Shown: positions 1 through 64,000 of the stretch, piece by piece
Numbering within the stretch: the stretch's first letter is position 1
How the letters are laid out: every line of letters begins with the position of its first letter
Assembly (NCBI RefSeq): GCF_001422375.1
Contig: NZ_LMMU01000001.1
Span: 124,223-188,222, forward strand
DNA: 64,000 bases
From: Methylobacterium sp. Leaf99
Lineage (GTDB): Bacteria; Pseudomonadota; Alphaproteobacteria; Rhizobiales; Beijerinckiaceae
Direction: 5' to 3'
Translations under genes and position numbers: made by a program
The notes under the pieces: model-generated
What the model was told of the DNA's origin: nothing
The model's database searches: none
Seen by the model: only the letters and a program-made list of their open reading frames with translations

Positions 1-723
1 GAAGCAGGTCACCGCGCCGGTGCCGACGTGGCCGAGGTTCATGTAGCGGTAGCCGACTTCGAGCTTGAGGTTGGGCGTGACGCTGTAGCCGAGGCCAGCC
101 ATGGCGGCCCAGGCGAGGTTCGTGGTGCGCTTGGTGGCGGCGATGCCGAAGCCACCGGCGGCCGAGCCGGCGCCGGTGTCGTTGAATCCGCTCACCGTGT
201 GGAAAGCCGAACCGACGCCCGCGCCGAGGAACGGGGTCACGCCGTACCACGTGCCGAGATCGACGTAGCCGTTGGCCATCGCGACAACCGTCGACAGGTG
301 ACCCTGGTCGAAGTCCAGGCCCTTGGCCGGAACGCCGTTGCCGTAAGGCAGGTCGAACTTCTCGACGAAGGAGAAGCGGCCGCCGCCCCGGTACTCGCCG
401 GTGATGTCACCGCGAAGGAAGCCGTTGAACTGGTAGCCGACGCCGCCACCGGCGAAGAACTGGTCACCCATGCTCTTCTGGTGGATCTCGTAGTCCGGCG
501 GCAGGGACTTGCCCGGGACGGTGGTGACGACCTTCTCGTAGCTCGCGGCGCCCACACCGACATCGCCGCGCAGGTACCAGCCGCCGCCGATCTCGACGGG
601 CGGGGGCAGCGGCTCGGGCGGCAGCGGGGGAAGCAGGTCGGCAGCGTATCCGAGGCAGGGCGCTCCCACGCTCGCAAGGAGCGTGAACGAGCGCGCCAAG
701 GCATTCAGCTTGGAGCGGCGCAT
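1..723 (-). CDS. Outer-membrane beta-barrel protein, C-terminus cut by the window edge
   Basis: The minus strand is open from an ATG at 723 to the left edge, so the 3' end is missing. The product begins with a basic and hydrophobic signal peptide of about 28 residues (MRRSKLNALARSF..., likely cleaved near GYAA/D), followed by a Pro-rich linker (LPPLPPEPLPPP). After that comes alternating aromatic and glycine sequence typical of porin-like or OmpA-type small barrels, for example GGGVGYQFNGF, DLGTWYGVTPFLGAGVG and LKLEVGYRYMNLG. Similar Omp25/RopB-like surface proteins are abundant in Rhizobiales. A second barrel of this general type lies at 21842. The exact role cannot be told from sequence. 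Confidence 0.8.
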   Translation of the reverse strand, partial: MRRSKLNALARSFTLLASVGAPCLGYAADLLPPLPPEPLPPPVEIGGGWYLRGDVGVGAASYEKVVTTVPGKSLPPDYEIHQKSMGDQFFAGGGVGYQFNGFLRGDITGEYRGGGRFSFVEKFDLPYGNGVPAKGLDFDQGHLSTVVAMANGYVDLGTWYGVTPFLGAGVGSAFHTVSGFNDTGAGSAAGGFGIAATKRTTNLAWAAMAGLGYSVTPNLKLEVGYRYMNLGHVGTGAVTCF

Positions 724-942
724 GGGATTCAGTCCTTCACTCGACCGTCTGCCGGGAGCGAGAGGCGCCGGCTCGGATGACGATCACACCATCGCCCGAG
801 GGGGTTAAATCGCCCTTAACGTTAAAAGTTATCCTTGCGAGGTCGTTACGGGACGGGTCGACGCCGAGGCCATGTCCCGAAGCACGCGGTGGCCGGTCCC
901 GCGCCGGTGCATCGTCGACGGCACTCGTATAGACGAGGGGCC

Positions 943-1269
943 ATGCGCCCCGAAGATGTTCGAGCCCTTGCCCTGTTACTTCCCGAAGTCGTCGAGGCGG
1001 CGCATCAGGGACATCCCGACTTTCGCCTCGGCGGCCGTATCTTCGCCACCCTGTGGGTGGAGGAAGAACGGGTCGTGCTCAGGCTCACCCCCGACGATCA
1101 GGCGCGGGTCCTCGCGGATGCACCGGACCTGTTCGCCCCGGTTCCGGGCGCGTGGGGTCGACGCGGCTGGACCAGCCTCGACCTGTGGGACGTGGACGAA
1201 GCGGCGTTGCGCGCCGTCCTGCTCGCGGCCTGGCGGAACGTCGCGCCGGCCGCCCTGGACGGGGAATGA
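943..1269 (+). CDS. MmcQ/YjbR family (DUF419) protein
   Basis: This is a 108-residue protein starting MRPEDVRALALLLPEVVEAAHQ. It has the family signature of an N-terminal helix, a short strand pair around GRIFATLWVEEERVVLRL, and a C-terminal WTSLDLW..D.AAL..VL..AW segment. YjbR-like proteins adopt a double-wing fold reminiscent of DNA-binding domains, but their cellular role is not established. The start at 943 matches the family N-terminus; the frame stays open for 36 codons upstream, but that stretch is Arg-rich and looks non-coding. The gene is isolated, with a DUF2093 gene convergent downstream. Confidence 0.75.
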   Translation: MRPEDVRALALLLPEVVEAAHQGHPDFRLGGRIFATLWVEEERVVLRLTPDDQARVLADAPDLFAPVPGAWGRRGWTSLDLWDVDEAALRAVLLAAWRNVAPAALDGE

Positions 1270-1355
1270 GCGGTCCGCGTGCGGGTCCGTGACGGCCCCT
1301 CGTGCCGCGGGCCGTGCGATGTCCGGGCGTCCTCGTCTTACGACGGCCTTGCCGG

Positions 1356-1577
1356 TCAGGCCTCGACGGCGCGTTCGCGCAGACGCTGCATCACGGCTTC
1401 TGGCGTGGCATAGGCCTCCTGATGCACGGCGCTCCAGTAACGCAGGGCATCGAGTTCGATGGATGCACCCGTCACGGCGCAGCGCACGAAACGGCCGGGC
1501 TTGACCACCCGCATGGTGCCGTCGCCATACTCGACCGTCGCCTCGCCCGAAGCGCCCCGTTCAAACCGACCCAGCAT
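1356..1577 (-). CDS. DUF2093 domain-containing protein
   Basis: A 73-residue protein carrying the DUF2093 signature: a basic strand region (VEYGDGTMRVVKPGRFVRCAV), then TGASIELDALRYWSAVHQEAYATPEA. These small proteins are widespread and conserved in alphaproteobacteria with no known function. The single Cys (FVRCAVTG) and the LRYWS..RQEAY-type motif are the most conserved parts. It is convergent with the YjbR-like gene and divergent from the nucleoside operon at 1687. Confidence 0.8.
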   Translation of the reverse strand: MLGRFERGASGEATVEYGDGTMRVVKPGRFVRCAVTGASIELDALRYWSAVHQEAYATPEAVMQRLRERAVEA

Positions 1578-1686
1578 CCGTCAAAGCCCCTTCGGCCCAC
1601 TTGATTTCCGACGCCTTCTAGGAGGCGTGGACGGCCATGTCGATGATCCCTCGACAGGGCTCCGGCATCGGTGCCAATGATCGTGC

Positions 1687-2097
1687 ATGAACCTCGATCT
1701 TCAAAGCCTGTTCGACGCCGCGCGGGCCGTGCGCGCCCTGGCTTACGCACCCTATTCGCACTTCACCGTCGGGGCGGCCCTTCGCGACGCCGAGGGCACG
1801 GTCCATGCCGGGTGCAACGTCGAGAACGCCGCCTATCCCGTCGGCACCTGCGCCGAGGCCGGGGCCATTGCCGCCATGGTGGCGGGCGGCGGCCGGACCA
1901 TCCGGGAAATGCTGGTGATGGGGGCCGGCCCCGGCCTCGTCACGCCCTGCGGCGCGTGTCGCCAGCGCATCCGTGAATTCGCCGCGCCCGAGACCGTGAT
2001 CCATGTGGCCGATGGCGACGGGGTCCTGGCACGCTTCACCCTGGGCGCCCTGCTGCCCGAATCGTTCGGGCCCGAGAATCTGGTGCGTCATGCCTGA
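1687..2097 (+). CDS. cdd: Cytidine deaminase
   Basis: A 136-residue tetrameric-type cytidine deaminase, which hydrolytically deaminates cytidine and deoxycytidine to uridine and deoxyuridine. Visible motifs are the substrate-binding NVEN (44-47), the zinc/catalytic CAE (Cys55, Glu57) and the zinc pair in PCGACRQ (Cys88, Cys91), ending with the family FGPENL segment. It is the first gene of a four-gene salvage operon; its last 8 bases overlap the start of the next gene. Length is normal for the family. Confidence 0.95.
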   Translation: MNLDLQSLFDAARAVRALAYAPYSHFTVGAALRDAEGTVHAGCNVENAAYPVGTCAEAGAIAAMVAGGGRTIREMLVMGAGPGLVTPCGACRQRIREFAAPETVIHVADGDGVLARFTLGALLPESFGPENLVRHA

Positions 2098-2920
2098 GCC
2101 CACGCCGCTCATGGCGGCGACCGCCGATCTCCTGCGGGCCAGGGGCCTCGGCGGTCCGTTCGCCTGCGCCATCGTCACCGGCACCGGCCTCGGTGCCATG
2201 GTGGAGCGCCTGACGGAGACGCGTTCGGTGCCCTACGGAGAAATCCCCGGCCTCCCGGCGCCGCGCGTCAGCGGCCATGGCGGGCGACTGCATGCCGGCT
2301 CGCTCGGGGGACGCCGCGTGCTGGTGTTCGAGGGCCGCGCCCATGCCTACGAGACGGGGGATTCCGGCGTGATGCGGGTGCCGCTCGGCATCGCCCGGGC
2401 GCTGGGCGCCCGCGCGCTCCTGCTCACCAACGCCGCCGGGTCGCTCCGCCCCGAGGCCGGTCCGGGCAGCCTCGTGGCCCTCAGCGATCACATCAACCTG
2501 TCGGGCTTCAACCCCCTCGTGGGCGAGGCCGGCGACGGACGCTTCGTTCCCATGGTGGGCGCCTACGACGCCGATCTGCGAAGAACCCTCCATGCGGCGG
2601 CGCAGGCCTGCGGCGTGGCCCTGCACGAGGGCATCTATGCCTGGTTCTCCGGCCCGAGCTTCGAGACGCCGGCGGAGGTCCGCATGGCCGGCATCCTCGG
2701 CGCCGACCTCGTCGGCATGTCCACGGTGCCGGAGACCATCCTGGCCCGCTTCTTCGGCCTGCCCGTTGCGGCCGTCTCCGTCGTCACCAACCTCGCCGCC
2801 GGGATCGGCGACGGCGACCCTCACCACGACGAGACCAAGGCCGTGGCGGCGCGCGCCGCCACCGACCTCGCCCGCCTCGCCGAGGCGTTCGTCAGCCTCC
2901 TGCCGGAGCCCCGTGCATGA
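2090..2920 (+). CDS. punA: Purine nucleoside phosphorylase (family 2, trimeric type)
   Basis: A 276-residue phosphorylase that converts purine (deoxy)nucleosides plus phosphate to free base and (deoxy)ribose-1-phosphate. Seen in the sequence: the phosphate loop region GTGLG near the N-terminus, FSGPSFETPAEVR and VGMSTVPETILA in the middle, and SVVTNLAAG near the C-terminus, all family hallmarks. The ATG at 2090 overlaps the cdd stop by 8 bp (ATGCCTGA) and gives the expected N-terminus; a longer frame upstream is only the shadow of cdd. The stop overlaps deoC through ATGA, implying translational coupling. Confidence 0.92.
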   Translation: MPEPTPLMAATADLLRARGLGGPFACAIVTGTGLGAMVERLTETRSVPYGEIPGLPAPRVSGHGGRLHAGSLGGRRVLVFEGRAHAYETGDSGVMRVPLGIARALGARALLLTNAAGSLRPEAGPGSLVALSDHINLSGFNPLVGEAGDGRFVPMVGAYDADLRRTLHAAAQACGVALHEGIYAWFSGPSFETPAEVRMAGILGADLVGMSTVPETILARFFGLPVAAVSVVTNLAAGIGDGDPHHDETKAVAARAATDLARLAEAFVSLLPEPRA

Positions 2921-3645
2921 CCGAATCCCTCACCGCCCGGCGCGCCCTCCCCCTCCTCGACCTCACCGATCTCGGTGATACGGGCACGGAGGCCGCCATC
3001 GAGACCCTGTGCCGAACCGCCCGGGCCAGCGGCGTCGCCGCCGTGTGCGTCTGGCCCCGGTTCGTCGCCCAGTCGGCCCGGCTGCTCGCCGGATCGACGG
3101 TGGCCGTCGCCACGGTGGTCAACTTCCCGGCGGGGGGAGAGGACGTCGAACGGGCCGTCCGTGAAACGTGCGCGGCCCTGTGCGACGGCGCTGACGAGAT
3201 CGATCTGGTCCTGCCCTATGGGGCCCTCCGCGACGGGCGGGCGGAGCCGGCGCACGGCATGGTCGCGGCCGTGCGCGCGGCCTGTGGCCCGGCTTGCCTC
3301 AAGGTGATCCTGGAAACGGGCATGCTCCGGTCCCCGGACCTGATCGCGCAGGCGAGCCGCCTCGCCCTCGCCGCCGGCGCCGATATGATCAAGACCTCGA
3401 CGGGCAAGACGGCCGTCTCGGCGACCCCGGAGGCGGCGGAGATCATGCTCCACGCCATCCGCGACGCGGGCGGGACGCACGGCCTCAAGGTCTCGGGTGG
3501 AATCAGGACGGTGGCCGACGCCGCCCTGTATCTCGCCCTCGCCGATCGGATCGTGGGGCCGGACTGGGCAACCCCGAAAACCTTCCGCATCGGCGCGAGC
3601 AGCCTGCACGCCGCCCTCGTCGCAGCCCTGGAGACCGCCGCATGA
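2917..3645 (+). CDS. deoC: Deoxyribose-phosphate aldolase
   Basis: A 242-residue class I aldolase that splits 2-deoxyribose-5-phosphate into acetaldehyde and glyceraldehyde-3-phosphate. The Schiff-base lysine is Lys159 in ADMIKTSTGKTAVSATPE; the partner lysine lies in GLKVSGGIR (Lys191), and the catalytic Asp region is ADEIDLVLP (92-100). It starts by ATGA overlap with the phosphorylase and ends by ATGA overlap with deoA, so the operon delivers the sugar from nucleoside phosphorolysis to central metabolism. A phosphopentomutase gene is not nearby. Confidence 0.93.
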   Translation: MTESLTARRALPLLDLTDLGDTGTEAAIETLCRTARASGVAAVCVWPRFVAQSARLLAGSTVAVATVVNFPAGGEDVERAVRETCAALCDGADEIDLVLPYGALRDGRAEPAHGMVAAVRAACGPACLKVILETGMLRSPDLIAQASRLALAAGADMIKTSTGKTAVSATPEAAEIMLHAIRDAGGTHGLKVSGGIRTVADAALYLALADRIVGPDWATPKTFRIGASSLHAALVAALETAA

Positions 3646-4949
3646 GGCTGCCGCAGGAGACGATCCGGGCCAAGCGCGACGGACGGGAACTCGAGCCTGC
3701 AGAGATCGCCGATTTCATCGCCGGTCTCACGGATGGCCGCGTCACCGAGGGACAGGCCGCGGCCTTCGCCATGGCGGTGTTCTTCCGGCGCCTCTCCGTC
3801 GGCGAGCGCGTCGCCCTCACCCGGGCGATGACCCGATCCGGCACGGTTCTGACCTGGGACCTGCCCGGGCCGGTTCTCGACAAGCATTCCACGGGTGGCG
3901 TCGGCGATGCCGTCAGCCTCGCCCTGGCGCCCATGGTGGCGGCCTGCGGCGGCTACGTTCCGATGATCTCGGGGCGTGGCCTCGGGCACACCGGCGGCAC
4001 CCTCGACAAGCTGGCCAGCATCCCCGGCTACGACGCCCGTCCGGACCTCGACCGCTTCCGGCGCGTCACCCGGGAGGTCGGCTGCGCCATCATCGGGCAG
4101 ACGCCGGAGCTCGCCCCGGCCGATGCCCGCCTCTACGCCATCCGCGACGTCACCGGCACGGTGGAATCCCTCGATCTCATCACCGCGTCGATCCTGTCGA
4201 AGAAGCTCGCCGCCGGCCTCGACGGCCTCGTCATGGACGTGAAGGTCGGCTCGGGCGCGTTCATGACGGATCCGGACGAGGCGTTCGGCCTCGGCGAGGC
4301 CATCGTCGGCGTGGCGGCGGGCGCCGGTCTCAGGACCGTCGCCCTGGTCACCGATATGGATTCCCCCCTCGCCTCGGCCGCCGGCAACGCCCTGGAGGTC
4401 GCCTATGTCCTCGACTACCTGACGGGACGCGCGCGGGAGACCGCCTTCCACACCGTCACCCTGGAACTCGGTGCCGAGATGCTGGCGCTCGGCGGCTTGG
4501 CCGACGATTTGCCCACGGCCCGCACCCGCCTCGAGAGGGCCCTCGATTCGGGGCGCGCCCTGGAGATCTTCTCGCAGATGGTCGCGGCCCTCGGTGGCCC
4601 GGCCGATCTCGCCGACCACCCGGAGCGGTATCTCGCCAAGGCCGACGTCGTGCGACCGGTGCCGGTGGAGTCCGGCTACGTCGCGCGGGTGGCGACCCGC
4701 GACATCGGGCTCGCGGTCATCGGCCTCGGCGGTGGACGGACGCGACCGCAGGACGGCATCGATCCGGCCGTCGGATTCACCGGTCTCGCCCGGGCCGGCG
4801 ATGCGGTCGGTCCCGACCGGCCCCTCGCCGTCATCCACGCCCGCGATGCTGCGGCCGCCGACCGCGCCGAGGCGGCCCTGCGTGCCGCCTATGGCATCGG
4901 CCCCGCACCGGGCGCAGCCGACGCGCCGTTGCGGGACCGCATCGCCTGA
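3642..4949 (+). CDS. deoA: Thymidine phosphorylase
   Basis: A 435-residue pyrimidine nucleoside phosphorylase acting on thymidine and deoxyuridine. The phosphate-binding KHSTGGVGD (about residue 81) and the signature ISGRGLGHTGGTLDKLASIPG region are intact, with the conserved SLDLITASILSKKLAAGLDGLV..VKVGSGAFM core. It is the last gene of the cdd-punA-deoC-deoA operon, starting in ATGA overlap with deoC. The downstream His-rich gene is convergent, with only 3 bp between the two stop codons and no obvious hairpin between them. Confidence 0.94.
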   Translation: MRLPQETIRAKRDGRELEPAEIADFIAGLTDGRVTEGQAAAFAMAVFFRRLSVGERVALTRAMTRSGTVLTWDLPGPVLDKHSTGGVGDAVSLALAPMVAACGGYVPMISGRGLGHTGGTLDKLASIPGYDARPDLDRFRRVTREVGCAIIGQTPELAPADARLYAIRDVTGTVESLDLITASILSKKLAAGLDGLVMDVKVGSGAFMTDPDEAFGLGEAIVGVAAGAGLRTVALVTDMDSPLASAAGNALEVAYVLDYLTGRARETAFHTVTLELGAEMLALGGLADDLPTARTRLERALDSGRALEIFSQMVAALGGPADLADHPERYLAKADVVRPVPVESGYVARVATRDIGLAVIGLGGGRTRPQDGIDPAVGFTGLARAGDAVGPDRPLAVIHARDAAAADRAEAALRAAYGIGPAPGAADAPLRDRIA

Positions 4950-4952
4950 CGG

Positions 4953-5282
4953 TCAGTACGGATAGTTGCCGCGATATCCGCCACCGCGATGATCGTGGTG
5001 GTGATGATGCCCCCAGCCGCGCCGGCCATGGCCGCGATCGTGGTCCCACCCGCGATGACCGCCGCCCCAGCCGCGGTCGTGTCCGCGATGATGATGGTGA
5101 TGATGGCCGCGGCCATAGCCACGGTCGCCATACCCATCGTGGTCGTGAACGGGGACGACCACGGATGGATGGGGCGATTGCGAAAACGGCATCGCGAGAG
5201 CCGCCGTCATTCCGAGACCGGTTGCGACGGCGAGACCGGTGGCAAGAAGGCGAGGGAGCAGCGAAGGGGTGCGAAAAGCCAT
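4953..5282 (-). CDS. Exported His/Gly-rich small protein
   Basis: A 109-residue protein with a signal peptide (MAFRTPSLLPRLLATGLAVATGLGMTAALA) followed by a mature part made almost only of His, Gly, Arg, Asp and Tyr. There are runs of six and five histidines (RGHHHHHHRGH, WGHHHHHDHRGG) and a C-terminal YRGNYPY. The composition suggests binding of Ni, Zn or Cu in the periplasm or mere surface charge; no domain is recognised. The start was set at the Met that begins a normal signal peptide; an upstream in-frame Met at 5315 is possible. The His codons make this stretch a low-complexity CAC/CAT array. Confidence 0.7.
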   Translation of the reverse strand: MAFRTPSLLPRLLATGLAVATGLGMTAALAMPFSQSPHPSVVVPVHDHDGYGDRGYGRGHHHHHHRGHDRGWGGGHRGWDHDRGHGRRGWGHHHHHDHRGGGYRGNYPY

Positions 5283-5385
5283 GACGGTCTTCCGATTGCA
5301 GCGGGCCGAGGACACCTCGGCCCAACCAGGAAGACTCTAAGGACCCGGCCGTGAATGCCAGCCGGCGGGCGCGTTCAGCCCGGCG

Positions 5386-6021
5386 TCAGGGACGGCGATA
5401 CGCCCAGACGCGGGCCGGAGGCAGGTTGAGCCAGACACGGTTGGAGCGGCTCGCCGTATAGGTGCCGGCATCGCAGCGCTCGGGGATCGGCGGCACCACC
5501 GCGTAGGTAAACTGGATGAAGGGTGCGCCGGGATGCATCATCGCATGCGCGGCGTTGAGCAGGCCGAGGCGCTGTTCCAGGGGCTTGGTGAACAGCGGCA
5601 GGCTCGAGACCGTCGCGGCGGCCTTCTCCTGCACCAGGGCGCCGAGGGTGGCGGCGATGTCGTAGGCATCGCCCTGCACCACGTTGGCCCGGGGAAAGCG
5701 CGTTCGCAGCAGCCGGCAGAAATCCGGATTGTACTCGACGAGGATCAGGCGCTCCTGCTCGATCCCGCGCCGGATCAGGGCCTCGGTCACCGGGCCGGTG
5801 CCGGGGCCGAGTTCGATGACCGGCCCGGCCATCCGCGGATCGACGTAGGACGCCATGGTGCGGGCGAGCATCTTGCCCGAGGGCGTCACCGACCCCGTGA
5901 CGAGGGGCCGCTCGAACCAGGAACGCAGGAAGCGCGCCTCGTCCTCCAAGGGATCGCGCCGCGGATTCAAGGCGCCGGGCGCGGCTTGGAGCTTGGTGCT
6001 GGGACGGCGAAGCGGCGGCAA
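5386..6021 (-). CDS. PmtA-like phospholipid N-methyltransferase (SAM-dependent)
   Basis: A 211-residue class I methyltransferase. The SAM-binding motif is VIELGPGTGPVTEALI, with the acidic motif II LILVEYNPDF and the preceding SGKMLARTMASYVDP segment typical of rhizobial PmtA, which methylates phosphatidylethanolamine toward phosphatidylcholine. The product assignment is by family resemblance; related enzymes with other lipid or quinone substrates exist. The start codon appears to be TTG at 6021, because no ATG precedes the conserved FLRSWFERPLVTGSV segment; a GAGG lies about a dozen bases upstream. Confidence 0.72.
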   Translation of the reverse strand: MPPLRRPSTKLQAAPGALNPRRDPLEDEARFLRSWFERPLVTGSVTPSGKMLARTMASYVDPRMAGPVIELGPGTGPVTEALIRRGIEQERLILVEYNPDFCRLLRTRFPRANVVQGDAYDIAATLGALVQEKAAATVSSLPLFTKPLEQRLGLLNAAHAMMHPGAPFIQFTYAVVPPIPERCDAGTYTASRSNRVWLNLPPARVWAYRRP

Positions 6022-6191
6022 GACCCTATGCCCTCAGATCACGGTTTGGGAAGGAAAGGCTAGACGCCGAAGGCCGGGGACAGTCAAGCTGACATCGGCA
6101 CTTCGCATGTGGCCCGGCTGCGCGTTCGATCGGGCGATGCCGCCCGGCCACAATCATAACCGGGACCGGCGCGGTTCGATCCCACACGGCG

Positions 6192-7355
6192 TCATTGCCG
6201 GGCGGTGCCGCCGAGGCCGTCGAAGAACTCGCGGACCTTCGAGAAGAAGCCCGCGCTCTCGGGGTGGTTCTCGTCGGAGGCCGACTGGCCGAATTCCTGC
6301 AGCAGTTCGCGCTGGCGCTTGGTCAGGTTCTGCGGCGTCTCGACGAAGACCTGGATGTAGAGGTCGCCGACGTCGCGGGCCCGCAGGACCGGCATGCCCT
6401 TGCCCTTGATGCGGAATTGCTTGGCCGTCTGGGTGCCGGCCGGAATCTTCACCTGGGTCTGCGAACCGTCGATGACCGGCACGGTGATGTCACCCGAGAG
6501 CGCCGCCGTCACCATGTTGATCGGCACCCGGCAGAACAGGTCGGCGCCGTCGCGCTGGAAGAACTCGTGCGGCTTAATCGACAGGAACACGTAGAGGTCA
6601 CCGGCCGGGCCGCCGCGCAGGCCGGTCTCGCCTTCGCCGGCGAGGCGGATGCGCAGACCGTCATCGACACCCGCCGGCACGTTGATGGAGAGGGTCCGCT
6701 CGCGGGTGACCCGTCCCGCGCCCGAGCAGGTGCCGCACGGGTCGTCGATGACCTCGCCGCGGCCGTGACAATTCGGGCAGGTCCGTTCGATGGCGAAGAA
6801 CCCCTGCGCCGCCCGAACCCGGCCGTAGCCGCCGCAGGTCTGGCACGGGCGCGGTTTCGATCCGGCCTTGGCGCCCGAGCCGGAGCAGGTTTCGCAGGTG
6901 ACGGCGGTGGCCATCTTGATGGTCTCGGCCTTGCCGGCAAAGGCCTCCTCCAGGGAGATCTCGAGGTTGTAGCGCAGGTCCGCGCCGCGCTCGCGGGTCG
7001 AGCCACCGCGCGCCCCGGCCCCGGCCCGGGCGCCCCCCGGCGCCGCGCGACCGTCGCCGAAGAAATTGTCGAAGATGTCCGACATGAAGTCGCCGAACTC
7101 GTTGCCGAATCCGGGACCGCCACCGCCCTGCTGGAAGGCGGCATGGCCGAAGCGATCGTAGGCGGCGCGCTTCTGACCATCGGTCAGGGTCTGGTAGGCC
7201 TCGTTGACTTCCTTGAACTTGACCTCGGCCTCGGCATTCCCGGGATTGCGATCGGGATGGTAGGTCATGGCGAGCTTGCGGAAGGCGACCTTCATCTCAC
7301 CGTCGGTCGCGGTCTTGGCGACGCCGAGAATCTCGTAATAGTCCCGCTTCGACAT
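6192..7355 (-). CDS. dnaJ: Chaperone DnaJ (Hsp40)
   Basis: A 387-residue type I J-protein that stimulates DnaK ATPase and delivers unfolded clients. The J domain with the HPD triad (33-35) is followed by a Gly/Phe-rich linker and four CxxCxGxG zinc repeats ([32 protein letters not shown]). Two beta-barrel client-binding domains complete it. The start at [11 protein letters not shown] is fixed by the J domain. It lies downstream of dnaK in the same direction, separated by a strong hairpin, the usual alphaproteobacterial dnaK-dnaJ arrangement. Confidence 0.97.
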
Positions 7356-7425
7356 ACCCGCCCTCAACGTCCCTCGGTGCAACGACCTCCAGCGAGGACC
7401 GCACCGTCATCTCATCAGACATGGC

Positions 7426-7451
7426 AAGGGGCCGGATCGCTCCGGCCCCTT
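7426..7451 (-). terminator. Hairpin between dnaK and dnaJ
   Basis: A perfect 11-bp inverted repeat (AAGGGGCCGGA / TCCGGCCCCTT) with a 4-nt loop lies 15 bp downstream of the dnaK stop. There is no T-run after the stem on the minus strand, so it may act as a partial terminator or mRNA-stabilising hairpin that makes dnaJ less abundant than dnaK. It is not a full Rho-independent signal by sequence. Confidence 0.55.
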
Positions 7452-7466
7452 GTACCCGAAGGGGCG

Positions 7467-9380
<1,914 letters not shown>

Positions 9381-9767
9381 GGTGGGATCCCTCTGTTGTC
9401 GCTTGGTCAAGCAGACCGCCGAGCCCCGAAGCAGCTCGGCCCATGGCGGTGGAAAAACTGAGATTGTCGAGCGGAACCGGGACCGGACCGAGCGTCGAGA
9501 ACACTCCAGCTCGGGTCTTAATCCCGCGTCCCGCCGGATATAAGAAGGGGGATGCGGAGCCGCAAGGCGATCCGGCAAAGCACGGGAGCGTATCGGACGG
9601 GCCCGCGTTATCCCCTTCTCCCGATTGGCCGATCCCCGTCATGCGAATGGGTTTCGGCCGCGTGCGACCAGGTTCTTGTTGTATCGACGCCACGTTCAAG
9701 CCATGGCCCGCATGGTAGGCTGGCGACTGGCCGCGCCTCCATCATGCTCACCGGCCGGAAAGTCTCG
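9381..9767. other. dnaK / exported-protein divergent intergenic region
   Basis: About 390 bp without a convincing gene separates the divergent dnaK (minus) and the exported protein at 9768 (plus). It holds the candidate RpoH promoter at 9534-9566 and about 150 nt of dnaK 5' leader. I see no recognisable RNA gene and no CIRCE-type long palindrome. Short frames crossing it are Arg/Pro-rich and look like GC noise. Confidence 0.6.
9534..9566 (-). promoter_or_regulatory. Candidate RpoH (sigma-32) promoter of dnaK
   Basis: Read on the minus strand, a -35 element CTTGCG (9561-9566) is followed after 16 bp by CTTATATCCG (9535-9544 region). This matches the alphaproteobacterial heat-shock consensus as I know it, CTTGAC then about 17 bp then CyTATnTnnG, at every specified -10 base. 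It lies about 150 bp upstream of the dnaK ATG in the only direction that makes sense. No experimental support is available here. Confidence 0.65.
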
Positions 9768-10751
9768 ATGCCCCCGTTGATCCGCGTCCTCCTCCTGCTG
9801 CCGCTCGCCGTCGCGATGCCGAATCCGGCCGGCGCGCAGAACTTCTTCGAGGAGCTGTTCGGGATCGGGCGCGCGGCCAAGCCACCGGTGCCGCCGCGCG
9901 GCGTCCCGGGCGGTATGCAGCCCGGTACGCCGCTGGCGCCGCCTCCCGGCGCGCCGGGCGATGCGCCGGCCGCCGAGGCGCCCCGTGCGCCGGCCGCGCC
10001 GAAGCAGCCCGTCGTCCTGAAGGCCCCGGCGGAGGACAACGTCATTGGCCAGGAGCTGATGTACAACGGCCTCAGCGGCACCCTGAAACTGGAGAAGGCG
10101 GCCGCCGGGACCACGGCGCGCATCACCCTGCCGGGCACCAAGATTTCAGCGCCGAGCGAGAGCTGCACGGTCCCGTGGAACGGCGGCACGCCCGTGGCCC
10201 TTACCTCGGAGGGCCGTCCCGACGGTCTGCCCCGCTTCGAGGCGACGGGCGGCGAGTGCCCCCTCCGGTTCGAGGTGGTCGAGGGGGGCGTCCTCGTGAC
10301 GTCGTTGGGCTCCAGCCGGATCTGCACCGTGACGACGGCCGACTGCGCCACCACTCCGACGGGCCTGTGGGGCCCAGCCGCCGCGACTCTGATCCCCCGT
10401 TCCGTCGAGTTCGACGGTGCGCGCGGCACGGCCGACCGGGCGGTGCGCGAGAACTACAAACTGATGACCCAGCGGGCGCGGGGCCAGGATGTTCGCCCCA
10501 TCGTCACCGAACAGGCGGCGTTCTCCTCCGATCGTGAGCAACTCTGCCGGACCTACGCGCGGGAGGGGGCCCACGGCTTCTGCAACCTGCGTTTCACCGA
10601 AGGCCGCGCCCTGGCGCTCGCCACGCGCCTCGGCGTCAACACCGCCGCCGCCCCGACGGCGTCGGCAACCCCGCGCCCGCGCCGCAAGCCGCAGCCGTCC
10701 GTCGATGGCATGAACCCGGATGCCGGCGGCGCGACGGGCTTCCCGGATTAG
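9768..10751 (+). CDS. Exported protein of unknown function, Pro-rich N-terminal region
   Basis: A 327-residue protein with a clear signal peptide (MPPLIRVLLLLPLAVAMPNPAGA/Q). A Pro/Ala-rich linker (about 30-95) precedes a globular part that contains four well-spaced cysteines around SESCTVPW, GGECPLRF, SRICTVTTADC and QLCRTYAREGAHGFCNLRF, suggesting periplasmic disulfides. The C-terminus is again basic and Pro-rich. The ATG at 9768 has a GGAAAG ribosome site; an in-frame ATG at 9744 lacks one. I do not recognise a family. It lies between dnaK and a YqgE gene on the opposite strand. Confidence 0.65.
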   Translation: MPPLIRVLLLLPLAVAMPNPAGAQNFFEELFGIGRAAKPPVPPRGVPGGMQPGTPLAPPPGAPGDAPAAEAPRAPAAPKQPVVLKAPAEDNVIGQELMYNGLSGTLKLEKAAAGTTARITLPGTKISAPSESCTVPWNGGTPVALTSEGRPDGLPRFEATGGECPLRFEVVEGGVLVTSLGSSRICTVTTADCATTPTGLWGPAAATLIPRSVEFDGARGTADRAVRENYKLMTQRARGQDVRPIVTEQAAFSSDREQLCRTYAREGAHGFCNLRFTEGRALALATRLGVNTAAAPTASATPRPRRKPQPSVDGMNPDAGGATGFPD

Positions 10752-10764
10752 AATTTTCGATGGG

Positions 10765-11373
10765 TCAGGCGTGACCCGCGCTGACCGACAGCATGGCCGG
10801 ATCGATGCCGATGCCGCGCAGGGTCCGTTCGTACTTGGACTCCAGGGCCGTGTTGAAGATCAGCTCCGGATCGGCCGGGCAGGTCAGCCAGCCGTTGGCC
10901 AGGATCTCGTTCTCGAGCTGTCCGGCCTGCCAGCCGGCATACCCCAACGCCAGGACGGCACTGGCGGGACCCTGGCCGTCGGCGATGGCGCGGAGGATAT
11001 CGACGGTGGCGGTGAGGCAGATCCCGTCGTCGATGATCAGGGTCGATTGATCGATGTGAAAATCGTCCGTGTGCAGGACGAAGCCGCGCTTGGCGTCCAC
11101 GGGACCGCCCATGAGCACGGGCATGTGGCCGACCCGCTCGCGCAGCCGGATGGCGTCGGCCTCCTGGGCGATCTCGAGCTGGATCAGGAGATCCGGCATG
11201 TCGAGATTCTGGATCGCCTTGTTGAGGATGATGCCCATGGCCCCATCGGCGGAATGGGCGCAGAGGTAGATCACCGAGCGCGCGAATCGTGCATCGGTCA
11301 GCCCCGGCATGGCGATGAGGAACTGGCCATCGAGGTAGGCGGGATCGGCCGTCCGGGATCGGGAGGTCTGCAT
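10765..11373 (-). CDS. YqgE/AlgH family protein
   Basis: A 202-residue DUF179 protein. Characteristic segments are [41 protein letters not shown] near the start, then [17 protein letters not shown], and FALGY-like [25 protein letters not shown]. Family members (AlgH of Pseudomonas) are proposed transcriptional or signalling modulators, but no biochemical activity is firmly known. It is convergent with the exported-protein gene (13 bp apart) and divergent from the peroxiredoxin gene. Confidence 0.88.
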
Positions 11374-11541
11374 GGCGGCATGCTACGCCCGTCACTGGCC
11401 TAGTCCAAGAACCAAACGTCGGGCGGGGCGCGGCATCGCTTTCACGGGAGCGTGTACGGCCCGCGTCCTCGCCTCGACAGGCTCGACCCCGCGCGATAGA
11501 CGGCTTCCACGCGCGGGCGCGACGCCCACAGGAGATCACCC

Positions 11542-12024
11542 ATGACGATCCAGGTTGGCGACCATCTTCCCCAGGTCACGTTCCGCGTCAGCGGCAAGGA
11601 CGGTCCCGAGGCCCGGACCACGGACGACGTGTTCAAGGGCCGCCGCGTCGTCCTCGTCGGCGTCCCGGGCGCCTTCACCCCCAGTTGCCACCGCAACCAC
11701 CTGCCGGGCTTCGTCGAGAAGCTGGCCGAGATCAAGGCGCGCGGTATCGACGCCGTGGCGATCACCTCCGTCAACGACGTGTTCGTCCTCGACGCCTGGC
11801 AGAAGGCCAGCGCCGCCGAGGGGCTCGAATTCCTCGCCGACGGCAACGCCGAGTTCGCCAAGGCCCTGGGCCTCGACATGGACGGCACGGGCTTCGGCCT
11901 CGGCCCGCGCTCGAAGCGTTACGCCATGCTGGTGGAAGATGGCGTGGTGCGGGTGCTCAACATCGAGGATTCGCCGGCCAAGACCGAGATTTCCGGTGTC
12001 GACGCGCTGCTGAAGGTCATCTGA
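11542..12024 (+). CDS. Peroxiredoxin (Prx5/AhpE-like, thiol peroxidase)
   Basis: A 160-residue peroxiredoxin of the Prx5 type that reduces hydrogen peroxide and organic hydroperoxides in the cytoplasm. The peroxidatic Cys sits in GVPGAFTPSCHRNHLPGF at about residue 49, with the conserved Thr at T-P-S-C. No second conserved Cys is obvious in the C-terminal half, so it probably relies on glutathione, glutaredoxin or thioredoxin for resolution. An AGGAG ribosome site lies 7 bp upstream, and a strong terminator follows directly. Confidence 0.9.
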   Translation: MTIQVGDHLPQVTFRVSGKDGPEARTTDDVFKGRRVVLVGVPGAFTPSCHRNHLPGFVEKLAEIKARGIDAVAITSVNDVFVLDAWQKASAAEGLEFLADGNAEFAKALGLDMDGTGFGLGPRSKRYAMLVEDGVVRVLNIEDSPAKTEISGVDALLKVI

Positions 12025-12052
12025 ACCGCCCATTTCGGTCGAGACGTTGCGA

Positions 12053-12078
12053 GCCCGGGGCAAAACCCCGGGCTTTTT
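12053..12078 (+). terminator. Rho-independent terminator after the peroxiredoxin gene
   Basis: An 8-bp perfect GC stem (GCCCGGGG / CCCCGGGC) with a CAAAA loop is followed by five Ts, about 30 bp past the stop codon. This is a textbook intrinsic terminator for the plus strand. Confidence 0.9.
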
Positions 12079-12206
12079 CGTGAGTCCCTCCGAATTCGGA
12101 AGTTTCGAAACATTCGGGCGAACGCTTCATCAAGCTTTCATCGGACCGAATTCTGGTGGATATTGCCGCCTCGGGAATCATCCGAGATTTCGCCCGGGAG
12201 AACGTC

Positions 12207-12644
12207 ATGTCCTTTCGTTCCCACACCCGTGTCCTCATCTTCGTGGCTGCCCTGGCGGTGACGACACCCGCCATCGCGGAGGACGCGAAGGTTACAGCGC
12301 AGGCGGCCGCCGACCGTTGGGATCAGAGCTTCAATGCCGGCGACATGGACGCCTTGAGCAGGCTGTACGGCCCCGACGCGGAGGTCGTCACCAAGGGCGC
12401 GCCGCTTGCGGACGGCCCCGGCATCCAGACCTACTTTGCTAACCTGAAGTCGAAAGGGTTCGCCGACCACAAGGTCACGGTCCAGTCGGCGAAGGCGAAG
12501 GGCGACCTCCTCATCGCCAGTGGACGCTGGGAGGCCAGTGGACCGGGGGACGGTGGCGCCCGGAAGGTGTTCAGCGGAAACTGGGTCAACGTCCTGGAGC
12601 GCCAGGGCGACGGCTGGCGGACGGTGCTGCACACCTGGAACTGA
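12207..12644 (+). CDS. Exported NTF2-like / DUF4440-type protein
   Basis: A 145-residue protein with a signal peptide (MSFRSHTRVLIFVAALAVTTPAIA/E). The mature part has the SnoaL/NTF2-like pattern seen in the SgcJ/EcaC and DUF4440 families: VTAQAAADRWDQSFNAGDMDALSRLYGPDAEVVTKGAPLADG, an amphipathic strand region, and a C-terminal NVLERQGDGWRTVLHTWN. These small cone-shaped proteins bind ligands or act as isomerases; the substrate is unknown. Start at 12207 is supported by GGGAG and the signal peptide. It stands alone between the peroxiredoxin terminator and thrB on the opposite strand. Confidence 0.75.
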   Translation: MSFRSHTRVLIFVAALAVTTPAIAEDAKVTAQAAADRWDQSFNAGDMDALSRLYGPDAEVVTKGAPLADGPGIQTYFANLKSKGFADHKVTVQSAKAKGDLLIASGRWEASGPGDGGARKVFSGNWVNVLERQGDGWRTVLHTWN

Positions 12645-12657
12645 CGGGCAGCCCCGA

Positions 12658-13623
12658 TCAGGCACCGCGTCCGTAATCCTCGGCCCGTGTCACCGTGCGG
12701 TGGAAGGCCAGCCTGCGATCGTATTCCAGGGGGTCCTTGGGCTGGACCAGGGCGCCCGGCGGCACGTTCAGCCAATCGACGAGGCGGGTGAGCAGGAAGC
12801 GCAGGGCCGCGCCGCGGCACAGGATCGGCAGGGCCGCGACTTCCTCGGCGGTCAGGGCTCGGACGGACTCGTAGCCCGCGAAAAGAGCCGTGCCCCGGTC
12901 GCGGTGGAAGGTGCCGTCGGCCTCGAAGCACCAGGCGTTGAGGCAGATGGCGAGATCGTAGGCGAAGGCGTCGGTGCAGGCGAAATAGAAGTCGATGAGG
13001 CCGGACAGGTCGTCGCCGATGAAGAAGACGTTGTCGGTGAAGAGATCGGCGTGGATCACGCCCGAGGGCAGGCCGCGCGGCCAGCCCGCTTCGAGGACGG
13101 TGAGGTCTTCGCGCACGCGCGCGGCCAGCCCCGGCGCGACGGTGTCGGCCTGGGCGTCCGCACTTCGAAACAGCGGGCCCCACGCCTCAACCGAGAGGTT
13201 GTTGTCGCGGCGCATGCCGAAATCGCCGCCGGCGGCGTGGAGACCGGCGAGGGCCCGACCGAGGGCCCGGCAATGGTCGGGGGTCGGCCGCTTGACCGAG
13301 ACACCCTCCAGAAAGCTGACGATCACAGCCGGCCGGCCGCACAGTTCGCCCAGGCTCACGCCGGCCCGGTTCCGGATCGGCTGCGGACAGGCGAGTCCCC
13401 GCGCGGCGAGATGCTCCATGAGGTTGAGGAAGAACGGCAGATCGTCCGCCCGCACCCGCTTCTCGTAGAGGGTGAGGATATAGGAGCCCGCCGTGGTGTG
13501 GACGAAGAAGTTGGTGTTCTCGACGCCCTCGGCGATGCCCTTGTAGGAGAGCAGGGTGCCGATGTCGTAGGCGCCGAGGAAGTCGGTCAGCGCCTCGTCG
13601 GAAACCTCGGTGTAGACGGCCAC
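12658..13623 (-). CDS. thrB: Homoserine kinase type II (ThrB, aminoglycoside-phosphotransferase fold)
   Basis: A 321-residue kinase that phosphorylates homoserine on the way to threonine. It belongs to the APH-fold type common in alphaproteobacteria rather than the GHMP type. Visible features are the glycine-rich start GIAEGVENTNFFVHT, the catalytic loop GVIHADLFTDNVFF (HxDxxxDN) and the metal-binding GLIDFYFACTD. The start codon is GTG at 13621-13623. It follows ispH in the same direction after about 90 bp, and the gene pair ispH-thrB is a common alphaproteobacterial neighbourhood. Confidence 0.93.
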   Translation of the reverse strand: MAVYTEVSDEALTDFLGAYDIGTLLSYKGIAEGVENTNFFVHTTAGSYILTLYEKRVRADDLPFFLNLMEHLAARGLACPQPIRNRAGVSLGELCGRPAVIVSFLEGVSVKRPTPDHCRALGRALAGLHAAGGDFGMRRDNNLSVEAWGPLFRSADAQADTVAPGLAARVREDLTVLEAGWPRGLPSGVIHADLFTDNVFFIGDDLSGLIDFYFACTDAFAYDLAICLNAWCFEADGTFHRDRGTALFAGYESVRALTAEEVAALPILCRGAALRFLLTRLVDWLNVPPGALVQPKDPLEYDRRLAFHRTVTRAEDYGRGA

Positions 13624-13713
13624 GGGCGTTTCGCTCGAACAGTTGAGAGGGTCAAAATGCGCAAGGGCGCCGATGGGCGCCCCTGCTGATCGAACCGGGC
13701 TTGGAGCCGATGC

Positions 13714-14715
13714 CTATTCGGCGGCTTCGCTGCGCAGTTCGCGCGGCAGCGGGAAGGACATGTCCTCCACCACCGTCGAGACCGTGTCCACCGTGACGGT
13801 GTAGCGGGCCGCGAATGCATCGATGATCTCTTCCACCAGCACTTCCGGAGCCGAGGCGCCGGCGGTGAGGCCGAGGCGGCGTACATCCTTGAACGCCTCC
13901 CAGTCGATCTCCTCGGCGCGGAGCACGAGGCGGGTGATCGGGCAGCCGACGCGCTCGGCGACCTCGCGCAGGCGCTGCGAGTTCGAGGAGTTCGAGGACC
14001 CCACGACGATCACGGCATCGACGAGCGGTGCCACCTGCTTCACCGCTTCCTGACGGTTCGTGGTGGCGTAGCAGATGTCGTCCTTGTGCGGACCGGTGAT
14101 GGTCGGGAACTTCGCCTTCAGCGCCGCGACGATGTGCCGAGTGTCGTCCACCGACAGGGTCGTCTGCGTCACCCAGGCGAGGTTGTCGCGGCTCTCGGGC
14201 TCGAGGGCGGCGATCTGCTCGAGATCCTCCACCAGGGTGATGGAGCCGGCGGGGAGCTGGCCCATGGTGCCGACCACTTCCGGGTGGCCGGAATGGCCGA
14301 CGAGGAGGACGTGGCGGCCGCGCTTGTGGTGGATCTCGGCTTCACGGTGAACCTTGGTCACCAGGGGGCAGGTGGCGTCGATGGTGGTGAGCCCGCGCGA
14401 ATCGGCGTTGTTGGGAACCGTCTTCGCCACGCCGTGGGCGGAGAAGATCACCGGGGCCGAGCCGTCCGGCACCTCGTCGAGTTCGCGCACGAACACGGCG
14501 CCTTTCCGCTTCAGGCTCTCGACCACGTATTTGTTGTGGACGATCTCGTGGCGCACGTAGACCGGGGGTCCGTAGATGGCCAGCGCCCGTTCGACCACGT
14601 CGATGGCCCGCACCACGCCGGCGCAGAAGCCGCGCGGGGCACACAGCAGAATCTCCAGGGGAGGCTTCTCAGCGTCCACGGGGGCGGTCTGGGTCGTCGG
14701 GAGTGCATCGCTCAT
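13714..14715 (-). CDS. ispH: 4-hydroxy-3-methylbut-2-enyl diphosphate reductase
   Basis: A 333-residue iron-sulfur enzyme that makes IPP and DMAPP in the last step of the MEP isoprenoid pathway. The three cluster cysteines are visible at Cys31 ([13 protein letters not shown]), Cys116 ([11 protein letters not shown]) and Cys215 ([10 protein letters not shown]), along with the substrate-binding HGV, HPE and SSNS.R motifs. The start MSDALPTT is chosen because upstream sequence in the frame is not conserved. A 7-bp stem at 13665-13682 just beyond its stop may be a weak terminator before thrB. Confidence 0.96.
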
Positions 14716-14815
14716 GATAGCCGGGATGTGGCGAGGCTGGGCCGCCCCTGTCAACCGGTCATAGCCCAAAACCGTCGGAAAGGCACGGGCCGGCGTATCA
14801 AACTCCGTCGGCGCG

Positions 14816-16219
14816 TCATGTCGGCCCACCCGCCATCGCCCCCTCCAGCACCGAGAAGATGCGCGGATCGGCGCAATGGGCGACGTTGAAGCGCAGGAAT
14901 CGCGTGCCGGCGCCCGAGGTGCTGAACGCCGCGCCCGGCGCCAGCACCACCCCTTCGGCCAGCGCCCGGCGGGCGACATCGCCCGAATCGAGGCCGTCCG
15001 GCAGGCTCATCCAGAGGAACAGGCCGCCGCGCGGCTCCGTCCACAGTTTCAGCCCGCACGCCTCCAGGCGCCGGGCCGCGAGGCCACGGTCGCGCGCGAG
15101 TTTTTCGCGGATCTCGGACAGGTGCCGGCGGTAGGTCCCGTCCGTGATGAGGCGGTGCATCAGCACGGCGGCGAGGTGCCCGTTGCCGAGGCTCATGGCG
15201 AGCTTGAGGTCGATGAGCGGTTCGATCCAGTCGGCCCGCACGGCGAGGAAGCCGCAGCGCACGGAGGCCGACAGGGTCTTCGAGAAGCTGCCGACCTGGA
15301 TCACCCGCTGGAGTCCGTCGAATCCGGCGAGACGCGGGGCCGGCTCCGGTTCGAGGTCGCCGAAGATGTCGTCCTCGATGATCAGGGTGTCGTGCGCCTC
15401 CGCGAGCTTCAGCACCCGGTGGACCGTCGCCGGGGCGAGCGTCGCGCCCGTGGGGTTATGGAGGGCCGAATTGGTCAGGTAGAATCGGGGATGGTGCGCG
15501 GCCAGAAGCGTCTCCAGGGCCGCCAGATCCGGCCCCGATGGGGTGAACGGCACACCGATCACCTGCACCCGGTGGGCGCGCAGGAGCGCGTGATAGTTGA
15601 AGTAGCAGGGGTCATCCACCACCACGGTGTCGCCGGGCGCCAGGAGGAAGCGGCACAGGAGGTCGACGGCCTGCGTCGCCGAATCGACGAGCAGGATCTG
15701 GTCGGCATCGGCCGCCACGCCCTTCTCCTCCATGCGGCGCGCGATCTGGGCGCGGAGCGCGGCCAGCCCCAGGGGCTGGTCGTAGCAGACGAGATCACGG
15801 GTCCCCTCCCGCGACAGGTGGCGCAGGCCCCGGCGGATGGCGTCGCCGGGCATCCAGTCCGTGGGCAGCCAGCCGGAACCGGGTTTCAGCAGACTCGGGC
15901 CGGACTGCATCGACTGGCGGGTGATCCAGAGGGGATCGACGGCCCGGTCGAGTTCCGGCCCCACGGTCTTGAGGCAGAGTGGCCGGGTCTTGCCGGCGAC
16001 GTAGAAGCCCGAGCCCCGCCGCGCCACGATGGCGCCCTCCGCGCCGAGCCGGTCGTAGGCCTCCACCACGGTGGATTTCGACACGCCCATGGATTCGGCG
16101 AAGCTTCGCACCGAGGGCAGCCGGGCGCCGGGGGCGAGGGTCCGGCTGGCGATCCGCTCGGCGATGGCCTGCGTCACCGTCTCGACCAGGGTCGGCATCG
16201 CCGGCGCGCGGGCCTTCAT
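14816..16219 (-). CDS. MocR-type PLP-dependent transcriptional regulator (GntR + aminotransferase I domain)
   Basis: A 467-residue fusion. Residues about 5-75 form a GntR winged helix ([41 protein letters not shown]). The rest is an aminotransferase class I domain with the PLP lysine in [17 protein letters not shown] and the PLP-pocket region [16 protein letters not shown]. Such regulators use PLP or an amino compound as effector; they are usually autoregulated and control a divergent gene. Here the divergent neighbour is a DUF1127 gene 123 bp away. The start [11 protein letters not shown] is chosen because the winged helix follows at once. The effector is unknown. Confidence 0.88.
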
Positions 16220-16238
16220 CGCTTCAGTCCCTGTCTCT

Positions 16239-16277
16239 GTACGGTCCGGCCGTCCGGACAATTCAATGAAACCGTAC
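16239..16277. promoter_or_regulatory. Candidate operator between the MocR-type regulator and the DUF1127 gene
   Basis: The 123-bp divergent gap contains GTACGGT (16239-16245) and its inverse ACCGTAC (16271-16277), 32 bp apart centre to centre, about three helical turns. Between them is GTCCGGCCGTCCGGAC, in which GTCCGG is repeated in tandem. MocR/PdxR-type regulators commonly bind two spaced half-sites in such regions. The assignment to this regulator is inferred from position only. Confidence 0.45.
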
Positions 16278-16342
16278 GGCACTGTCCCTGTCGAGGCCAG
16301 TCCATCGCGGCGATGGTCGCGTCATCGACAAGGAGCACGGTC

Positions 16343-16654
16343 ATGACCGGCACGACGATCCGCGACACCGGGGGCGCAGCGCTTCCCCTCCCCTTCAGCC
16401 GTCTGCGCAACCGCCTGCGCAGGGCGCGCGGCATCCTGGCGGGACTTCTCGCCCCCGTGGCCGCCGGCCTGTCTCGCGCCGCCATCAATGCCCGCGTCCT
16501 GCGCCAACTCGGGGGCATGTCGGAACGCGAACTGAAGGATATCGGCCTCATCCGCCAGGATCTGTTCGATGCGGCCGCCCTGCGGCTCGACGGTGATGCG
16601 ACGAGCCTGCTTCTGTCCCGCCGCGACGAGCGCAAGGCCGCGCGGCATCGGTGA
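16343..16654 (+). CDS. DUF1127 domain-containing small protein
   Basis: A 103-residue basic protein. The C-terminal half carries the DUF1127 (YjiS-like) signature: RAAINARVLRQLGGMSERELKDIGLIRQDLFDAA, with the R-x-L...L..M.D.ELKDIGL..D helix-turn pattern. Short DUF1127 proteins in alphaproteobacteria are linked with RNA turnover and phosphate or carbon metabolism; the function of this longer member is not known. The N-terminal 50 residues are hydrophobic and Arg-rich (FSRLRNRLRRARGILAGLLAPVAAGL). An AAGGAG ribosome site lies upstream. The stop codon lies inside a 19-bp tandem duplication. Confidence 0.85.
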   Translation: MTGTTIRDTGGAALPLPFSRLRNRLRRARGILAGLLAPVAAGLSRAAINARVLRQLGGMSERELKDIGLIRQDLFDAAALRLDGDATSLLLSRRDERKAARHR

Positions 16655-16677
16655 GCCCGCGCGGCATCGGTGAGCCC
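16640..16677. repeat. Perfect 19-bp tandem duplication over the DUF1127 stop codon
   Basis: GCGCGGCATCGGTGAGCCC occurs twice back to back (16640-16658 and 16659-16677). The first copy contains the last codons and TGA stop of the DUF1127 gene; the second lies just outside it. It looks like a recent slippage or recombination duplication. Confidence 0.85.
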
Positions 16678-16857
16678 GGCGCGCGGGTGCTGATTCGCAC
16701 GGAGACGGCCCGGGGCCTGCATTCGAGGCCGGGGTCCGAATGGCGATCCAGGCGGAGGTGGTCTAAGACGGCGCGGTCCCGACATCCCTGGTCGCTGTGA
16801 GCACCGCGATCGCGACCGGCCATCTCCCGCCAGGATTCCACTCCAGCCAGGATTCTC

Positions 16858-18747
16858 ATGGCGAGCGCCGCGACCCACGTCAGCTTCCTGCCGCCCGTGC
16901 TGACGTTCCTGTCGGCGGCGGTGATCGGCGTGCCGATCTTCCGGCTCATCGGCCAGAGCGCCGTCCTCGGCTACCTCGTCGCCGGCGTGATCATCGGCCC
17001 ATTCGGCTTCTCCCTCATCGCCGAGCCCGAGACGGCGGCGAGTGTGGCCGAGCTCGGCGTGGTGCTGCTGCTCTTCATCGTCGGCCTCGAACTCCAGATC
17101 TCCCGCCTCGTCTCCATGCGGCGCGATATCTTCGGCCTCGGCACGGCGCAGCTCCTCGTCTGCACCGCGGTCCTCGCCGGCATCGGCTTCCTGTTCGGCC
17201 TGAAGCCATCGGCCGCCTTCGTCATCGGCATCGCCCTCGCCCTGTCGGCGACCGCCGTCGCCCTGCAGCTCCTGGAGGAGCGCGGCGACCTCGGCACGCC
17301 CTATGGCGGGCGCGCCTTCGCGGTGCTGCTGTTTCAGGACATCTCCGTGGTGGCGATCCTCGCCCTGATGCCGCTCTTCGCCTCGACGGGCGGCGTCGGC
17401 GGGGATGGCTGGCTCGTGTCCGCCCTGCAATCGACGGGCACCGTGGGCGCGGCCATCCTCGCCGTGGTGCTGGTGGGGCGCTACGGCCTCAACCCGTTCT
17501 TCGGCCTGCTCGCGGCCAGCGGCGCCCGCGAGGTAATGACGGCGGCCGCCCTTCTCGTGGTGCTCGGCACGGCCATGCTCATGGAGCATGTCGGCCTGTC
17601 CATGGCCATGGGGGCGTTCCTGGCCGGCGTGCTGCTCGCCGAGTCGAACTTCCGCCACCAGCTCGAGGCCGATATCGAGCCGTTCCGCGGCATGCTCCTC
17701 GGCCTGTTCTTCATGAGCGTCGGGATGTCCATCGACGGCGGCCTGCTGAAGGCCGAGTGGCCGTGGCTCCTCGGCGCCACCGCCGGCGCCATCCTCATCA
17801 AGGTCGGCCTCGTCGCCGGCCTGTTCCGCCTGTTCGGCTCGACCTGGCTCGACGCCGTGCGCGGCGGCGCCATCCTGGCGCCGGCGGGCGAATTCGCCTT
17901 CGTGCTCCTGCCCGTCGGCGGGGAGCTCGGCCTCATCGACGGGCCGAGCGGTCGCTTCGCCATCGCCCTCGCGGCCCTGACCATGCTGGTCGGCCCGGTG
18001 GCGGCGAAAGCCCTCGACAGCGCCCTCGCGCGCCGCCGCGGCGAACCCGACCTCGCCCCCGACACGGTGGAGAACACGGAAGCCCGCGTCCTCGTCGTCG
18101 GCTTCGGCCGCTTCGGTCAGATCCTGACCCAGGTGCTGCTCGCCGAGGGCATCAGCGTGACCGTCATCGACAAGGACGTGGAGCAGATCCGCTCCGCCTC
18201 GCGCTTCGGCTTCCGCATCTTCTACGGCGACGGCACCCGCCTCGACGTCCTGCGCGCCGCCGGCATCGGCCGGGCCGAACTGCTCTGCATCTGCGTCGAC
18301 GAGCCCGAATCCGCCCTCAAGATCGTCGACATCGTCCACGAGGAGTTCGCGAGCGTGCGGACCTACGTGCGGGCCTACGACCGCATGCACGCCGTCGAAC
18401 TCATGAACCGCGACGTGGATTTCCAGCTGCGCGAGACGGTGGATTCCGCCCTCGGCTTCGGCCGCGCCACCTTGGAGGGTCTGGGCGTCGCCCCGGAGGT
18501 GGCCGCCGCCGTCGCCGAGGACGTGCGCAAGCGCGATGTCGCCCGCCTCGTCCTGCAGCAGGCCGGGGCGCTCCCCGATGCCGCCGCCTGGATGCGCGGC
18601 GCCGCGCAGATCAAGCCCGAACCCCTCACCGAGCCCCAGCGCCCCTCGCGTGCCCTCAACGCCGAGACCCGCGACATCATCGGCACCAGGGCGCGCGAAG
18701 CCGCCACCCACACCCTCGAAGCCCGGGATCTTCCCTCCGATGCCTGA
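16858..18747 (+). CDS. Monovalent cation:proton antiporter, CPA2/Kef type with TrkA-N domain
   Basis: A 629-residue inner-membrane antiporter. Residues about 1-385 form 11-13 hydrophobic segments of the Na/H exchanger fold, with the Kef-type LIGQSAVLGYLVAGVIIGP at the start and the ion-site motif VLLFQDISVVAIL. Residues about 395-520 form a cytosolic Rossmann TrkA-N domain (VLVVGFGRFGQILTQVLLAEG) that binds NAD(H) and gates transport. Likely role: K+ or Na+ efflux and pH control. The 8-bp overlap with the MATE gene suggests co-translation. No KefF/KefG ancillary gene is adjacent. Confidence 0.92.
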   Translation: MASAATHVSFLPPVLTFLSAAVIGVPIFRLIGQSAVLGYLVAGVIIGPFGFSLIAEPETAASVAELGVVLLLFIVGLELQISRLVSMRRDIFGLGTAQLLVCTAVLAGIGFLFGLKPSAAFVIGIALALSATAVALQLLEERGDLGTPYGGRAFAVLLFQDISVVAILALMPLFASTGGVGGDGWLVSALQSTGTVGAAILAVVLVGRYGLNPFFGLLAASGAREVMTAAALLVVLGTAMLMEHVGLSMAMGAFLAGVLLAESNFRHQLEADIEPFRGMLLGLFFMSVGMSIDGGLLKAEWPWLLGATAGAILIKVGLVAGLFRLFGSTWLDAVRGGAILAPAGEFAFVLLPVGGELGLIDGPSGRFAIALAALTMLVGPVAAKALDSALARRRGEPDLAPDTVENTEARVLVVGFGRFGQILTQVLLAEGISVTVIDKDVEQIRSASRFGFRIFYGDGTRLDVLRAAGIGRAELLCICVDEPESALKIVDIVHEEFASVRTYVRAYDRMHAVELMNRDVDFQLRETVDSALGFGRATLEGLGVAPEVAAAVAEDVRKRDVARLVLQQAGALPDAAAWMRGAAQIKPEPLTEPQRPSRALNAETRDIIGTRAREAATHTLEARDLPSDA

Positions 18748-20251
18748 GCTTTCCTCACGAAACGCCAAAGGCCTTGTCGAGCCCGAACAGGAAGGTCCGG
18801 TGAATGGGAGTTTCGTGAGGGGCTCCGATTCGAATCCGGCGGCGGCGCGCTTCGTCAACGGGTCGATCCTGCGCCACGTCGTGGTGATGAGCGCCACGGG
18901 CTCCGTCGGCCTGATGGCGCTGTTCGTCGTCGATCTCCTGTCGCTCCTCTACGTGTCGAAGCTCGGCGACCCCATGCTCACGGCGGCCGTGGGCTTCGCC
19001 ACCATCGTCCAGTTCTTCGCCATCGCCATCAATATCGGCCTGATGATCGCGGCCGGCGCCCTGGTCTCGCGCGCCATCGGGGCGGGCGACGAGGCGGGCG
19101 CCCGGCGTCTCGCCACCTCGGGCACCATCCACGGCATCATCGTGTCGGCCGTCCTCGTCGTGGCGATGCTGCCGTTCCTGCCGGTCTTCCTCACGGCCAT
19201 CGGCGCCGATACCGACACCCTTCCGGTGGCGACGCGCTTCCTCTGGATCACCCTGCCGTCGAACCTCCTCATGGGGCCCGGCATGATGTTCTCCGGACTG
19301 TTGCGCGCCGTCGGCGCGGCGCGCCAGGCCATGCTGGTGACGCTCGCCGGCGCCCTCGTCACCGCCGGCCTCGATCCCCTCCTCATCTTTGGCGCCGGCC
19401 TCGGGGTCGATGGGGCCGCCATCACCACCTGCGTGGCGCGAGGCACCTTCGCCCTCGTCGGCCTGTGGGGCGTGCGGCGCCACCGCATGCTCGCCCGGCC
19501 GCGCGTGGCCGACATCGTCGCGGATGCGCCCATCGTGTTCCGCATCGCCCTGCCGGCGGTGCTCACCAACCTCGCCCCCTCCGTCGCCAGCGCCTTCATC
19601 GCCTACGCCCTGGCGAAGTTCGGCGCCGTCGCCATCGCCGGCAACGTGGTCATCGACCGCCTCACCCCCGTGGCCTTCGGCGGCCTGTTCGCCCTGTCCG
19701 GTTCCATCGGGCCGATCCTCGGCCAGAACTGGGGCGCGGGCCGGTTCGACCGCATGCGCGGGGTCCTGCGTGACGGCGCCCTGGTCACGGGCGCCTACGT
19801 CGTCGTGGTCTGGATCGCCCTCGTCCTCGCCCGCGAGCCGCTGACGCGGCTGTTCGAGCTCCAGGGGGTGGCCGCCGACCTGTTCGGGTTCTTCTGCCTC
19901 GTCAGCGGCGGGGTGTGGTTCTTCACCGGGCTGCTGTTCCTCTCGAACGCCTCGTTCAACAATCTCGGCTTCCCGTTCTACTCGACGGTCTTGAACTGGG
20001 GCCGGGCCACCGTCGGCACCGTGCCGCCGGCCCTGCTCGGCGCGCATCTCTACGGTCCCAAGGGGGTCATCGCCGGGGTCGGCCTCGGCGCGATCCTCTT
20101 CGGCCTCGCCGGCATCGTCCTCGCCCTGCGCACGGTCTCGACCTTGGAGGCCCGTGCCGCCGCCCTCCCGGCACCGGAACCGGAGGCGACGCGGACGACG
20201 ACGGACGCGTCCCTGGCCGCAGGGCCGGCCCAATCCGGCGTCCTCGTCTGA
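18740..20251 (+). CDS. MATE family multidrug/toxin exporter
   Basis: A 503-residue protein with 12 hydrophobic segments in two MatE repeats. Family segments include LLYVSKLGDPMLTAAVGFATIVQFF, NLLMGPGMMFSGLLRAVGAARQAML and ALSGSIGPILGQNWGAGRFDRM. MATE exporters expel cationic drugs or organic compounds in exchange for Na+ or H+. The N-terminal 45 residues are hydrophilic and longer than usual; a later Met is possible, but the start at 18740 overlaps the antiporter stop (ATGCCTGA) in the same way as cdd/punA. Substrate unknown. Confidence 0.9.
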   Translation: MPELSSRNAKGLVEPEQEGPVNGSFVRGSDSNPAAARFVNGSILRHVVVMSATGSVGLMALFVVDLLSLLYVSKLGDPMLTAAVGFATIVQFFAIAINIGLMIAAGALVSRAIGAGDEAGARRLATSGTIHGIIVSAVLVVAMLPFLPVFLTAIGADTDTLPVATRFLWITLPSNLLMGPGMMFSGLLRAVGAARQAMLVTLAGALVTAGLDPLLIFGAGLGVDGAAITTCVARGTFALVGLWGVRRHRMLARPRVADIVADAPIVFRIALPAVLTNLAPSVASAFIAYALAKFGAVAIAGNVVIDRLTPVAFGGLFALSGSIGPILGQNWGAGRFDRMRGVLRDGALVTGAYVVVVWIALVLAREPLTRLFELQGVAADLFGFFCLVSGGVWFFTGLLFLSNASFNNLGFPFYSTVLNWGRATVGTVPPALLGAHLYGPKGVIAGVGLGAILFGLAGIVLALRTVSTLEARAAALPAPEPEATRTTTDASLAAGPAQSGVLV

Positions 20252-20378
20252 ACTCCGGCCCCCCTGTGGAAAAACCCGCGCCGCGCCGTCACGTCCTGGA
20301 AACAAAACCCTTCGGCCCACGTTCAGACTGCAATCTCCGAGAGACCGGAGCCGGCTTTTCCTTCCCGAGGGTTTGACC

Positions 20379-20555
20379 ATGATCGCCGACCAGATCTCCG
20401 CCAAGTCCGCCCAGAAGACCCACCTCGACGTCTACGACACCCACGCCCGCTCGAGCATGGCCGCCCGTCTCGGCGTGTCCGAGGACCGTCTGCGCAAGGC
20501 GGTGCACATCGTCGGTTCGCGCATCTCGACCCTCACGAGCTACTTCCACAAGTAG
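20379..20555 (+). CDS. DUF3606 domain-containing small protein
   Basis: A 58-residue protein whose second half matches DUF3606: AARLGVSEDRLRKAVHIVGSRISTLTSYFHK, preceded by a polar N-terminus. These small helical proteins are common in alphaproteobacteria and have no known function; the helix-turn-helix-like SEDRLRKAV segment has prompted suggestions of DNA binding, unproven. The upstream CCCGAGGGTTTGACC gives a ribosome site, and a strong intrinsic terminator follows 20 bp after the stop, so it is probably a monocistronic and well-expressed gene. Confidence 0.8.
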   Translation: MIADQISAKSAQKTHLDVYDTHARSSMAARLGVSEDRLRKAVHIVGSRISTLTSYFHK

Positions 20556-20575
20556 GCCGTCGCGCACGGGATCGA

Positions 20576-20602
20576 GGGGACGCCGGCGACGGCGTCCCCT
20601 TT
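20576..20602 (+). terminator. Rho-independent terminator after the DUF3606 gene
   Basis: A perfect 10-bp stem (GGGGACGCCG / CGGCGTCCCC) with GCGA loop is followed by TTT, 20 bp beyond the stop codon. Confidence 0.85.
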
Positions 20603-20674
20603 GTCGTGAGTGGTGCTTCGCCCTCCCCTGCCCTAGGTCGATCCGGTACCGCCCATCCGCGCATCCGGACCGCC

Positions 20675-21418
20675 ATGACCGCTCCCATCACCGCCGCCAT
20701 CCTCGTCATCGGCGACGAGATTCTGTCCGGCCGGACCAAGGACAGGAACATCGGCACCATCGCCGATTACTGCACGGCCGTCGGGATCGACCTGCGCGAG
20801 GTTCGAATCGTCCCCGACGAGCAGGATCGGATCGTCGCGGCCGTCAACGCCCTTCGTACCGGCCACACCTACCTCTTCACCACCGGCGGCATCGGTCCGA
20901 CCCACGACGACATCACCGCCGACAGTGTGGCCGCCGCCTTCGGGGTGTCCATTGACGTCGATCCGCGCGCCAAGGCGATGCTGCTGGAGCGGCACAAGCC
21001 GGAGGATCTCAACGAAGCGCGCCTGCGCATGGCCCGCATTCCCGCCGGCGCGGATCTCATCGCCAACCCGGTCTCGAAGGCGCCGGGCTTCCGCCTCGGC
21101 AACGTCTTCGTCATGGCCGGCGTCCCGACGATCATGCAGGCGATGCTCGACGCCATCGGTCCGACCCTCGAGACGGGCGTTCGCGTTGTCTCCCACACCA
21201 TCGAGGCCGGGAACCTCCCCGAGGGGACCTATGCGGGCGATCTCTCGGAGCTGGCCAAGACCCATCCGGGCGTGTCCATCGGCTCCTATCCGTCGATGAC
21301 CCAGACGGGTTTCGCCAACCGAATCGTCGTGCGGGGCAAGGATGCGCAGGCCCTCGACGCGGCGCGGGTCGACGTCGAAGCCCTGGTGAGACGCCTCCGC
21401 GACGGCGCGACCGCTTAG
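20675..21418 (+). CDS. CinA-type competence/damage-inducible protein A (MoaB/Mog-like domain)
   Basis: A 247-residue protein with the molybdopterin-binding-like fold: AAILVIGDEILSGRTKDRN at the start, then TYLFTTGGIGPTHDDITADSVAAAFG and NVFVMAGVPTIMQAMLDAI. This matches the N-terminal domain of CinA without the C-terminal nicotinamide-nucleotide amidase domain. Stand-alone proteins of this kind may act as ADP-ribose pyrophosphatases, but that is not shown for this one. Start at 20675 matches the family. Its TAG stop overlaps by two bases the TAA stop of the convergent small gene. Confidence 0.88.
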   Translation: MTAPITAAILVIGDEILSGRTKDRNIGTIADYCTAVGIDLREVRIVPDEQDRIVAAVNALRTGHTYLFTTGGIGPTHDDITADSVAAAFGVSIDVDPRAKAMLLERHKPEDLNEARLRMARIPAGADLIANPVSKAPGFRLGNVFVMAGVPTIMQAMLDAIGPTLETGVRVVSHTIEAGNLPEGTYAGDLSELAKTHPGVSIGSYPSMTQTGFANRIVVRGKDAQALDAARVDVEALVRRLRDGATA

Positions 21419-21594
21419 GCGCGCAGGGCCGGCTTGGCCTTCACGGCCGTCGCCAGGGCCTTGAGATGGCGATTGAGGGCGGCGATCTCGTTGAGGGCGA
21501 TGGTCTTGTGGCCGTCCTTGACCGCGCGCTCGATGTCGCTGACTTGCTCGGTCACGATACGCTTCAGTTCGGCGGCGAGTTTGTCCCGTGTCAT
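21415..21594 (-). CDS. Small charged helical protein of unknown function
   Basis: A 59-residue protein (MTRDKLAAELKRIVTEQVSDIERAVKDGHKTIAL...). It appears entirely alpha-helical, with heptad-like spacing, and ends KAKPALRA. No family is recognised; the pattern recalls small conserved alphaproteobacterial proteins next to CinA. The start at 21594 is followed by a good helical sequence, and CGGAG-like sequence lies weakly upstream. It converges on the CinA gene with overlapping stop codons. Confidence 0.6.
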   Translation of the reverse strand: MTRDKLAAELKRIVTEQVSDIERAVKDGHKTIALNEIAALNRHLKALATAVKAKPALRA

Positions 21595-21841
21595 CGTCGC
21601 TCCTGTCACGCTCCGGGTGTCCGCCTCCTGATAGCGCGGCGTGCTTAACCGGGCGTTGTCGCGGTGCGATAGGCCGGTCCCGTCGATAGCGGTTTCGTGA
21701 TCGGGGAAACAGGCTTGAGCAGCGATTCCGAGGGTCCGACCGCATTCCAACCGTAGGTGTTGCGCTGCGGGCATAGCGTGACCGTCTACCCCCACATTAA
21801 GCTCGGCGCAGCCTTCAGCCCTTCGTCGAGAACCCAATCCC

Positions 21842-22726
21842 ATGTTCGCCAAGCTCCTCCTGGCCGGCACCGCTGCAATCCTCGCCGTGTCGAGCGCTTC
21901 CGCCGCCGACCTGCCGCGTCGCGCTGCGCCGCCGCCCGTCTTCACCGCCGTGCCGGTGTTCACCTGGACGGGCTTCTACCTCGGCACGCACAGCTCCTAC
22001 GCCTTCAGCGACCGTCAGACGATCCGCACCACCGGCAACAACAATGGCCTCGGTGGCATCACCAACACCCAGCTCAACGTTGCCCAGGGCCGTCGCGCCG
22101 GCAACTTCCGCTCCGAGCAGGACGGCATCGGCAACGTCGGTGGCGGCATCGGTTACAACTACCAGTTCACCCCGGGCTCGGGCTTGGTCGTCGGCGCCGC
22201 CACTGAGGTGACCTGGACCGACATCAGCAAGAGCTATTCCTACTTCGGCCCGGTCATCCCCGGCGTGAACGTCGCCGCCGATCCGAGCAACCTGCGCCAA
22301 CGCCTCGACTACCTCGGCACCGTCACGGGCCGCCTCGGCTACGCCTTCGACCGGTTCCTCGTCTACGGGACCGGCGGCTTCGCCTACGGCAACGTCAACT
22401 ACAGCGCCGGCTTCCTGAACCCGGCCGGCACCCTGGCCTATGCCGGCAAGTTCAACGGCATGGAGACGGGCTACGTCTACGGCGGCGGCATCGAGTACGC
22501 GATCCCCACGGACAGCTTCCTCAACCGCTTCAACTTCCTCGGCGGTCTCCTCGGCGCCAGCGCCGTGACCCTGAAGGCCGAGTACCTGCGCTACGACCTC
22601 GGCAGCCGCAACATCACGGTGAACACCACCGGCCTCACCGCCGCCACCGGCTCGTACACCTCGCGCTTCAACACCGAAGGCAGCATCGTCAAGGCCGGCT
22701 TCAACTACAAGTTCGGCGGCCTCTGA
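21842..22726 (+). CDS. Outer-membrane beta-barrel protein (Omp25/RopB-like)
   Basis: A 294-residue protein with a signal peptide (MFAKLLLAGTAAILAVSSASA/A), a short Pro-rich stretch (DLPRRAAPPPVFT), and then a barrel. The barrel starts FTWTGFYLGTHSSYAFSD and ends with the typical Phe/Leu-rich last strand AGFNYKFGGL. Middle strands include NVGGGIGYNYQFTPGSGLVVGAATEVTW and TGRLGYAFDRFLVYGTGGFAYGNVNY. Surface or porin-like role in the outer membrane. A strong bidirectional terminator follows. It shares fold type but little direct identity with the partial barrel at the left edge. Confidence 0.9.
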   Translation: MFAKLLLAGTAAILAVSSASAADLPRRAAPPPVFTAVPVFTWTGFYLGTHSSYAFSDRQTIRTTGNNNGLGGITNTQLNVAQGRRAGNFRSEQDGIGNVGGGIGYNYQFTPGSGLVVGAATEVTWTDISKSYSYFGPVIPGVNVAADPSNLRQRLDYLGTVTGRLGYAFDRFLVYGTGGFAYGNVNYSAGFLNPAGTLAYAGKFNGMETGYVYGGGIEYAIPTDSFLNRFNFLGGLLGASAVTLKAEYLRYDLGSRNITVNTTGLTAATGSYTSRFNTEGSIVKAGFNYKFGGL

Positions 22727-22771
22727 GCCCCATTGTTCGGCGGTCCTTCCGGACCGCCGAACTCGACGCAA

Positions 22772-22805
22772 AAGAAAGCCCCGCTCTCACGAGCGGGGCT
22801 TTCTT
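22772..22805. terminator. Bidirectional terminator between the barrel gene and the GlcG gene
   Basis: A perfect 15-bp stem (AAGAAAGCCCCGCTC / GAGCGGGGCTTTCTT) with TCAC loop has A-rich and T-rich flanks on both strands. It serves the plus-strand barrel gene and the minus-strand GlcG-family gene. A smaller GC hairpin precedes it at about 22741-22758. Confidence 0.92.
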
Positions 22806-22834
22806 GCTTTCAGGGACCGAATGGGACGGGACGG

Positions 22835-23269
22835 TCAGGTCCGCCAGGGGTGGGCCGGCAGCTCCGTCGCCCCGATGGTGCTGGCACCCGCGAGCGCCAC
22901 GGCGTGATCGTTCTCGACCGTCGAGCCGCTGACGCCGATGGCGCCGGACATCTCGCCGTCCTTGTCGACGATGGGGATGCCACCCGGGAAGGTGATCAAC
23001 CCGTCGTTGGAATGCTCGATGCCGTAGAGCGGGCCGCCCGGCTGCGACAGCGCACCGATCTGCCCGGTCGTCATGCCGAAGAATACCGAGGTCTTGGCCT
23101 TCTTCTGCGCGATGTCGATGGAGCCGACCCAGGCCCCGTCCATCCGGTAGAACGCCTTGAGGTTTCCGCCGGAATCGACGACGGCGATGCACATCTGGGT
23201 GTCGAGTTCGACGGCCTTGGCGCGGGCCGCCTCGATGGCCTTGTGGGCGTCTTCGATGGTCACGTGCAT
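22835..23269 (-). CDS. GlcG/HbpS family heme-binding-like protein
   Basis: A 144-residue DUF336 protein. Signature: [40 protein letters not shown], then [34 protein letters not shown]. Members of this family include GlcG, found in glycolate oxidase operons, and HbpS, a heme-binding sensor protein. Here it lies directly downstream of malyl-CoA lyase in the same direction but behind a terminator, so it may be separately transcribed. The link with glyoxylate/glycolate chemistry is suggestive only. It has no signal peptide in this frame. Confidence 0.85.
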
Positions 23270-23373
23270 GGTGGTTTCTCTCCGTTCTCGTCGTTCGTGA
23301 CGCGGAGCCGCGTCGGCGATGCGTCCGCGGGCGCCGCCGGCGAATGCTGCGGCATTCCGTGCCGGATGGCAAA

Positions 23374-23397
23374 ACGGCCGCCCCTCCGGGCGGCCGT
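23374..23397 (-). terminator. Terminator of the mtkA-mtkB-ppc-mclA unit
   Basis: A perfect 10-bp GC stem (ACGGCCGCCC / GGGCGGCCGT) with a 4-nt loop lies 33 bp downstream of the mclA stop and is followed on the minus strand by TTTT partly within the stem end. It is the probable end of the serine-cycle transcript. Confidence 0.85.
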
Positions 23398-23429
23398 CCT
23401 GTCTCTCGACTTTCGCGAGCCGAATGGGA

Positions 23430-24404
23430 TCAGTTCGACGCCATCGCGTTGGCCTTCTCGATCAGCGCCTCGGCCATGCGGATCGAGGCGATGTCGATGA
23501 GGCGACCGTCGAGGGAGACGGCGCCGCGGCCGGCCTTGGCGGCCTCTTCCATGGCGACGAGGATGCGGCGCGCCTTGGTGACTTCGGCCTCGGACGGGGT
23601 GAAGACGTCGTTGGCGAGGTCGATCTGGCTCGGGTGGATCGCCCACTTGCCCTCGAAGCCGAGGGCCGCGCAGCGCTTGGCCGCCGAGACGTAGCCATCG
23701 GGATCGGAGAAGTCGCCGAACGGGCCGTCGATGGGGCGCAGGCCGTAGGCGCGGCAGGCGACGAGCATGCGGTTCTGGGCGAACAGCCACGGGTCCTGCC
23801 AATGGGTCTGGCGGTTTCCGGCCTCGTCCTTGTCGGTGAGCACGGAGAAGTCGGGGTTCACGCCGCCGATCACCTGGGCGCGGGCGCGGGTCGAGGCGGC
23901 GTAGTCGGCGACACCGAACGACATGGCCTCCAGGCGCGGCGAGGACTGGGCGATGGCCTCGACGTTGGCCATGCCGAGGGCCGTCTCGATGAGCACCTCG
24001 AAGCCGATCTTTTTCTCGCGCTTCTTGGCCTGCTCGATCTGCGTGGTGAGCACGTCGATGGCGTAGACGTCGGCGGCGACGCCGACCTTGGGGATGAGGA
24101 TCATGTCGAGGCGCGGACAGGCCTCCACGATGTCGACCACGTCGCGGTACATGTAGTGGGTGTCGAGACCGTTGATGCGGATCATCATGGTCTTGGTGCC
24201 CCAGTCGATCTCATTGAGCGCCTGGATGATGTTCTTGCGGGCCTGCTCCTTGTCGTCGGGCGCCACGGCGTCCTCGAGGTCGAGGAAGATCACGTCGGCC
24301 TTCGAGGATGCCGACTTCTCCATGAAGGTCGGGTTGGAGCCGGGAACGGCGAGTTCCGAGCGGTGGAGGCGCGGCGTCGCCTGCTGGATCAGGGTGAAGC
24401 TCAT
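23430..24404 (-). CDS. mclA: Malyl-CoA lyase (serine cycle)
   Basis: A 324-residue citrate-lyase-beta family enzyme that splits malyl-CoA into glyoxylate and acetyl-CoA, closing the serine cycle. Seen: [18 protein letters not shown], the acidic metal/CoA region [73 protein letters not shown] and the C-terminal [18 protein letters not shown]. Length equals that of the M. extorquens enzyme. The start [12 protein letters not shown] was chosen on that basis; a longer frame merely runs through the ppc 3' end. It is the last gene of the mtkA-mtkB-ppc-mclA run, 134 bp after ppc. Confidence 0.96.
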
Positions 24405-24538
24405 GGGTGTTTCCTTCCTGTGGGGTTGGTGTTCTGGCCGATGATGCAACGCTCGGACGCGGGGCACCAGACGGAGGGGTGTGCGCTCGCGCGCGGTCCG
24501 AGGGCCGTGGCCGGCCTCCGGGATCCTGATGAAATCTC

Positions 24539-27298
24539 TCAGCCCGTTGCGCCGAAGCCGACGGCGATGCAGTTGATGGACAGCAGCAGGGCGGATTTGA
24601 CCGCCTCGCGCTTGTCCTCGTCCTCCTCCGCGCGGAAGCGGCGCAGCAGTTCCACCTGCTCGCGGCTGACCTGATTGATGGTCGGCAGGCGCCCGTTGAG
24701 GCGGTCGCGGAACAGGGGGAAGCGCGCGGCGAGTTCGGAATCGCCGCTGACCCGCAGACACATCTCCCGGGTCAGGGCGTACTCGGCCTCGATCAGCGGG
24801 AAGATGCTGTTGCGCGCGCCCTCGTCGTGGACGAGGCCGGCGTAGTCGCGGGCGATCTCGAGATCGACCATGAGCAGGGTCTTCTCGACCTCGTCGAGAA
24901 TCAGGCGGAAGGCCTTCGATTCGGCGAAGAGCCGCTTCAGCTGCGCCTCGCCCTGCGCCCCGCGGACGTCGAGGAAGCTTTTCAGCCCCGAGCCGACGCC
25001 GTACCAGCCGGTGATGACGTGGCGGTTCTGCGACCAGGCGAACACCCACGGGATCGCCCGCAGGTCGGACAGCGAGCGTGCGCCGAAGCGCCGGGCCGGG
25101 CGCGAACCGATGTTGAGGAGCGCGATCTCGTCCAGGGGGCTGGCCGCGCCGAAATAGGTGACCAAGTCTTGATGCTGGATCAGGTTGACGTAGGCCGCGC
25201 GCGAGGCCCCGGACAGGGCCTCCAGGCAATCGTCGAACTCGTTGCGGGGAATCTTGGCGGCTTCCCGCTCCGACTTCAGGGCATGCTCGAACACCGAGGA
25301 GGCGAGCAATTCCATCTGATAGGCGGCGGTGCCCCGGTTGGCGTACTTAAACGAGACGACCTCGCCCTGCTCCGTGGTGCGGTAACGCCCGTTGATCGAG
25401 CCCGGCGGCTGCGCCGCGATGGCCCGCGCCGTGGGCGCCCCGCCCCGGCTGACGGAGCCGCCGCGCCCGTGGAAGAACGCGATGGGCACGCCCGAGGCGT
25501 TGCCGAGGTCGGTCAGCTTGCCCTGCGCCTTGTAGAGCTCCCAGTTCGAGGCGACGAAGCCGCCGTCCTTGTTCGAATCCGAGTAGCCGATCATCACCTC
25601 CTGCACGCCGCCCTGCCACCGGGTGGACCGGCGCACCACGGGGATGGAGAACAGCTCCTTCATGATGGCCGGCGCCGCGCGCAGGTCGTCGATGGTCTCG
25701 AACAGGGGCACGATGGGTAGGCAGCAGATCTCGGTGCCGGTGGCGTCGAGGAAGTTGCCGGCCTCCTTGGCCAGCAGGTAGGCGCCGAGGATGTCCTGCA
25801 CCGAGCGGGTCATCGACAGGACGAACGAGCCGAAGGCCTCGCGGTCGAGCTGCTCGCGCATCTCGCCCACCAGGGCGAAGGTCTCCAGGGTCTCCCGGGC
25901 ATCGTCGGGCAGGTTCTCGAACGAGCGCTCGCCCTTGCGGGGTTTCGCGAGTTCGTCCAGCAGCCACTTCTTCCACTCGGGCGAATCAAGGTCGGGCGGC
26001 GTCTTGTTCTGGCCGTTGGCCTCGGCCCAGAGGGCGTGCAGCGTCTTGGTCGTGCGCGTGGTGTTCTCACGCAGATCGAGGCGGACGGTGGAGAAGCGGA
26101 AGATCTCGACCATGCGGCGGACGGGGCGCACGAGGTCGGTGGCGAGCGACGGACATTTCGCGTCGGCCAGCCCCTGCTCCAGGGTGCGCAGATCGTTGAT
26201 CAGATTGTCGGCGCTCGGATAATCCGGGCCGGTGGAGCGCTGGCCCTCGTTGCGCCGGATGGTGGCCTCGAGCTTGCGCAGGATGCAGGTGAGGAACTGG
26301 CGGTAGGCCTCGCCGGGATTGCGGCTGGCGATGGCGCGGCCGTCGCCGCTCTCGGCCAGGAGCTGCGCGAGTTCGGCCTTGAACGTCGCCGGCACCGGCA
26401 GGGAGCGCTCGGTGAGCGACAGGGTGCGGCCGAGGGCGGTGACGCCTTCGCGATAGCGCCGGAGGGACGCCAGCGCGTTGCGCTGCAGGGTGGCGCGGGT
26501 GACCGACGAGGTCACGTAGGGGTTGCCGTCCCGGTCTCCGCCGATCCACGAGCCGAACTGGAAGAACGGCGGCACCTCGAACTTCTCGTCGGGGTAGTAC
26601 TGGGCGAGGCTTTCCTCGAGGGAATACAGCACCTCGGGCAGCATTTCGAACAGGGTCTCGTCGAAGAAGTGCAGGCCCCAGGCGACCTCGCGCTCGACGG
26701 TGGCCTTCTCCAGATGGAGCTCGCCCGTCATCCACACGAGTTCGATCTGGTCGCGCAGCTCGTTCATCAGGCCGTTGCGCTCGCGCTCGGTCCAGCGCGG
26801 CAGCTCCAGCTCGCGCAGCACGAGGTAGATGCGGCGGAATTTTTCCAGCACGGTGACGCGCTTGCCCTCGGTGGGGTGCGCCGTGATGGTCGGCCGGATG
26901 CGCAGATCCTTCAGCAGCGCGTGGATCTCCGGCGCCTTGATGCCGCTCTGGGCGGCCTCGGCCAGGACGGCGCTGAAGCTGCCGCTCAGGGCCTCGCGGC
27001 CCTTGGTGCGCTCCACCTGCCGGCGCCGGCGCATGGCGGCGTTCTGCTCGGCGATGGAGAGCAGCTGGAACCAGATGCCCTGCACCTGAAGGGCACGGGC
27101 AAGGAGCTCGGGCGAGAATGCCGAGATGTTGGCGCGGCCATGCAGCACCTCTTCCAACTCGGGCTCGTGCCGGCGCGCCACCTCGACGAGGGCGCGGAAC
27201 AGGATGTCGAGGGCTTCCTTCGACGACGTGCCGGTGATGACCGGCGGCGCGAAGGTATGGTCGATGGCTGCGACCGGAGCGTGAAGGGTATCCGTCAT
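24539..27298 (-). CDS. ppc: Phosphoenolpyruvate carboxylase
   Basis: A 919-residue bacterial-type PEPC that adds bicarbonate to PEP to give oxaloacetate, the CO2-fixing step of the serine cycle. Signature 1 with the catalytic His is in RIRPTITAHPTEGKRVTV; signature 2 is VMIGYSDSNKDGGFVASNWELYKAQ; FHGRGGSVSRGGAPT carries the PEP-binding loop; the C-terminal ...NCIAVGFGATG is close to the family's usual xxNTG end. Position inside the cluster argues for the methylotrophic, assimilatory role. The start at MTDTLHAPVAA follows the GAGGTGG ribosome site. mtkB lies 274 bp upstream behind a repeat element. Confidence 0.95.
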   Translation of the reverse strand: MTDTLHAPVAAIDHTFAPPVITGTSSKEALDILFRALVEVARRHEPELEEVLHGRANISAFSPELLARALQVQGIWFQLLSIAEQNAAMRRRRQVERTKGREALSGSFSAVLAEAAQSGIKAPEIHALLKDLRIRPTITAHPTEGKRVTVLEKFRRIYLVLRELELPRWTERERNGLMNELRDQIELVWMTGELHLEKATVEREVAWGLHFFDETLFEMLPEVLYSLEESLAQYYPDEKFEVPPFFQFGSWIGGDRDGNPYVTSSVTRATLQRNALASLRRYREGVTALGRTLSLTERSLPVPATFKAELAQLLAESGDGRAIASRNPGEAYRQFLTCILRKLEATIRRNEGQRSTGPDYPSADNLINDLRTLEQGLADAKCPSLATDLVRPVRRMVEIFRFSTVRLDLRENTTRTTKTLHALWAEANGQNKTPPDLDSPEWKKWLLDELAKPRKGERSFENLPDDARETLETFALVGEMREQLDREAFGSFVLSMTRSVQDILGAYLLAKEAGNFLDATGTEICCLPIVPLFETIDDLRAAPAIMKELFSIPVVRRSTRWQGGVQEVMIGYSDSNKDGGFVASNWELYKAQGKLTDLGNASGVPIAFFHGRGGSVSRGGAPTARAIAAQPPGSINGRYRTTEQGEVVSFKYANRGTAAYQMELLASSVFEHALKSEREAAKIPRNEFDDCLEALSGASRAAYVNLIQHQDLVTYFGAASPLDEIALLNIGSRPARRFGARSLSDLRAIPWVFAWSQNRHVITGWYGVGSGLKSFLDVRGAQGEAQLKRLFAESKAFRLILDEVEKTLLMVDLEIARDYAGLVHDEGARNSIFPLIEAEYALTREMCLRVSGDSELAARFPLFRDRLNGRLPTINQVSREQVELLRRFRAEEDEDKREAVKSALLLSINCIAVGFGATG

Positions 27299-27441
27299 GG
27301 ACAAGGCCACCTCGAAAGGAATTTGTGCCGATCGACCGCGACGGAGGCGGTCAACGGGAGGGCGGCCGCCCCGGTAGCATGGGACCGCCGCCGGAACGAT
27401 CAAGGGTCGGATTTTCTCGGGCATGACCGCCGGCGCGGGTT

Positions 27442-27563
27442 CCTTCTCCCCTCTGCGGGAGAAGGTGGCCCGCGAAGCGGGTCGGATGAGGGGCTGCGCC
27501 CGGTCCGGAGAGGTCCACCCCCCACCCACTGCGTGGGCACCCTCCCCCGCAGAGTGGGGAGGG
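27442..27563. repeat. REP-like palindromic intergenic element in the mtkB-ppc gap
   Basis: Three compact inverted repeats occur in a row: CCTTCTCCC/GGGAGAAGG (27442-27465), CCCGC/GCGGG (27469-27481) and CCCTCCCC/GGGGAGGG (27540-27563), with GGTCGGATGAGGGG between. The hairpin-plus-GGATGAGGG pattern is a familiar repeated intergenic type in Methylobacterium and other Rhizobiales genomes. It sits inside a probable operon, between mtkB (stop 27573) and ppc (start 27298), and could affect mRNA processing or the mtkB/ppc expression ratio. Confidence 0.7.
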
Positions 27564-27572
27564 TTCATGCAC

Positions 27573-28466
27573 TCACGCCGCCAGCTTGCGCATCACCTGC
27601 GCCACCGTCGAGCCGAACTCGCCGGGGCTCGGGGCCACGGTCAGACCATACGAACGCATGATCTCGGCCTTCTCGGCGGCGCTGTCGCCCGTAGCCGAGA
27701 TGATGGCGCCGGCATGCCCCATGCGGCGGCCCTTCGGAGCGGTGAGACCGGCGACGAAGCCGATAACGGGCTTGGTCATGTTCTCCTTGATCCAGGCGGA
27801 AGCTTCCGCTTCTTGCGGGCCGCCGATCTCGCCGATCATGAGCACGGCCTTGGTCTCGGGGTCCTGCTCGAACAGGGCGAGGTGATCGAGGAAGGACGAA
27901 CCGTTGATGGGGTCGCCGCCGATGCCCACCGAGGTGGTGATGCCGATGCCCTCTTCCTTCATCTGCGCGGCGGCCTCGTACCCGAGGGTGCCAGAGCGCG
28001 AGATCACGCCGACATTGCCCTTGAGGTAGATGTGGCCGGGCATGATGCCGAGCATCGACTTGCCGGGCGAAATGATGCCGGCGCAGTTCGGGCCCACCAC
28101 CATGGTGCGCTTGTCCTTGGGGTAGCGGCGGAGATACCGCTTCACCCGCATCATGTCCTGGGCCGGGATGCCGTCGGTGATCGAGCAGATCAGGGCGAGG
28201 CCCGCATCGGCGCCTTCCATGATGGCGTCGGCCGCGAAGGGCGGGGCGACGAAGGTGATGGAGGTGGTGGCACCCGTGGCCTCCACCGCTTCCTTGACGG
28301 TGTTGAACACCGGCACGCCGAGATGGGTCTTGCCGCCCTTACCGGGGGTGACGCCGCCGACGACGTTGGAGCCGTACTCCATCATCTCACGGGCGTGGAA
28401 CGTGCCCTTGTCGCCCGTGATGCCCTGAATGATGATCGGGGTCTTCTCGTCGATCAGAATGCTCAT
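27573..28466 (-). CDS. mtkB: Malate thiokinase (malate-CoA ligase), alpha subunit
   Basis: A 297-residue succinyl-CoA-synthetase-alpha-like subunit. It has the CoA-binding Rossmann start MSILIDEKTPIIIQGITGDKGTFHAREMMEYGSNVVGGV, KGGKTHLGVPVFNTV, and the phosphohistidine region KPVIGFVAGLTAPKGRRMGHAGAII. With MtkA it activates malate to malyl-CoA using ATP. Position between mtkA and ppc, and the resemblance to the M. extorquens protein, distinguish it from TCA-cycle SucD. 18 bp separate it from mtkA. Confidence 0.95.
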   Translation of the reverse strand: MSILIDEKTPIIIQGITGDKGTFHAREMMEYGSNVVGGVTPGKGGKTHLGVPVFNTVKEAVEATGATTSITFVAPPFAADAIMEGADAGLALICSITDGIPAQDMMRVKRYLRRYPKDKRTMVVGPNCAGIISPGKSMLGIMPGHIYLKGNVGVISRSGTLGYEAAAQMKEEGIGITTSVGIGGDPINGSSFLDHLALFEQDPETKAVLMIGEIGGPQEAEASAWIKENMTKPVIGFVAGLTAPKGRRMGHAGAIISATGDSAAEKAEIMRSYGLTVAPSPGEFGSTVAQVMRKLAA

Positions 28467-28484
28467 GACGTATCCTCCCCGTTC

Positions 28485-29678
28485 TCAGTTGGCGCGCGTG
28501 GCCGTGGCGGACTTGGCGGCGGCACAGGCCTCGACGGCCTTGGCGGCGGCGTCGGACAGGCTGTTGGCGGTGATAAGGTCGAGGCCGCTCTCGGCCAGAA
28601 TCTTCTGGCCCGCCTCGACGTTCGTGCCGGCGAGCCGGACGATGAGCGGCACGTCGATCTTCACTTCCTTGGCCGCCTGAATCACGCCCTGGGCGACCCA
28701 GTCGCAGCGGTTGATGCCGGCGAAGATGTTGACGAGGATCGCCTTGACGTTGCGGTCGGACAGCACCAGCCGGAACGCCGTCGCGACACGGTCGGGCGAG
28801 GCGCCGCCGCCGACATCGAGGAAGTTGGCCGGCTCGCCGCCCGCGTGCTTGATCATGTCCATGGTGGCCATGGCCAGACCGGCGCCGTTGACGATGCAGC
28901 CGATCTCGCCCTCGAGACCGATGTAGGACAGGTTGTGCTCGGCGGCCTGGGCCTCGCGCGGATCACCCTGCGAGGGATCGTGCATGTCGGCGATGTTGCG
29001 GCGGCGGAACATGGCGTTGTCGTCGAACGACATCTTGGCATCGAGGGCCAGGACGCGGTCGTCCTTGGTGACCACCAGCGGGTTGATCTCCAGCATGGTG
29101 CCATCGCAATCGCGGAACGCCCGGTAGGCGTTCATGATGGTTTTCACGGCGGCCGAGACCTGGCGGATGTTCAGTCCGAGCTGGAACGCGATCTCGCGGG
29201 CCTGGAACTGCTGCAGGCCCACCGCCGGCTCGACCACCACCTGGATCAGGGCCTCGGGCTCGTTGGCGGCGATCTCCTCGATGTCCATGCCGCCGCGCTG
29301 GGAGGCGATGACGCGCACGCGCTCGGCCTTCCGGTCCAGCACGTAGCCGAGGTAGAGTTCACGCTCGAACGGATCGGCGGTCTCGACGTAGACCCGCTGT
29401 ACCGGCTTGCCCTCGGGGCCGGTCTGCAGGGTGACGAGGCGCTTGCCGAGCAGGTCCTTGGCGGCGTCGCGGACCTCGTTGTAGGTCCGGCACAGCTTGA
29501 TCCCGCCGGCCTTGCCGCGGGCGCCGGCGTGGATCTGCGCCTTCACGGCCCAGAACGAGCCGCCGAGCTCGGTGGCGGCGTAGACCGCCTGATCGGGGCT
29601 GAAGGCCACCGCGCCCTTGGGAACCGCCACGCCGAAGCCCGCAAGCAACTCCTTGGCTTGGTACTCGTGAACGTCCAT
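28485..29678 (-). CDS. mtkA: Malate thiokinase (malate-CoA ligase), beta subunit
   Basis: A 397-residue ATP-grasp subunit homologous to Suc[23 protein letters not shown] is the usual start; the ATP-grasp region contains [21 protein letters not shown]; nucleotide/metal residues lie in [31 protein letters not shown]; the partner-binding region is [39 protein letters not shown]. It is the first gene of the second serine-cycle unit; a 235-bp gap to fchA with an AT-rich tract, palindromes and a GGAG ribosome site suggests its own promoter. Confidence 0.95.
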
Positions 29679-29725
29679 GTGCGATCTCCTCGACGTTTCC
29701 TTGGGCGAACCTTCTCGTAAATTTC

Positions 29726-29791
29726 ACTTCGCGAAAAGGGCTCTGCCGTTTATATTTTTTTACATTCTCGTTGAGTCTGCCTTGAAGGCAG
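29726..29791 (-). promoter_or_regulatory. Candidate mtkA promoter/operator region
   Basis: About 48-58 bp upstream of the mtkA ATG is ACTTCGCGAAA (29726-29736), containing the palindrome TTCGCGAA. Next come an AT-rich tract (29751-29765) and a second dyad CTGCCTTGAAGGCAG (29777-29791). The same 11-mer, again next to an AT-rich tract, occurs upstream of sga (34324-34334). In M. extorquens the LysR-type activator QscR controls serine-cycle promoters; this shared element is a candidate site, not proven. Confidence 0.5.
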
Positions 29792-29873
29792 TCGGAATGC
29801 TTTTCGTATTCAACCCGATTCGGCAGCTGACCTTGGCGTTAGGCTGCGAACGAGGACTTTCCCGCCGGTCTTG

Positions 29874-29910
29874 TTTGCGATGCGGAACGAGAGCCGTCCC
29901 GCATCGCAAA
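29874..29910 (-). other. Stem-loop just after fchA
   Basis: A 12-bp perfect inverted repeat (TTTGCGATGCGG / CCGCATCGCAAA) with a 13-nt loop lies 3 bp beyond the fchA stop. No U-run follows on the minus strand, so it is more likely a 3'-end protecting or attenuating hairpin of the sga-hprA-mtdA-fchA transcript than an efficient intrinsic terminator. Confidence 0.6.
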
Positions 29911-29913
29911 ACA

Positions 29914-30540
29914 TCAGTTCACCTTGGCCTTGACGATCTCGTAGATCGACTCGTTGAGCGGACCGGCCGAGCCGAGCAGGGTCTCGAGCTCGGCGAGACG
30001 CGCGTCGGCGAAGGCGCGGTCGTCCAGGCCCTTGGCGTTGACGTAGACATTCAGCGCGGCGCTGCGCAGACCCGCATGGGCGGAGAGCACCGCGACACCG
30101 GCATCGGAGATGACGTTGAGGTTGCCCTTGTCGGCGACGGGCTGGGCGAGGTCGATGACCTTGCGGCAGGCCCGGCAGCATTCGAGGGGCACGTCCGTGG
30201 CGACCTTGAGGGCCGCCTGGATCTTCTCCGCCCGGGCAGCCTTTTCCTCGTCCGTGGTCTTGGGAAGCCCGTAGGCGCCCATCACCGCGTCGAAGGCCGC
30301 GACGTCGTCGGCGATCATGCCGGTGAGCTCGGCCCGGAGCGCCTCGGATTGCGAAAGGATCTCCTTCAGCTCGCCCTCGACCTCGACGTACTTCTTCTTC
30401 CCGATGGTGAGGTTGCACACCATGCTGAGCAGCGCCGCCCCCATGGCGCCGTGGATGGCGGCGGCGCCGCCGCCACCGGGGGTCGGGGCCGAGCTGGCGA
30501 GCCCGTCGAGGAAGGTCTGGATGGTCGCGTCGGCGGCCAT
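29914..30540 (-). CDS. fchA: Methenyltetrahydrofolate cyclohydrolase
   Basis: A 208-residue FTCD-cyclodeaminase-family protein. In methylotrophs FchA interconverts 5,10-methenyl-H4F and 10-formyl-H4F, linking formate to the serine cycle. Seen: IQTFLDGLASSAPTPGGGGAAAIHGAMGAALLSMVCNLTIGKKKY, the family's glycine-rich active-site segment, then helical sequence with VPLECCRACRKVIDLAQPVADKGNLNVISDAGVAVL. It starts 3 bp after the mtdA stop, so the two enzymes of the same folate branch are co-translated. Confidence 0.95.
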   Translation of the reverse strand: MAADATIQTFLDGLASSAPTPGGGGAAAIHGAMGAALLSMVCNLTIGKKKYVEVEGELKEILSQSEALRAELTGMIADDVAAFDAVMGAYGLPKTTDEEKAARAEKIQAALKVATDVPLECCRACRKVIDLAQPVADKGNLNVISDAGVAVLSAHAGLRSAALNVYVNAKGLDDRAFADARLAELETLLGSAGPLNESIYEIVKAKVN

Positions 30541-30543
30541 AAC

Positions 30544-31404
30544 TCAGGCCATCTTCTTGGCGAGGGCGTAGATCTCCTCGGCGTCGAGCACCTGCTCGGT
30601 GCTGTCGAAGAGCTGGCCGACGCAGGCGCGGTGGAGCTTCAGCTTCAGGCCGCCGATGCCGAGCGCGCCGAACACCTTCTTGCCGTGGCGGTCCTTGCCC
30701 TTGTCCATGGCGTCGATGCCGCCGAAGCCGAGGGGGGGCTGGGCGTTGTAATCGGCGACGAACTCGATGCTGGCCTCGTCCTTCCAGTCGGCTTCCGACA
30801 GGAGCTCGATGCCGATGGCGCCGGCAGAGAACACGAGGTTCTGGCCCTTGACGATGGCGGCGCGGGAGGCGGCGTCCGGCGTCGCGGCGGCCGAGATCTC
30901 GACCTTGAAGCGCTTGTTGATCTGGTCGGCGGCGGCCTGGGCCTTGTCGAGGGAGCGGCCGCACAGGATCACGGTGGCGCCTTCCTGGGCGAGGAGGGCG
31001 GCCGAGCGCATGCCGACGGGGCCGGTGCCGGCCAGCACCACGGCCTTCTTGCCCTGGAGCGAGCCGGCGGCCTTCTGCACCAGGGCGACGCCGGCGGCGG
31101 CGGTGGTGTTGGAGCCGTTGGAATCGAGCATCACCGAGACGCGGAACGGGCCGAAGAAGCGCTTCTTCACCGCGCTCAGCACCGCCTCGCCGGCCGCCAT
31201 GCTGCCGCCGCCGACGAAGATCGCCGTGGACTTCTTCTCGGAGCCGCCGCGGGTGTAGATCGTGCCATCCACCAGGGCGCCGACGTTCTCGGGCGTCACG
31301 TTGCCGTAGCCGGTGATGTGGTCGGCGCCGCCGTCGTAGCCCACCACCACGTCGAACACGCTCGGCACGGCGTCGGTGTCGAATTGGAACAGCAGTTTTT
31401 TCAT
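30544..31404 (-). CDS. mtdA: NADP-dependent methylene-H4F/methylene-H4MPT dehydrogenase
   Basis: A 286-residue dehydrogenase oxidising or reducing methylene-tetrahydrofolate (and the methanopterin analogue) with NADP(H). The N-terminal MKKLLFQFDTDAVPSVFDVVVGYDGGADHITGYGNVTPEN segment and the Rossmann motif AVVLAGTGPVGMRSAALLAQEGA with CGRSLDKAQ are hallmark MtdA sequence. MtdA is nearly restricted to methylotrophic proteobacteria with the serine cycle, so it identifies the organism's lifestyle. It lies 120 bp from hprA and 3 bp from fchA. Confidence 0.97.
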   Translation of the reverse strand: MKKLLFQFDTDAVPSVFDVVVGYDGGADHITGYGNVTPENVGALVDGTIYTRGGSEKKSTAIFVGGGSMAAGEAVLSAVKKRFFGPFRVSVMLDSNGSNTTAAAGVALVQKAAGSLQGKKAVVLAGTGPVGMRSAALLAQEGATVILCGRSLDKAQAAADQINKRFKVEISAAATPDAASRAAIVKGQNLVFSAGAIGIELLSEADWKDEASIEFVADYNAQPPLGFGGIDAMDKGKDRHGKKVFGALGIGGLKLKLHRACVGQLFDSTEQVLDAEEIYALAKKMA

Positions 31405-31524
31405 TGTTCTTGATCCCTGTCGTTTCCACGCTTGGCGCGGCTGGCGTTTATTTTTGAGTTCCCGGTCGCAGCCTCGCTGCGGGGCGTGACGCGATCCCTC
31501 CCCTGTGCGGCGAGGGAAAGCCCG

Positions 31525-32463
31525 TCACACCACGTTCTGCGGCTTGCCCGCGACGAAGGCCTCGACGTTGTCCACGAGCTGGTCGGCCAGGATCTGCATG
31601 GCCTCCTTGCTTGCCCAGGCCACGTGCGGCGTGACGATGAGGTTGGGCAGGTCGAGCTCGCACAGGATGTTGCCGTTCTTCGGCGGCTCGGTCACGACCA
31701 CGTCGAAGCCCGCACCCCCGATGGTGCCGTTCTGGAGCGCCTCGGCCAGGGCCTCCTCGTCGACGAGGCCGCCGCGCGCGGTGTTGATGAGAAGCGCGTG
31801 CTTCTTCATCTTCGCCAGCTCGGCGCGGCCGATCATGTTGCGGGTCTCGGGCGTCAGCGGCGCGTGCAGGGTGATGACGTCGGACTGGGTCAGGATGGTC
31901 TCGAAGTCGACCAGTCCCTCCTGGGGGAACACGTCGTAGGCGATGACCTTCATGCCGAGCGCTTCCGCCCGCTTGGCGATGGACTTGCCTAGCGCCCCGT
32001 AGCCGACGATGCCCAGCGTCGAGCCGGCGATGTCGTGGATCGGGTAGTCGAAGTAGCAGAACTGGGTGGATTTCGCCCAATCGCCCCGGCGCACGGAATT
32101 GGCGTAGGGCACGATGGCCCGGCGCAGAGCGAAGATCAGGCCGATCACGTGCTCGGGCACGGTGTTGAAGGCGTAGTTGCGGATGTTGACGACGGTGATG
32201 CCGAGTTCCTTGGCGGCTGCCTTGTCGACCACGTCCGTGCCGGTGGCGGCCACGGCGATGAGCTTGAGGTCGGGGAGCTGCTTCAACACGTCGGCGCGCA
32301 TGGGCACCTTATTGATGAGGGCGATCTCGGCGCCCTTCAGGCGCTCGACGATCTCCTCGGGCGTCCAGGTCGAATCGTACTCGACGTAGTCGTGCGGAAA
32401 ATTGAACTCCCGGACCTCGGCGTCGAGGGACTCGCGGTCGAGGAACACGATTGTCTTCGTCAT
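31525..32463 (-). CDS. hprA: NAD(P)H-dependent hydroxypyruvate reductase
   Basis: A 312-residue D-2-hydroxyacid dehydrogenase reducing hydroxypyruvate to D-glycerate in the serine cycle. Seen: the substrate loop AVAATGTDVVDKAAAKELGITVVNIRNYAFNTVPEHVIGLI, the Rossmann motif GSTLGIVGYGALGKSIAKRAEALG, the catalytic Arg region INTARGGLVDEEALAEAL, Glu in VVTEPP and the catalytic His in NLIVTPHVAWAS. The C-terminus closely follows the M. extorquens protein. It lies 90 bp after sga. The 120-bp gap to mtdA holds a partial GC hairpin but no gene. Confidence 0.96.
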   Translation of the reverse strand: MTKTIVFLDRESLDAEVREFNFPHDYVEYDSTWTPEEIVERLKGAEIALINKVPMRADVLKQLPDLKLIAVAATGTDVVDKAAAKELGITVVNIRNYAFNTVPEHVIGLIFALRRAIVPYANSVRRGDWAKSTQFCYFDYPIHDIAGSTLGIVGYGALGKSIAKRAEALGMKVIAYDVFPQEGLVDFETILTQSDVITLHAPLTPETRNMIGRAELAKMKKHALLINTARGGLVDEEALAEALQNGTIGGAGFDVVVTEPPKNGNILCELDLPNLIVTPHVAWASKEAMQILADQLVDNVEAFVAGKPQNVV

Positions 32464-32553
32464 GGAATCCCTCAGGTCGATCCGGCCGAACCGCCGGCAG
32501 CACGGTGGTCGATGGGGTCGCCGGGGCGAAGGATCGCCCCGGCGGTCGTCAGG

Positions 32554-33762
32554 TCAGGCCTTGGCCAGGGGATTCTCGCGCAGGTAGCTCGACGCGGCGG
32601 CGACACCCGAGCCGGGCGTGACCTTCACGCCGTGGTCGAGCATGGCCATCTCGGCACCCGCGATGGCGCCCAGCAGCGACAGCTCGTTGAGGTCGCCGAC
32701 GTGGCCGATGCGGAACACCTTGCCGGCGAGCTTGTTCAGGCCGGCGCCGAGGGCGAGGTTGTAGCGGACGTAGGCGTGCTTGATGATCGCCGCGCCGTCG
32801 ATCCCCTCGGGCACCACGATGGTGGTGACCGTGTCGGAGTTCCACTTGGGCTCCTTGGCGCAGGTCTTGAGACCCCAGGCCGCCACGGCCTGGCGGGTCG
32901 CCTCGCCGAGGACGTGGTGGCGGTGGTAGACGTTCTCGAGGCCTTCCTCGTTGAGGCAGGCGAGCGCCTCGCGCAGGCCGTAGAGCAGCGGCAGCGACGG
33001 GGTGTAGGGGAAGTAGCCGGCCGGGTTCTGCTTCTGGTGGTCGGCCCAGTCGAAGTAGACGTGGGCGAGACGGTCGTTCTTGCCGGCGGACGCCTCGGCG
33101 GCCTTGAGGGCCTTCTCGCTGACGCAGATCACGCCGAGGCCGGCGGGCAGCATCAGGCCCTTCTGGGAGCCGGCGATGGCGCAATCGACGCCCCACTCGT
33201 CCATCTTGTAGGGGAGCGAGCCCACCGACGACACGCCGTCGACGAACAGCAGGGCCGGGTGGCCGGCGGCGTCGATGGCCTTGCGCACGGCGCCGATATC
33301 CGAGGTGACGCCGGTGGCGGTCTCGTTATGGACGACCATGACGGCCTTGATCTCGTGGTTCTTGTCGGCGCGCAGGGCCTCGCCGATCTTCTCCGGGTCT
33401 GCGCCCGTGCCCCACTCCTCGTCCTGCACGATGACGTCGAGGCCGAGGCGCTCGGCCATGTCGACCCAGAGCAGGCTGAACTGGCCGAAGCGCGAGGTCA
33501 GCACCTTGTCGCCGCGGGCCAGGGTGTTGGTGAGCGCCGATTCCCAGATGCCCGTGCCGGAGGCCGGGAACAGGAAGATCGTGCCCTTGGTCGAGCCGAA
33601 CACCGCCTTGGTGTCCTCGAACAGGGGCTTGGTCAGGGCGGGGAAGTCCACCGAGCGATGGTCCTCGGACTGCACCACCATCGATCGCAGGACGCGATCG
33701 GGGATGTTCGTCGGGCCAGGAACGAAGAGGTGGTTGCGACCCGGCCGTTTCGTTGCCGCCAT
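32554..33762 (-). CDS. sga: Serine-glyoxylate aminotransferase
   Basis: A 402-residue class V PLP aminotransferase that transfers the amino group of serine to glyoxylate, giving hydroxypyruvate and glycine. Seen: NHLFVPGPTNIPDRVLRSMV at the start, SEDHRSVDFP, FLFPASGTGIWESALTNTLARGDKVL, VDGVSSVGSLP and the PLP lysine in CAIAGSQKGLMLPAGLGVICVS. The start MAATKRPGRNH gives the same length as the M. extorquens enzyme. It is the first gene of the serine-cycle cluster, preceded by a roughly 700-bp region without genes. Confidence 0.96.
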   Translation of the reverse strand: MAATKRPGRNHLFVPGPTNIPDRVLRSMVVQSEDHRSVDFPALTKPLFEDTKAVFGSTKGTIFLFPASGTGIWESALTNTLARGDKVLTSRFGQFSLLWVDMAERLGLDVIVQDEEWGTGADPEKIGEALRADKNHEIKAVMVVHNETATGVTSDIGAVRKAIDAAGHPALLFVDGVSSVGSLPYKMDEWGVDCAIAGSQKGLMLPAGLGVICVSEKALKAAEASAGKNDRLAHVYFDWADHQKQNPAGYFPYTPSLPLLYGLREALACLNEEGLENVYHRHHVLGEATRQAVAAWGLKTCAKEPKWNSDTVTTIVVPEGIDGAAIIKHAYVRYNLALGAGLNKLAGKVFRIGHVGDLNELSLLGAIAGAEMAMLDHGVKVTPGSGVAAASSYLRENPLAKA

Positions 33763-33841
33763 GATGATGTCTCCGGTTCTCAAAGTAAGTGCGCGCGACA
33801 CGTGCGACGCGATGGTTCAGTGGCGGAAGGTCTGCCCCATG

Positions 33842-33907
33842 GGGCCGCCCTTCCGGGTGGGATCGATGACGAGACGTCGGCCCGGTCGGGCCGCCCTCTC
33901 GGGTGGG
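33842..33907. repeat. Pair of imperfect 20-bp direct repeats upstream of sga
   Basis: GGGCCGCCCTTCCGGGTGGG (33842-33861) recurs as GGGCCGCCCTCTCGGGTGGG (33888-33907), 18 of 20 identical, with 46 bp between the repeat starts. Each has a CCC/GGG dyad, so they may form small hairpins in the sga leader. They lie 80-145 bp upstream of the sga ATG. Confidence 0.7.
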
Positions 33908-34323
33908 CAGGCTCCTACGCGCTTGCGGATCGGCCGGATACCCGGCCCGCTCCACTTGCCCTCAGGCAATATTGCCCGAGGGAATTCGACGGCCTCGCCC
34001 TACGGCGGAAACCCCGATCCCATCGGGAGCGAGGCGCCGTGCTGTCGATGGGCTGCAGGGCGTTCGAGACCCACGCCGCGATGCGCGGACGCATCGAAGC
34101 GCGCGGACGTCCGTGGACGGGTCCGACGATCTCAAGCCGTTCTCCAGGCCGGGGCGCGCTCGAAGAACCGCGCCGCCCCAGGCCGTGCAGGCGCCATGCT
34201 GCCCCGTATGTCGCTGCCCTTCTTCACCTCGCAGGGCTCCGGACGCGCGATTTCCCGCGCGGTCCGGTGGGGCACCTTGGAGGCGACTATGCCTTCCTTC
34301 GCGCAGGAAGGAAAACCCGAAAA

Positions 34324-34353
34324 ACTTCGCGAAACGTCAAATAATTTTATAGC
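34324..34353 (-). promoter_or_regulatory. Candidate distal sga promoter/operator region
   Basis: ACTTCGCGAAA (34324-34334) with the palindrome TTCGCGAA lies next to the AT-rich run AATAATTTTATA (34340-34351), which stands out strongly from the GC-rich surroundings. The identical 11-mer occurs upstream of mtkA in the same orientation relative to its AT-rich tract. Together they suggest a common activator site for both serine-cycle units; QscR is the known candidate in related species. The distance to sga (about 560 bp) is long, so another promoter closer to sga is possible. Confidence 0.5.
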
Positions 34354-34478
34354 CGCGCAAGGCTCGCGATGCGGTGCCGCACGGCGCGACGACGCTTCCC
34401 GGCGGCCGGCCGGCGTCATCAAAGTGATACGGGAATCCGGTTTGGCTCGGTCCGATGCAGATGCGTTCGGAGACCACC

Positions 34479-35303
34479 ATGGGCGAAGATTCGGAGAAGA
34501 CCATCCGCGTCCGAACCCTGTTCCTGTCGGACATGCACCTCGGGACCAAGGGTTGCCAGGCGGCGTTGCTGCTCGAATTTCTGCGCGATTACGATGCCGA
34601 CGAAATCTACCTCGTCGGCGACATCGTCGATGGCTGGCAGCTCAAGTCCGGCTGGTACTGGCCGCAGAGCCACAACGACGTGGTCCAGAAACTCCTGCGC
34701 AAGGTGCGCAAGGGGTCGACCCTGATCTACGTGCCGGGCAATCACGACGAGTTCCTGCGCGACTACATCGGCATGACCTTCGGGGGCATCGAGGTCGCCG
34801 ACCAGCGCCTCCACGTGGCGGCGGACGGCAAGCGCTACCTCGTGATCCACGGCGATCAGTTCGACATGGTGGTGCGCCACGCCCGCTGGCTCGCCTATCT
34901 CGGCGACGGCGCCTACACGGCGGCCCTCTTCGTCAACACCCACCTCAACACCCTGCGCCGGCGCCTCGGGCTCGCCTACTGGTCGCTCTCGGCCTGGGCC
35001 AAGCTGCGGGTGAAGAACGCCGTCAACTTCATCGGCAAGTTCGAGGAATTGCTCGCGGCGGAAGCCAAGCGCGTCGGGGCCGACGGGGTGATCTGCGGCC
35101 ATATCCATCACGCCGCCAACCGGACCATCGGCGGTCTCACCTACCTCAACACCGGCGACTGGGTGGAATCCTGTACCGCCATCGTCGAACACTACGACGG
35201 CACCATGGAGGTGCTGCATTATCCGAGCATCGTGCGCGCCCGGGATGCCCGGGACGACGCCCTCGCCGGACGGCGGCCCGACGGCGCGCGGGCGGTCGCG
35301 TGA
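34479..35303 (+). CDS. LpxH-like UDP-2,3-diacylglucosamine diphosphatase family metallophosphoesterase
   Basis: A 274-residue calcineurin-like phosphoesterase. Metal-site motifs are FLSDMHLG (Asp18, His20), VGDIVDG (Asp48), VPGNHDE (Asn88, His89) and the C-terminal VICGHIHHAAN. The VGDIVDGW and NHDEF sequences are typical of the LpxH-related subgroup that often carries out lipid or sugar-nucleotide pyrophosphate cleavage. The start at 34479 has CGGAG upstream; an ATG at 34455 lacks a ribosome site. It overlaps by 4 bp a glycosyltransferase, suggesting a shared glycolipid pathway. Real substrate unknown. Confidence 0.82.
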   Translation: MGEDSEKTIRVRTLFLSDMHLGTKGCQAALLLEFLRDYDADEIYLVGDIVDGWQLKSGWYWPQSHNDVVQKLLRKVRKGSTLIYVPGNHDEFLRDYIGMTFGGIEVADQRLHVAADGKRYLVIHGDQFDMVVRHARWLAYLGDGAYTAALFVNTHLNTLRRRLGLAYWSLSAWAKLRVKNAVNFIGKFEELLAAEAKRVGADGVICGHIHHAANRTIGGLTYLNTGDWVESCTAIVEHYDGTMEVLHYPSIVRARDARDDALAGRRPDGARAVA

Positions 35304-36388
35304 GGCTCCTCATCGCCACGGATGCCTGGCACCCGCAGGTCAACGGCGTCGTGCGCTCCCTGGAGCACATGGCGGCCGCCGGCGTGGGCCTCGGGATCGA
35401 CACGGTGTTCCTTACCCACAAGGACTTCGCCTCGGTGCCCCTGCCGGGCTACCCCGAGATCCGCCTGTCCTGCGCGACGCGCGGGGCGGTGGCCCGGCGC
35501 TGGGAAGGTCTACGCCCCACGCACGTCCACATCGCCACGGAGGGCACCGTCGGCTACGCCACCCGCCGCTACTGCCTGAGCCATCGCCGGCCGTTCACCA
35601 CGAGCTACCACACCCGCTTCCCCGAATACCTCGCCGCCCGCGCGCCGGTGCCGGAATCCTGGAGCTACGCCTGGCTGCGCCGGTTCCACGGGGCGGCCAA
35701 CGGGACCATGGTCAGCACGCCGTCCTTGGAGCGGGACCTTTCGGCGCGCGGCTTCACCAACCTCATGCGGTGGACGCGCGGCGTCGATACCGACGTTTTC
35801 CAACCCAAATCCGGCGACGTCGATCCCCTCGCCGGCCTGCCCAGGCCGGTCTTCCTGTTCGTCGGGCGCCTGGCCGTCGAGAAGAACATCGCCGCCTTCC
35901 TCAGCCTCGACCTGCCCGGCTCAAAGGTGGTGGTGGGCGACGGGCCGGACCGGGCGCGCCTCGCTTCCCTCGCCCCCGACGCACATTTCCTCGGCACCCG
36001 CACGGGGGCGGCCCTGGCGGCGGTCTATGCCGCCGCCGATGTCTTCGTGTTCCCGAGTCTCACCGACACGTTCGGCATCGTCCTCCTGGAGGCGCTCGCC
36101 TGCGGCGTGCCCGTGGCGGCCTATCCGGTCACCGGTCCCCTCGACGTCATCGGCGGCACGGATGCGGGGGTGCTCGACCACGATCTCCGCAGGGCGGCCC
36201 TCGCGGCCCTGAACGTCCCGCGCGACCGGTGCCGGGCGCAGGCCCTGCGCTACACCTGGGCCGAGAGCGCGCGGCAATTCTACGGCAACATCGCCGAGGC
36301 CCATGGCACGCCCGGCCCCCGCACGCGCCCCGGCCCCCGCGGCGATCGTCTCGGTGTGAACACGGGACGCAGCGCCCCGGCGTGGTGA
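35300..36388 (+). CDS. Family 1 (GT4-type) glycosyltransferase
   Basis: A 362-residue GT-B glycosyltransferase. The N-terminal domain starts RLLIATDAWHPQVNGVVRSLEHM; the C-terminal nucleotide-sugar domain has FVGRLAVEKNIAAFL, VGDGPDRARLA and the E-x7-E-type FVFPSLTDTFGIVLLEALACGVPVAAYPVTGP. It resembles GDP-mannose-dependent mannosyltransferases. The start codon is GTG at 35300, in GTGA overlap with the phosphoesterase stop; there is no ATG before the conserved start. An unrelated upstream stretch stays open in this frame for about 2 kb, which should not be taken as one protein. The tail is Arg/Pro-rich. Confidence 0.86.
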   Translation: MRLLIATDAWHPQVNGVVRSLEHMAAAGVGLGIDTVFLTHKDFASVPLPGYPEIRLSCATRGAVARRWEGLRPTHVHIATEGTVGYATRRYCLSHRRPFTTSYHTRFPEYLAARAPVPESWSYAWLRRFHGAANGTMVSTPSLERDLSARGFTNLMRWTRGVDTDVFQPKSGDVDPLAGLPRPVFLFVGRLAVEKNIAAFLSLDLPGSKVVVGDGPDRARLASLAPDAHFLGTRTGAALAAVYAAADVFVFPSLTDTFGIVLLEALACGVPVAAYPVTGPLDVIGGTDAGVLDHDLRRAALAALNVPRDRCRAQALRYTWAESARQFYGNIAEAHGTPGPRTRPGPRGDRLGVNTGRSAPAW

Positions 36389-36446
36389 CTCGGCCGGGCC
36401 GGACTGGCAGGGTCCGCCCCCAGCCCCGACGCCGCGTGTCCCCCGT

Positions 36447-37142
36447 ATGCTTCCGTTCGATGCCGCTCAGGCGAACAATTATCCGGCCGTGATCGGGTGC
36501 GACGAGGTCGGGCGCGGGGCGCTGTGCGGACCCGTGGTCGTCGCGGCGGTGTGGTTCGACCCCCGGGCGATTCCGGGGGAGATCCTGGCGGCGCTCGACG
36601 ATTCGAAGCGCCTGAAGCGGGCGGAGCGCGAGCGTCTGACCCCCCTCATCCGCGCCCATGCCCGGGTAGCCCTGGCGGCCGGGTCGCGGGCCCTCGTCGA
36701 TCGGATCAACGTGCGCGGCGCCACCCTCGACGCCATGGCGCGCGCCGTCCGCCGCCTCGGCCTCGATGCCCCGGTGCTGGTCGATGGCCGCGACGCGATC
36801 CCCGGCCTCGCCCTCTGCCGTCCCGTCATCGGCGGCGACCGCATCGTGCCGCAGATCGCCGCCGCCTCCATCGTCGCCAAGACCGTGCGGGACGCGGTGA
36901 TGCGATCGCTCGCCCGGCGCCACCCGGCCTATGGCTGGGACAGCAACGTCGGCTACGGCACCAAGACCCACCTCGCCGGCTTGGCGACCCTCGGACGCTC
37001 GGCGCATCACCGCTGCAGCTTCACCCGCGCCTACGCACCCGAAACCCGCGCCCACGCGCCGGAGGCCCGCATCCACGGGCCCGAGTCCGCCCTCAGAACA
37101 GCGACAGCTGCGCCGTCGGCCGGGCGAACAGGTCGGTCCTGA
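36447..37142 (+). CDS. rnhB: Ribonuclease HII
   Basis: A 231-residue RNase HII that cuts the RNA strand of RNA-DNA hybrids and single ribonucleotides in DNA. The catalytic core is VIGCDEVGRGALCGPVVVAAV (DEVGRG), then DSKRLKRAERERL, VLVDGRD and ISAASIVAKTVRD-like IAAASIVAKTVRDAVM with YGWDSNVGYGTKTHLAGL. The C-terminal 35 residues are a variable Ala/Pro/Arg tail. Its last 50 bp overlap the 3' end of the radical SAM gene on the opposite strand. Confidence 0.94.
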   Translation: MLPFDAAQANNYPAVIGCDEVGRGALCGPVVVAAVWFDPRAIPGEILAALDDSKRLKRAERERLTPLIRAHARVALAAGSRALVDRINVRGATLDAMARAVRRLGLDAPVLVDGRDAIPGLALCRPVIGGDRIVPQIAAASIVAKTVRDAVMRSLARRHPAYGWDSNVGYGTKTHLAGLATLGRSAHHRCSFTRAYAPETRAHAPEARIHGPESALRTATAAPSAGRTGRS

Positions 37143-38205
37143 GCTTCAAGCGCTCCTCGGGGTAGCCGAGGCGACGCCGGGCGAGGCGCATGCGGCGGAC
37201 GATGAGGTCGGCGTAGGGCCCGGCCCCGACCATGCGGCGGCCGTACTCCGCATCGTAGGCACGCCCGCCGCGGGCTTGGCGCACCAGGGACATCACGTGC
37301 GCGCGGCGCCCCGGATAATGCTCGGCGAACCAGTCGTCCACGAGGGCGTCGAGTTCCAGGGGCAGGCGCAGCAGCACGTGGTTCGCTTCCCGCGCGCCGC
37401 GCTCGCGGGCGGCGGTCAGGATCGCCTCGATCTCATGGTCGTTCAGCGACGGGATCACCGGGGCGGCGATGACCATGACGGGAATTCCCGCCGCACTCAG
37501 GCGCTCGATGGCCTCGAGGCGCTTCTTCGGATGCGGCGCGCGCGGCTCCAGGCGGCGGGCGAGGTCGGGATCGAGGGTGGTGACCGAAACGGCGACCTTC
37601 ACGAGATCGTCCCGGGCGAGGTCGGTGAGAAGATCGAGGTCGCGCACCACGAGGTTCGACTTGGTGACGATTCCCACGGGGTGCCGGAACCGCGCGAGCA
37701 CTTCGAGGACGCTCCGGGTGAGGCGATGCTCGCGCTCGATGGGCTGGTACGGGTCCGTCGCCGTTCCCAGCGCGATGGTGGCAGGCCGGTAGCCCGGCGC
37801 AGACAATTCGGCCGTCAGGAGTTTGGCCGCCTCCGGCTTGTGAAACAGCCGCGTCTCGAAATCGAGGCCGGGCGAAAGGCCGACATAGGCGTGATTGGGC
37901 CGGGCGAAACAATAGACGCAGCCGTGCTCGCAGCCGCGATAGGGGTTGATCGAGCGGTCGAAGGAAATGTCGGGGGAGGTGTTGCGGCTGATGATCGTGC
38001 GGGCGTGCTCGGCCGTCACCACCGTCCGCAACGGGACCGGGGCCTCGGTCTCCCAGCCGTCGTCGAAGCTTTCGCGCCGCGTCGCCTCGAACCGCCCATC
38101 CGGATTGGCCGTGGCACCGCGCCCGCGCCGCGCCTCGCCCGGACGCGTCGTGCCGGCGAGGCGGCGCGCGGCGTCCGATGCCCCTTGACCCGCCGATCCC
38201 CGCAC
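37093..38205 (-). CDS. PA0069-family radical SAM protein (SplB-like)
   Basis: A 370-residue radical SAM protein. The iron-sulfur motif is RGCEHGCVYCFARPNHAY (Cys92, Cys96, Cys99), preceded by the family SFDRSINPYRGCEHGC sequence and followed by LGTATDPYQPIEREHRLTRSVLEVL. The family is related to spore-photoproduct lyases but its substrate is unknown. The start is GTG at 38203-38205; the first 50 residues are low-complexity. The 3' end overlaps rnhB tail-to-tail by 50 bp. Confidence 0.88.
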   Translation of the reverse strand: MRGSAGQGASDAARRLAGTTRPGEARRGRGATANPDGRFEATRRESFDDGWETEAPVPLRTVVTAEHARTIISRNTSPDISFDRSINPYRGCEHGCVYCFARPNHAYVGLSPGLDFETRLFHKPEAAKLLTAELSAPGYRPATIALGTATDPYQPIEREHRLTRSVLEVLARFRHPVGIVTKSNLVVRDLDLLTDLARDDLVKVAVSVTTLDPDLARRLEPRAPHPKKRLEAIERLSAAGIPVMVIAAPVIPSLNDHEIEAILTAARERGAREANHVLLRLPLELDALVDDWFAEHYPGRRAHVMSLVRQARGGRAYDAEYGRRMVGAGPYADLIVRRMRLARRRLGYPEERLKLRTDLFARPTAQLSLF

Positions 38206-38373
38206 CCTGCCAGTCCTCCGTCACGTCACGCAAGGAACATATCATGAACACAGCTCGGAGGGGCTGCACATAATCCAGGCAAAGACCGGTTTGAGTCCCG
38301 GCCTGCGCGCTTCCGCCAGCAAACCGGCCCCGCCGACAGCTTCAGTCGGCGCGAAAATACGGTATGCGCGGGC

Positions 38374-38895
38374 ATGATCTCCGCTCTGATCCATGTGGCG
38401 CGGCCGGCCGATCCCGATGTGGTCGACCGGCTCGCCGACACCCTCGGCGCCCTCGTGGCCGGCGTCGCCGCCGGGCTCGTCGGCGACGCGGTCATCGTCG
38501 CATCGAGCCACAGCGCGGCCATCGACACCGTCGCGGAGGCCACGGGTGCCAAGCTGGTCCTGCACCCGCGCGGCGGCTCGGCGTGGTCGGCCGGCGCCAA
38601 GGCGGCACGGCGCGAATGGGTCCTGTGCCTGGAGGCCGGCGACGTGCCGGCCGAGGGCTGGATCCGCATCCTGGACCGCTTCATCGGGACCGCCCGGCCC
38701 GACGTGACCCTGGCCCGCCTGCGCCGCCCGCATACGGGTTTGCCGGCCCGCCTCGCCGCCCGGGGCGAGGGCGTCATCGGCGTCGGCGCGCCCCGTCCGG
38801 GCGACCTCGTCCGCCGCGAACGCCTGCTCGCCGGCCCGCGCTTCGTCCGGCGGGTGGCGGTGCGCCGGCTGACGGCCCGCCTCGAGCGGTCCTGA
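38374..38895 (+). CDS. Small glycosyltransferase-family-2-like protein
   Basis: A 173-residue protein resembling the N-terminal half of a GT-A glycosyltransferase: ISALIHVARPADPDVVDRLADTLGALVAG, VIVASSHSAAIDTVAEATGAKLVLHP, then AGAKAARREWVLCLEAGDVPAEGWI, where the usual metal-binding D-x-D position appears as EAGD. It is shorter than normal GT2 enzymes and may be non-catalytic or a truncated family. It converges on the exonuclease gene with 3 bp between stops. Confidence 0.6.
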   Translation: MISALIHVARPADPDVVDRLADTLGALVAGVAAGLVGDAVIVASSHSAAIDTVAEATGAKLVLHPRGGSAWSAGAKAARREWVLCLEAGDVPAEGWIRILDRFIGTARPDVTLARLRRPHTGLPARLAARGEGVIGVGAPRPGDLVRRERLLAGPRFVRRVAVRRLTARLERS

Positions 38896-38898
38896 GCG

Positions 38899-39765
38899 TC
38901 AGGACTCGGCGGCCGCTTGCATCCGCAGGCGCAGGCGCTCGACGTCATCGTGGTTGCCGGACAACAGATCGGTGATGTCGCCGTCGAGCAGGGCCGCGAC
39001 GTGACGGCAGTTGGTGCCGTAGCGCCCCGCCATGCAGGTGCAGCGCAGGCGCAGACCCGTCGCCCGGTCCTCCAGGGTGACGGCGTAGCGGTCGCCGCGC
39101 CGGCCCTTCACGGCAAAACTGAGCGCCTGCACCCGTCGCGCCGCCGAGCCGGTACGGTCCGGCACCCCCCCTGGAACGGCGCGCGGCGGCATGGCACGGT
39201 CCGGTCCCTCCGGCACTGTCGTGACCGGCAGACGGATGGCGCGGGACAGACCGAAGACATCGGGCGCCCCCGTCCGGCGCACGGCCGCCAGGGCGATCTC
39301 GGCGCACGCATAGGCATCCTCGCCGGCGTCATGGTGCTCGAAGCGGATGCCGAGGCGCGCCGCGACCTTGCCGAGTCCGCAGCCTTCTTCCGCCGGAAAC
39401 ACCCGTCGCGCGATCTGGAGGGTGCAGAGATAGGAGAAGGCCGGCGGGCGCAGGCCGTAGGCGGAGAGCGACGCGCGCAGGACCCCCATGTCGAAGCCGG
39501 CATTGTGGGCCAGCACCAGGCCGCTCGCGAGGTCGGGCAGGAACTCGGCTATCACCTCCGGAAACGTCGGCTGCGTCCGCACATCCGCCGGCACGATGCC
39601 GTGGACCCGGATGTTGCCGGGCGAGAACCGCAGCTCCGGCGGCCGGATCAGCCGCGATTCCCGACGCACCACGGCGCCGTCCGCGATCCAGGCCAAACCG
39701 ACGGCGCAGGCACTGTCGCGCCGCTCGTTGGCGGTCTCGAAGTCGAGGGCGATGATCTGCTGCAT
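38899..39765 (-). CDS. DEDDh 3'-5' exonuclease with C-terminal SWIM-type zinc motif
   Basis: A 288-residue protein. Residues 1-170 form a DnaQ-like exonuclease: QIIALDFETAN (Asp8, Glu10), LVLAHNAGFDMGVL (middle Asp) and HHDAGEDAYACAEI (the H-x4-D end motif). The C-terminal 50 residues carry LRCTCMAGRYGTNCRHVAALL, a CxC...CxH SWIM-like zinc motif (Cys242, Cys244, Cys253, His255), which in other proteins binds nucleic acid or protein. The exonuclease-plus-SWIM combination is uncommon to my knowledge. It is transcribed alongside ligA, about 48 bp downstream of nothing else; a DNA repair role is plausible. Confidence 0.8.
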   Translation of the reverse strand: MQQIIALDFETANERRDSACAVGLAWIADGAVVRRESRLIRPPELRFSPGNIRVHGIVPADVRTQPTFPEVIAEFLPDLASGLVLAHNAGFDMGVLRASLSAYGLRPPAFSYLCTLQIARRVFPAEEGCGLGKVAARLGIRFEHHDAGEDAYACAEIALAAVRRTGAPDVFGLSRAIRLPVTTVPEGPDRAMPPRAVPGGVPDRTGSAARRVQALSFAVKGRRGDRYAVTLEDRATGLRLRCTCMAGRYGTNCRHVAALLDGDITDLLSGNHDDVERLRLRMQAAAES

Positions 39766-39813
39766 GGGTCTCCGCGCGCGGCCCGCTTCAACTACCCCCG
39801 ACGAAAAGACAGC

Positions 39814-43377
<3,564 letters not shown>

Positions 43378-43441
43378 ACCCGGCTTGCGGCGGCGCCCGG
43401 CCTCCCGCATGAGATTTTCGGGAGTGGCTCGGGAGGATGCG

Positions 43442-43759
43442 ATGTCGAAGACGATTCTGGCGGCGGGCCTTGCCTGCCTCCTCGCGGGGGGCGCGGTCGT
43501 CGCCGAATGCCCCCGCGCCGAACCGCCGCCGGCGAGCGCCCGGCCGGCCAAGCCCGCCTTCCCCGAGAAACCGCCCTGCCTCGAGGCCAAGGGCGGCTGC
43601 CCCGGCTGGGAGGCCTACAGCTACAACGACGCCATCAAGGCCTACAACGCTCAGATCGCGGTCTACCGCCCCCTTGCGGAGGCCTACGTGAAGGGTTTGA
43701 ACGCCTACGTGAAGGCGGCCTCGGACTATGCGCAGTGCGAGGTGAAGGCACTCCAGTAG
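43442..43759 (+). CDS. Small secreted protein of unknown function
   Basis: A 105-residue protein with a signal peptide (MSKTILAAGLACLLAGGAVVAE). The mature part has a Pro/Lys-rich start (PAKPAFPEKPPCLEAKGGCPGWEAYSYN) and then a helical segment with Tyr at regular intervals (AYNAQIAVYRPLAEAYVKGLNAYVKAASDYAQCEV). Four Cys could form two disulfides. No family is recognised. The ATG at 43442 follows GGGAGGATGCG, a good ribosome site. Confidence 0.7.
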   Translation: MSKTILAAGLACLLAGGAVVAECPRAEPPPASARPAKPAFPEKPPCLEAKGGCPGWEAYSYNDAIKAYNAQIAVYRPLAEAYVKGLNAYVKAASDYAQCEVKALQ

Positions 43760-43841
43760 GAGACCGCCCGTCGCTTGACCCCCGGCGGGGGCGATGCCAC
43801 AGCCCGGCGCATCCTCATCCCCAGCCAGACTGGACGGTTAG

Positions 43842-44855
43842 ATGCCCGAATCCCTCGACCTCCTCGTCCTCGGCAACGCCATCGTCGACCTCATCGCCCG
43901 TGCCGACGAGGACTTCCTCGCGGCGCAAGGCGTGCCGAAGGGGGCGATGCAGCTCATCGACGAGGCGCGGGCCGAGACCCTGTACGATGCCATGGGACCG
44001 GCCACCATCGTGTCGGGTGGCTCGGGGGCCAACACCGCCGTCGGGGCCGCGTTGCTCGGGGCGAAAACCGGCTTCATCGGCAAGGTCCGCGACGACGAAC
44101 TCGGCGGTCTCTACGCCCACGATCTCAAGGCCACGGGCGTACGCTTCACCGTCCCGGCCGCCACCGATGGCCCGGCGACGGCGCGCTGCTTCATCCTGGT
44201 GACGCCCGACGGCGAGCGCACCATGAACACGTATCTGGGCGCCTGCCAGAGCCTGTCCCCGGCCGATGTCGACGAGGCCACCGTGCGAAGCGCCCGCGTG
44301 ACCTACCTCGAAGGTTACCTGTGGGACCCGCCGGCCGCCAAAGACGCCTTCCGCAAGGCCGTGCAGATCGCCCACGCCGCCGGCAACGCCGTGGCGCTCA
44401 CCCTGTCGGACGCGTTCTGCGTCGGCCGTTATCGCGACGAATTCCTGGGGCTCATCCGCGACGGCAGCATCGACATCCTGTTCGCCAACATCGGCGAGCT
44501 GCAGAGTCTCTACGAGACCGACGATGCCGAGGTCGCCCTCAAGGCCCTGCGGGACGAGCGCGACGCGCGCGGCAAGCACCTCCTCGGCCTCGTCACCCGC
44601 TCGGCCGACGGAGCCATGGTGGTCAAGGGCGGCGAGATCCGCAGCGTCGAGGCGTCCCCGGTGCACGAGCTCGTGGACACCACGGGTGCCGGCGACCTGT
44701 TCGCGGCGGGCTTCCTCGCCGGCCACGCGCGCGGCCTCGACAACGCGGCGAGCGCCCGCCTCGGCGCCCTGGCGGCAGCGGAGGTGATCCAGCACATCGG
44801 CGCCCGGCCCCAGCACGACCTCGTGGCCCTGGCGAAGGCTCAGGGCCTGCTCTGA
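43842..44855 (+). CDS. PfkB-family carbohydrate/nucleoside kinase (adenosine kinase-like)
   Basis: A 337-residue ribokinase-fold kinase. It starts LDLLVLGNAIVDLIARADEDFL, contains the glycine motif IVSGGSGANTAVGAALLGAKTGFIGKVRDDELG and ends with the catalytic signature ELVDTTGAGDLFAAGFLAG (Asp of DTTGAGD as base). Alphaproteobacterial proteins of this subgroup are usually named adenosine kinase. Substrate is not proven. It converges on the quinone oxidoreductase gene, 24 bp apart. Confidence 0.88.
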   Translation: MPESLDLLVLGNAIVDLIARADEDFLAAQGVPKGAMQLIDEARAETLYDAMGPATIVSGGSGANTAVGAALLGAKTGFIGKVRDDELGGLYAHDLKATGVRFTVPAATDGPATARCFILVTPDGERTMNTYLGACQSLSPADVDEATVRSARVTYLEGYLWDPPAAKDAFRKAVQIAHAAGNAVALTLSDAFCVGRYRDEFLGLIRDGSIDILFANIGELQSLYETDDAEVALKALRDERDARGKHLLGLVTRSADGAMVVKGGEIRSVEASPVHELVDTTGAGDLFAAGFLAGHARGLDNAASARLGALAAAEVIQHIGARPQHDLVALAKAQGLL

Positions 44856-44879
44856 ACACGAACCTCGCGGGGAAGGCGC

Positions 44880-45854
44880 TCACAGCCGTAGGAGCACTTT
44901 CCCCACAGCCTCGCGCCGCTTGAGGATGCCCAGCGCCTCGGCGTATTCGGCGAGGGGATAGACCCCGTGAACCTTGGCGGTAAGACGTCCTTCCGCGACC
45001 CAGGCCAGGAGCTGTCGCTGGTTCCCCGCGTGCGCCTCGGGCTCACGCTCGACGAAGACGCCCCAATGCACCCCCTGGATGTCGATGCCCTTCAGGAGGG
45101 CGAGGTTCAGCGGGATGCGGGGGATGTCTCCGGCGGCAAATCCGATGACGAGGTAGCGGCCCTTCCAGCCGAGCGAGCGCAGGGCCGGCTCGGCGTAGTC
45201 GCCGCCGATGGGATCGTAGATCACGTCGACGCCCCGTCCCTCGGTCAGGGTCCGCAGGGCCTCGCGCAGGTTGTCGGCCCCATAATCGACGCCCTGCGTC
45301 GCCCCGTGCGCGCGGGCGACGGCGAGCTTGTCGGGCGAGGACGCGCAGGCGATGACGTGCGCACCCATGATGGCGCCGAGCTCCACCGCCGCGAGGCCTA
45401 CGCCGCCCGAGGCGCCCAGCACCGCCAGGGTCTCGCCGGGCTGGAGCTTGGCCCGGTCGCGCAGGGCGTGGAGCGACGTGCCGTAGGTGATGGTGAGGCC
45501 GGCGGCCTGCTCGTCGGAGACGCCATCGGGGATGGGTGTGAGATGATGGGTCGCGACGGCGATCCGCTCCCGGACCGTGCCGAACTTCTGATGAACGATG
45601 ACCCGTTCGCCCACGGAAAAGCCCGCCGTGTCCGGCCCGAGTGCCTCGACCACGCCACTGGCCTCACCGCCGGGTGAGAACGGCAGATCCGGCTTCACCT
45701 GATAGCGGCCGGCGATGATGAGGGTATCGAAGAAGTTGAGGGCCGCCAGGGTGATGCGCACCACGGCCTCACCGGGTCCCGGCACCGGGTCGGCGATCTC
45801 CGCCAGGGACAGGTCATCGGGCTCGCCGAGGCGGGTGCACAGCAGGGCCTTCAT
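44880..45854 (-). CDS. NADPH:quinone oxidoreductase family protein (zinc-free MDR)
   Basis: A 324-residue medium-chain reductase. GroES-like N-terminus with FSPGGEASGVVEALGPDTAGFSVGERV, and a Rossmann motif in the segment VLGASGGVGLAAVELGAIMGAHVIACASS; no zinc-ligand cysteine cluster is present, which fits the QOR subgroup. Likely reduces quinones or enones with NADPH. The start MKALLCTRLGEPD is the family start; a Met 11 codons upstream is possible. Nothing nearby suggests the substrate. Confidence 0.88.
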   Translation of the reverse strand: MKALLCTRLGEPDDLSLAEIADPVPGPGEAVVRITLAALNFFDTLIIAGRYQVKPDLPFSPGGEASGVVEALGPDTAGFSVGERVIVHQKFGTVRERIAVATHHLTPIPDGVSDEQAAGLTITYGTSLHALRDRAKLQPGETLAVLGASGGVGLAAVELGAIMGAHVIACASSPDKLAVARAHGATQGVDYGADNLREALRTLTEGRGVDVIYDPIGGDYAEPALRSLGWKGRYLVIGFAAGDIPRIPLNLALLKGIDIQGVHWGVFVEREPEAHAGNQRQLLAWVAEGRLTAKVHGVYPLAEYAEALGILKRREAVGKVLLRL

Positions 45855-45926
45855 CCAATAGCTCCATCCCGGTTTTGAAGCGGCCATGCACCGGGCGCGC
45901 TGACCGGCGCAACACCTAAAGTCGAT

Positions 45927-46499
45927 TCAGGTCCGGGCGTAGGTCCCCGTCAGGCTGCCCTTGGCCAGCACGTGGCCGTGCATGGCCTCGATCACGGCAC
46001 TCCGGCCCGGCGAGGCGTCGAGGGCGAGCGCGGTATCGAGGGCGTAGATCTGGAACAGGTAGTCGTGCGGCCCATGGCCCGTGGGCGGGTCGGGCGGCAA
46101 CCACTGATCCTGCAGGAAGCTGTTCTTGCCGAGATCCTGGGATTGGTGCGCGCCCCCGGGGCTCGGCAAGGCCCCTTCGGCCAGGGAGCCGGCCTCCGGC
46201 ATCAGGTTCCATGCGATGAGGTGGACCAGGGGACGCGGCGTCGGGCTGCCCGCATCCTCGACGAGGAGCACGACCCGCGCCGTGCCGAGGGGCAGGCTGT
46301 CCCAGGTAAGCGGCGGCGAGGTCCTCTCACCGTCCTGCGTGAAGCGGGCCGGAATCGCCGCGCCGTCGGCGAAGGCCGGGCTCGTCAGCCGCACGGTGGC
46401 GGGCGTCTCGGCGAATTCGGCGTGATAGGTGGTGGCCTGAAGGCCGGCCTTGAGGCCGGACAGGGCCTCGCCGACGGCGTGGGGGATCTTCTCGAGCAT
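45927..46499 (-). CDS. YbhB/YbcL-type PEBP (Raf-kinase-inhibitor-like) protein
   Basis: A 190-residue phosphatidylethanolamine-binding-protein-fold protein. Seen: VRLTSPAFADGAAIPARFTQDGERTSPPLTWDSLP, VVLLVEDAGSPTPRPLVHLIAWNL, and the ligand-site segment PPDPPTGHGPHDYLFQIYALD. The role of bacterial members is unknown. The start MLEKIPHAVGEAL was chosen because earlier codons are low-complexity; the first 35 residues are an amphipathic addition before the core. It lies 47 bp downstream of ubiG in the same direction. Confidence 0.87.
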   Translation of the reverse strand: MLEKIPHAVGEALSGLKAGLQATTYHAEFAETPATVRLTSPAFADGAAIPARFTQDGERTSPPLTWDSLPLGTARVVLLVEDAGSPTPRPLVHLIAWNLMPEAGSLAEGALPSPGGAHQSQDLGKNSFLQDQWLPPDPPTGHGPHDYLFQIYALDTALALDASPGRSAVIEAMHGHVLAKGSLTGTYART

Positions 46500-46546
46500 G
46501 GCGGCCTCCGGTTGCGCCCGGTCAACGGCGGGACACCGCCGGGAGT

Positions 46547-47290
46547 TCAGGCGCGGCGTGCCGCGATCATGTAATTCACCGCCGTGTCGCGGCTCGGCCG
46601 CCACGAGCCGTCCAGCGGATTGAACACCACGCCGGTGGTATCGGTGACCGAGAGGCCGCCGGCCTCGACGGCGCCGATGAGTTCCTGGGGCTTCACGAAC
46701 TTGTCCCAGTCATGGGTGCCCCTGGGGAGCCAGCCGAGGACGTATTCGGCGCCGACAATGGCCAGCGCGTAGGATCGCAGGGTCCGGTTGATCGTGGCCG
46801 AGAACAGGAGCCCATCGGGCTTCACCGCCGCGCAGGCGGTGGCGACGAAGGCCGGCATGTCGACCACGTGCTCCACCACCTCCATGGCGAGCACGATGTC
46901 GAAGCGCTCGCCCGCCGCCACCACGCCCTCGATGGTGCGTGCCCGGTAGTCGACGCTCACGCCTGCGGCGTCCGCGTGCGCCTGCGCGACCTCGACGTTG
47001 GTGGGGGCCGGATCGAGGCCCGTCACGCGAGCACCGAGGCGCGCCAGGGGCTCGGACAGGACGCCGCCGCCGCAGCCGACATCGACGATCGTGAGGCCCT
47101 CCAACGGGAGTGGCGCCTTCGGGTCCCGGTCGAAATGCCGGCAGGCGGCATCGCGGATATAGGCCAGCCGCACGGGGTTGAAGCGGTGCAGCACCCGCAT
47201 GGGGCCGGCGGGGTCCCACCACGTCGCCGCGATGGCCTCGAAGCGGGCGACCTCGTCACGGTCGATGGAGGAAGAGGTGGGTCCGGTCAT
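46547..47290 (-). CDS. ubiG: Ubiquinone biosynthesis O-methyltransferase
   Basis: A 247-residue SAM methyltransferase that performs both O-methylation steps of ubiquinone synthesis. Typical opening FEAIAATWWDPAGPMRVLHRFNPVRLAYI, SAM motif IVDVGCGGGVLSEPLARLGARVTGLDPAPTNV, and LAMEVVEHVVDMPAFV. The membrane-associated UbiG-specific C-terminal region contains LPRGTHDWDKFVKP. The start MTGPTSSSIDRDEV fits the family. It is divergent from lysC, 201 bp apart, an arrangement frequent in alphaproteobacteria. Confidence 0.95.
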   Translation of the reverse strand: MTGPTSSSIDRDEVARFEAIAATWWDPAGPMRVLHRFNPVRLAYIRDAACRHFDRDPKAPLPLEGLTIVDVGCGGGVLSEPLARLGARVTGLDPAPTNVEVAQAHADAAGVSVDYRARTIEGVVAAGERFDIVLAMEVVEHVVDMPAFVATACAAVKPDGLLFSATINRTLRSYALAIVGAEYVLGWLPRGTHDWDKFVKPQELIGAVEAGGLSVTDTTGVVFNPLDGSWRPSRDTAVNYMIAARRA

Positions 47291-47491
47291 CGGGTCCGTC
47301 TGAATGGGCGGGAACGGCGTGGGAAGAACAGTACCGGGATGGGTCGCGGCCCCATGGCCCCGATTGTTGACACGCTCGGGTTGCCCTTGTACCCGCCGAA
47401 GCCCTGTCGGGTACAGCCGCGGAGCGACGCGGGCGATCATCGGCCCGCCCGAACCACGGTCCCTTTCCCCGAGAATCAGCGCGGACGCTGC

Positions 47492-48727
47492 ATGCCCCGT
47501 TTGGTGATGAAGTTCGGCGGCACGTCCGTCGCAAATGTCGAGCGCATCCGCAACGTGGCGGCCCACGTCGCCCGTGAGGTTGCCGCCGGCTACGACGTCG
47601 CCGTGGTGGTCTCGGCCATGTCGGGCAAGACCAACGAGCTCGTCGCCTGGGTCAAGGATGCGAATCCGATCTACGACGAGGCCGAGTACGATGCCGTCGT
47701 GGCCTCGGGCGAACTCGTCACCGCCGGCCTGCTGGCCATCGCCCTACGCAAGGCCGGTCTCAACGCCCGGTCCTGGCAGGGCTGGCAGATCCCGATCCTC
47801 ACCTCCGACGCCCACGGCTCGGCCCGCATCGAGGGGATCGACGGCGCGCGCCTCGATGCCGGGTTCAAGCGCGGCGAGGTCGCGGTCATCGCCGGCTTCC
47901 AGGGCATGCACGAGGCCACGGGCCGGGTGACCACCCTCGGCCGGGGCGGCTCCGACACCAGCGCGGTGGCGGTCGCGGCCGCCATCGGCGCGGAGCGCTG
48001 CGACATCTACACGGACGTCGACGGCGTCTACACCACCGACCCGCGCGTGGTTCAGAAGGCCAGGCGGATGGAGCGGGTGACTTTCGAGGAGATGCTGGAG
48101 ATGGCGTCCCTGGGCGCCAAGGTGCTCCAGGTCCGCTCCGTCGAACTCGCCATGGTGCACCGGGTGCCGACGACCGTGCGTTCGAGCTTCGACCCGCCGG
48201 ACAACGCCCGCCCCGGAACCCTCATCTGCGACGAGGACGAGACCATGGAACAGCAGATCATCACCGGGATCGCCTTCTCGAAGGACGAGGCGCAGATCAC
48301 CCTGCGTCAGGTCAAGGACAGCCCCGGCATCGCGGCCGCGATCTTCGGCCCGCTGGCGGACGCCAACATCAACGTCGACATGATCATCCAGACCGTGTCG
48401 GGCGACCAGTCGACCACGGACATGACTTTCACGGTCCCCTCCGCCGATTACGACCGCGCGCGAAAAATCCTCGATGCGCAGAGCGGTGTCATCGAGTTCG
48501 CCCAGATCGAGGGAGCCACGGACGTGGTGAAAGTCTCGGCCATCGGCGTCGGCATGCGGAGCCATGCGGGCGTCGCCGCGAAGGCGTTCCGGGCGCTGGC
48601 CGAGAAGGGCATCAACATTCGTGCGATCACCACGTCGGAGATCAAGTTCTCCGTGTTGATCGACTCCGCCTATACGGAGCTTGCCGTGCGCACGCTCCAC
48701 TCGCTATACGGCCTCGACCAAGCCTGA
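47492..48727 (+). CDS. lysC: Aspartate kinase
   Basis: A 411-residue aspartokinase starting the lysine/threonine/methionine pathway. Nucleotide motif VMKFGGTSVANVERI, then VVSAMSGKTNELV, TLGRGGSDTSAVAVAAAIGAERCDIYTDVDGVYTTDPRVV. Two C-terminal ACT domains (ITGIAFSKDEAQITLRQVKDSPG and KVSAIGVGMRSHAGVAAKAF) provide feedback inhibition. Earlier in-frame sequence overlaps ubiG antisense and is not part of the protein. The ATG at 47492 follows GCGGACG. ptsP follows in the same direction after 71 bp. Confidence 0.96.
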   Translation: MPRLVMKFGGTSVANVERIRNVAAHVAREVAAGYDVAVVVSAMSGKTNELVAWVKDANPIYDEAEYDAVVASGELVTAGLLAIALRKAGLNARSWQGWQIPILTSDAHGSARIEGIDGARLDAGFKRGEVAVIAGFQGMHEATGRVTTLGRGGSDTSAVAVAAAIGAERCDIYTDVDGVYTTDPRVVQKARRMERVTFEEMLEMASLGAKVLQVRSVELAMVHRVPTTVRSSFDPPDNARPGTLICDEDETMEQQIITGIAFSKDEAQITLRQVKDSPGIAAAIFGPLADANINVDMIIQTVSGDQSTTDMTFTVPSADYDRARKILDAQSGVIEFAQIEGATDVVKVSAIGVGMRSHAGVAAKAFRALAEKGINIRAITTSEIKFSVLIDSAYTELAVRTLHSLYGLDQA

Positions 48728-48798
48728 ACAGGTGCGATCGTCACACGCACGAATCTTGCGCGTGACTCCGCTGTAGCCGAAGCCGGATCGAGGAGACC

Positions 48799-51060
48799 AT
48801 GCCCGCTGCGCCCGGAGGCCCGCGCCTGCTGCTGCGCCGCCTCCGCGAAGCGATGGCGGAGCCGGTCAGCCCACAGGCACGCCTCGACCGGATCGTCACA
48901 CTGATCGCCGCCAACGTCATTGCGGAGGTCTGCTCGGTCTATGTCCTGAGCGACGACAGCACCCTCGAGCTGTTCGCGACCGAGGGCCTCAACCGCGAGG
49001 CGGTCCATCTGACGCGCATGCGCTCGGACGAAGGCCTCGTCGGCCTCATCGCCAAGACTGCGGAGCCCCTGTCGCTCTCCGACGCCCAGTCGCACCCGTC
49101 GTTCTCCTATCGCCCGGAGACGGGAGAGGAAGCCTACCACGCCTTCCTCGGCGTGCCGCTGCTGCGCGCTGGCAACACCCTCGGCGTGCTCGTCGTGCAG
49201 AACAAGACCTACCGGGTCTATTCCGAGGAAGAGATCGAGGCGCTCCAGACCACCGCCATGGTGCTCGCCGAGATGATCGCCTCGGGCGAACTCCAGGCGC
49301 TCGCGCCCGGTACCGGACCCGTGGCACGCCGCGCCGTGAGCCAGCGCGGCGTGGCGCTGGCCGACGGCATCGGCCTGGGGCACGTGGTGCTGCACGAGCC
49401 GCGGATCGTGGTGAAGCAACTCATCGCCGAGAATGTCGATCGCGAGGTCGAGCGCCTCGAACTCGCCATCGGCGAAGTCCGCTCGGCCATCGACGACCTC
49501 GTGGAGCGCGGCGACAGCATCGGCACCGGCGAATCGCGCGAGGTCCTCGAGACCGTGCGGATGTTCGCCCACGACAAGGGCTGGCTGCGGCGGATGCGCG
49601 AGGCCGTGCAGTCCGGCCTGACGGCCGAGGCCGCCGTCGAGCGCGTCCAGTCGGACAACCGCGCGCGGATGATGCGCCAGAGCGACCCCTACCTGCGCGA
49701 CCGCCTGCACGACCTCGACGACCTCGCGAACCGCCTGTTGCGCACCCTCATCGGCCACGAGGGCAACGGCGACCGGGTGCTGCCCGAGAACGCCATCCTC
49801 GTCGCGCGCTCCATGGGGCCGGCGGCCCTCCTCGACTACGACCGCACGGCTTTGCGCGGCGTCGTGCTGGAGGAAGGCGGCCCGACGAGCCACATCGCCA
49901 TCGTGGCCCGCGCCCTCGGCATCCCGGCGGTCGGTGAAATCACCAACGCCACGGCTTTGTGCGACGCTGGCGACGCGATCATCGTCGACGGCGCCACGGG
50001 CGAGATCCAGGTCCGTCCCGGACCCGAGATCGAGGCGGCCTACGGCGAGATGGTGCGCGTGCGCGCCAAGCGGCAGGAGCAGTACCGCGCCCTGCGCGAC
50101 CTGCCCGCGGTGACACGCGACGGGGTCGCCATCGGCCTCCAGCTCAACGCCGGTCTCCTGATCGACCTCACCCACCTGGCGGAGACGGGCGCCGACGGCA
50201 TCGGCCTGTTCCGCACCGAGCTCCAGTTCATGGTCGCCCAGCGCATGCCCTCGGCGGCCGAGCAGCAGACGCTCTACGAAGCGGTCTTCGCGGCCACGGG
50301 CGACCTGCCGGTGACGGTGCGCACCCTCGATATCGGCGGCGACAAGATTCTGCCCTACATGCCGGCCCTCGAGGAGGAGAACCCGGCGCTCGGCTGGCGT
50401 GCGATCCGCATCGGCCTCGATCGGCCGGCCCTCCTGCGGGTGCAGTTGCGTGCGCTGCTCCGCGCGGCGGCCGGACGCCCCCTCAAGATCATGTTCCCCA
50501 TGGTGGCGACGGTGGACGAGTTCACCCGCGCCAAGGCCATCGTCGAGCGCGAGAAGGCGCATCTGCGCCGCCATGGCCACCCGCTGCCGAGCGATTGCCG
50601 TCTCGGCGTGATGGTCGAGGTGCCCTCGCTACTGTTCCAGATCGATGAGATCGCGCGCGCCGCCGACTTCCTGTCGGTGGGTTCGAACGACCTCATGCAA
50701 TTCCTGTTCGCCGTCGACCGCGAGAATCGCCGGGTCGCCAACCGCTTCGACACCCTGAGCGTCCCGGCGCTTCGCGCCTTCCGGCTCATCGCCGAGCGCG
50801 CCGCCGCCGCCGGATGCCCGGCCACGGTCTGCGGAGAGATCGGCGGCAAGCCGCTGGAAGCCATGGCCCTCATCGGTCTGGGCTTCCGGCACCTGTCGAT
50901 GTCGCCGGCCGCCATCGGTCCGGTGAAGGCGATGGTGCTGGGCCTCGACGCCTCGGCGATCGCGGCTCTCATCGACGCCGAGATGGCGCGCGCGGGCGAC
51001 GGTGAAACCCTGCGGCCCGCGCTCACCGCCTTCGCCAAGGCGCACGGCGTACCTATCTAG
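48799..51060 (+). CDS. ptsP: Phosphoenolpyruvate-protein phosphotransferase PtsP (EI-Ntr)
   Basis: A 753-residue EI-Ntr that starts the nitrogen-related phosphotransfer chain to NPr and EIIA-Ntr. Residues about 20-165 form a GAF domain ([37 protein letters not shown]). The phosphorylated histidine is His365 in [19 protein letters not shown]. The PEP-binding barrel has [23 protein letters not shown] and the C-terminal [28 protein letters not shown]. In alphaproteobacteria lysC-ptsP-prfA-prmC is a conserved order. AGGAG lies 5 bp before the ATG. Confidence 0.96.
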
Positions 51061-51155
51061 CGGGCCGAAACACTAGCCTGCCTGGCGGGCTCGCCCGTTT
51101 GCAGCAGCGGCGACGCCGCCAAACCCGAATCACTGGTGAGAGTACCCCACGGGCG

Positions 51156-52241
51156 ATGACCCCTATTCCCTCCGACCGTCTCGACGCCATCCTGACGCGC
51201 CACGACATCGTCACCGCGACCCTGAGCGCGGGCTCGGCCGATTCCGAGACCTTCGTCCAGCTGTCCCGCGAATTGTCCGAGCTCGAGGGCGTGGTCGCGG
51301 CGATCCATGCCTACCGGGCGGCGGCGTCCAATCTCGCCGACATCCAGGCGCTCATGGACGAGCCGGGCAGCGATTCCGAGATGCGGGGGCTCGCCGCCGA
51401 CGAGAAGCCGGAGGCCGAGGCCGGGCTTGAGGCGGCGCACCGCGCCCTGCAGCTCATCCTGCTGCCGAAGGATTCGGCCGACGAGAAATCCGCCATTCTG
51501 GAAATCCGCGCCGGCACCGGCGGCGACGAAGCGGCCCTGTTCGCCGGCGACCTGTTCCGCATGTACGGCCGCTACGCCGACGCCAAGGGCTGGAAGGTCG
51601 AGGTGATCTCCGAGAGCGAGGGCACCGCGGGTGGCTACCGCGAGGTCATCGCCGAGGTGAAGGGCAAGGGCGTGTTCGCCCGCCTGAAGTTCGAGAGCGG
51701 TGCCCACAGGGTCCAGCGCGTGCCGGACACGGAGACGCAGGGGCGCATCCACACCTCCGCCGCCACCGTGGCGGTGCTGCCGGAGGCGGAGGAGGTCGAT
51801 ATCGTCATCAACGATGCCGACCTGAAGATCGACACTATGCGGTCGCAGGGGGCGGGCGGTCAGCACGTCAACAAGACGGAATCGGCCATCCGCATCACCC
51901 ACATGCCCTCCGGCATCGTGATCTTCGTCCAGGAGGAGCGGTCGCAGCACAAGAACCGGGCGCGGGCGATGCAGCTGCTGCGCTCGAAGCTCTACGATGC
52001 CGAGCGCACGGCCAAGGACGCCGTGCGTGCCGCCGACCGCAAGTCGCAGGTCGGCTCCGGCGACCGCTCGGAGCGCATCCGCACCTATAATTTCCCGCAG
52101 GCGCGAGTGACCGACCACCGCATCAACCTGACCCTGTACAAGCTCGAAGAGGTGCTGGCGGGCGTAGCCCTCGACGAGCTGATCGATGCCCTCGTGACCG
52201 AACATCAGGCCGAATTCCTGGCGGCCGAGGGGATGGCCTGA
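51156..52241 (+). CDS. prfA: Peptide chain release factor 1
   Basis: A 361-residue RF1 that reads UAA and UAG stops. The catalytic GGQ is at 234-236 ([22 protein letters not shown]); the codon-recognition region [17 protein letters not shown] is preceded by the RF1-type PDTETQ. The start [13 protein letters not shown] is the family start; the 19 codons before it are basic and unlike RF1. The glutamine of GGQ is the methylation target of the PrmC encoded 17 bp downstream. Confidence 0.96.
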
Positions 52242-52258
52242 CACGGCGCTCCGCCCCG

Positions 52259-53125
52259 ATGACCTTCGTCGCAGGGACGACCCGCGCGGATGCCCTCCGA
52301 AACGTCACCCGGTGTCTCGCCGATGCGGGCATCGGCGACAACGACGCACGCTTCCTCGTCCTCGACGTCCTCGGCCTCACCGGGACGGAACTGATCCTCC
52401 GCGGAACCGAGCCCATCGGCGCAGTCGGTGCCGCGTCCCTGTCCCGGGCCTTGGCGCGTCGCCTCGCAGGGGAGCCCGTGGCGCGGATCGTCGGCAGCTG
52501 GGAGTTCTGGGGTTTGACCTTCGGTCTCGCCCCGGACACCCTGGTGCCGCGCGCCGATACCGAGACCGTGGTGGAAGCGGCCTTGAAGCGCCATTCCGAC
52601 CGGGCGCGGCCCCTGCGCATCCTCGACCTCGGTACCGGCTCGGGCTGCATCCTCGTGGCACTGCTCACCGAACGGCCCCGCGCCTTCGGTATCGGCCTCG
52701 ACCGTTCAGTCGAAGCCCTGATCCAGGCGCGCGCGAATGCCAGCGCGAACGGGGTCGGCGACCGGGCAGCCTTCCTCAACGCCGATTGGTGCGCTGGACT
52801 CGCCGGCGGGTTCGACCTCATCGTCTCCAACCCGCCCTACATCCCCGCCGCCGCCATCGCGACGCTCGCCGACGAGGTGCGCCTGCACGACCCGAGTGCG
52901 GCCCTGGACGGCGGCCTGGACGGTCTCGATGCCTACCGGCGCATCCTGGCCGAGATCGCGGCGGGGCCCGTGGGCCTCGCGACGGGTGGAAGCCTCCTGT
53001 TCGAGGTCGGACACGATCAGGCGGACGCGGTCCTCGCCATCGGCCGAAATCTCGGCTTCGCAGAGGGACGCGTCACGCACGACCTCTCCGGCCATGCCCG
53101 CGTGGTCGCCTTTAACGAATCCTGA
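52259..53125 (+). CDS. prmC: Release factor glutamine methyltransferase
   Basis: A 288-residue N5-glutamine methyltransferase that modifies the GGQ glutamine of RF1 and RF2. The SAM motif is ILDLGTGSGCILVALLTERP; the substrate-binding NPPY is at 191-194 (IVSNPPYIPAA). The N-terminal helical domain binds the release factor. It directly follows prfA, its main target, in the same direction. Confidence 0.95.
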   Translation: MTFVAGTTRADALRNVTRCLADAGIGDNDARFLVLDVLGLTGTELILRGTEPIGAVGAASLSRALARRLAGEPVARIVGSWEFWGLTFGLAPDTLVPRADTETVVEAALKRHSDRARPLRILDLGTGSGCILVALLTERPRAFGIGLDRSVEALIQARANASANGVGDRAAFLNADWCAGLAGGFDLIVSNPPYIPAAAIATLADEVRLHDPSAALDGGLDGLDAYRRILAEIAAGPVGLATGGSLLFEVGHDQADAVLAIGRNLGFAEGRVTHDLSGHARVVAFNES

Positions 53126-53564
53126 ATCGGTTCCCTGAAGAAAGCGCAGCGAACAACCGGCGGTAGCGCGAAAAAACACTTGTTGCCGCATCGGCAACCG
53201 GATACGCTCCTTGGCAGATCGAAAACGACCTGTTGAGACGGGTCGTGGCAGAGATGGTGCCGGCTTCTTGTCCGCGACGTTTCTCGGCGATCTCCCCACG
53301 ATCAGGCTAGCGCGCAACGAGACGACGCGCAGGAGCTTGGTCACTTCGAGCCTGAAAACCGAAGAGCGCCTGAACGCGAGCGCGAGCCTCGGTGGACCGG
53401 GACAGACGGCAAGCACGGCGAGTCCTGATCGCTGACCTGACAAACCGGATCCCGCGGCAGCCATCACCGGGTCACCATGGCTCGGCCCGACCTTGGCTCA
53501 AAACCGCCGGGTCCCGGACCGCCTCACCAGACGCTCCCGTATCAACGAGGGTCAATCGAGACCG
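53126..53564. other. Gene-free region between prmC and the DUF4167 gene
   Basis: About 440 bp lacking a credible gene. A 74-codon frame at 53211-53435 (plus) has Arg/Ser/Thr-rich composition, no ribosome site and no recognisable family, so I do not call it. A short hairpin GTTGCCG-CAT-CGGCAAC occurs near 53182. The region presumably holds the promoter and a long leader of the DUF4167 gene. Confidence 0.5.
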
Positions 53565-54842
53565 ATGAGACCAAACCAGAACAGACGGGTGCGCGGTCGC
53601 AACCGCCCCAAGGGTCCCAATCCGCTGACCCGCTCCTACGAATCGAACGGTCCCGACGTCAAGATTCGCGGCACGGCACAGCATATCGCCGATAAGTACG
53701 CTCAGCTGGCGCGTGACGCCCAGGCAAGCGGCGATCCCGTGGCGGCGGAGAATTATTTTCAGCACGGCGAGCATTACTTCCGCATCATCTCCGGTGCGCA
53801 GGAGCAGAACCGGCTTCAGGCCGGCGGCTACGCCCGTAACGGTTTCGATGACGACGGCGACGAGGATGGCGGCGACGATCAGGGCGCACCCCTCGGCTAT
53901 GCCGCCCAATCCTACAACGACGATTACGGCGATCCGGGCCAGCAGCCCCAGCCCGCCTATCAGCCTCCGGCCTACGAGGGGCGGCAGGATGGTCAGCGCC
54001 ACGAGAACGCCCGGCAGGATGGCGGGCCGGACAACCGGCAGAATCGCAACGACCGCAATGACCGGCGCGACCGCTTCAATAACCGCAGCGAGCGGCCGCA
54101 GCGCTTCGACAATCAGCGCCAGGATGGCCAGCGCCAGGATTACAATCGTCAGGATTCGTCGCGGCAAGATTCTGCTCGGCAAGATCCTGTTCGGCAAGAT
54201 CCTTCGCGACAGGACAATCAGCGGCCGGACTACAGCCGTCAGGACCAGCCGCGACAGGATCGGGATCGCCCGGAACAGCCCCGGCAGGATCAGGCTCGTC
54301 AGGATCAGCCGCGGCAGGAGTACGGACGGCGCAACAACGGACAGCGCTTCGAGAACAATCGCGGGGGGGACGTGCCTCAGGACATCGGTCGCGATGAGTC
54401 TCCGCGACACGAGCCCGTCCGGCAGGATACCCATCGGCAGGACGTTCAACGCCAAGATCCCGTTCGGCAAGAGCCCGTTCGCCAGGAGCCGGTTCGGCAG
54501 GAAGCACCGCGGCAGGACTTCCAGCCTTCGGAAGCCCGTCGCCCGGTGGACGCCCCGCCCCGGCGGAGCCGGCGTCGCGAGGAAAGCGAGCGCGCGCCGG
54601 TCGAGGATGTCGCCGGCCTGCCGGCTTTCCTGATGACGCCGCCCCGGCCCGCTCCGGTCGAGCGGCCGGTCCAGGCTCCGGCGACCGACGCAACAGCGCC
54701 ACAGGTCCCGGTCCAGGCCGGGACGGACGAAGCCTCGGCCGCGCCGAAGCCGCGCCGCCGCCGCCGCGCCCGCTTCGAGGGAACGGACGGCGCGGAACCC
54801 GGTGTCACGGGCGCCGACGACTCGTCGTCCGGAACCGAATAG
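53565..54842 (+). CDS. DUF4167 protein with long Arg-Gln-Asp repeat region
   Basis: A 425-residue protein. The N-terminal 80 residues are the DUF4167 domain: MRPNQNRRVRGRNRPKGPNPLTRSYESNG, then RGTAQHIADKYAQLARDAQASGDPVAAENYFQHGEHYFRII. Residues about 150-325 are low complexity, with some fifteen RQD units (RQDSARQDPVRQDPSRQD, later VRQEPVRQEPVRQEAPRQD). The C-terminus is basic ([12 protein letters not shown]). DUF4167 is common in alphaproteobacteria; its function is unknown. The Arg-rich disordered part suggests RNA or polyanion binding. The start was chosen at MRPNQN because the domain begins there. Confidence 0.85.
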   Translation: MRPNQNRRVRGRNRPKGPNPLTRSYESNGPDVKIRGTAQHIADKYAQLARDAQASGDPVAAENYFQHGEHYFRIISGAQEQNRLQAGGYARNGFDDDGDEDGGDDQGAPLGYAAQSYNDDYGDPGQQPQPAYQPPAYEGRQDGQRHENARQDGGPDNRQNRNDRNDRRDRFNNRSERPQRFDNQRQDGQRQDYNRQDSSRQDSARQDPVRQDPSRQDNQRPDYSRQDQPRQDRDRPEQPRQDQARQDQPRQEYGRRNNGQRFENNRGGDVPQDIGRDESPRHEPVRQDTHRQDVQRQDPVRQEPVRQEPVRQEAPRQDFQPSEARRPVDAPPRRSRRREESERAPVEDVAGLPAFLMTPPRPAPVERPVQAPATDATAPQVPVQAGTDEASAAPKPRRRRRARFEGTDGAEPGVTGADDSSSGTE

Positions 54843-54857
54843 GTTTCGTCCCTCTGG

Positions 54858-54884
54858 AAAGCCGCCCCCTCCGGGGCGGCTTTT
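54858..54884. terminator. Bidirectional terminator after the DUF4167 gene
   Basis: AAAGCCGCCCC / GGGGCGGCTTTT with a CTCC loop forms an 11-bp stem with A-tract and T-tract flanks, 16 bp past the stop. It can stop transcripts from both the DUF4167 gene (plus) and the converging methyltransferase-like gene (minus). Confidence 0.9.
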
Positions 54885-54889
54885 CGCGT

Positions 54890-55639
54890 TCAGGGACCGC
54901 CGCCGGCGCGGGGCACGGCGGCATGCCAATCGGCATAGCCGTGAACACGGTGGATGAGGCGGCGATGGCGCGCGCTCTCACCGAACGGCGCGAGGTCCCA
55001 GGTCCAGATCCGGTCCGGGACCGGCAGGAGCACACCATGGAGAAGGTCGAGGCGATCGGTGACGCGACCGTCGCGGTCCTCCTCGATCTGTTCGACATCC
55101 GTGACGAGGCAGACCCGGGCGGAGAGACGGGTCAGTTCGTCGAGATGCCTCCGGACGATGTCCCGTCCAAGGCTCGGCTCCGTCGCCCCGGCTTCGTCGA
55201 CGGGCAGGATCGGCAGTTGTGACAGCAGGTTGGCCGAGATCACGAGATCGACCTCAGGCCCGGCGGCGTGGACGAGGACGGCGCCCGGCCCCGTGAGGTC
55301 GGCCGTCACCAGGGTGACATTGGATTTGGTCCGGACCATCCACCGGGTCGGCCAGGGATGGACGGCGTCGACGAGACGCACGTCTGCGAAGCGTGCGGCC
55401 AGGCAATCGAGGGGCACGTCGTCGAGGAGGCCCGAGCCGAGGACGACGACGGTGCGCCGCCGCGCCAGCCCCTCGCAAGCCTGCGTGATCACGGCGCGGG
55501 CCTGTGCGAGGTGTGGAGTCCAGGCCGCCCGGCACCGACGCGAGCGGGAGAGGAGCAGCACGCTCTCGCGCAGGTAGCCGCGCCGCCGATGTGACCACGG
55601 CACCGGTGTGGTCAGGAGGTGGAACAGATCGAGCAGCAC
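54890..55639 (-). CDS. Methyltransferase-like protein of unknown function
   Basis: A 249-residue protein with a Rossmann-type methyltransferase core: RRTVVVLGSGLLDDVPLDCLAARFADVRLVDAVHP (glycine motif and acidic motif II), ADLTGPGAV and the post-core VDLVISANLLSQLPIL. The N-terminal 45 residues are basic (WSHRRRGYLRESVLLLSRSRRCRAAW) and probably helical. Substrate is unknown. The start codon is GTG at 55637-55639, close behind the DUF2336 gene in the same direction, so the two may be co-transcribed. Confidence 0.65.
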   Translation of the reverse strand: MLLDLFHLLTTPVPWSHRRRGYLRESVLLLSRSRRCRAAWTPHLAQARAVITQACEGLARRRTVVVLGSGLLDDVPLDCLAARFADVRLVDAVHPWPTRWMVRTKSNVTLVTADLTGPGAVLVHAAGPEVDLVISANLLSQLPILPVDEAGATEPSLGRDIVRRHLDELTRLSARVCLVTDVEQIEEDRDGRVTDRLDLLHGVLLPVPDRIWTWDLAPFGESARHRRLIHRVHGYADWHAAVPRAGGGP

Positions 55640-55684
55640 GTCACCCTCCGGAGTCGGGAGGGGTGAGGCCGGTACGTCGGAGGG

Positions 55685-56623
55685 TCAAGCGACCCTGGTG
55701 TCGCCCTGAGCCGCGTTGAAGCGGACGGAGCGGCGCGCCGTGGCGACCGAAAGAGCTTGGAAGGCCTCGAAGGCGCCGCGCATCTCCTCGGGCGGCAAGC
55801 GCCGGCCGGGCCGCGACTGGATCAGGTGCTTGAGGGTGCCCCAGCCGAAATCGACGCTGCGCACGAGAAAGAGCAGGGGGTCGGTGTCGCTGCGCCGGTA
55901 GGCCTGCAGTACCACGGCGGGCGGCACCTGGGCGATGCGGGCAATGACGAGGAGCGCGTCGTCCACCCGCCCCTGCGCGATGAAGGCGACGACGGCTTTC
56001 TCGTCGAGATCGACGTCGACCGTCGCCCCCGGCTTCGCCGTGGCATTCCTTACCCGATGGGATTCCGGCACGGCACGGCGCAGGTCGAGGATCGCACGGA
56101 GCACTGCGTCCTTCCGGGCGATCGCCAGCATCGCGGCGAACCCGGTCTCCGACAGAAGCGCGCTTTCGTTTCCGGCAATGCGGCGTAGGGCGGCGGCGGT
56201 GGCACGTGTCACCAAAATTTCGGTGATCCGCTGGCTCAGGGTCCGCCGGCGTGCGACCGCATCAAGATGCAGGGGGCCGGCCTCGCCGGCGATCCGCACC
56301 AGATCGTCCTCGGCCAGACGTTCGGACCGTGTGAGCACAGGACCGGCGACGGCAATCTCCGGATCGAAGGCGAGATCGCGGACAACCCGTCGCGGGGCAT
56401 TGGCAATCTCGGAGATTTCTTCGGCGAGGACGGCTCGGGCCGCGACCTCGACGTTCTGAGCCAGATGGAGGAGGATCGCATCGAAGGGCTCGACCTCGGT
56501 CTCGCCCAAACGCACGGCATGATCCAGGAACAGGGCCGTGATCCGGCGCAGCATCGCCGCCCGCTGATCGGGTGTTCCGATGGACACGGCGTGCTCGACA
56601 TCGAGGATGAGCGTCTGGATCAT
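55685..56623 (-). CDS. DUF2336 domain-containing protein
   Basis: A 312-residue, mostly helical protein with HEAT-like repeats: RITALFLDHAVRLGETEVEPFDAILLHLAQNVEVAARAVLAEEIS, VVRDLAFDPEIAVAGPVLTRSERLAEDDLVRIA, VVAFIAQGRVDDALLVIARIAQVPPAVV. DUF2336 proteins are typical of alphaproteobacteria and include a cyclic-di-GMP-linked holdfast/flagellar regulator in Caulobacter; whether this one shares that role is not known. The gene starts with ATG at 56623 and is followed by the methyltransferase-like gene after 45 bp. Confidence 0.85.
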   Translation of the reverse strand: MIQTLILDVEHAVSIGTPDQRAAMLRRITALFLDHAVRLGETEVEPFDAILLHLAQNVEVAARAVLAEEISEIANAPRRVVRDLAFDPEIAVAGPVLTRSERLAEDDLVRIAGEAGPLHLDAVARRRTLSQRITEILVTRATAAALRRIAGNESALLSETGFAAMLAIARKDAVLRAILDLRRAVPESHRVRNATAKPGATVDVDLDEKAVVAFIAQGRVDDALLVIARIAQVPPAVVLQAYRRSDTDPLLFLVRSVDFGWGTLKHLIQSRPGRRLPPEEMRGAFEAFQALSVATARRSVRFNAAQGDTRVA

Positions 56624-56753
56624 GGTCCGGGAATATGCCGCGTCAGCGACATCCCTACAGACAGAGGTTTAAAAACCTCCACCTGGAACCCGGAGACAAG
56701 CGGTACAGTTGCCTCTCCGCCCTTCCATGAGCGCATCACGTCACGGAGCCATC

Positions 56754-56918
56754 GTGTCGAATCTCGTTCGCATCCTGCTTGCCATCTTCCTGCCCCCCCT
56801 CGCCGTCCTGATGACGGCGGGCATCGGATTGCAGTTCCTGCTCAACATCCTGTTGACCGTCCTCGGCATCGTCCCGGGCATGATCCACGCCCTCTGGATC
56901 GTCATGCGCGATCGCTGA
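56754..56918 (+). CDS. Pmp3/YqaE family small membrane protein
   Basis: A 54-residue hydrophobic protein with two membrane segments: SNLVRILLAIFLPPLAVLMTAGIGLQFLLNILLTVLGIVPGMIHALWIV. This is the full Pmp3/YqaE family pattern (IxLAIFLPPLxV..Q.G....LNILLT.LG.IPG.IHA.W). Members modulate membrane potential or stress resistance. The start appears to be GTG at 56754 with GGAG upstream, matching the family N-terminus MSNLVRI; an ATG at 56727 would add nine residues. Confidence 0.88.
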   Translation: MSNLVRILLAIFLPPLAVLMTAGIGLQFLLNILLTVLGIVPGMIHALWIVMRDR

Positions 56919-56973
56919 CGTCGCCGATCGAACGAGGCAGTGCGTCGATAACCGTAATGCGAACGAGGTGAGC

Positions 56974-57579
56974 ATGAGCACACGCGGCTTCACCGGACGA
57001 CCGCCATCGGAGGCGACGCGGGAACGCCTGCCACCGGGTCAGTACCTGACGCAAGATTTCCCCGTGCTGCAGATCGGTCCGACCCCGCGGGTCGATCGCG
57101 AGACGTGGCGCTTCACCCTGCGCGTCGGTTCGCGTCCCCTAAAGAGCTGGACCTGGCAGAACTTCAGCGCCCTGCCTCGGACCCGCTGGGGCGGAGACAT
57201 CCACTGCGTCACGAAGTGGTCGAAGTTCGACACGGCGTGGGAGGGGGTCGGCATCGACGATCTTCTGGCCGACGCCGGCATCTCGGCACCAACGGCCTTC
57301 GCCCTCGCCGAAGGACATGACGATTACACCACCAACGTGCCGTTCGCCGATCTCACGGGCGGCCGCGCCATGGTGGCGACCCATTACGACGGGCTACCGA
57401 TCGCCCCCGACCATGGCGGCCCGGCCCGTCTGCTCGTACCGCACCTCTACTTCTGGAAAAGCGCCAAGTGGTTGAAGGGTCTGCGTTTCACCGAGAAGGA
57501 CGAGGGCGGATTCTGGGAGATGAGCGGATACCATATGTACGGCGACCCATGGCGCGAGCAGCGCTTCACAGGTGATTGA
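56974..57579 (+). CDS. Sulfite-oxidase-like molybdopterin oxidoreductase (YuiH type)
   Basis: A 201-residue protein of the oxidoreductase-molybdopterin-binding family. The conserved Mo-ligand Cys78 lies in GGDIHCVTKWSKFDTAWEGVGIDDLLADAG; later segments are DYTTNVPFADL and DHGGPARLLVPHLYFWKSAKWLKGL. There is no signal peptide, so it is likely cytoplasmic, unlike periplasmic MsrP. Substrate is unknown. The last 8 bases overlap the ferredoxin-reductase-like gene, so the two most likely form an electron-transfer pair. Start at 56974 follows ACGAGG. Confidence 0.85.
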   Translation: MSTRGFTGRPPSEATRERLPPGQYLTQDFPVLQIGPTPRVDRETWRFTLRVGSRPLKSWTWQNFSALPRTRWGGDIHCVTKWSKFDTAWEGVGIDDLLADAGISAPTAFALAEGHDDYTTNVPFADLTGGRAMVATHYDGLPIAPDHGGPARLLVPHLYFWKSAKWLKGLRFTEKDEGGFWEMSGYHMYGDPWREQRFTGD

Positions 57580-58288
57580 ACCGTCCCCCCTCCCCTGGCT
57601 GAGTGCGACCATCATCGGCATCACGCCCGTGACGGCCCAAGTGAAAAGCTTCAGGCTCGCCGTTGCGTTCGATCGGATCGCCTTGGCCGGCCAGCACGTC
57701 GATGTGCGTCTGACGGCCCCGGACGGCTATCAGGCGCAGCGGAGCTACTCCATCGCCTCGGCACCGGGTAACGACGGCACGATCGAGCTTATGGTCGAGG
57801 GGTCGGCGCAGGGCGAGGTGTCGAGCTTCTTCGATGGCGTGGCGGAGGTTGGTGACACGATCGAACTGCGTGGCCCCATCGGCGGCGCGTTCGTCTGGCG
57901 TGCGCAGGATGGGGGGCCCCTCCTTCTCATCGGGGGCGGCTCCGGTGTGGTGCCGCTGCTGGCGATGCTGCGTCACCGGGCCGAGGCGGCTCCCGCGGTA
58001 CCGGCCCTGCTGCTCTATTCCGTGCGTCACGGGGCGGAGGCCATCGCCCGCGACGAGCTGAGCCGGCGTGCCCGCGACGAGCCGGGCTTCGACCTCGTGC
58101 TGAGCCTCACCCGGGAGGGCGGTCGTCGCATCGATGCGACGCTCGTGGGCGAGGCCCTGACGCGCCTCGGGCAGCCGCGGCACGCCTATCTCTGCGGTGC
58201 CAACCCGTTCGTATCCGCGGCGGCCGACCTTCTCGTCGAGGCAGGCCTCCCACCCGGCGCGATTCGGACCGAGCGCTTCGGCGGCTGA
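57572..58288 (+). CDS. FAD/NAD-dependent reductase, probable partner of the sulfite-oxidase-like enzyme
   Basis: A 238-residue ferredoxin-NADP-reductase-like flavoprotein. The FAD motif is QRSYSIASAPGND; the NAD motif is LLLIGGGSGVVPLLAMLRHR; the C-terminal YLCGANPFVSAAADLLVEAGLPPGAIRTERFGG closes the NAD site. It has no iron-sulfur domain. The start codon is GTG at 57572, overlapping the preceding stop by 8 bp. It probably supplies or takes electrons from the molybdoenzyme; this is inferred from the overlap. Confidence 0.87.
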   Translation: MIEPSPLPWLSATIIGITPVTAQVKSFRLAVAFDRIALAGQHVDVRLTAPDGYQAQRSYSIASAPGNDGTIELMVEGSAQGEVSSFFDGVAEVGDTIELRGPIGGAFVWRAQDGGPLLLIGGGSGVVPLLAMLRHRAEAAPAVPALLLYSVRHGAEAIARDELSRRARDEPGFDLVLSLTREGGRRIDATLVGEALTRLGQPRHAYLCGANPFVSAAADLLVEAGLPPGAIRTERFGG

Positions 58289-58295
58289 CGGGATC

Positions 58296-59384
58296 TCACG
58301 GACACAGGCGGTCGGCGACCTCTTCGGCCAGGGACAGGCTCGACGTCAGGCCGGGGCTCTCGATACCGAAGAGGTGGACGAGGCCGGCCAAGCCGTGCTC
58401 CGCCGGTCCGTCGATGAGGAAGTCCGCCGCCGGCGCGCCGGCCCCCGTGAGCTTCGGGCGGATGCCGGCATAGTCCGGCGTCAAGGCACCCTCGGGCAGA
58501 CCGGGCCAGTAGCGCCGGATCGCCCGCACGAACGCGTCTGCGCGGCCGGGATCGACGTCGTAATTCTCCGCCTCGATCCATTCGACGTCGGGGCCAAAGC
58601 GCATGCGCCCGGCAAGGTCGAGGGTGAGATGAATTCCCAAACCGCCCTCGACGGGCGCGGGATAGATCAACCGCGAAAACGCCGGACGGCCGAGGCAGCC
58701 GAAATAGCTGCCCTTGGCCAGGATCCTGGGTGGGATGCGCTCCGAGGGATAACCTGCGGCGCGCGCGGCAACGCCGTGCGCGCCGAGACCGCCGGCGTTC
58801 ACGACGGCGTCGAAGGCGAGTTCGTCCCCGTTCACGGTCGCGACCCAGGCGCCGCCGGTTCTGGCGAGGCCCGCCACGGGGCTGTGGAACGCGATGGCGC
58901 CACCGCGATCCTCGATGTCGCCCTGGAGGGCGAGCATCAGGGCGTGGCTGTCGATGATGCCCGTGCCGGGCGCGTGCAGGGCGGCGACACAGGCGAGGTT
59001 GGGTTCGAGGGTGCGGGCCTCCGCCCCATCGATGAGCGTGAGGCCCTCGACGCCGTTGGCGACACCACGCGCATGGATCTTGGCGATGGCCGCGCGTTCC
59101 GTCTCGTCGGTGGCGACGATGAGCTTGCCGCAGGCCCGGTGCGGCACCCCGTGGCTCGCGCAGAACGCGTAGAGCATCGCCGCGCCGGCGATACAGTGCC
59201 GTGCGCGCAGCGATCCCTCCGGATAGTACATTCCGCCGTGGATCACCTCGGAACTGCGCGCGGAGACGCCGGTGCCGATGACGCCCGCCGCCTCCGCCAC
59301 CACGACGGTGTGGCCCCGCCGGGCGACCGCACGGGCAACGGCGAGGCCGACGACCCCGGCTCCGATGACCAGAACCTCGCTCAT
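58296..59384 (-). CDS. FAD-dependent oxidoreductase, L-2-hydroxyglutarate oxidase-like (DAO family)
   Basis: A 362-residue flavoprotein. N-terminal dinucleotide motif [32 protein letters not shown], the family segment [23 protein letters not shown], and the FAD-capping C-terminus [28 protein letters not shown]. The pattern matches LhgO-like proteins that oxidise L-2-hydroxyglutarate or similar hydroxyacids in the membrane-associated respiratory chain. It converges on the reductase gene with 7 bp between stops. Confidence 0.85.
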
Positions 59385-59409
59385 ATCGTCGCTCCCGGGT
59401 GTCAGTGAA

Positions 59410-60534
59410 TCACGGGCTGAAGATCAACACGAGGTAGACGAAGAACACCACGAGGTGGACGGCGCCTTCGAGCACCGTGGTGCGCAGTCCTGAGAACGTC
59501 AGGGTGCTGAGGATGAGGGTGACGACGAGGAGCGTCATCTCCGTCGGCGCGAGGCCGAGCACCACGGTCTGGCCCGTGAGCAGGCCGACCGCCAGAACCG
59601 CCGGTACCGTGAGACCGACGGTGGAGGTCGCCGCTCCGAGGCAGAGGTTGATCGCCCGCTGCAGTTCGTTGCGCGCCACGGCCTTGAGGGCGCTGATGCC
59701 CTCCGGCGTGAATACGATGGCGGCGATGAGCACGCCCCCCAGTGCCGAAGGAGCCCCAAGGGCCTCGATCCCGTGGTCCAGAATGGCGGCCAGACTCTTC
59801 GACAGGAGCACGATGGGCAGAATATTGGCGATGAGAAGCGCCACGTGCCGGAGGATCGCACCGGTGTCGCGACCCTCCCCATCGGAGGCCGCTTCCGGGC
59901 TCACGGTCCCAGGGTTCGACTTCGCCACGCGACCGCCGTCGTGGATGAAGAAGCTGCTGTGCCGGCCGGTCTGGATCAGCAGGAAGATGCCGTAGAGGGC
60001 CACCGTGAAGACCGAGAACGAGATCGCCTGCACGGGGGTGAGCGTGCCGCCGATGGTGGAGGTGGTGAAGTTCGGGATGATGAGCGCAATGGTCGTGAGC
60101 GGGATGATCACCGACAGGAAGGCCGAGGTACCCTGAAGGTTGTAGGATTGCTGGTGGTGGCGCAGGCCGCCGATGAGCAACCCGAGGCCGACGATGCCGT
60201 TGAGGACGATCATCAACACAGCGAACATCGTGTCGCGTCCGAGCGTCGGCACCGCCTTGGAGGACAGCATCACCGCCGAGACCAGCACCACCTCGATGAC
60301 GACGATGGAAAGCGTCAGGACCAGGGTGCCGTAGGGCTCGCCGAGGCGGTGGGCGAGTTCCTCGGCCTCGTGGACCACGCCGAACGCCGCCCACAGGATC
60401 ACGAGGAACAGCCACAGAAACAGACCCGAAGCCCACAGCGGGGCCCCGAGGTCGGCGAGCCAGGCCGGCCCGAACACGAAGAAGGCGGCGACGCTCGTCC
60501 ACGCCACGACCAGCCGCAATACTGCCGCCATCAT
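59410..60534 (-). CDS. chaA: Calcium/proton antiporter ChaA-like
   Basis: A 374-residue inner-membrane protein with about 11 hydrophobic segments in two CaCA repeats. The ion-binding repeat motifs are [34 protein letters not shown] and [46 protein letters not shown], containing the conserved acidic residues. Related E. coli ChaA exchanges Na+ or Ca2+ for H+. The start is at an ATGATG after AGGGGG; a Met nine codons earlier is less likely. It lies 25 bp from the LhgO-like gene in the same direction. Confidence 0.88.
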
Positions 60535-60813
60535 TCCCCCTGTCACCGTCGGGCTTCGCACCGCGAGGTACGAGATCTCGTCGAGCCGTCCGCGAATGGC
60601 CCACGGGGGTCACGGGCACGACCGAAAGACAAGACTTAACTGTGCGGGAAGCCACCCATGCGTGCGCGGAGATGGCGCGCGGACGCGGTTCCCGCTACAA
60701 GACGCCGTATCCGTAACCGATCGAGGCCGGAATCACGCACCGAGGGGATCGATTCGCGCTTTGCGCGGCCAACTCCCGGCGGATTCTCGCCTGTTTGCCC
60801 GCAAGGCTCCTCA

Positions 60814-62532
60814 GTGCCCTTTCCGACCCTGCCGGCCCCGCTCTCCCGAGCTCTGGCCGCGCGCGACTACGAAGACCCCACACCCGTCCAGAATGCGGTG
60901 ATCGAAGCGGCCGCGCAGGGGCGCGACCTCCTCGTCTCGGCCCAGACGGGCTCGGGCAAGACTGTGGCCTACGGCCTGGCCTTCGCCGACACCCTGCTCG
61001 ACGGCGCGGAGCGGTTCGGCCCGGCCGGCGCGCCATTGGCCCTGGTCATCGCGCCCACCCGCGAGCTCGCCCTTCAGGTCGAGCGCGAACTGTCCTGGCT
61101 CTACGCCGAGACCGGCGCGCGGGTGATCTCCTGTGTGGGCGGCATGGACCCGCGCCGCGAGCGCAGCCAGCTCAACGACGGCGCCCACATCGTCGTCGGC
61201 ACGCCGGGCCGCCTGCGCGACCACCTCGAGCGCCGCAACCTCGCAACCCAGGATCTGCGCGCCGTCGTCCTCGACGAGGCCGACGAGATGCTGGACCTCG
61301 GTTTCCGGGATGATCTGGAATTCATCCTGTCGGTGACCCCGAAGGAGCGACGCACGCTGCTGTTCTCGGCGACCCTGCCGAAGGCCATCGCGACCCTGGC
61401 AGAGCGCTACCAGAACGACGCCCTGCGCATCGCCGTGAAGGGCCAGGAGCGCGGCCACGAGGACATCACCTACCGGGCCGTGCGCGTGGTGCCGCGCGAG
61501 CTGGAGCACGTGGTGGTCAATACCCTGCGGTTCACCGATGCGCCCACCGCCATCGTGTTCTGCAACACCCGCAACGCCGTGCGCCACCTCCAGGCCGTGT
61601 TGACGGAGCGCGGCTTCCTGGCCGTGGCACTCTCGGGCGAACTCGGCCAGGGTGAGCGCAATGCCGCCCTCCAGGCCCTTCGCGATGGCCGCGCGAAGGT
61701 CTGTGTCGCCACCGACGTCGCTGCGCGCGGCATCGACCTGCCCACCGTGAGTCTGGTGATCCACGCCGACCTGCCCCACGACGCCGAAGTGCTGCAGCAC
61801 CGGTCCGGCCGCACGGGCCGCGCCGGGCGGAAGGGAACCTCCGTCCTGCTGATCCCGGCCTCCAAGCGCCGGCGCGCCGAGCAGATGCTGGCCATCGCCA
61901 AGGTCAACGCCGAATGGGCCGGCCCGCCCACGGCGGACGAGATCCGCGCCCTCGACGGCGAGCGCATGTGGCAGGACCCGCTGTTCACCGAGGCCCCGGC
62001 CGAGGAAGACGTCGCCATGGGCGAGGCCCTGCTCGCCCGGCGCACGCCGCAGGAACTCGCCGCGGCCCTGGCCCGGATCTACCGTGCCCGTCTGCCCGAG
62101 CCCGAGGACGTGACCGATCCGGGCGCCGGCCCCGAGCGCAAGGCCCGGCCGATCTACGATCCCGCCGATACCGCACGCATCGACGCCGAAGGCCCCTCGG
62201 TGTGGTTCCGGCTCAACCTCGGCCGGCGCGACAATGCCGATCCGCGCCGCCTGCTGCCGATGCTGACCCGGCGCGGCAATATCGGCCGTCAGGAGATCGG
62301 CGCCATCCGCATCTTCGACCGGGAAACCAAGTTCGAGGTGCGCGGCGGCGCGGCCTCGCGCTTCGCTCAGACCTTCGCCAAGAACGGATCGCCGGAAATT
62401 CAGGTCGAGGCGCTCCTCGACGGGGCCGGCAGCGACCAGGAGGCCAGCGGCCCCAAGGGCTTCAAGAGCCCCCGCGGTGCCCGCCACGAGCGGGAAATCG
62501 GCAAGAAGCCGCGCAGCAAGGCGAAGTCGTAG
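60814..62532 (+). CDS. DEAD-box RNA helicase with DbpA-type RNA-binding C-terminus
   Basis: A 572-residue helicase. Motifs in order: Q motif PTPVQNAVI, Walker A SAQTGSGKT, PTRELALQ, DEAD as VLDEADEMLD, SAT in LFSATLPK, then the helicase C domain with TDVAARGIDL and HRSGRTGRAGRKG. The C-terminal VWFRLNLGRRDNADPRRLLPMLTRRGNIGRQEIGAIRI matches the DbpA RNA-binding domain, indicating ribosome assembly or RNA remodelling. The tail is Lys/Arg-rich. The start appears to be GTG at 60814 (VPFPTLPAPLSRALAARDYEDPTPVQN); the frame is open upstream but Arg-rich and not conserved. Confidence 0.9.
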   Translation: MPFPTLPAPLSRALAARDYEDPTPVQNAVIEAAAQGRDLLVSAQTGSGKTVAYGLAFADTLLDGAERFGPAGAPLALVIAPTRELALQVERELSWLYAETGARVISCVGGMDPRRERSQLNDGAHIVVGTPGRLRDHLERRNLATQDLRAVVLDEADEMLDLGFRDDLEFILSVTPKERRTLLFSATLPKAIATLAERYQNDALRIAVKGQERGHEDITYRAVRVVPRELEHVVVNTLRFTDAPTAIVFCNTRNAVRHLQAVLTERGFLAVALSGELGQGERNAALQALRDGRAKVCVATDVAARGIDLPTVSLVIHADLPHDAEVLQHRSGRTGRAGRKGTSVLLIPASKRRRAEQMLAIAKVNAEWAGPPTADEIRALDGERMWQDPLFTEAPAEEDVAMGEALLARRTPQELAAALARIYRARLPEPEDVTDPGAGPERKARPIYDPADTARIDAEGPSVWFRLNLGRRDNADPRRLLPMLTRRGNIGRQEIGAIRIFDRETKFEVRGGAASRFAQTFAKNGSPEIQVEALLDGAGSDQEASGPKGFKSPRGARHEREIGKKPRSKAKS

Positions 62533-62574
62533 CGGCGCCTCGCCGCGCAGGGGTAAGGTGACGACACCAGGAAC

Positions 62575-62600
62575 GCGCGATCCCGCGAGGGATCGCGCCT
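62575..62600 (+). terminator. Hairpin after the helicase gene
   Basis: A perfect 10-bp stem (GCGCGATCCC / GGGATCGCGC) with GCGA loop lies about 45 bp beyond the helicase stop and is followed by CTTCCTC, a weak pyrimidine run. It is a plausible but not ideal terminator. Confidence 0.6.
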
Positions 62601-62807
62601 TCCTCGTATGTATCGTCATCTCATGGGATCGAGTGGATCGGAGGCCCCGAAGGAGGGCGTTTCGGAATCATGCGATCCCGGAGGGCATCCCTGGAGGTCG
62701 CAGCCCCGCCACCTCTGGGCTGGGTAGCCGGATGAAGTTCGCCGAAGCGTTCGGTCAGATCACTTTGCCTAGTCTGACGGGCAGATTCGGCCTGGGTCGA
62801 ACTGCCC

Positions 62808-63668
62808 TCAGAACTGCTCGGGCAGTCGCTTGACGGCGTTGCCCAGGGCTTCGACGCCTTCGGCGAATTTGCGGCCCATGGGCGCCAGGGACGGCACCTT
62901 CATGCCGAACATCTCGGTCTCTTCGGCCTCCGGCTCGGCAGCCCGCGGCGGCTGAGCCGCGGCGACCTTTTCGACAGCGACCGGAACCGGCTTGGCAGCG
63001 GGCTTGGCTCGCGCCACGGATGGGGCTGATTTCGGCTTGGACGCGCCTTCTGCTGGGGCGGGCGGCAAGGCGGCGAAAGCAGTGCCCGTCGTGGCACGGG
63101 CGCGGGTTGTCTCGGTGGGCGTCGGGGCGACGAGGGGCACCGTACGAGCCTTCTCCACGAGGGCGACGGCGGGTGCGTTGGGCAGCGTCGCGGCGTTCTC
63201 GATGACGGGCAGGCGGGTGGGCTTGGTGGCCGGCGCCACGCTGACAACCTGCGGGGGCTTGATCTCGGCCGGCTTGGCCCCGACCGCCCTGGGCTGGGCC
63301 GTCATCACCTCGATGGGCGCGGCGAGGGATTTGGCAGAACCGGGATCGGCCAAGGCGGCCTCGCGCACCGGTGGGGCCGCCGGGGCCGCGATCGGCGCAG
63401 GCGTACCGACACTGGAGACAAGCGCGGGCACGCCGTCGCGCAGGTCGGGCCAATCGGTCGAGACCCGACCCATGCGTACCTTGGAGGGCGGCGGACCGGC
63501 CAGGCCCGAAAGCATCGAATAGGCTCCGGCCGACAGGCCGACGAGGCCGACGCTTCCAAGGAGCGTGAGCAGGGCGAGGCGGCCGACGCCCGAGGGAATA
63601 CGCCGCTTGACCGGGGCGTGGCCTTCCCCGGGGGCGCGCATCTCGGACGGATCGAGGGCAATCGACAT
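62808..63668 (-). CDS. Single-pass membrane protein with Ala/Pro-rich extracytoplasmic part
   Basis: A 286-residue protein. A short cytoplasmic start (MSIALDPSEMRAPGEGHAPVKRRIPSGVG) precedes one membrane segment (RLALLTLLGSVGLVGLSAGAYSML). Residues about 60-245 are low-complexity Ala/Pro/Lys/Val sequence, likely a periplasm-spanning linker, and the C-terminus EEETEMFGMKVPSLAPMGRKFAEGVEALGNAVKRLPEQF-like segment may be amphipathic. It resembles TonB-like or cell-envelope linkers only in composition. The start is the Met before SIALDP; the frame continues upstream through repeats. No family recognised. Confidence 0.7.
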   Translation of the reverse strand: MSIALDPSEMRAPGEGHAPVKRRIPSGVGRLALLTLLGSVGLVGLSAGAYSMLSGLAGPPPSKVRMGRVSTDWPDLRDGVPALVSSVGTPAPIAAPAAPPVREAALADPGSAKSLAAPIEVMTAQPRAVGAKPAEIKPPQVVSVAPATKPTRLPVIENAATLPNAPAVALVEKARTVPLVAPTPTETTRARATTGTAFAALPPAPAEGASKPKSAPSVARAKPAAKPVPVAVEKVAAAQPPRAAEPEAEETEMFGMKVPSLAPMGRKFAEGVEALGNAVKRLPEQF

Positions 63669-63672
63669 CAGC

Positions 63673-63747
63673 GTGAACTCATCCCGAACGCACCCTGCAG
63701 CCGTTTTCAGCTGCTGACGCGGTGCCGTGTTCGTGAACTGATCCCGA
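63673..63747. promoter_or_regulatory. Paired 15-bp direct repeats upstream of the membrane-protein gene
   Basis: GTGAACTCATCCCGA (63673-63687) and GTGAACTGATCCCGA (63733-63747) differ at one base and are spaced by exactly 60 bp. They lie directly upstream of the start at 63668 and could be half-sites of a regulator or part of a duplicated promoter. No known site is recognised. Confidence 0.5.
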
Positions 63748-63831
63748 CAATGGGGCATGAAGATGTCCGGCAACGTATCGACAGTCGAAGCCCGAGATTA
63801 CCCGGTTGGTATCTGGATTAAGCCGTACGCT

Positions 63832-64000
63832 TTAACGAGTGGTGTCGCGGATCGACTTCTCCACGTCCCGGGACGACCCAGGCACCATCTTGCCGGTATC
63901 GGGTTCGAGGATGCTTTCAGCCTGACATGCGACCTGCGCCGCGACGACCCGGCCGACCGCGCGCGCCGCTCGGCCGGCGCCGCGGGGCATGGCTTCGCCC
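63832..64000 (-). CDS. Partial conserved-looking protein at the right edge
   Basis: The minus strand has an open frame ending with TAA at 63832-63834 and still open at 64000. The visible sequence includes an Ala/Arg-rich stretch and then CQAESILEPDTGKMVPGSSRD and VEKSIRDTTR, which has protein-like composition. An ATG lies at 63988-63990, which would give a 52-residue protein, but the frame continues beyond the window. No family is recognised. Confidence 0.4.
   Translation of the reverse strand, partial: GEAMPRGAGRAARAVGRVVAAQVACQAESILEPDTGKMVPGSSRDVEKSIRDTTR

Follow-up and report, generated by a model that had tools for sequence, protein, structure and literature searches.

Directly downstream of the DNA ligase gene of Methylobacterium sp. 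Leaf99 lies a gene that appears to join a DEDDh exonuclease to a small SWIM-type zinc motif, which raises the question of what such an enzyme does beside a ligase and what the motif adds to it. In the window, the whole stretch of 64,000 nucleotides analysed here, ligA occupies positions 39814..42276 of the minus strand and encodes an NAD-dependent DNA ligase of 820 residues from a MPASK start, within a longer open reading frame that reaches 42774. Its product carries the Pfam domains DNA_ligase_aden, OB, ZBD and HHH_2, and ends at the C-terminus in a BRCT domain. The exonuclease gene, on the same strand, starts 48 bp beyond the end of ligA and runs over 38899..39765, the exact frame of 288 residues that the initial annotation had delimited from the sequence. 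Both domains named in that annotation lie in this one frame: an N-terminal DEDDh domain with predicted 3'-5' polarity (residues 1-170; 39256..39765) and a C-terminal SWIM-type zinc-finger module (residues 214-264; 38974..39126), connected by a flexible linker (residues 179-213; 39127..39231), all on the minus strand.

The exonuclease domain matches RNase_T (PF00929) at residues 6-157 with 62.3 bits against a curated cut-off of 24 (E 1e-16). The catalytic residues D8, E10, D92, H145 and D150, previously described as intact in residues 1-170, were all found, and are invariant in 61 of 61 aligned SWIM-bearing homologues; these rows were selected by the SWIM motif, so the alignment tests the catalytic residues and not the motif. 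Residues G221, G224, Y227 and G262 are likewise invariant in the motif-selected rows. The AlphaFold2 model, built from 39 rows, has a mean pLDDT of 86.6 and a pTM of 0.66, and falls below 50 at residues 194-211 of the linker. Superposition of its exonuclease core against the DinG exonuclease of Staphylococcus aureus gave a VIA-align Z of 21.3 with an rmsd of 2.2 over 175 residues, and against E. coli Pol III epsilon (2gui) a Z of 19.6 with an rmsd of 2.0 over 161. The top matches in sequence and fold are the DNA enzymes PolC, DinG and Pol III epsilon, and RNase T and 3'hExo are also among the fold matches. Enzymes of the DnaQ-like superfamily cleave in the 3'-5' direction by a two-metal mechanism, and by analogy with them both the exonuclease activity and the polarity of the window protein are predicted. 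At the protein level it also matches the PADLOC model PDC-S48 (residues 49-232) and the CRISPR-associated DEDDh model (residues 5-158) with 89.4 bits each, as expected from a common exonuclease domain.

SWIM zinc fingers bear their ligands in the pattern CxC-xn-CxH and fold as strand-strand-helix, with ligands at the end of a strand and the start of the helix. The window protein has a CxC-x8-CxH motif formed by C242, C244, C253 and H255 (39001..39042, minus strand), inside the range of residues 239-260 where the initial annotation had located it. Pfam SWIM (PF04434) matches residues 230-260 with 16.3 bits in the whole protein, below the cut-off of 19.6, and the same site reaches 19.6 bits and is flagged over the cut-off in a six-frame scan of the whole genome; among six SWIM-bearing homologues scanned with this model, four score below the cut-off and two give no match. 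A structure prediction of the C-terminus had been proposed as a check. In the AlphaFold2 model this domain has strands at residues 216-220, 226-234 and 237-242 and helices at 245-248, 254-260 and 272-287, which would place the CxC at the end of the third strand and the CxH where helix 254-260 begins. Foldseek against predicted viral structures returned A0A8S5QV46, named 'SWIM zinc finger protein' (E 1.5e-4, rmsd 2.4, 74 columns, 32% identity); judged from the alignment length and the name, the match is taken to fall on the C-terminus of the window protein. Modelled alone, the module has a mean pLDDT of 80.6, and a search of this model against the PDB gave no significant match (Foldseek E 0.62 at best, and VIA-align Z at most 4.3, with an rmsd of 3.9 over 74). 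Its sequence profile returned three implausible matches only, headed by fibronectin (E 0.0048). The module is basic, with a net charge of +4 and a range of +1 to +6 over 19 rows. Overall, sequence and predicted fold indicate that it is very probably a SWIM zinc finger, and zinc binding is predicted accordingly from the motif. The sole other SWIM match in the genome (L176, at G000 C4:55412-55474) scores 30 bits in a 457-residue frame and is of the CxC-x6-CxH type.

Conservation of the motif in orthologues was, beside a zinc-binding predicted fold, a point on which the initial annotation had made its zinc finger depend, and the residues prove to be conserved. All four ligands are kept in 52 of 52 Methylobacterium and Methylorubrum loci, these being drawn from the best 80 of 526 loci in a contig scan in which one of the six seed peptides derived from the motif. 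Altogether, 61 of 111 loci have CxC...CxH within the exonuclease frame, namely the window's own, eight from the search of the order and the 52 of Methylobacterium and Methylorubrum. A genus-wide profile search found the exonuclease in 110 of 111 genomes, the one miss being a genome of 70% completeness, and in 104 of these it continues through the SWIM region, to profile position 282 at least. The 30 best-scoring loci of this search all have exonuclease, SWIM and CxC-x8-CxH in a single frame. The six shorter matches are of three kinds. In G1412, G1431 and G1432, genomes of 7.7-8.8 Mb, a ligA-linked exonuclease is kept (L371, L372 and L373) that ends before the SWIM module, and nearby frames of at least 40 residues hold no CxC...CxH; in G1396 and G1390 (L374 and L375) exonuclease and SWIM stand in two frames, owing to a split gene or a sequencing error; and in G1456 the match lies at a contig edge. 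The three genomes that keep the exonuclease without the module indicate that the finger is dispensable there, and offer natural test cases for its contribution.

Comparison of the window gene with seven near relatives gave dN/dS values of 0.05-0.15 for the exonuclease domain, 0.40-0.75 for the linker, 0.12-0.29 for the SWIM module and 0.04-0.46 for the tail. By these ratios the SWIM module is under clear purifying selection and the linker much less so. The seven pairwise comparisons argue that the motif is not a product of chance and that the module is kept by selection, the three genomes without it notwithstanding.

The best NCBIfam match of the window protein is NF004844/PRK06195, a family of stand-alone DEDDh exonucleases titled 'DNA polymerase III subunit epsilon', with residues 4-185 aligned to positions 3-184 of the 309-position model and 190.4 bits against an equivalog cut-off of 373. 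The BRCT-bearing proteins L083 and L197 also score below this cut-off and match most of the model, whereas the window protein has SWIM in the place of BRCT. Exonuclease, SWIM and BRCT profiles, home-built from few rows and run on the collected loci, distinguished four architectures: exonuclease alone (for example L011-L014 and L114-L116), exonuclease-BRCT (L083, L084 and L164), exonuclease-SWIM, and exonuclease-SWIM-BRCT, represented by two proteins (L009, identical to L179, and L150, identical to L182). The Caulobacterales proteins L083 (Brevundimonas pishanensis) and L084 belong to the same clade as the window protein and are also encoded directly after ligA, and differ in having a C-terminal BRCT domain instead of SWIM. 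L179 (G184) and L182 (G740) have an exonuclease and a SWIM module homologous to those of the window protein, with ligA adjoining, followed by a BRCT domain that the window protein lacks. The fusion reported in the initial annotation is supported, with the correction that in the wider clade BRCT often takes the place of SWIM and that two proteins carry both.

In a 65-row tree of exonuclease domains, the clade members used form one supported clade of 29 rows (96/98), which includes the window protein; L197 comes from a viral contig and the other rows are alphaproteobacterial. Seventeen of the 19 alphaproteobacterial SWIM rows fall into one subclade (98/96). With groups defined after the tree was known, a single clade of all 19 is not rejected (p-AU 0.483), and a single origin of all 22 SWIM rows, the viral ones included, is borderline (p-AU 0.0498). 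As for the BRCT domains, the one in L179 shares 77% identity with the LigA BRCT of L184, from another genome, and the one in L084 shares 71% with the BRCT of the LigA encoded next to it; the L083 domain is divergent, at 39-53% identity to the others. No branch of the BRCT tree (17 rows, 77 columns) is starred, so the label 'LigA-type' rests on identity and not on the tree. The simplest reading of these architectures takes the window protein as derived: SWIM would have entered between exonuclease and BRCT, and the Methylobacterium line would later have lost BRCT, exonuclease-SWIM-BRCT being the probable intermediate architecture. On this reading one domain replaced another, and probable intermediates survive in living lineages. 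Among the matches listed, with genome sampling, score limits of 1e-20 to 1e-25 and capped numbers of loci that may have let some escape, no SWIM fusion appeared outside the order in samples of the class (385 genomes), the phylum (398) and an Actinomycetota-centred set (246). A hit on a Streptomyces plasmid (H33, 92% query coverage), the one record translated out of 140 matching, encodes an exonuclease with a stretch that looks BRCT-like by eye and no SWIM motif.

The exonuclease-SWIM architecture, for which the initial annotation named no characterised protein, is real and is not confined to the lineage of the window. Three of 54 loci on viral contigs of IMG/VR (L201, L203 and L219) likewise carry a DEDDh domain and SWIM in one chain, with RNase_T and SWIM both above their Pfam cut-offs. 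Compared to the window protein, their SWIM is of another type (CxCRDxxxRxxPCKHMY, CxC-x9-CxH), and they stand elsewhere in the exonuclease tree than the alphaproteobacterial SWIM rows. The fusions with this other SWIM type suggest that the combination probably arose more than once, and on sequence grounds the viral ones are apparently independent. The C-terminal part alone of such a viral protein (L201-type; query residues 182-320, in two cases from 135) is matched by 30 of 38 loci (L282-L311, IMG/VR), and none of these 30 frames matches the exonuclease profile. One of them, L299 of 365 residues, also matches the BRCT profile, so that SWIM and BRCT are found together again.

The adjacency to ligA, in the same direction, which the initial annotation had read as a hint at repair or replication, recurs widely. 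Of 68 SWIM-bearing loci, 51 have ligA upstream on the same strand, at a distance of up to 220 bp in 50 cases and of 971 bp in one; the other 17, including all seven titled Methylorubrum, have no ligA neighbour. In these counts a few genes are included twice (e.g. L003/L033 and L005/L047), and some of the unlinked loci span only 1.1-1.5 kb upstream. A simple scan detected no terminator-like site between the two genes of the window, which are probably transcribed together. By a simple gene caller, the exonuclease-BRCT genes of L084, L083 and L187 start 3, 13 and 24 bp after ligA, respectively. Since ligA also stands beside these relatives, the linkage is probably older than SWIM, and the ligA-adjacent clade spans several alphaproteobacterial families. 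For many exonuclease-only and BRCT-bearing relatives outside the clade, the stretch examined gave no ligA match. RecN is encoded upstream of ligA in L178, L179, L184 and L187, where all four proteins tested, candidates picked by size, exceed the TIGR00634 cut-off; in L083 and L084 an M28 peptidase is the neighbour in its place, and in the window RecN does not adjoin ligA. In L184, a GNAT gene on the opposite strand apparently separates ligA from the exonuclease gene.

Taking together the domains, the conserved residues, the selection, the neighbourhood and the four architectures, we propose, as the reading we hold somewhat more probable than not, that the window protein is a DEDDh 3'-5' DNA-repair exonuclease that is held by SWIM on nucleic acid or on a partner and trims 3' ends for sealing by LigA. 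By two-metal catalysis, the N-terminal domain would shorten DNA from its 3' ends. The SWIM finger, which would occupy the place of the LigA-type BRCT of the sister proteins, may serve as a basic adaptor that keeps the enzyme attached to nucleic acid or to a partner; its charge and its flexible linker agree with the holding of nucleic acid. Trimming of 3' ends at the substrates of LigA is suggested by the recurrence of ligA as a neighbour, by the LigA-type BRCT of the sisters and by the RecN of some clusters. The enzyme would most likely work at nicks, gaps or breaks and trim 3' ends that are mismatched, damaged or over-extended, which would then be resynthesised and sealed by LigA. Weighing against this reading are the 17 SWIM-bearing loci away from ligA, the three genomes that keep the exonuclease and lack the finger, the absence of any LexA-type box around the two genes, the fold matches to RNase T and 3'hExo, the position of RecN away from ligA in the window, the peptidase neighbour in L083 and L084, and the relatives outside the clade that show no ligA. 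More tentatively, and with a low probability, LigA and the exonuclease might form a proofread-before-sealing pair, in which lineages swap a docking module, LigA-type BRCT or SWIM, by way of the exonuclease-SWIM-BRCT form, and in which unligatable 3' ends are removed at the substrates of LigA.

The main rival to nucleic-acid holding gives SWIM chiefly a protein-protein role, linking the enzyme to another repair protein while the exonuclease domain alone contacts DNA. We consider it possible at clearly less than even chance: SWIM replaces BRCT, a domain that is often protein-binding (PMC10386641), and L179 and L182 carry both modules; but the finger is basic, and BRCT, its partner in the swap, can bind DNA as well (PMC10386641). 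A further question is whether the CxC...CxH element is a zinc finger at all or a decayed, or structural but metal-free, element. The sub-threshold Pfam score of the whole protein, the failure of all six homologues to reach the SWIM cut-off, two of them giving no match, and the lack of a close PDB fold for the isolated module would suit such an element, yet the four ligands are identical in all 52 loci (from the best 80 of 526) although the sequence around them is in large part variable, a viral SWIM model is matched, and viral exonuclease relatives have RNase_T and SWIM both over their cut-offs; this alternative is highly improbable.

As for the substrate, an RNA-directed exonuclease, acting in RNA turnover or in removal of RNA from hybrids beside a ligA that is there incidentally, would agree with the presence of RNase T and 3'hExo among the fold matches, with a weak match to the Rv2179c-like exoribonuclease model PF16473 (E 0.0059, 16.8 bits against a cut-off of 27) and with the 17 of 68 loci that have no ligA neighbour. 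It is rather unlikely, as the best matches in sequence and fold are the DNA enzymes named above, and the LigA-type BRCT of the sisters and the adjacency to ligA across several families point to DNA. The DnaQ-like fold would also suit an external proofreader for a polymerase without a 3'-5' exonuclease of its own. The window protein itself is not the canonical Pol III epsilon, with 46.6 bits against the TIGR01406 (dnaQ_proteo) equivalog cut-off of 222.7; the DnaQ of the genome is another gene (L190), which exceeds that cut-off with 253.3 bits, and at E 0.01 RNase_T matches these two genes only. DNA_pol_A_exo1 has three matches in the genome, one of which, a strong one, lies in DNA polymerase I, a protein above its own equivalog cut-off. 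The main polymerases thus have proofreading, which makes an external proofreader improbable and weakens, in particular, a role as stand-in for DNA polymerase I.

A precedent for the favoured reading, a repair exonuclease held by an adaptor, is MrfB of Bacillus subtilis, which is reported to be a stand-alone DEDDh 3'-5' DNA repair exonuclease with a C-terminal adaptor (PMC11194089). There the adaptor is a TPR and the enzyme works with the helicase MrfA (PMC11194089), whereas in the window protein the adaptor would be SWIM. SNF2 ATPases associated with SWIM are named in the accessible part of another paper, and exonucleases are not (PMC5512222). Our search of the open-access literature, which mostly leaves subscription papers outside, returned no report of a DEDDh-SWIM protein. 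The kind of exonuclease is known, with NF004844 as its nearest curated family, and the SWIM-bearing form is new as far as the open-access literature shows. In the usual picture of bacterial ligation, LigA on its own seals the ends that the polymerase has left. An exonuclease that recurs beside ligA and exchanges its modules for binding DNA or a partner would be a candidate quality-control enzyme for 3' ends prior to ligation, a hypothesis testable in a tractable plant-associated bacterium.

The alphaproteobacterial LexA box follows the pattern GTTC-N7-GTTC. Positions 38250-44213, around ligA and the exonuclease gene, hold no such box with up to one mismatch, which argues against SOS control of either gene, and across the whole window the pattern is no commoner than expected (42 occurrences with up to one mismatch, 43.9 expected). 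An exact copy lies at 38235-38249 (minus strand), about 30 bp before a radical SAM gene of the PA0069 family at 37093-38205 on the same strand (NF033668, 513.5 bits against a cut-off of 360). The gene was found in 57 of 59 Methylobacterium genomes searched; in 30 of these loci (119 kb, with 33 such boxes in all), the box before the gene recurs in 25, its first base 32-71 bp ahead of the estimated start. This radical SAM gene is probably part of the SOS regulon. The open-access literature yielded no paper joining Rv2578c with LexA; a link between SOS and radical SAM enzymes resembling SplB has been reported (PMC3765255). Between the radical SAM and exonuclease genes, on the plus strand at 38374-38895, stands a GT2-like frame of 173 residues (PF00535, E 0.0019, below cut-off), which among the loci compared occupies this place only in the closest relatives of the window (L003/L033, L032 and L034).
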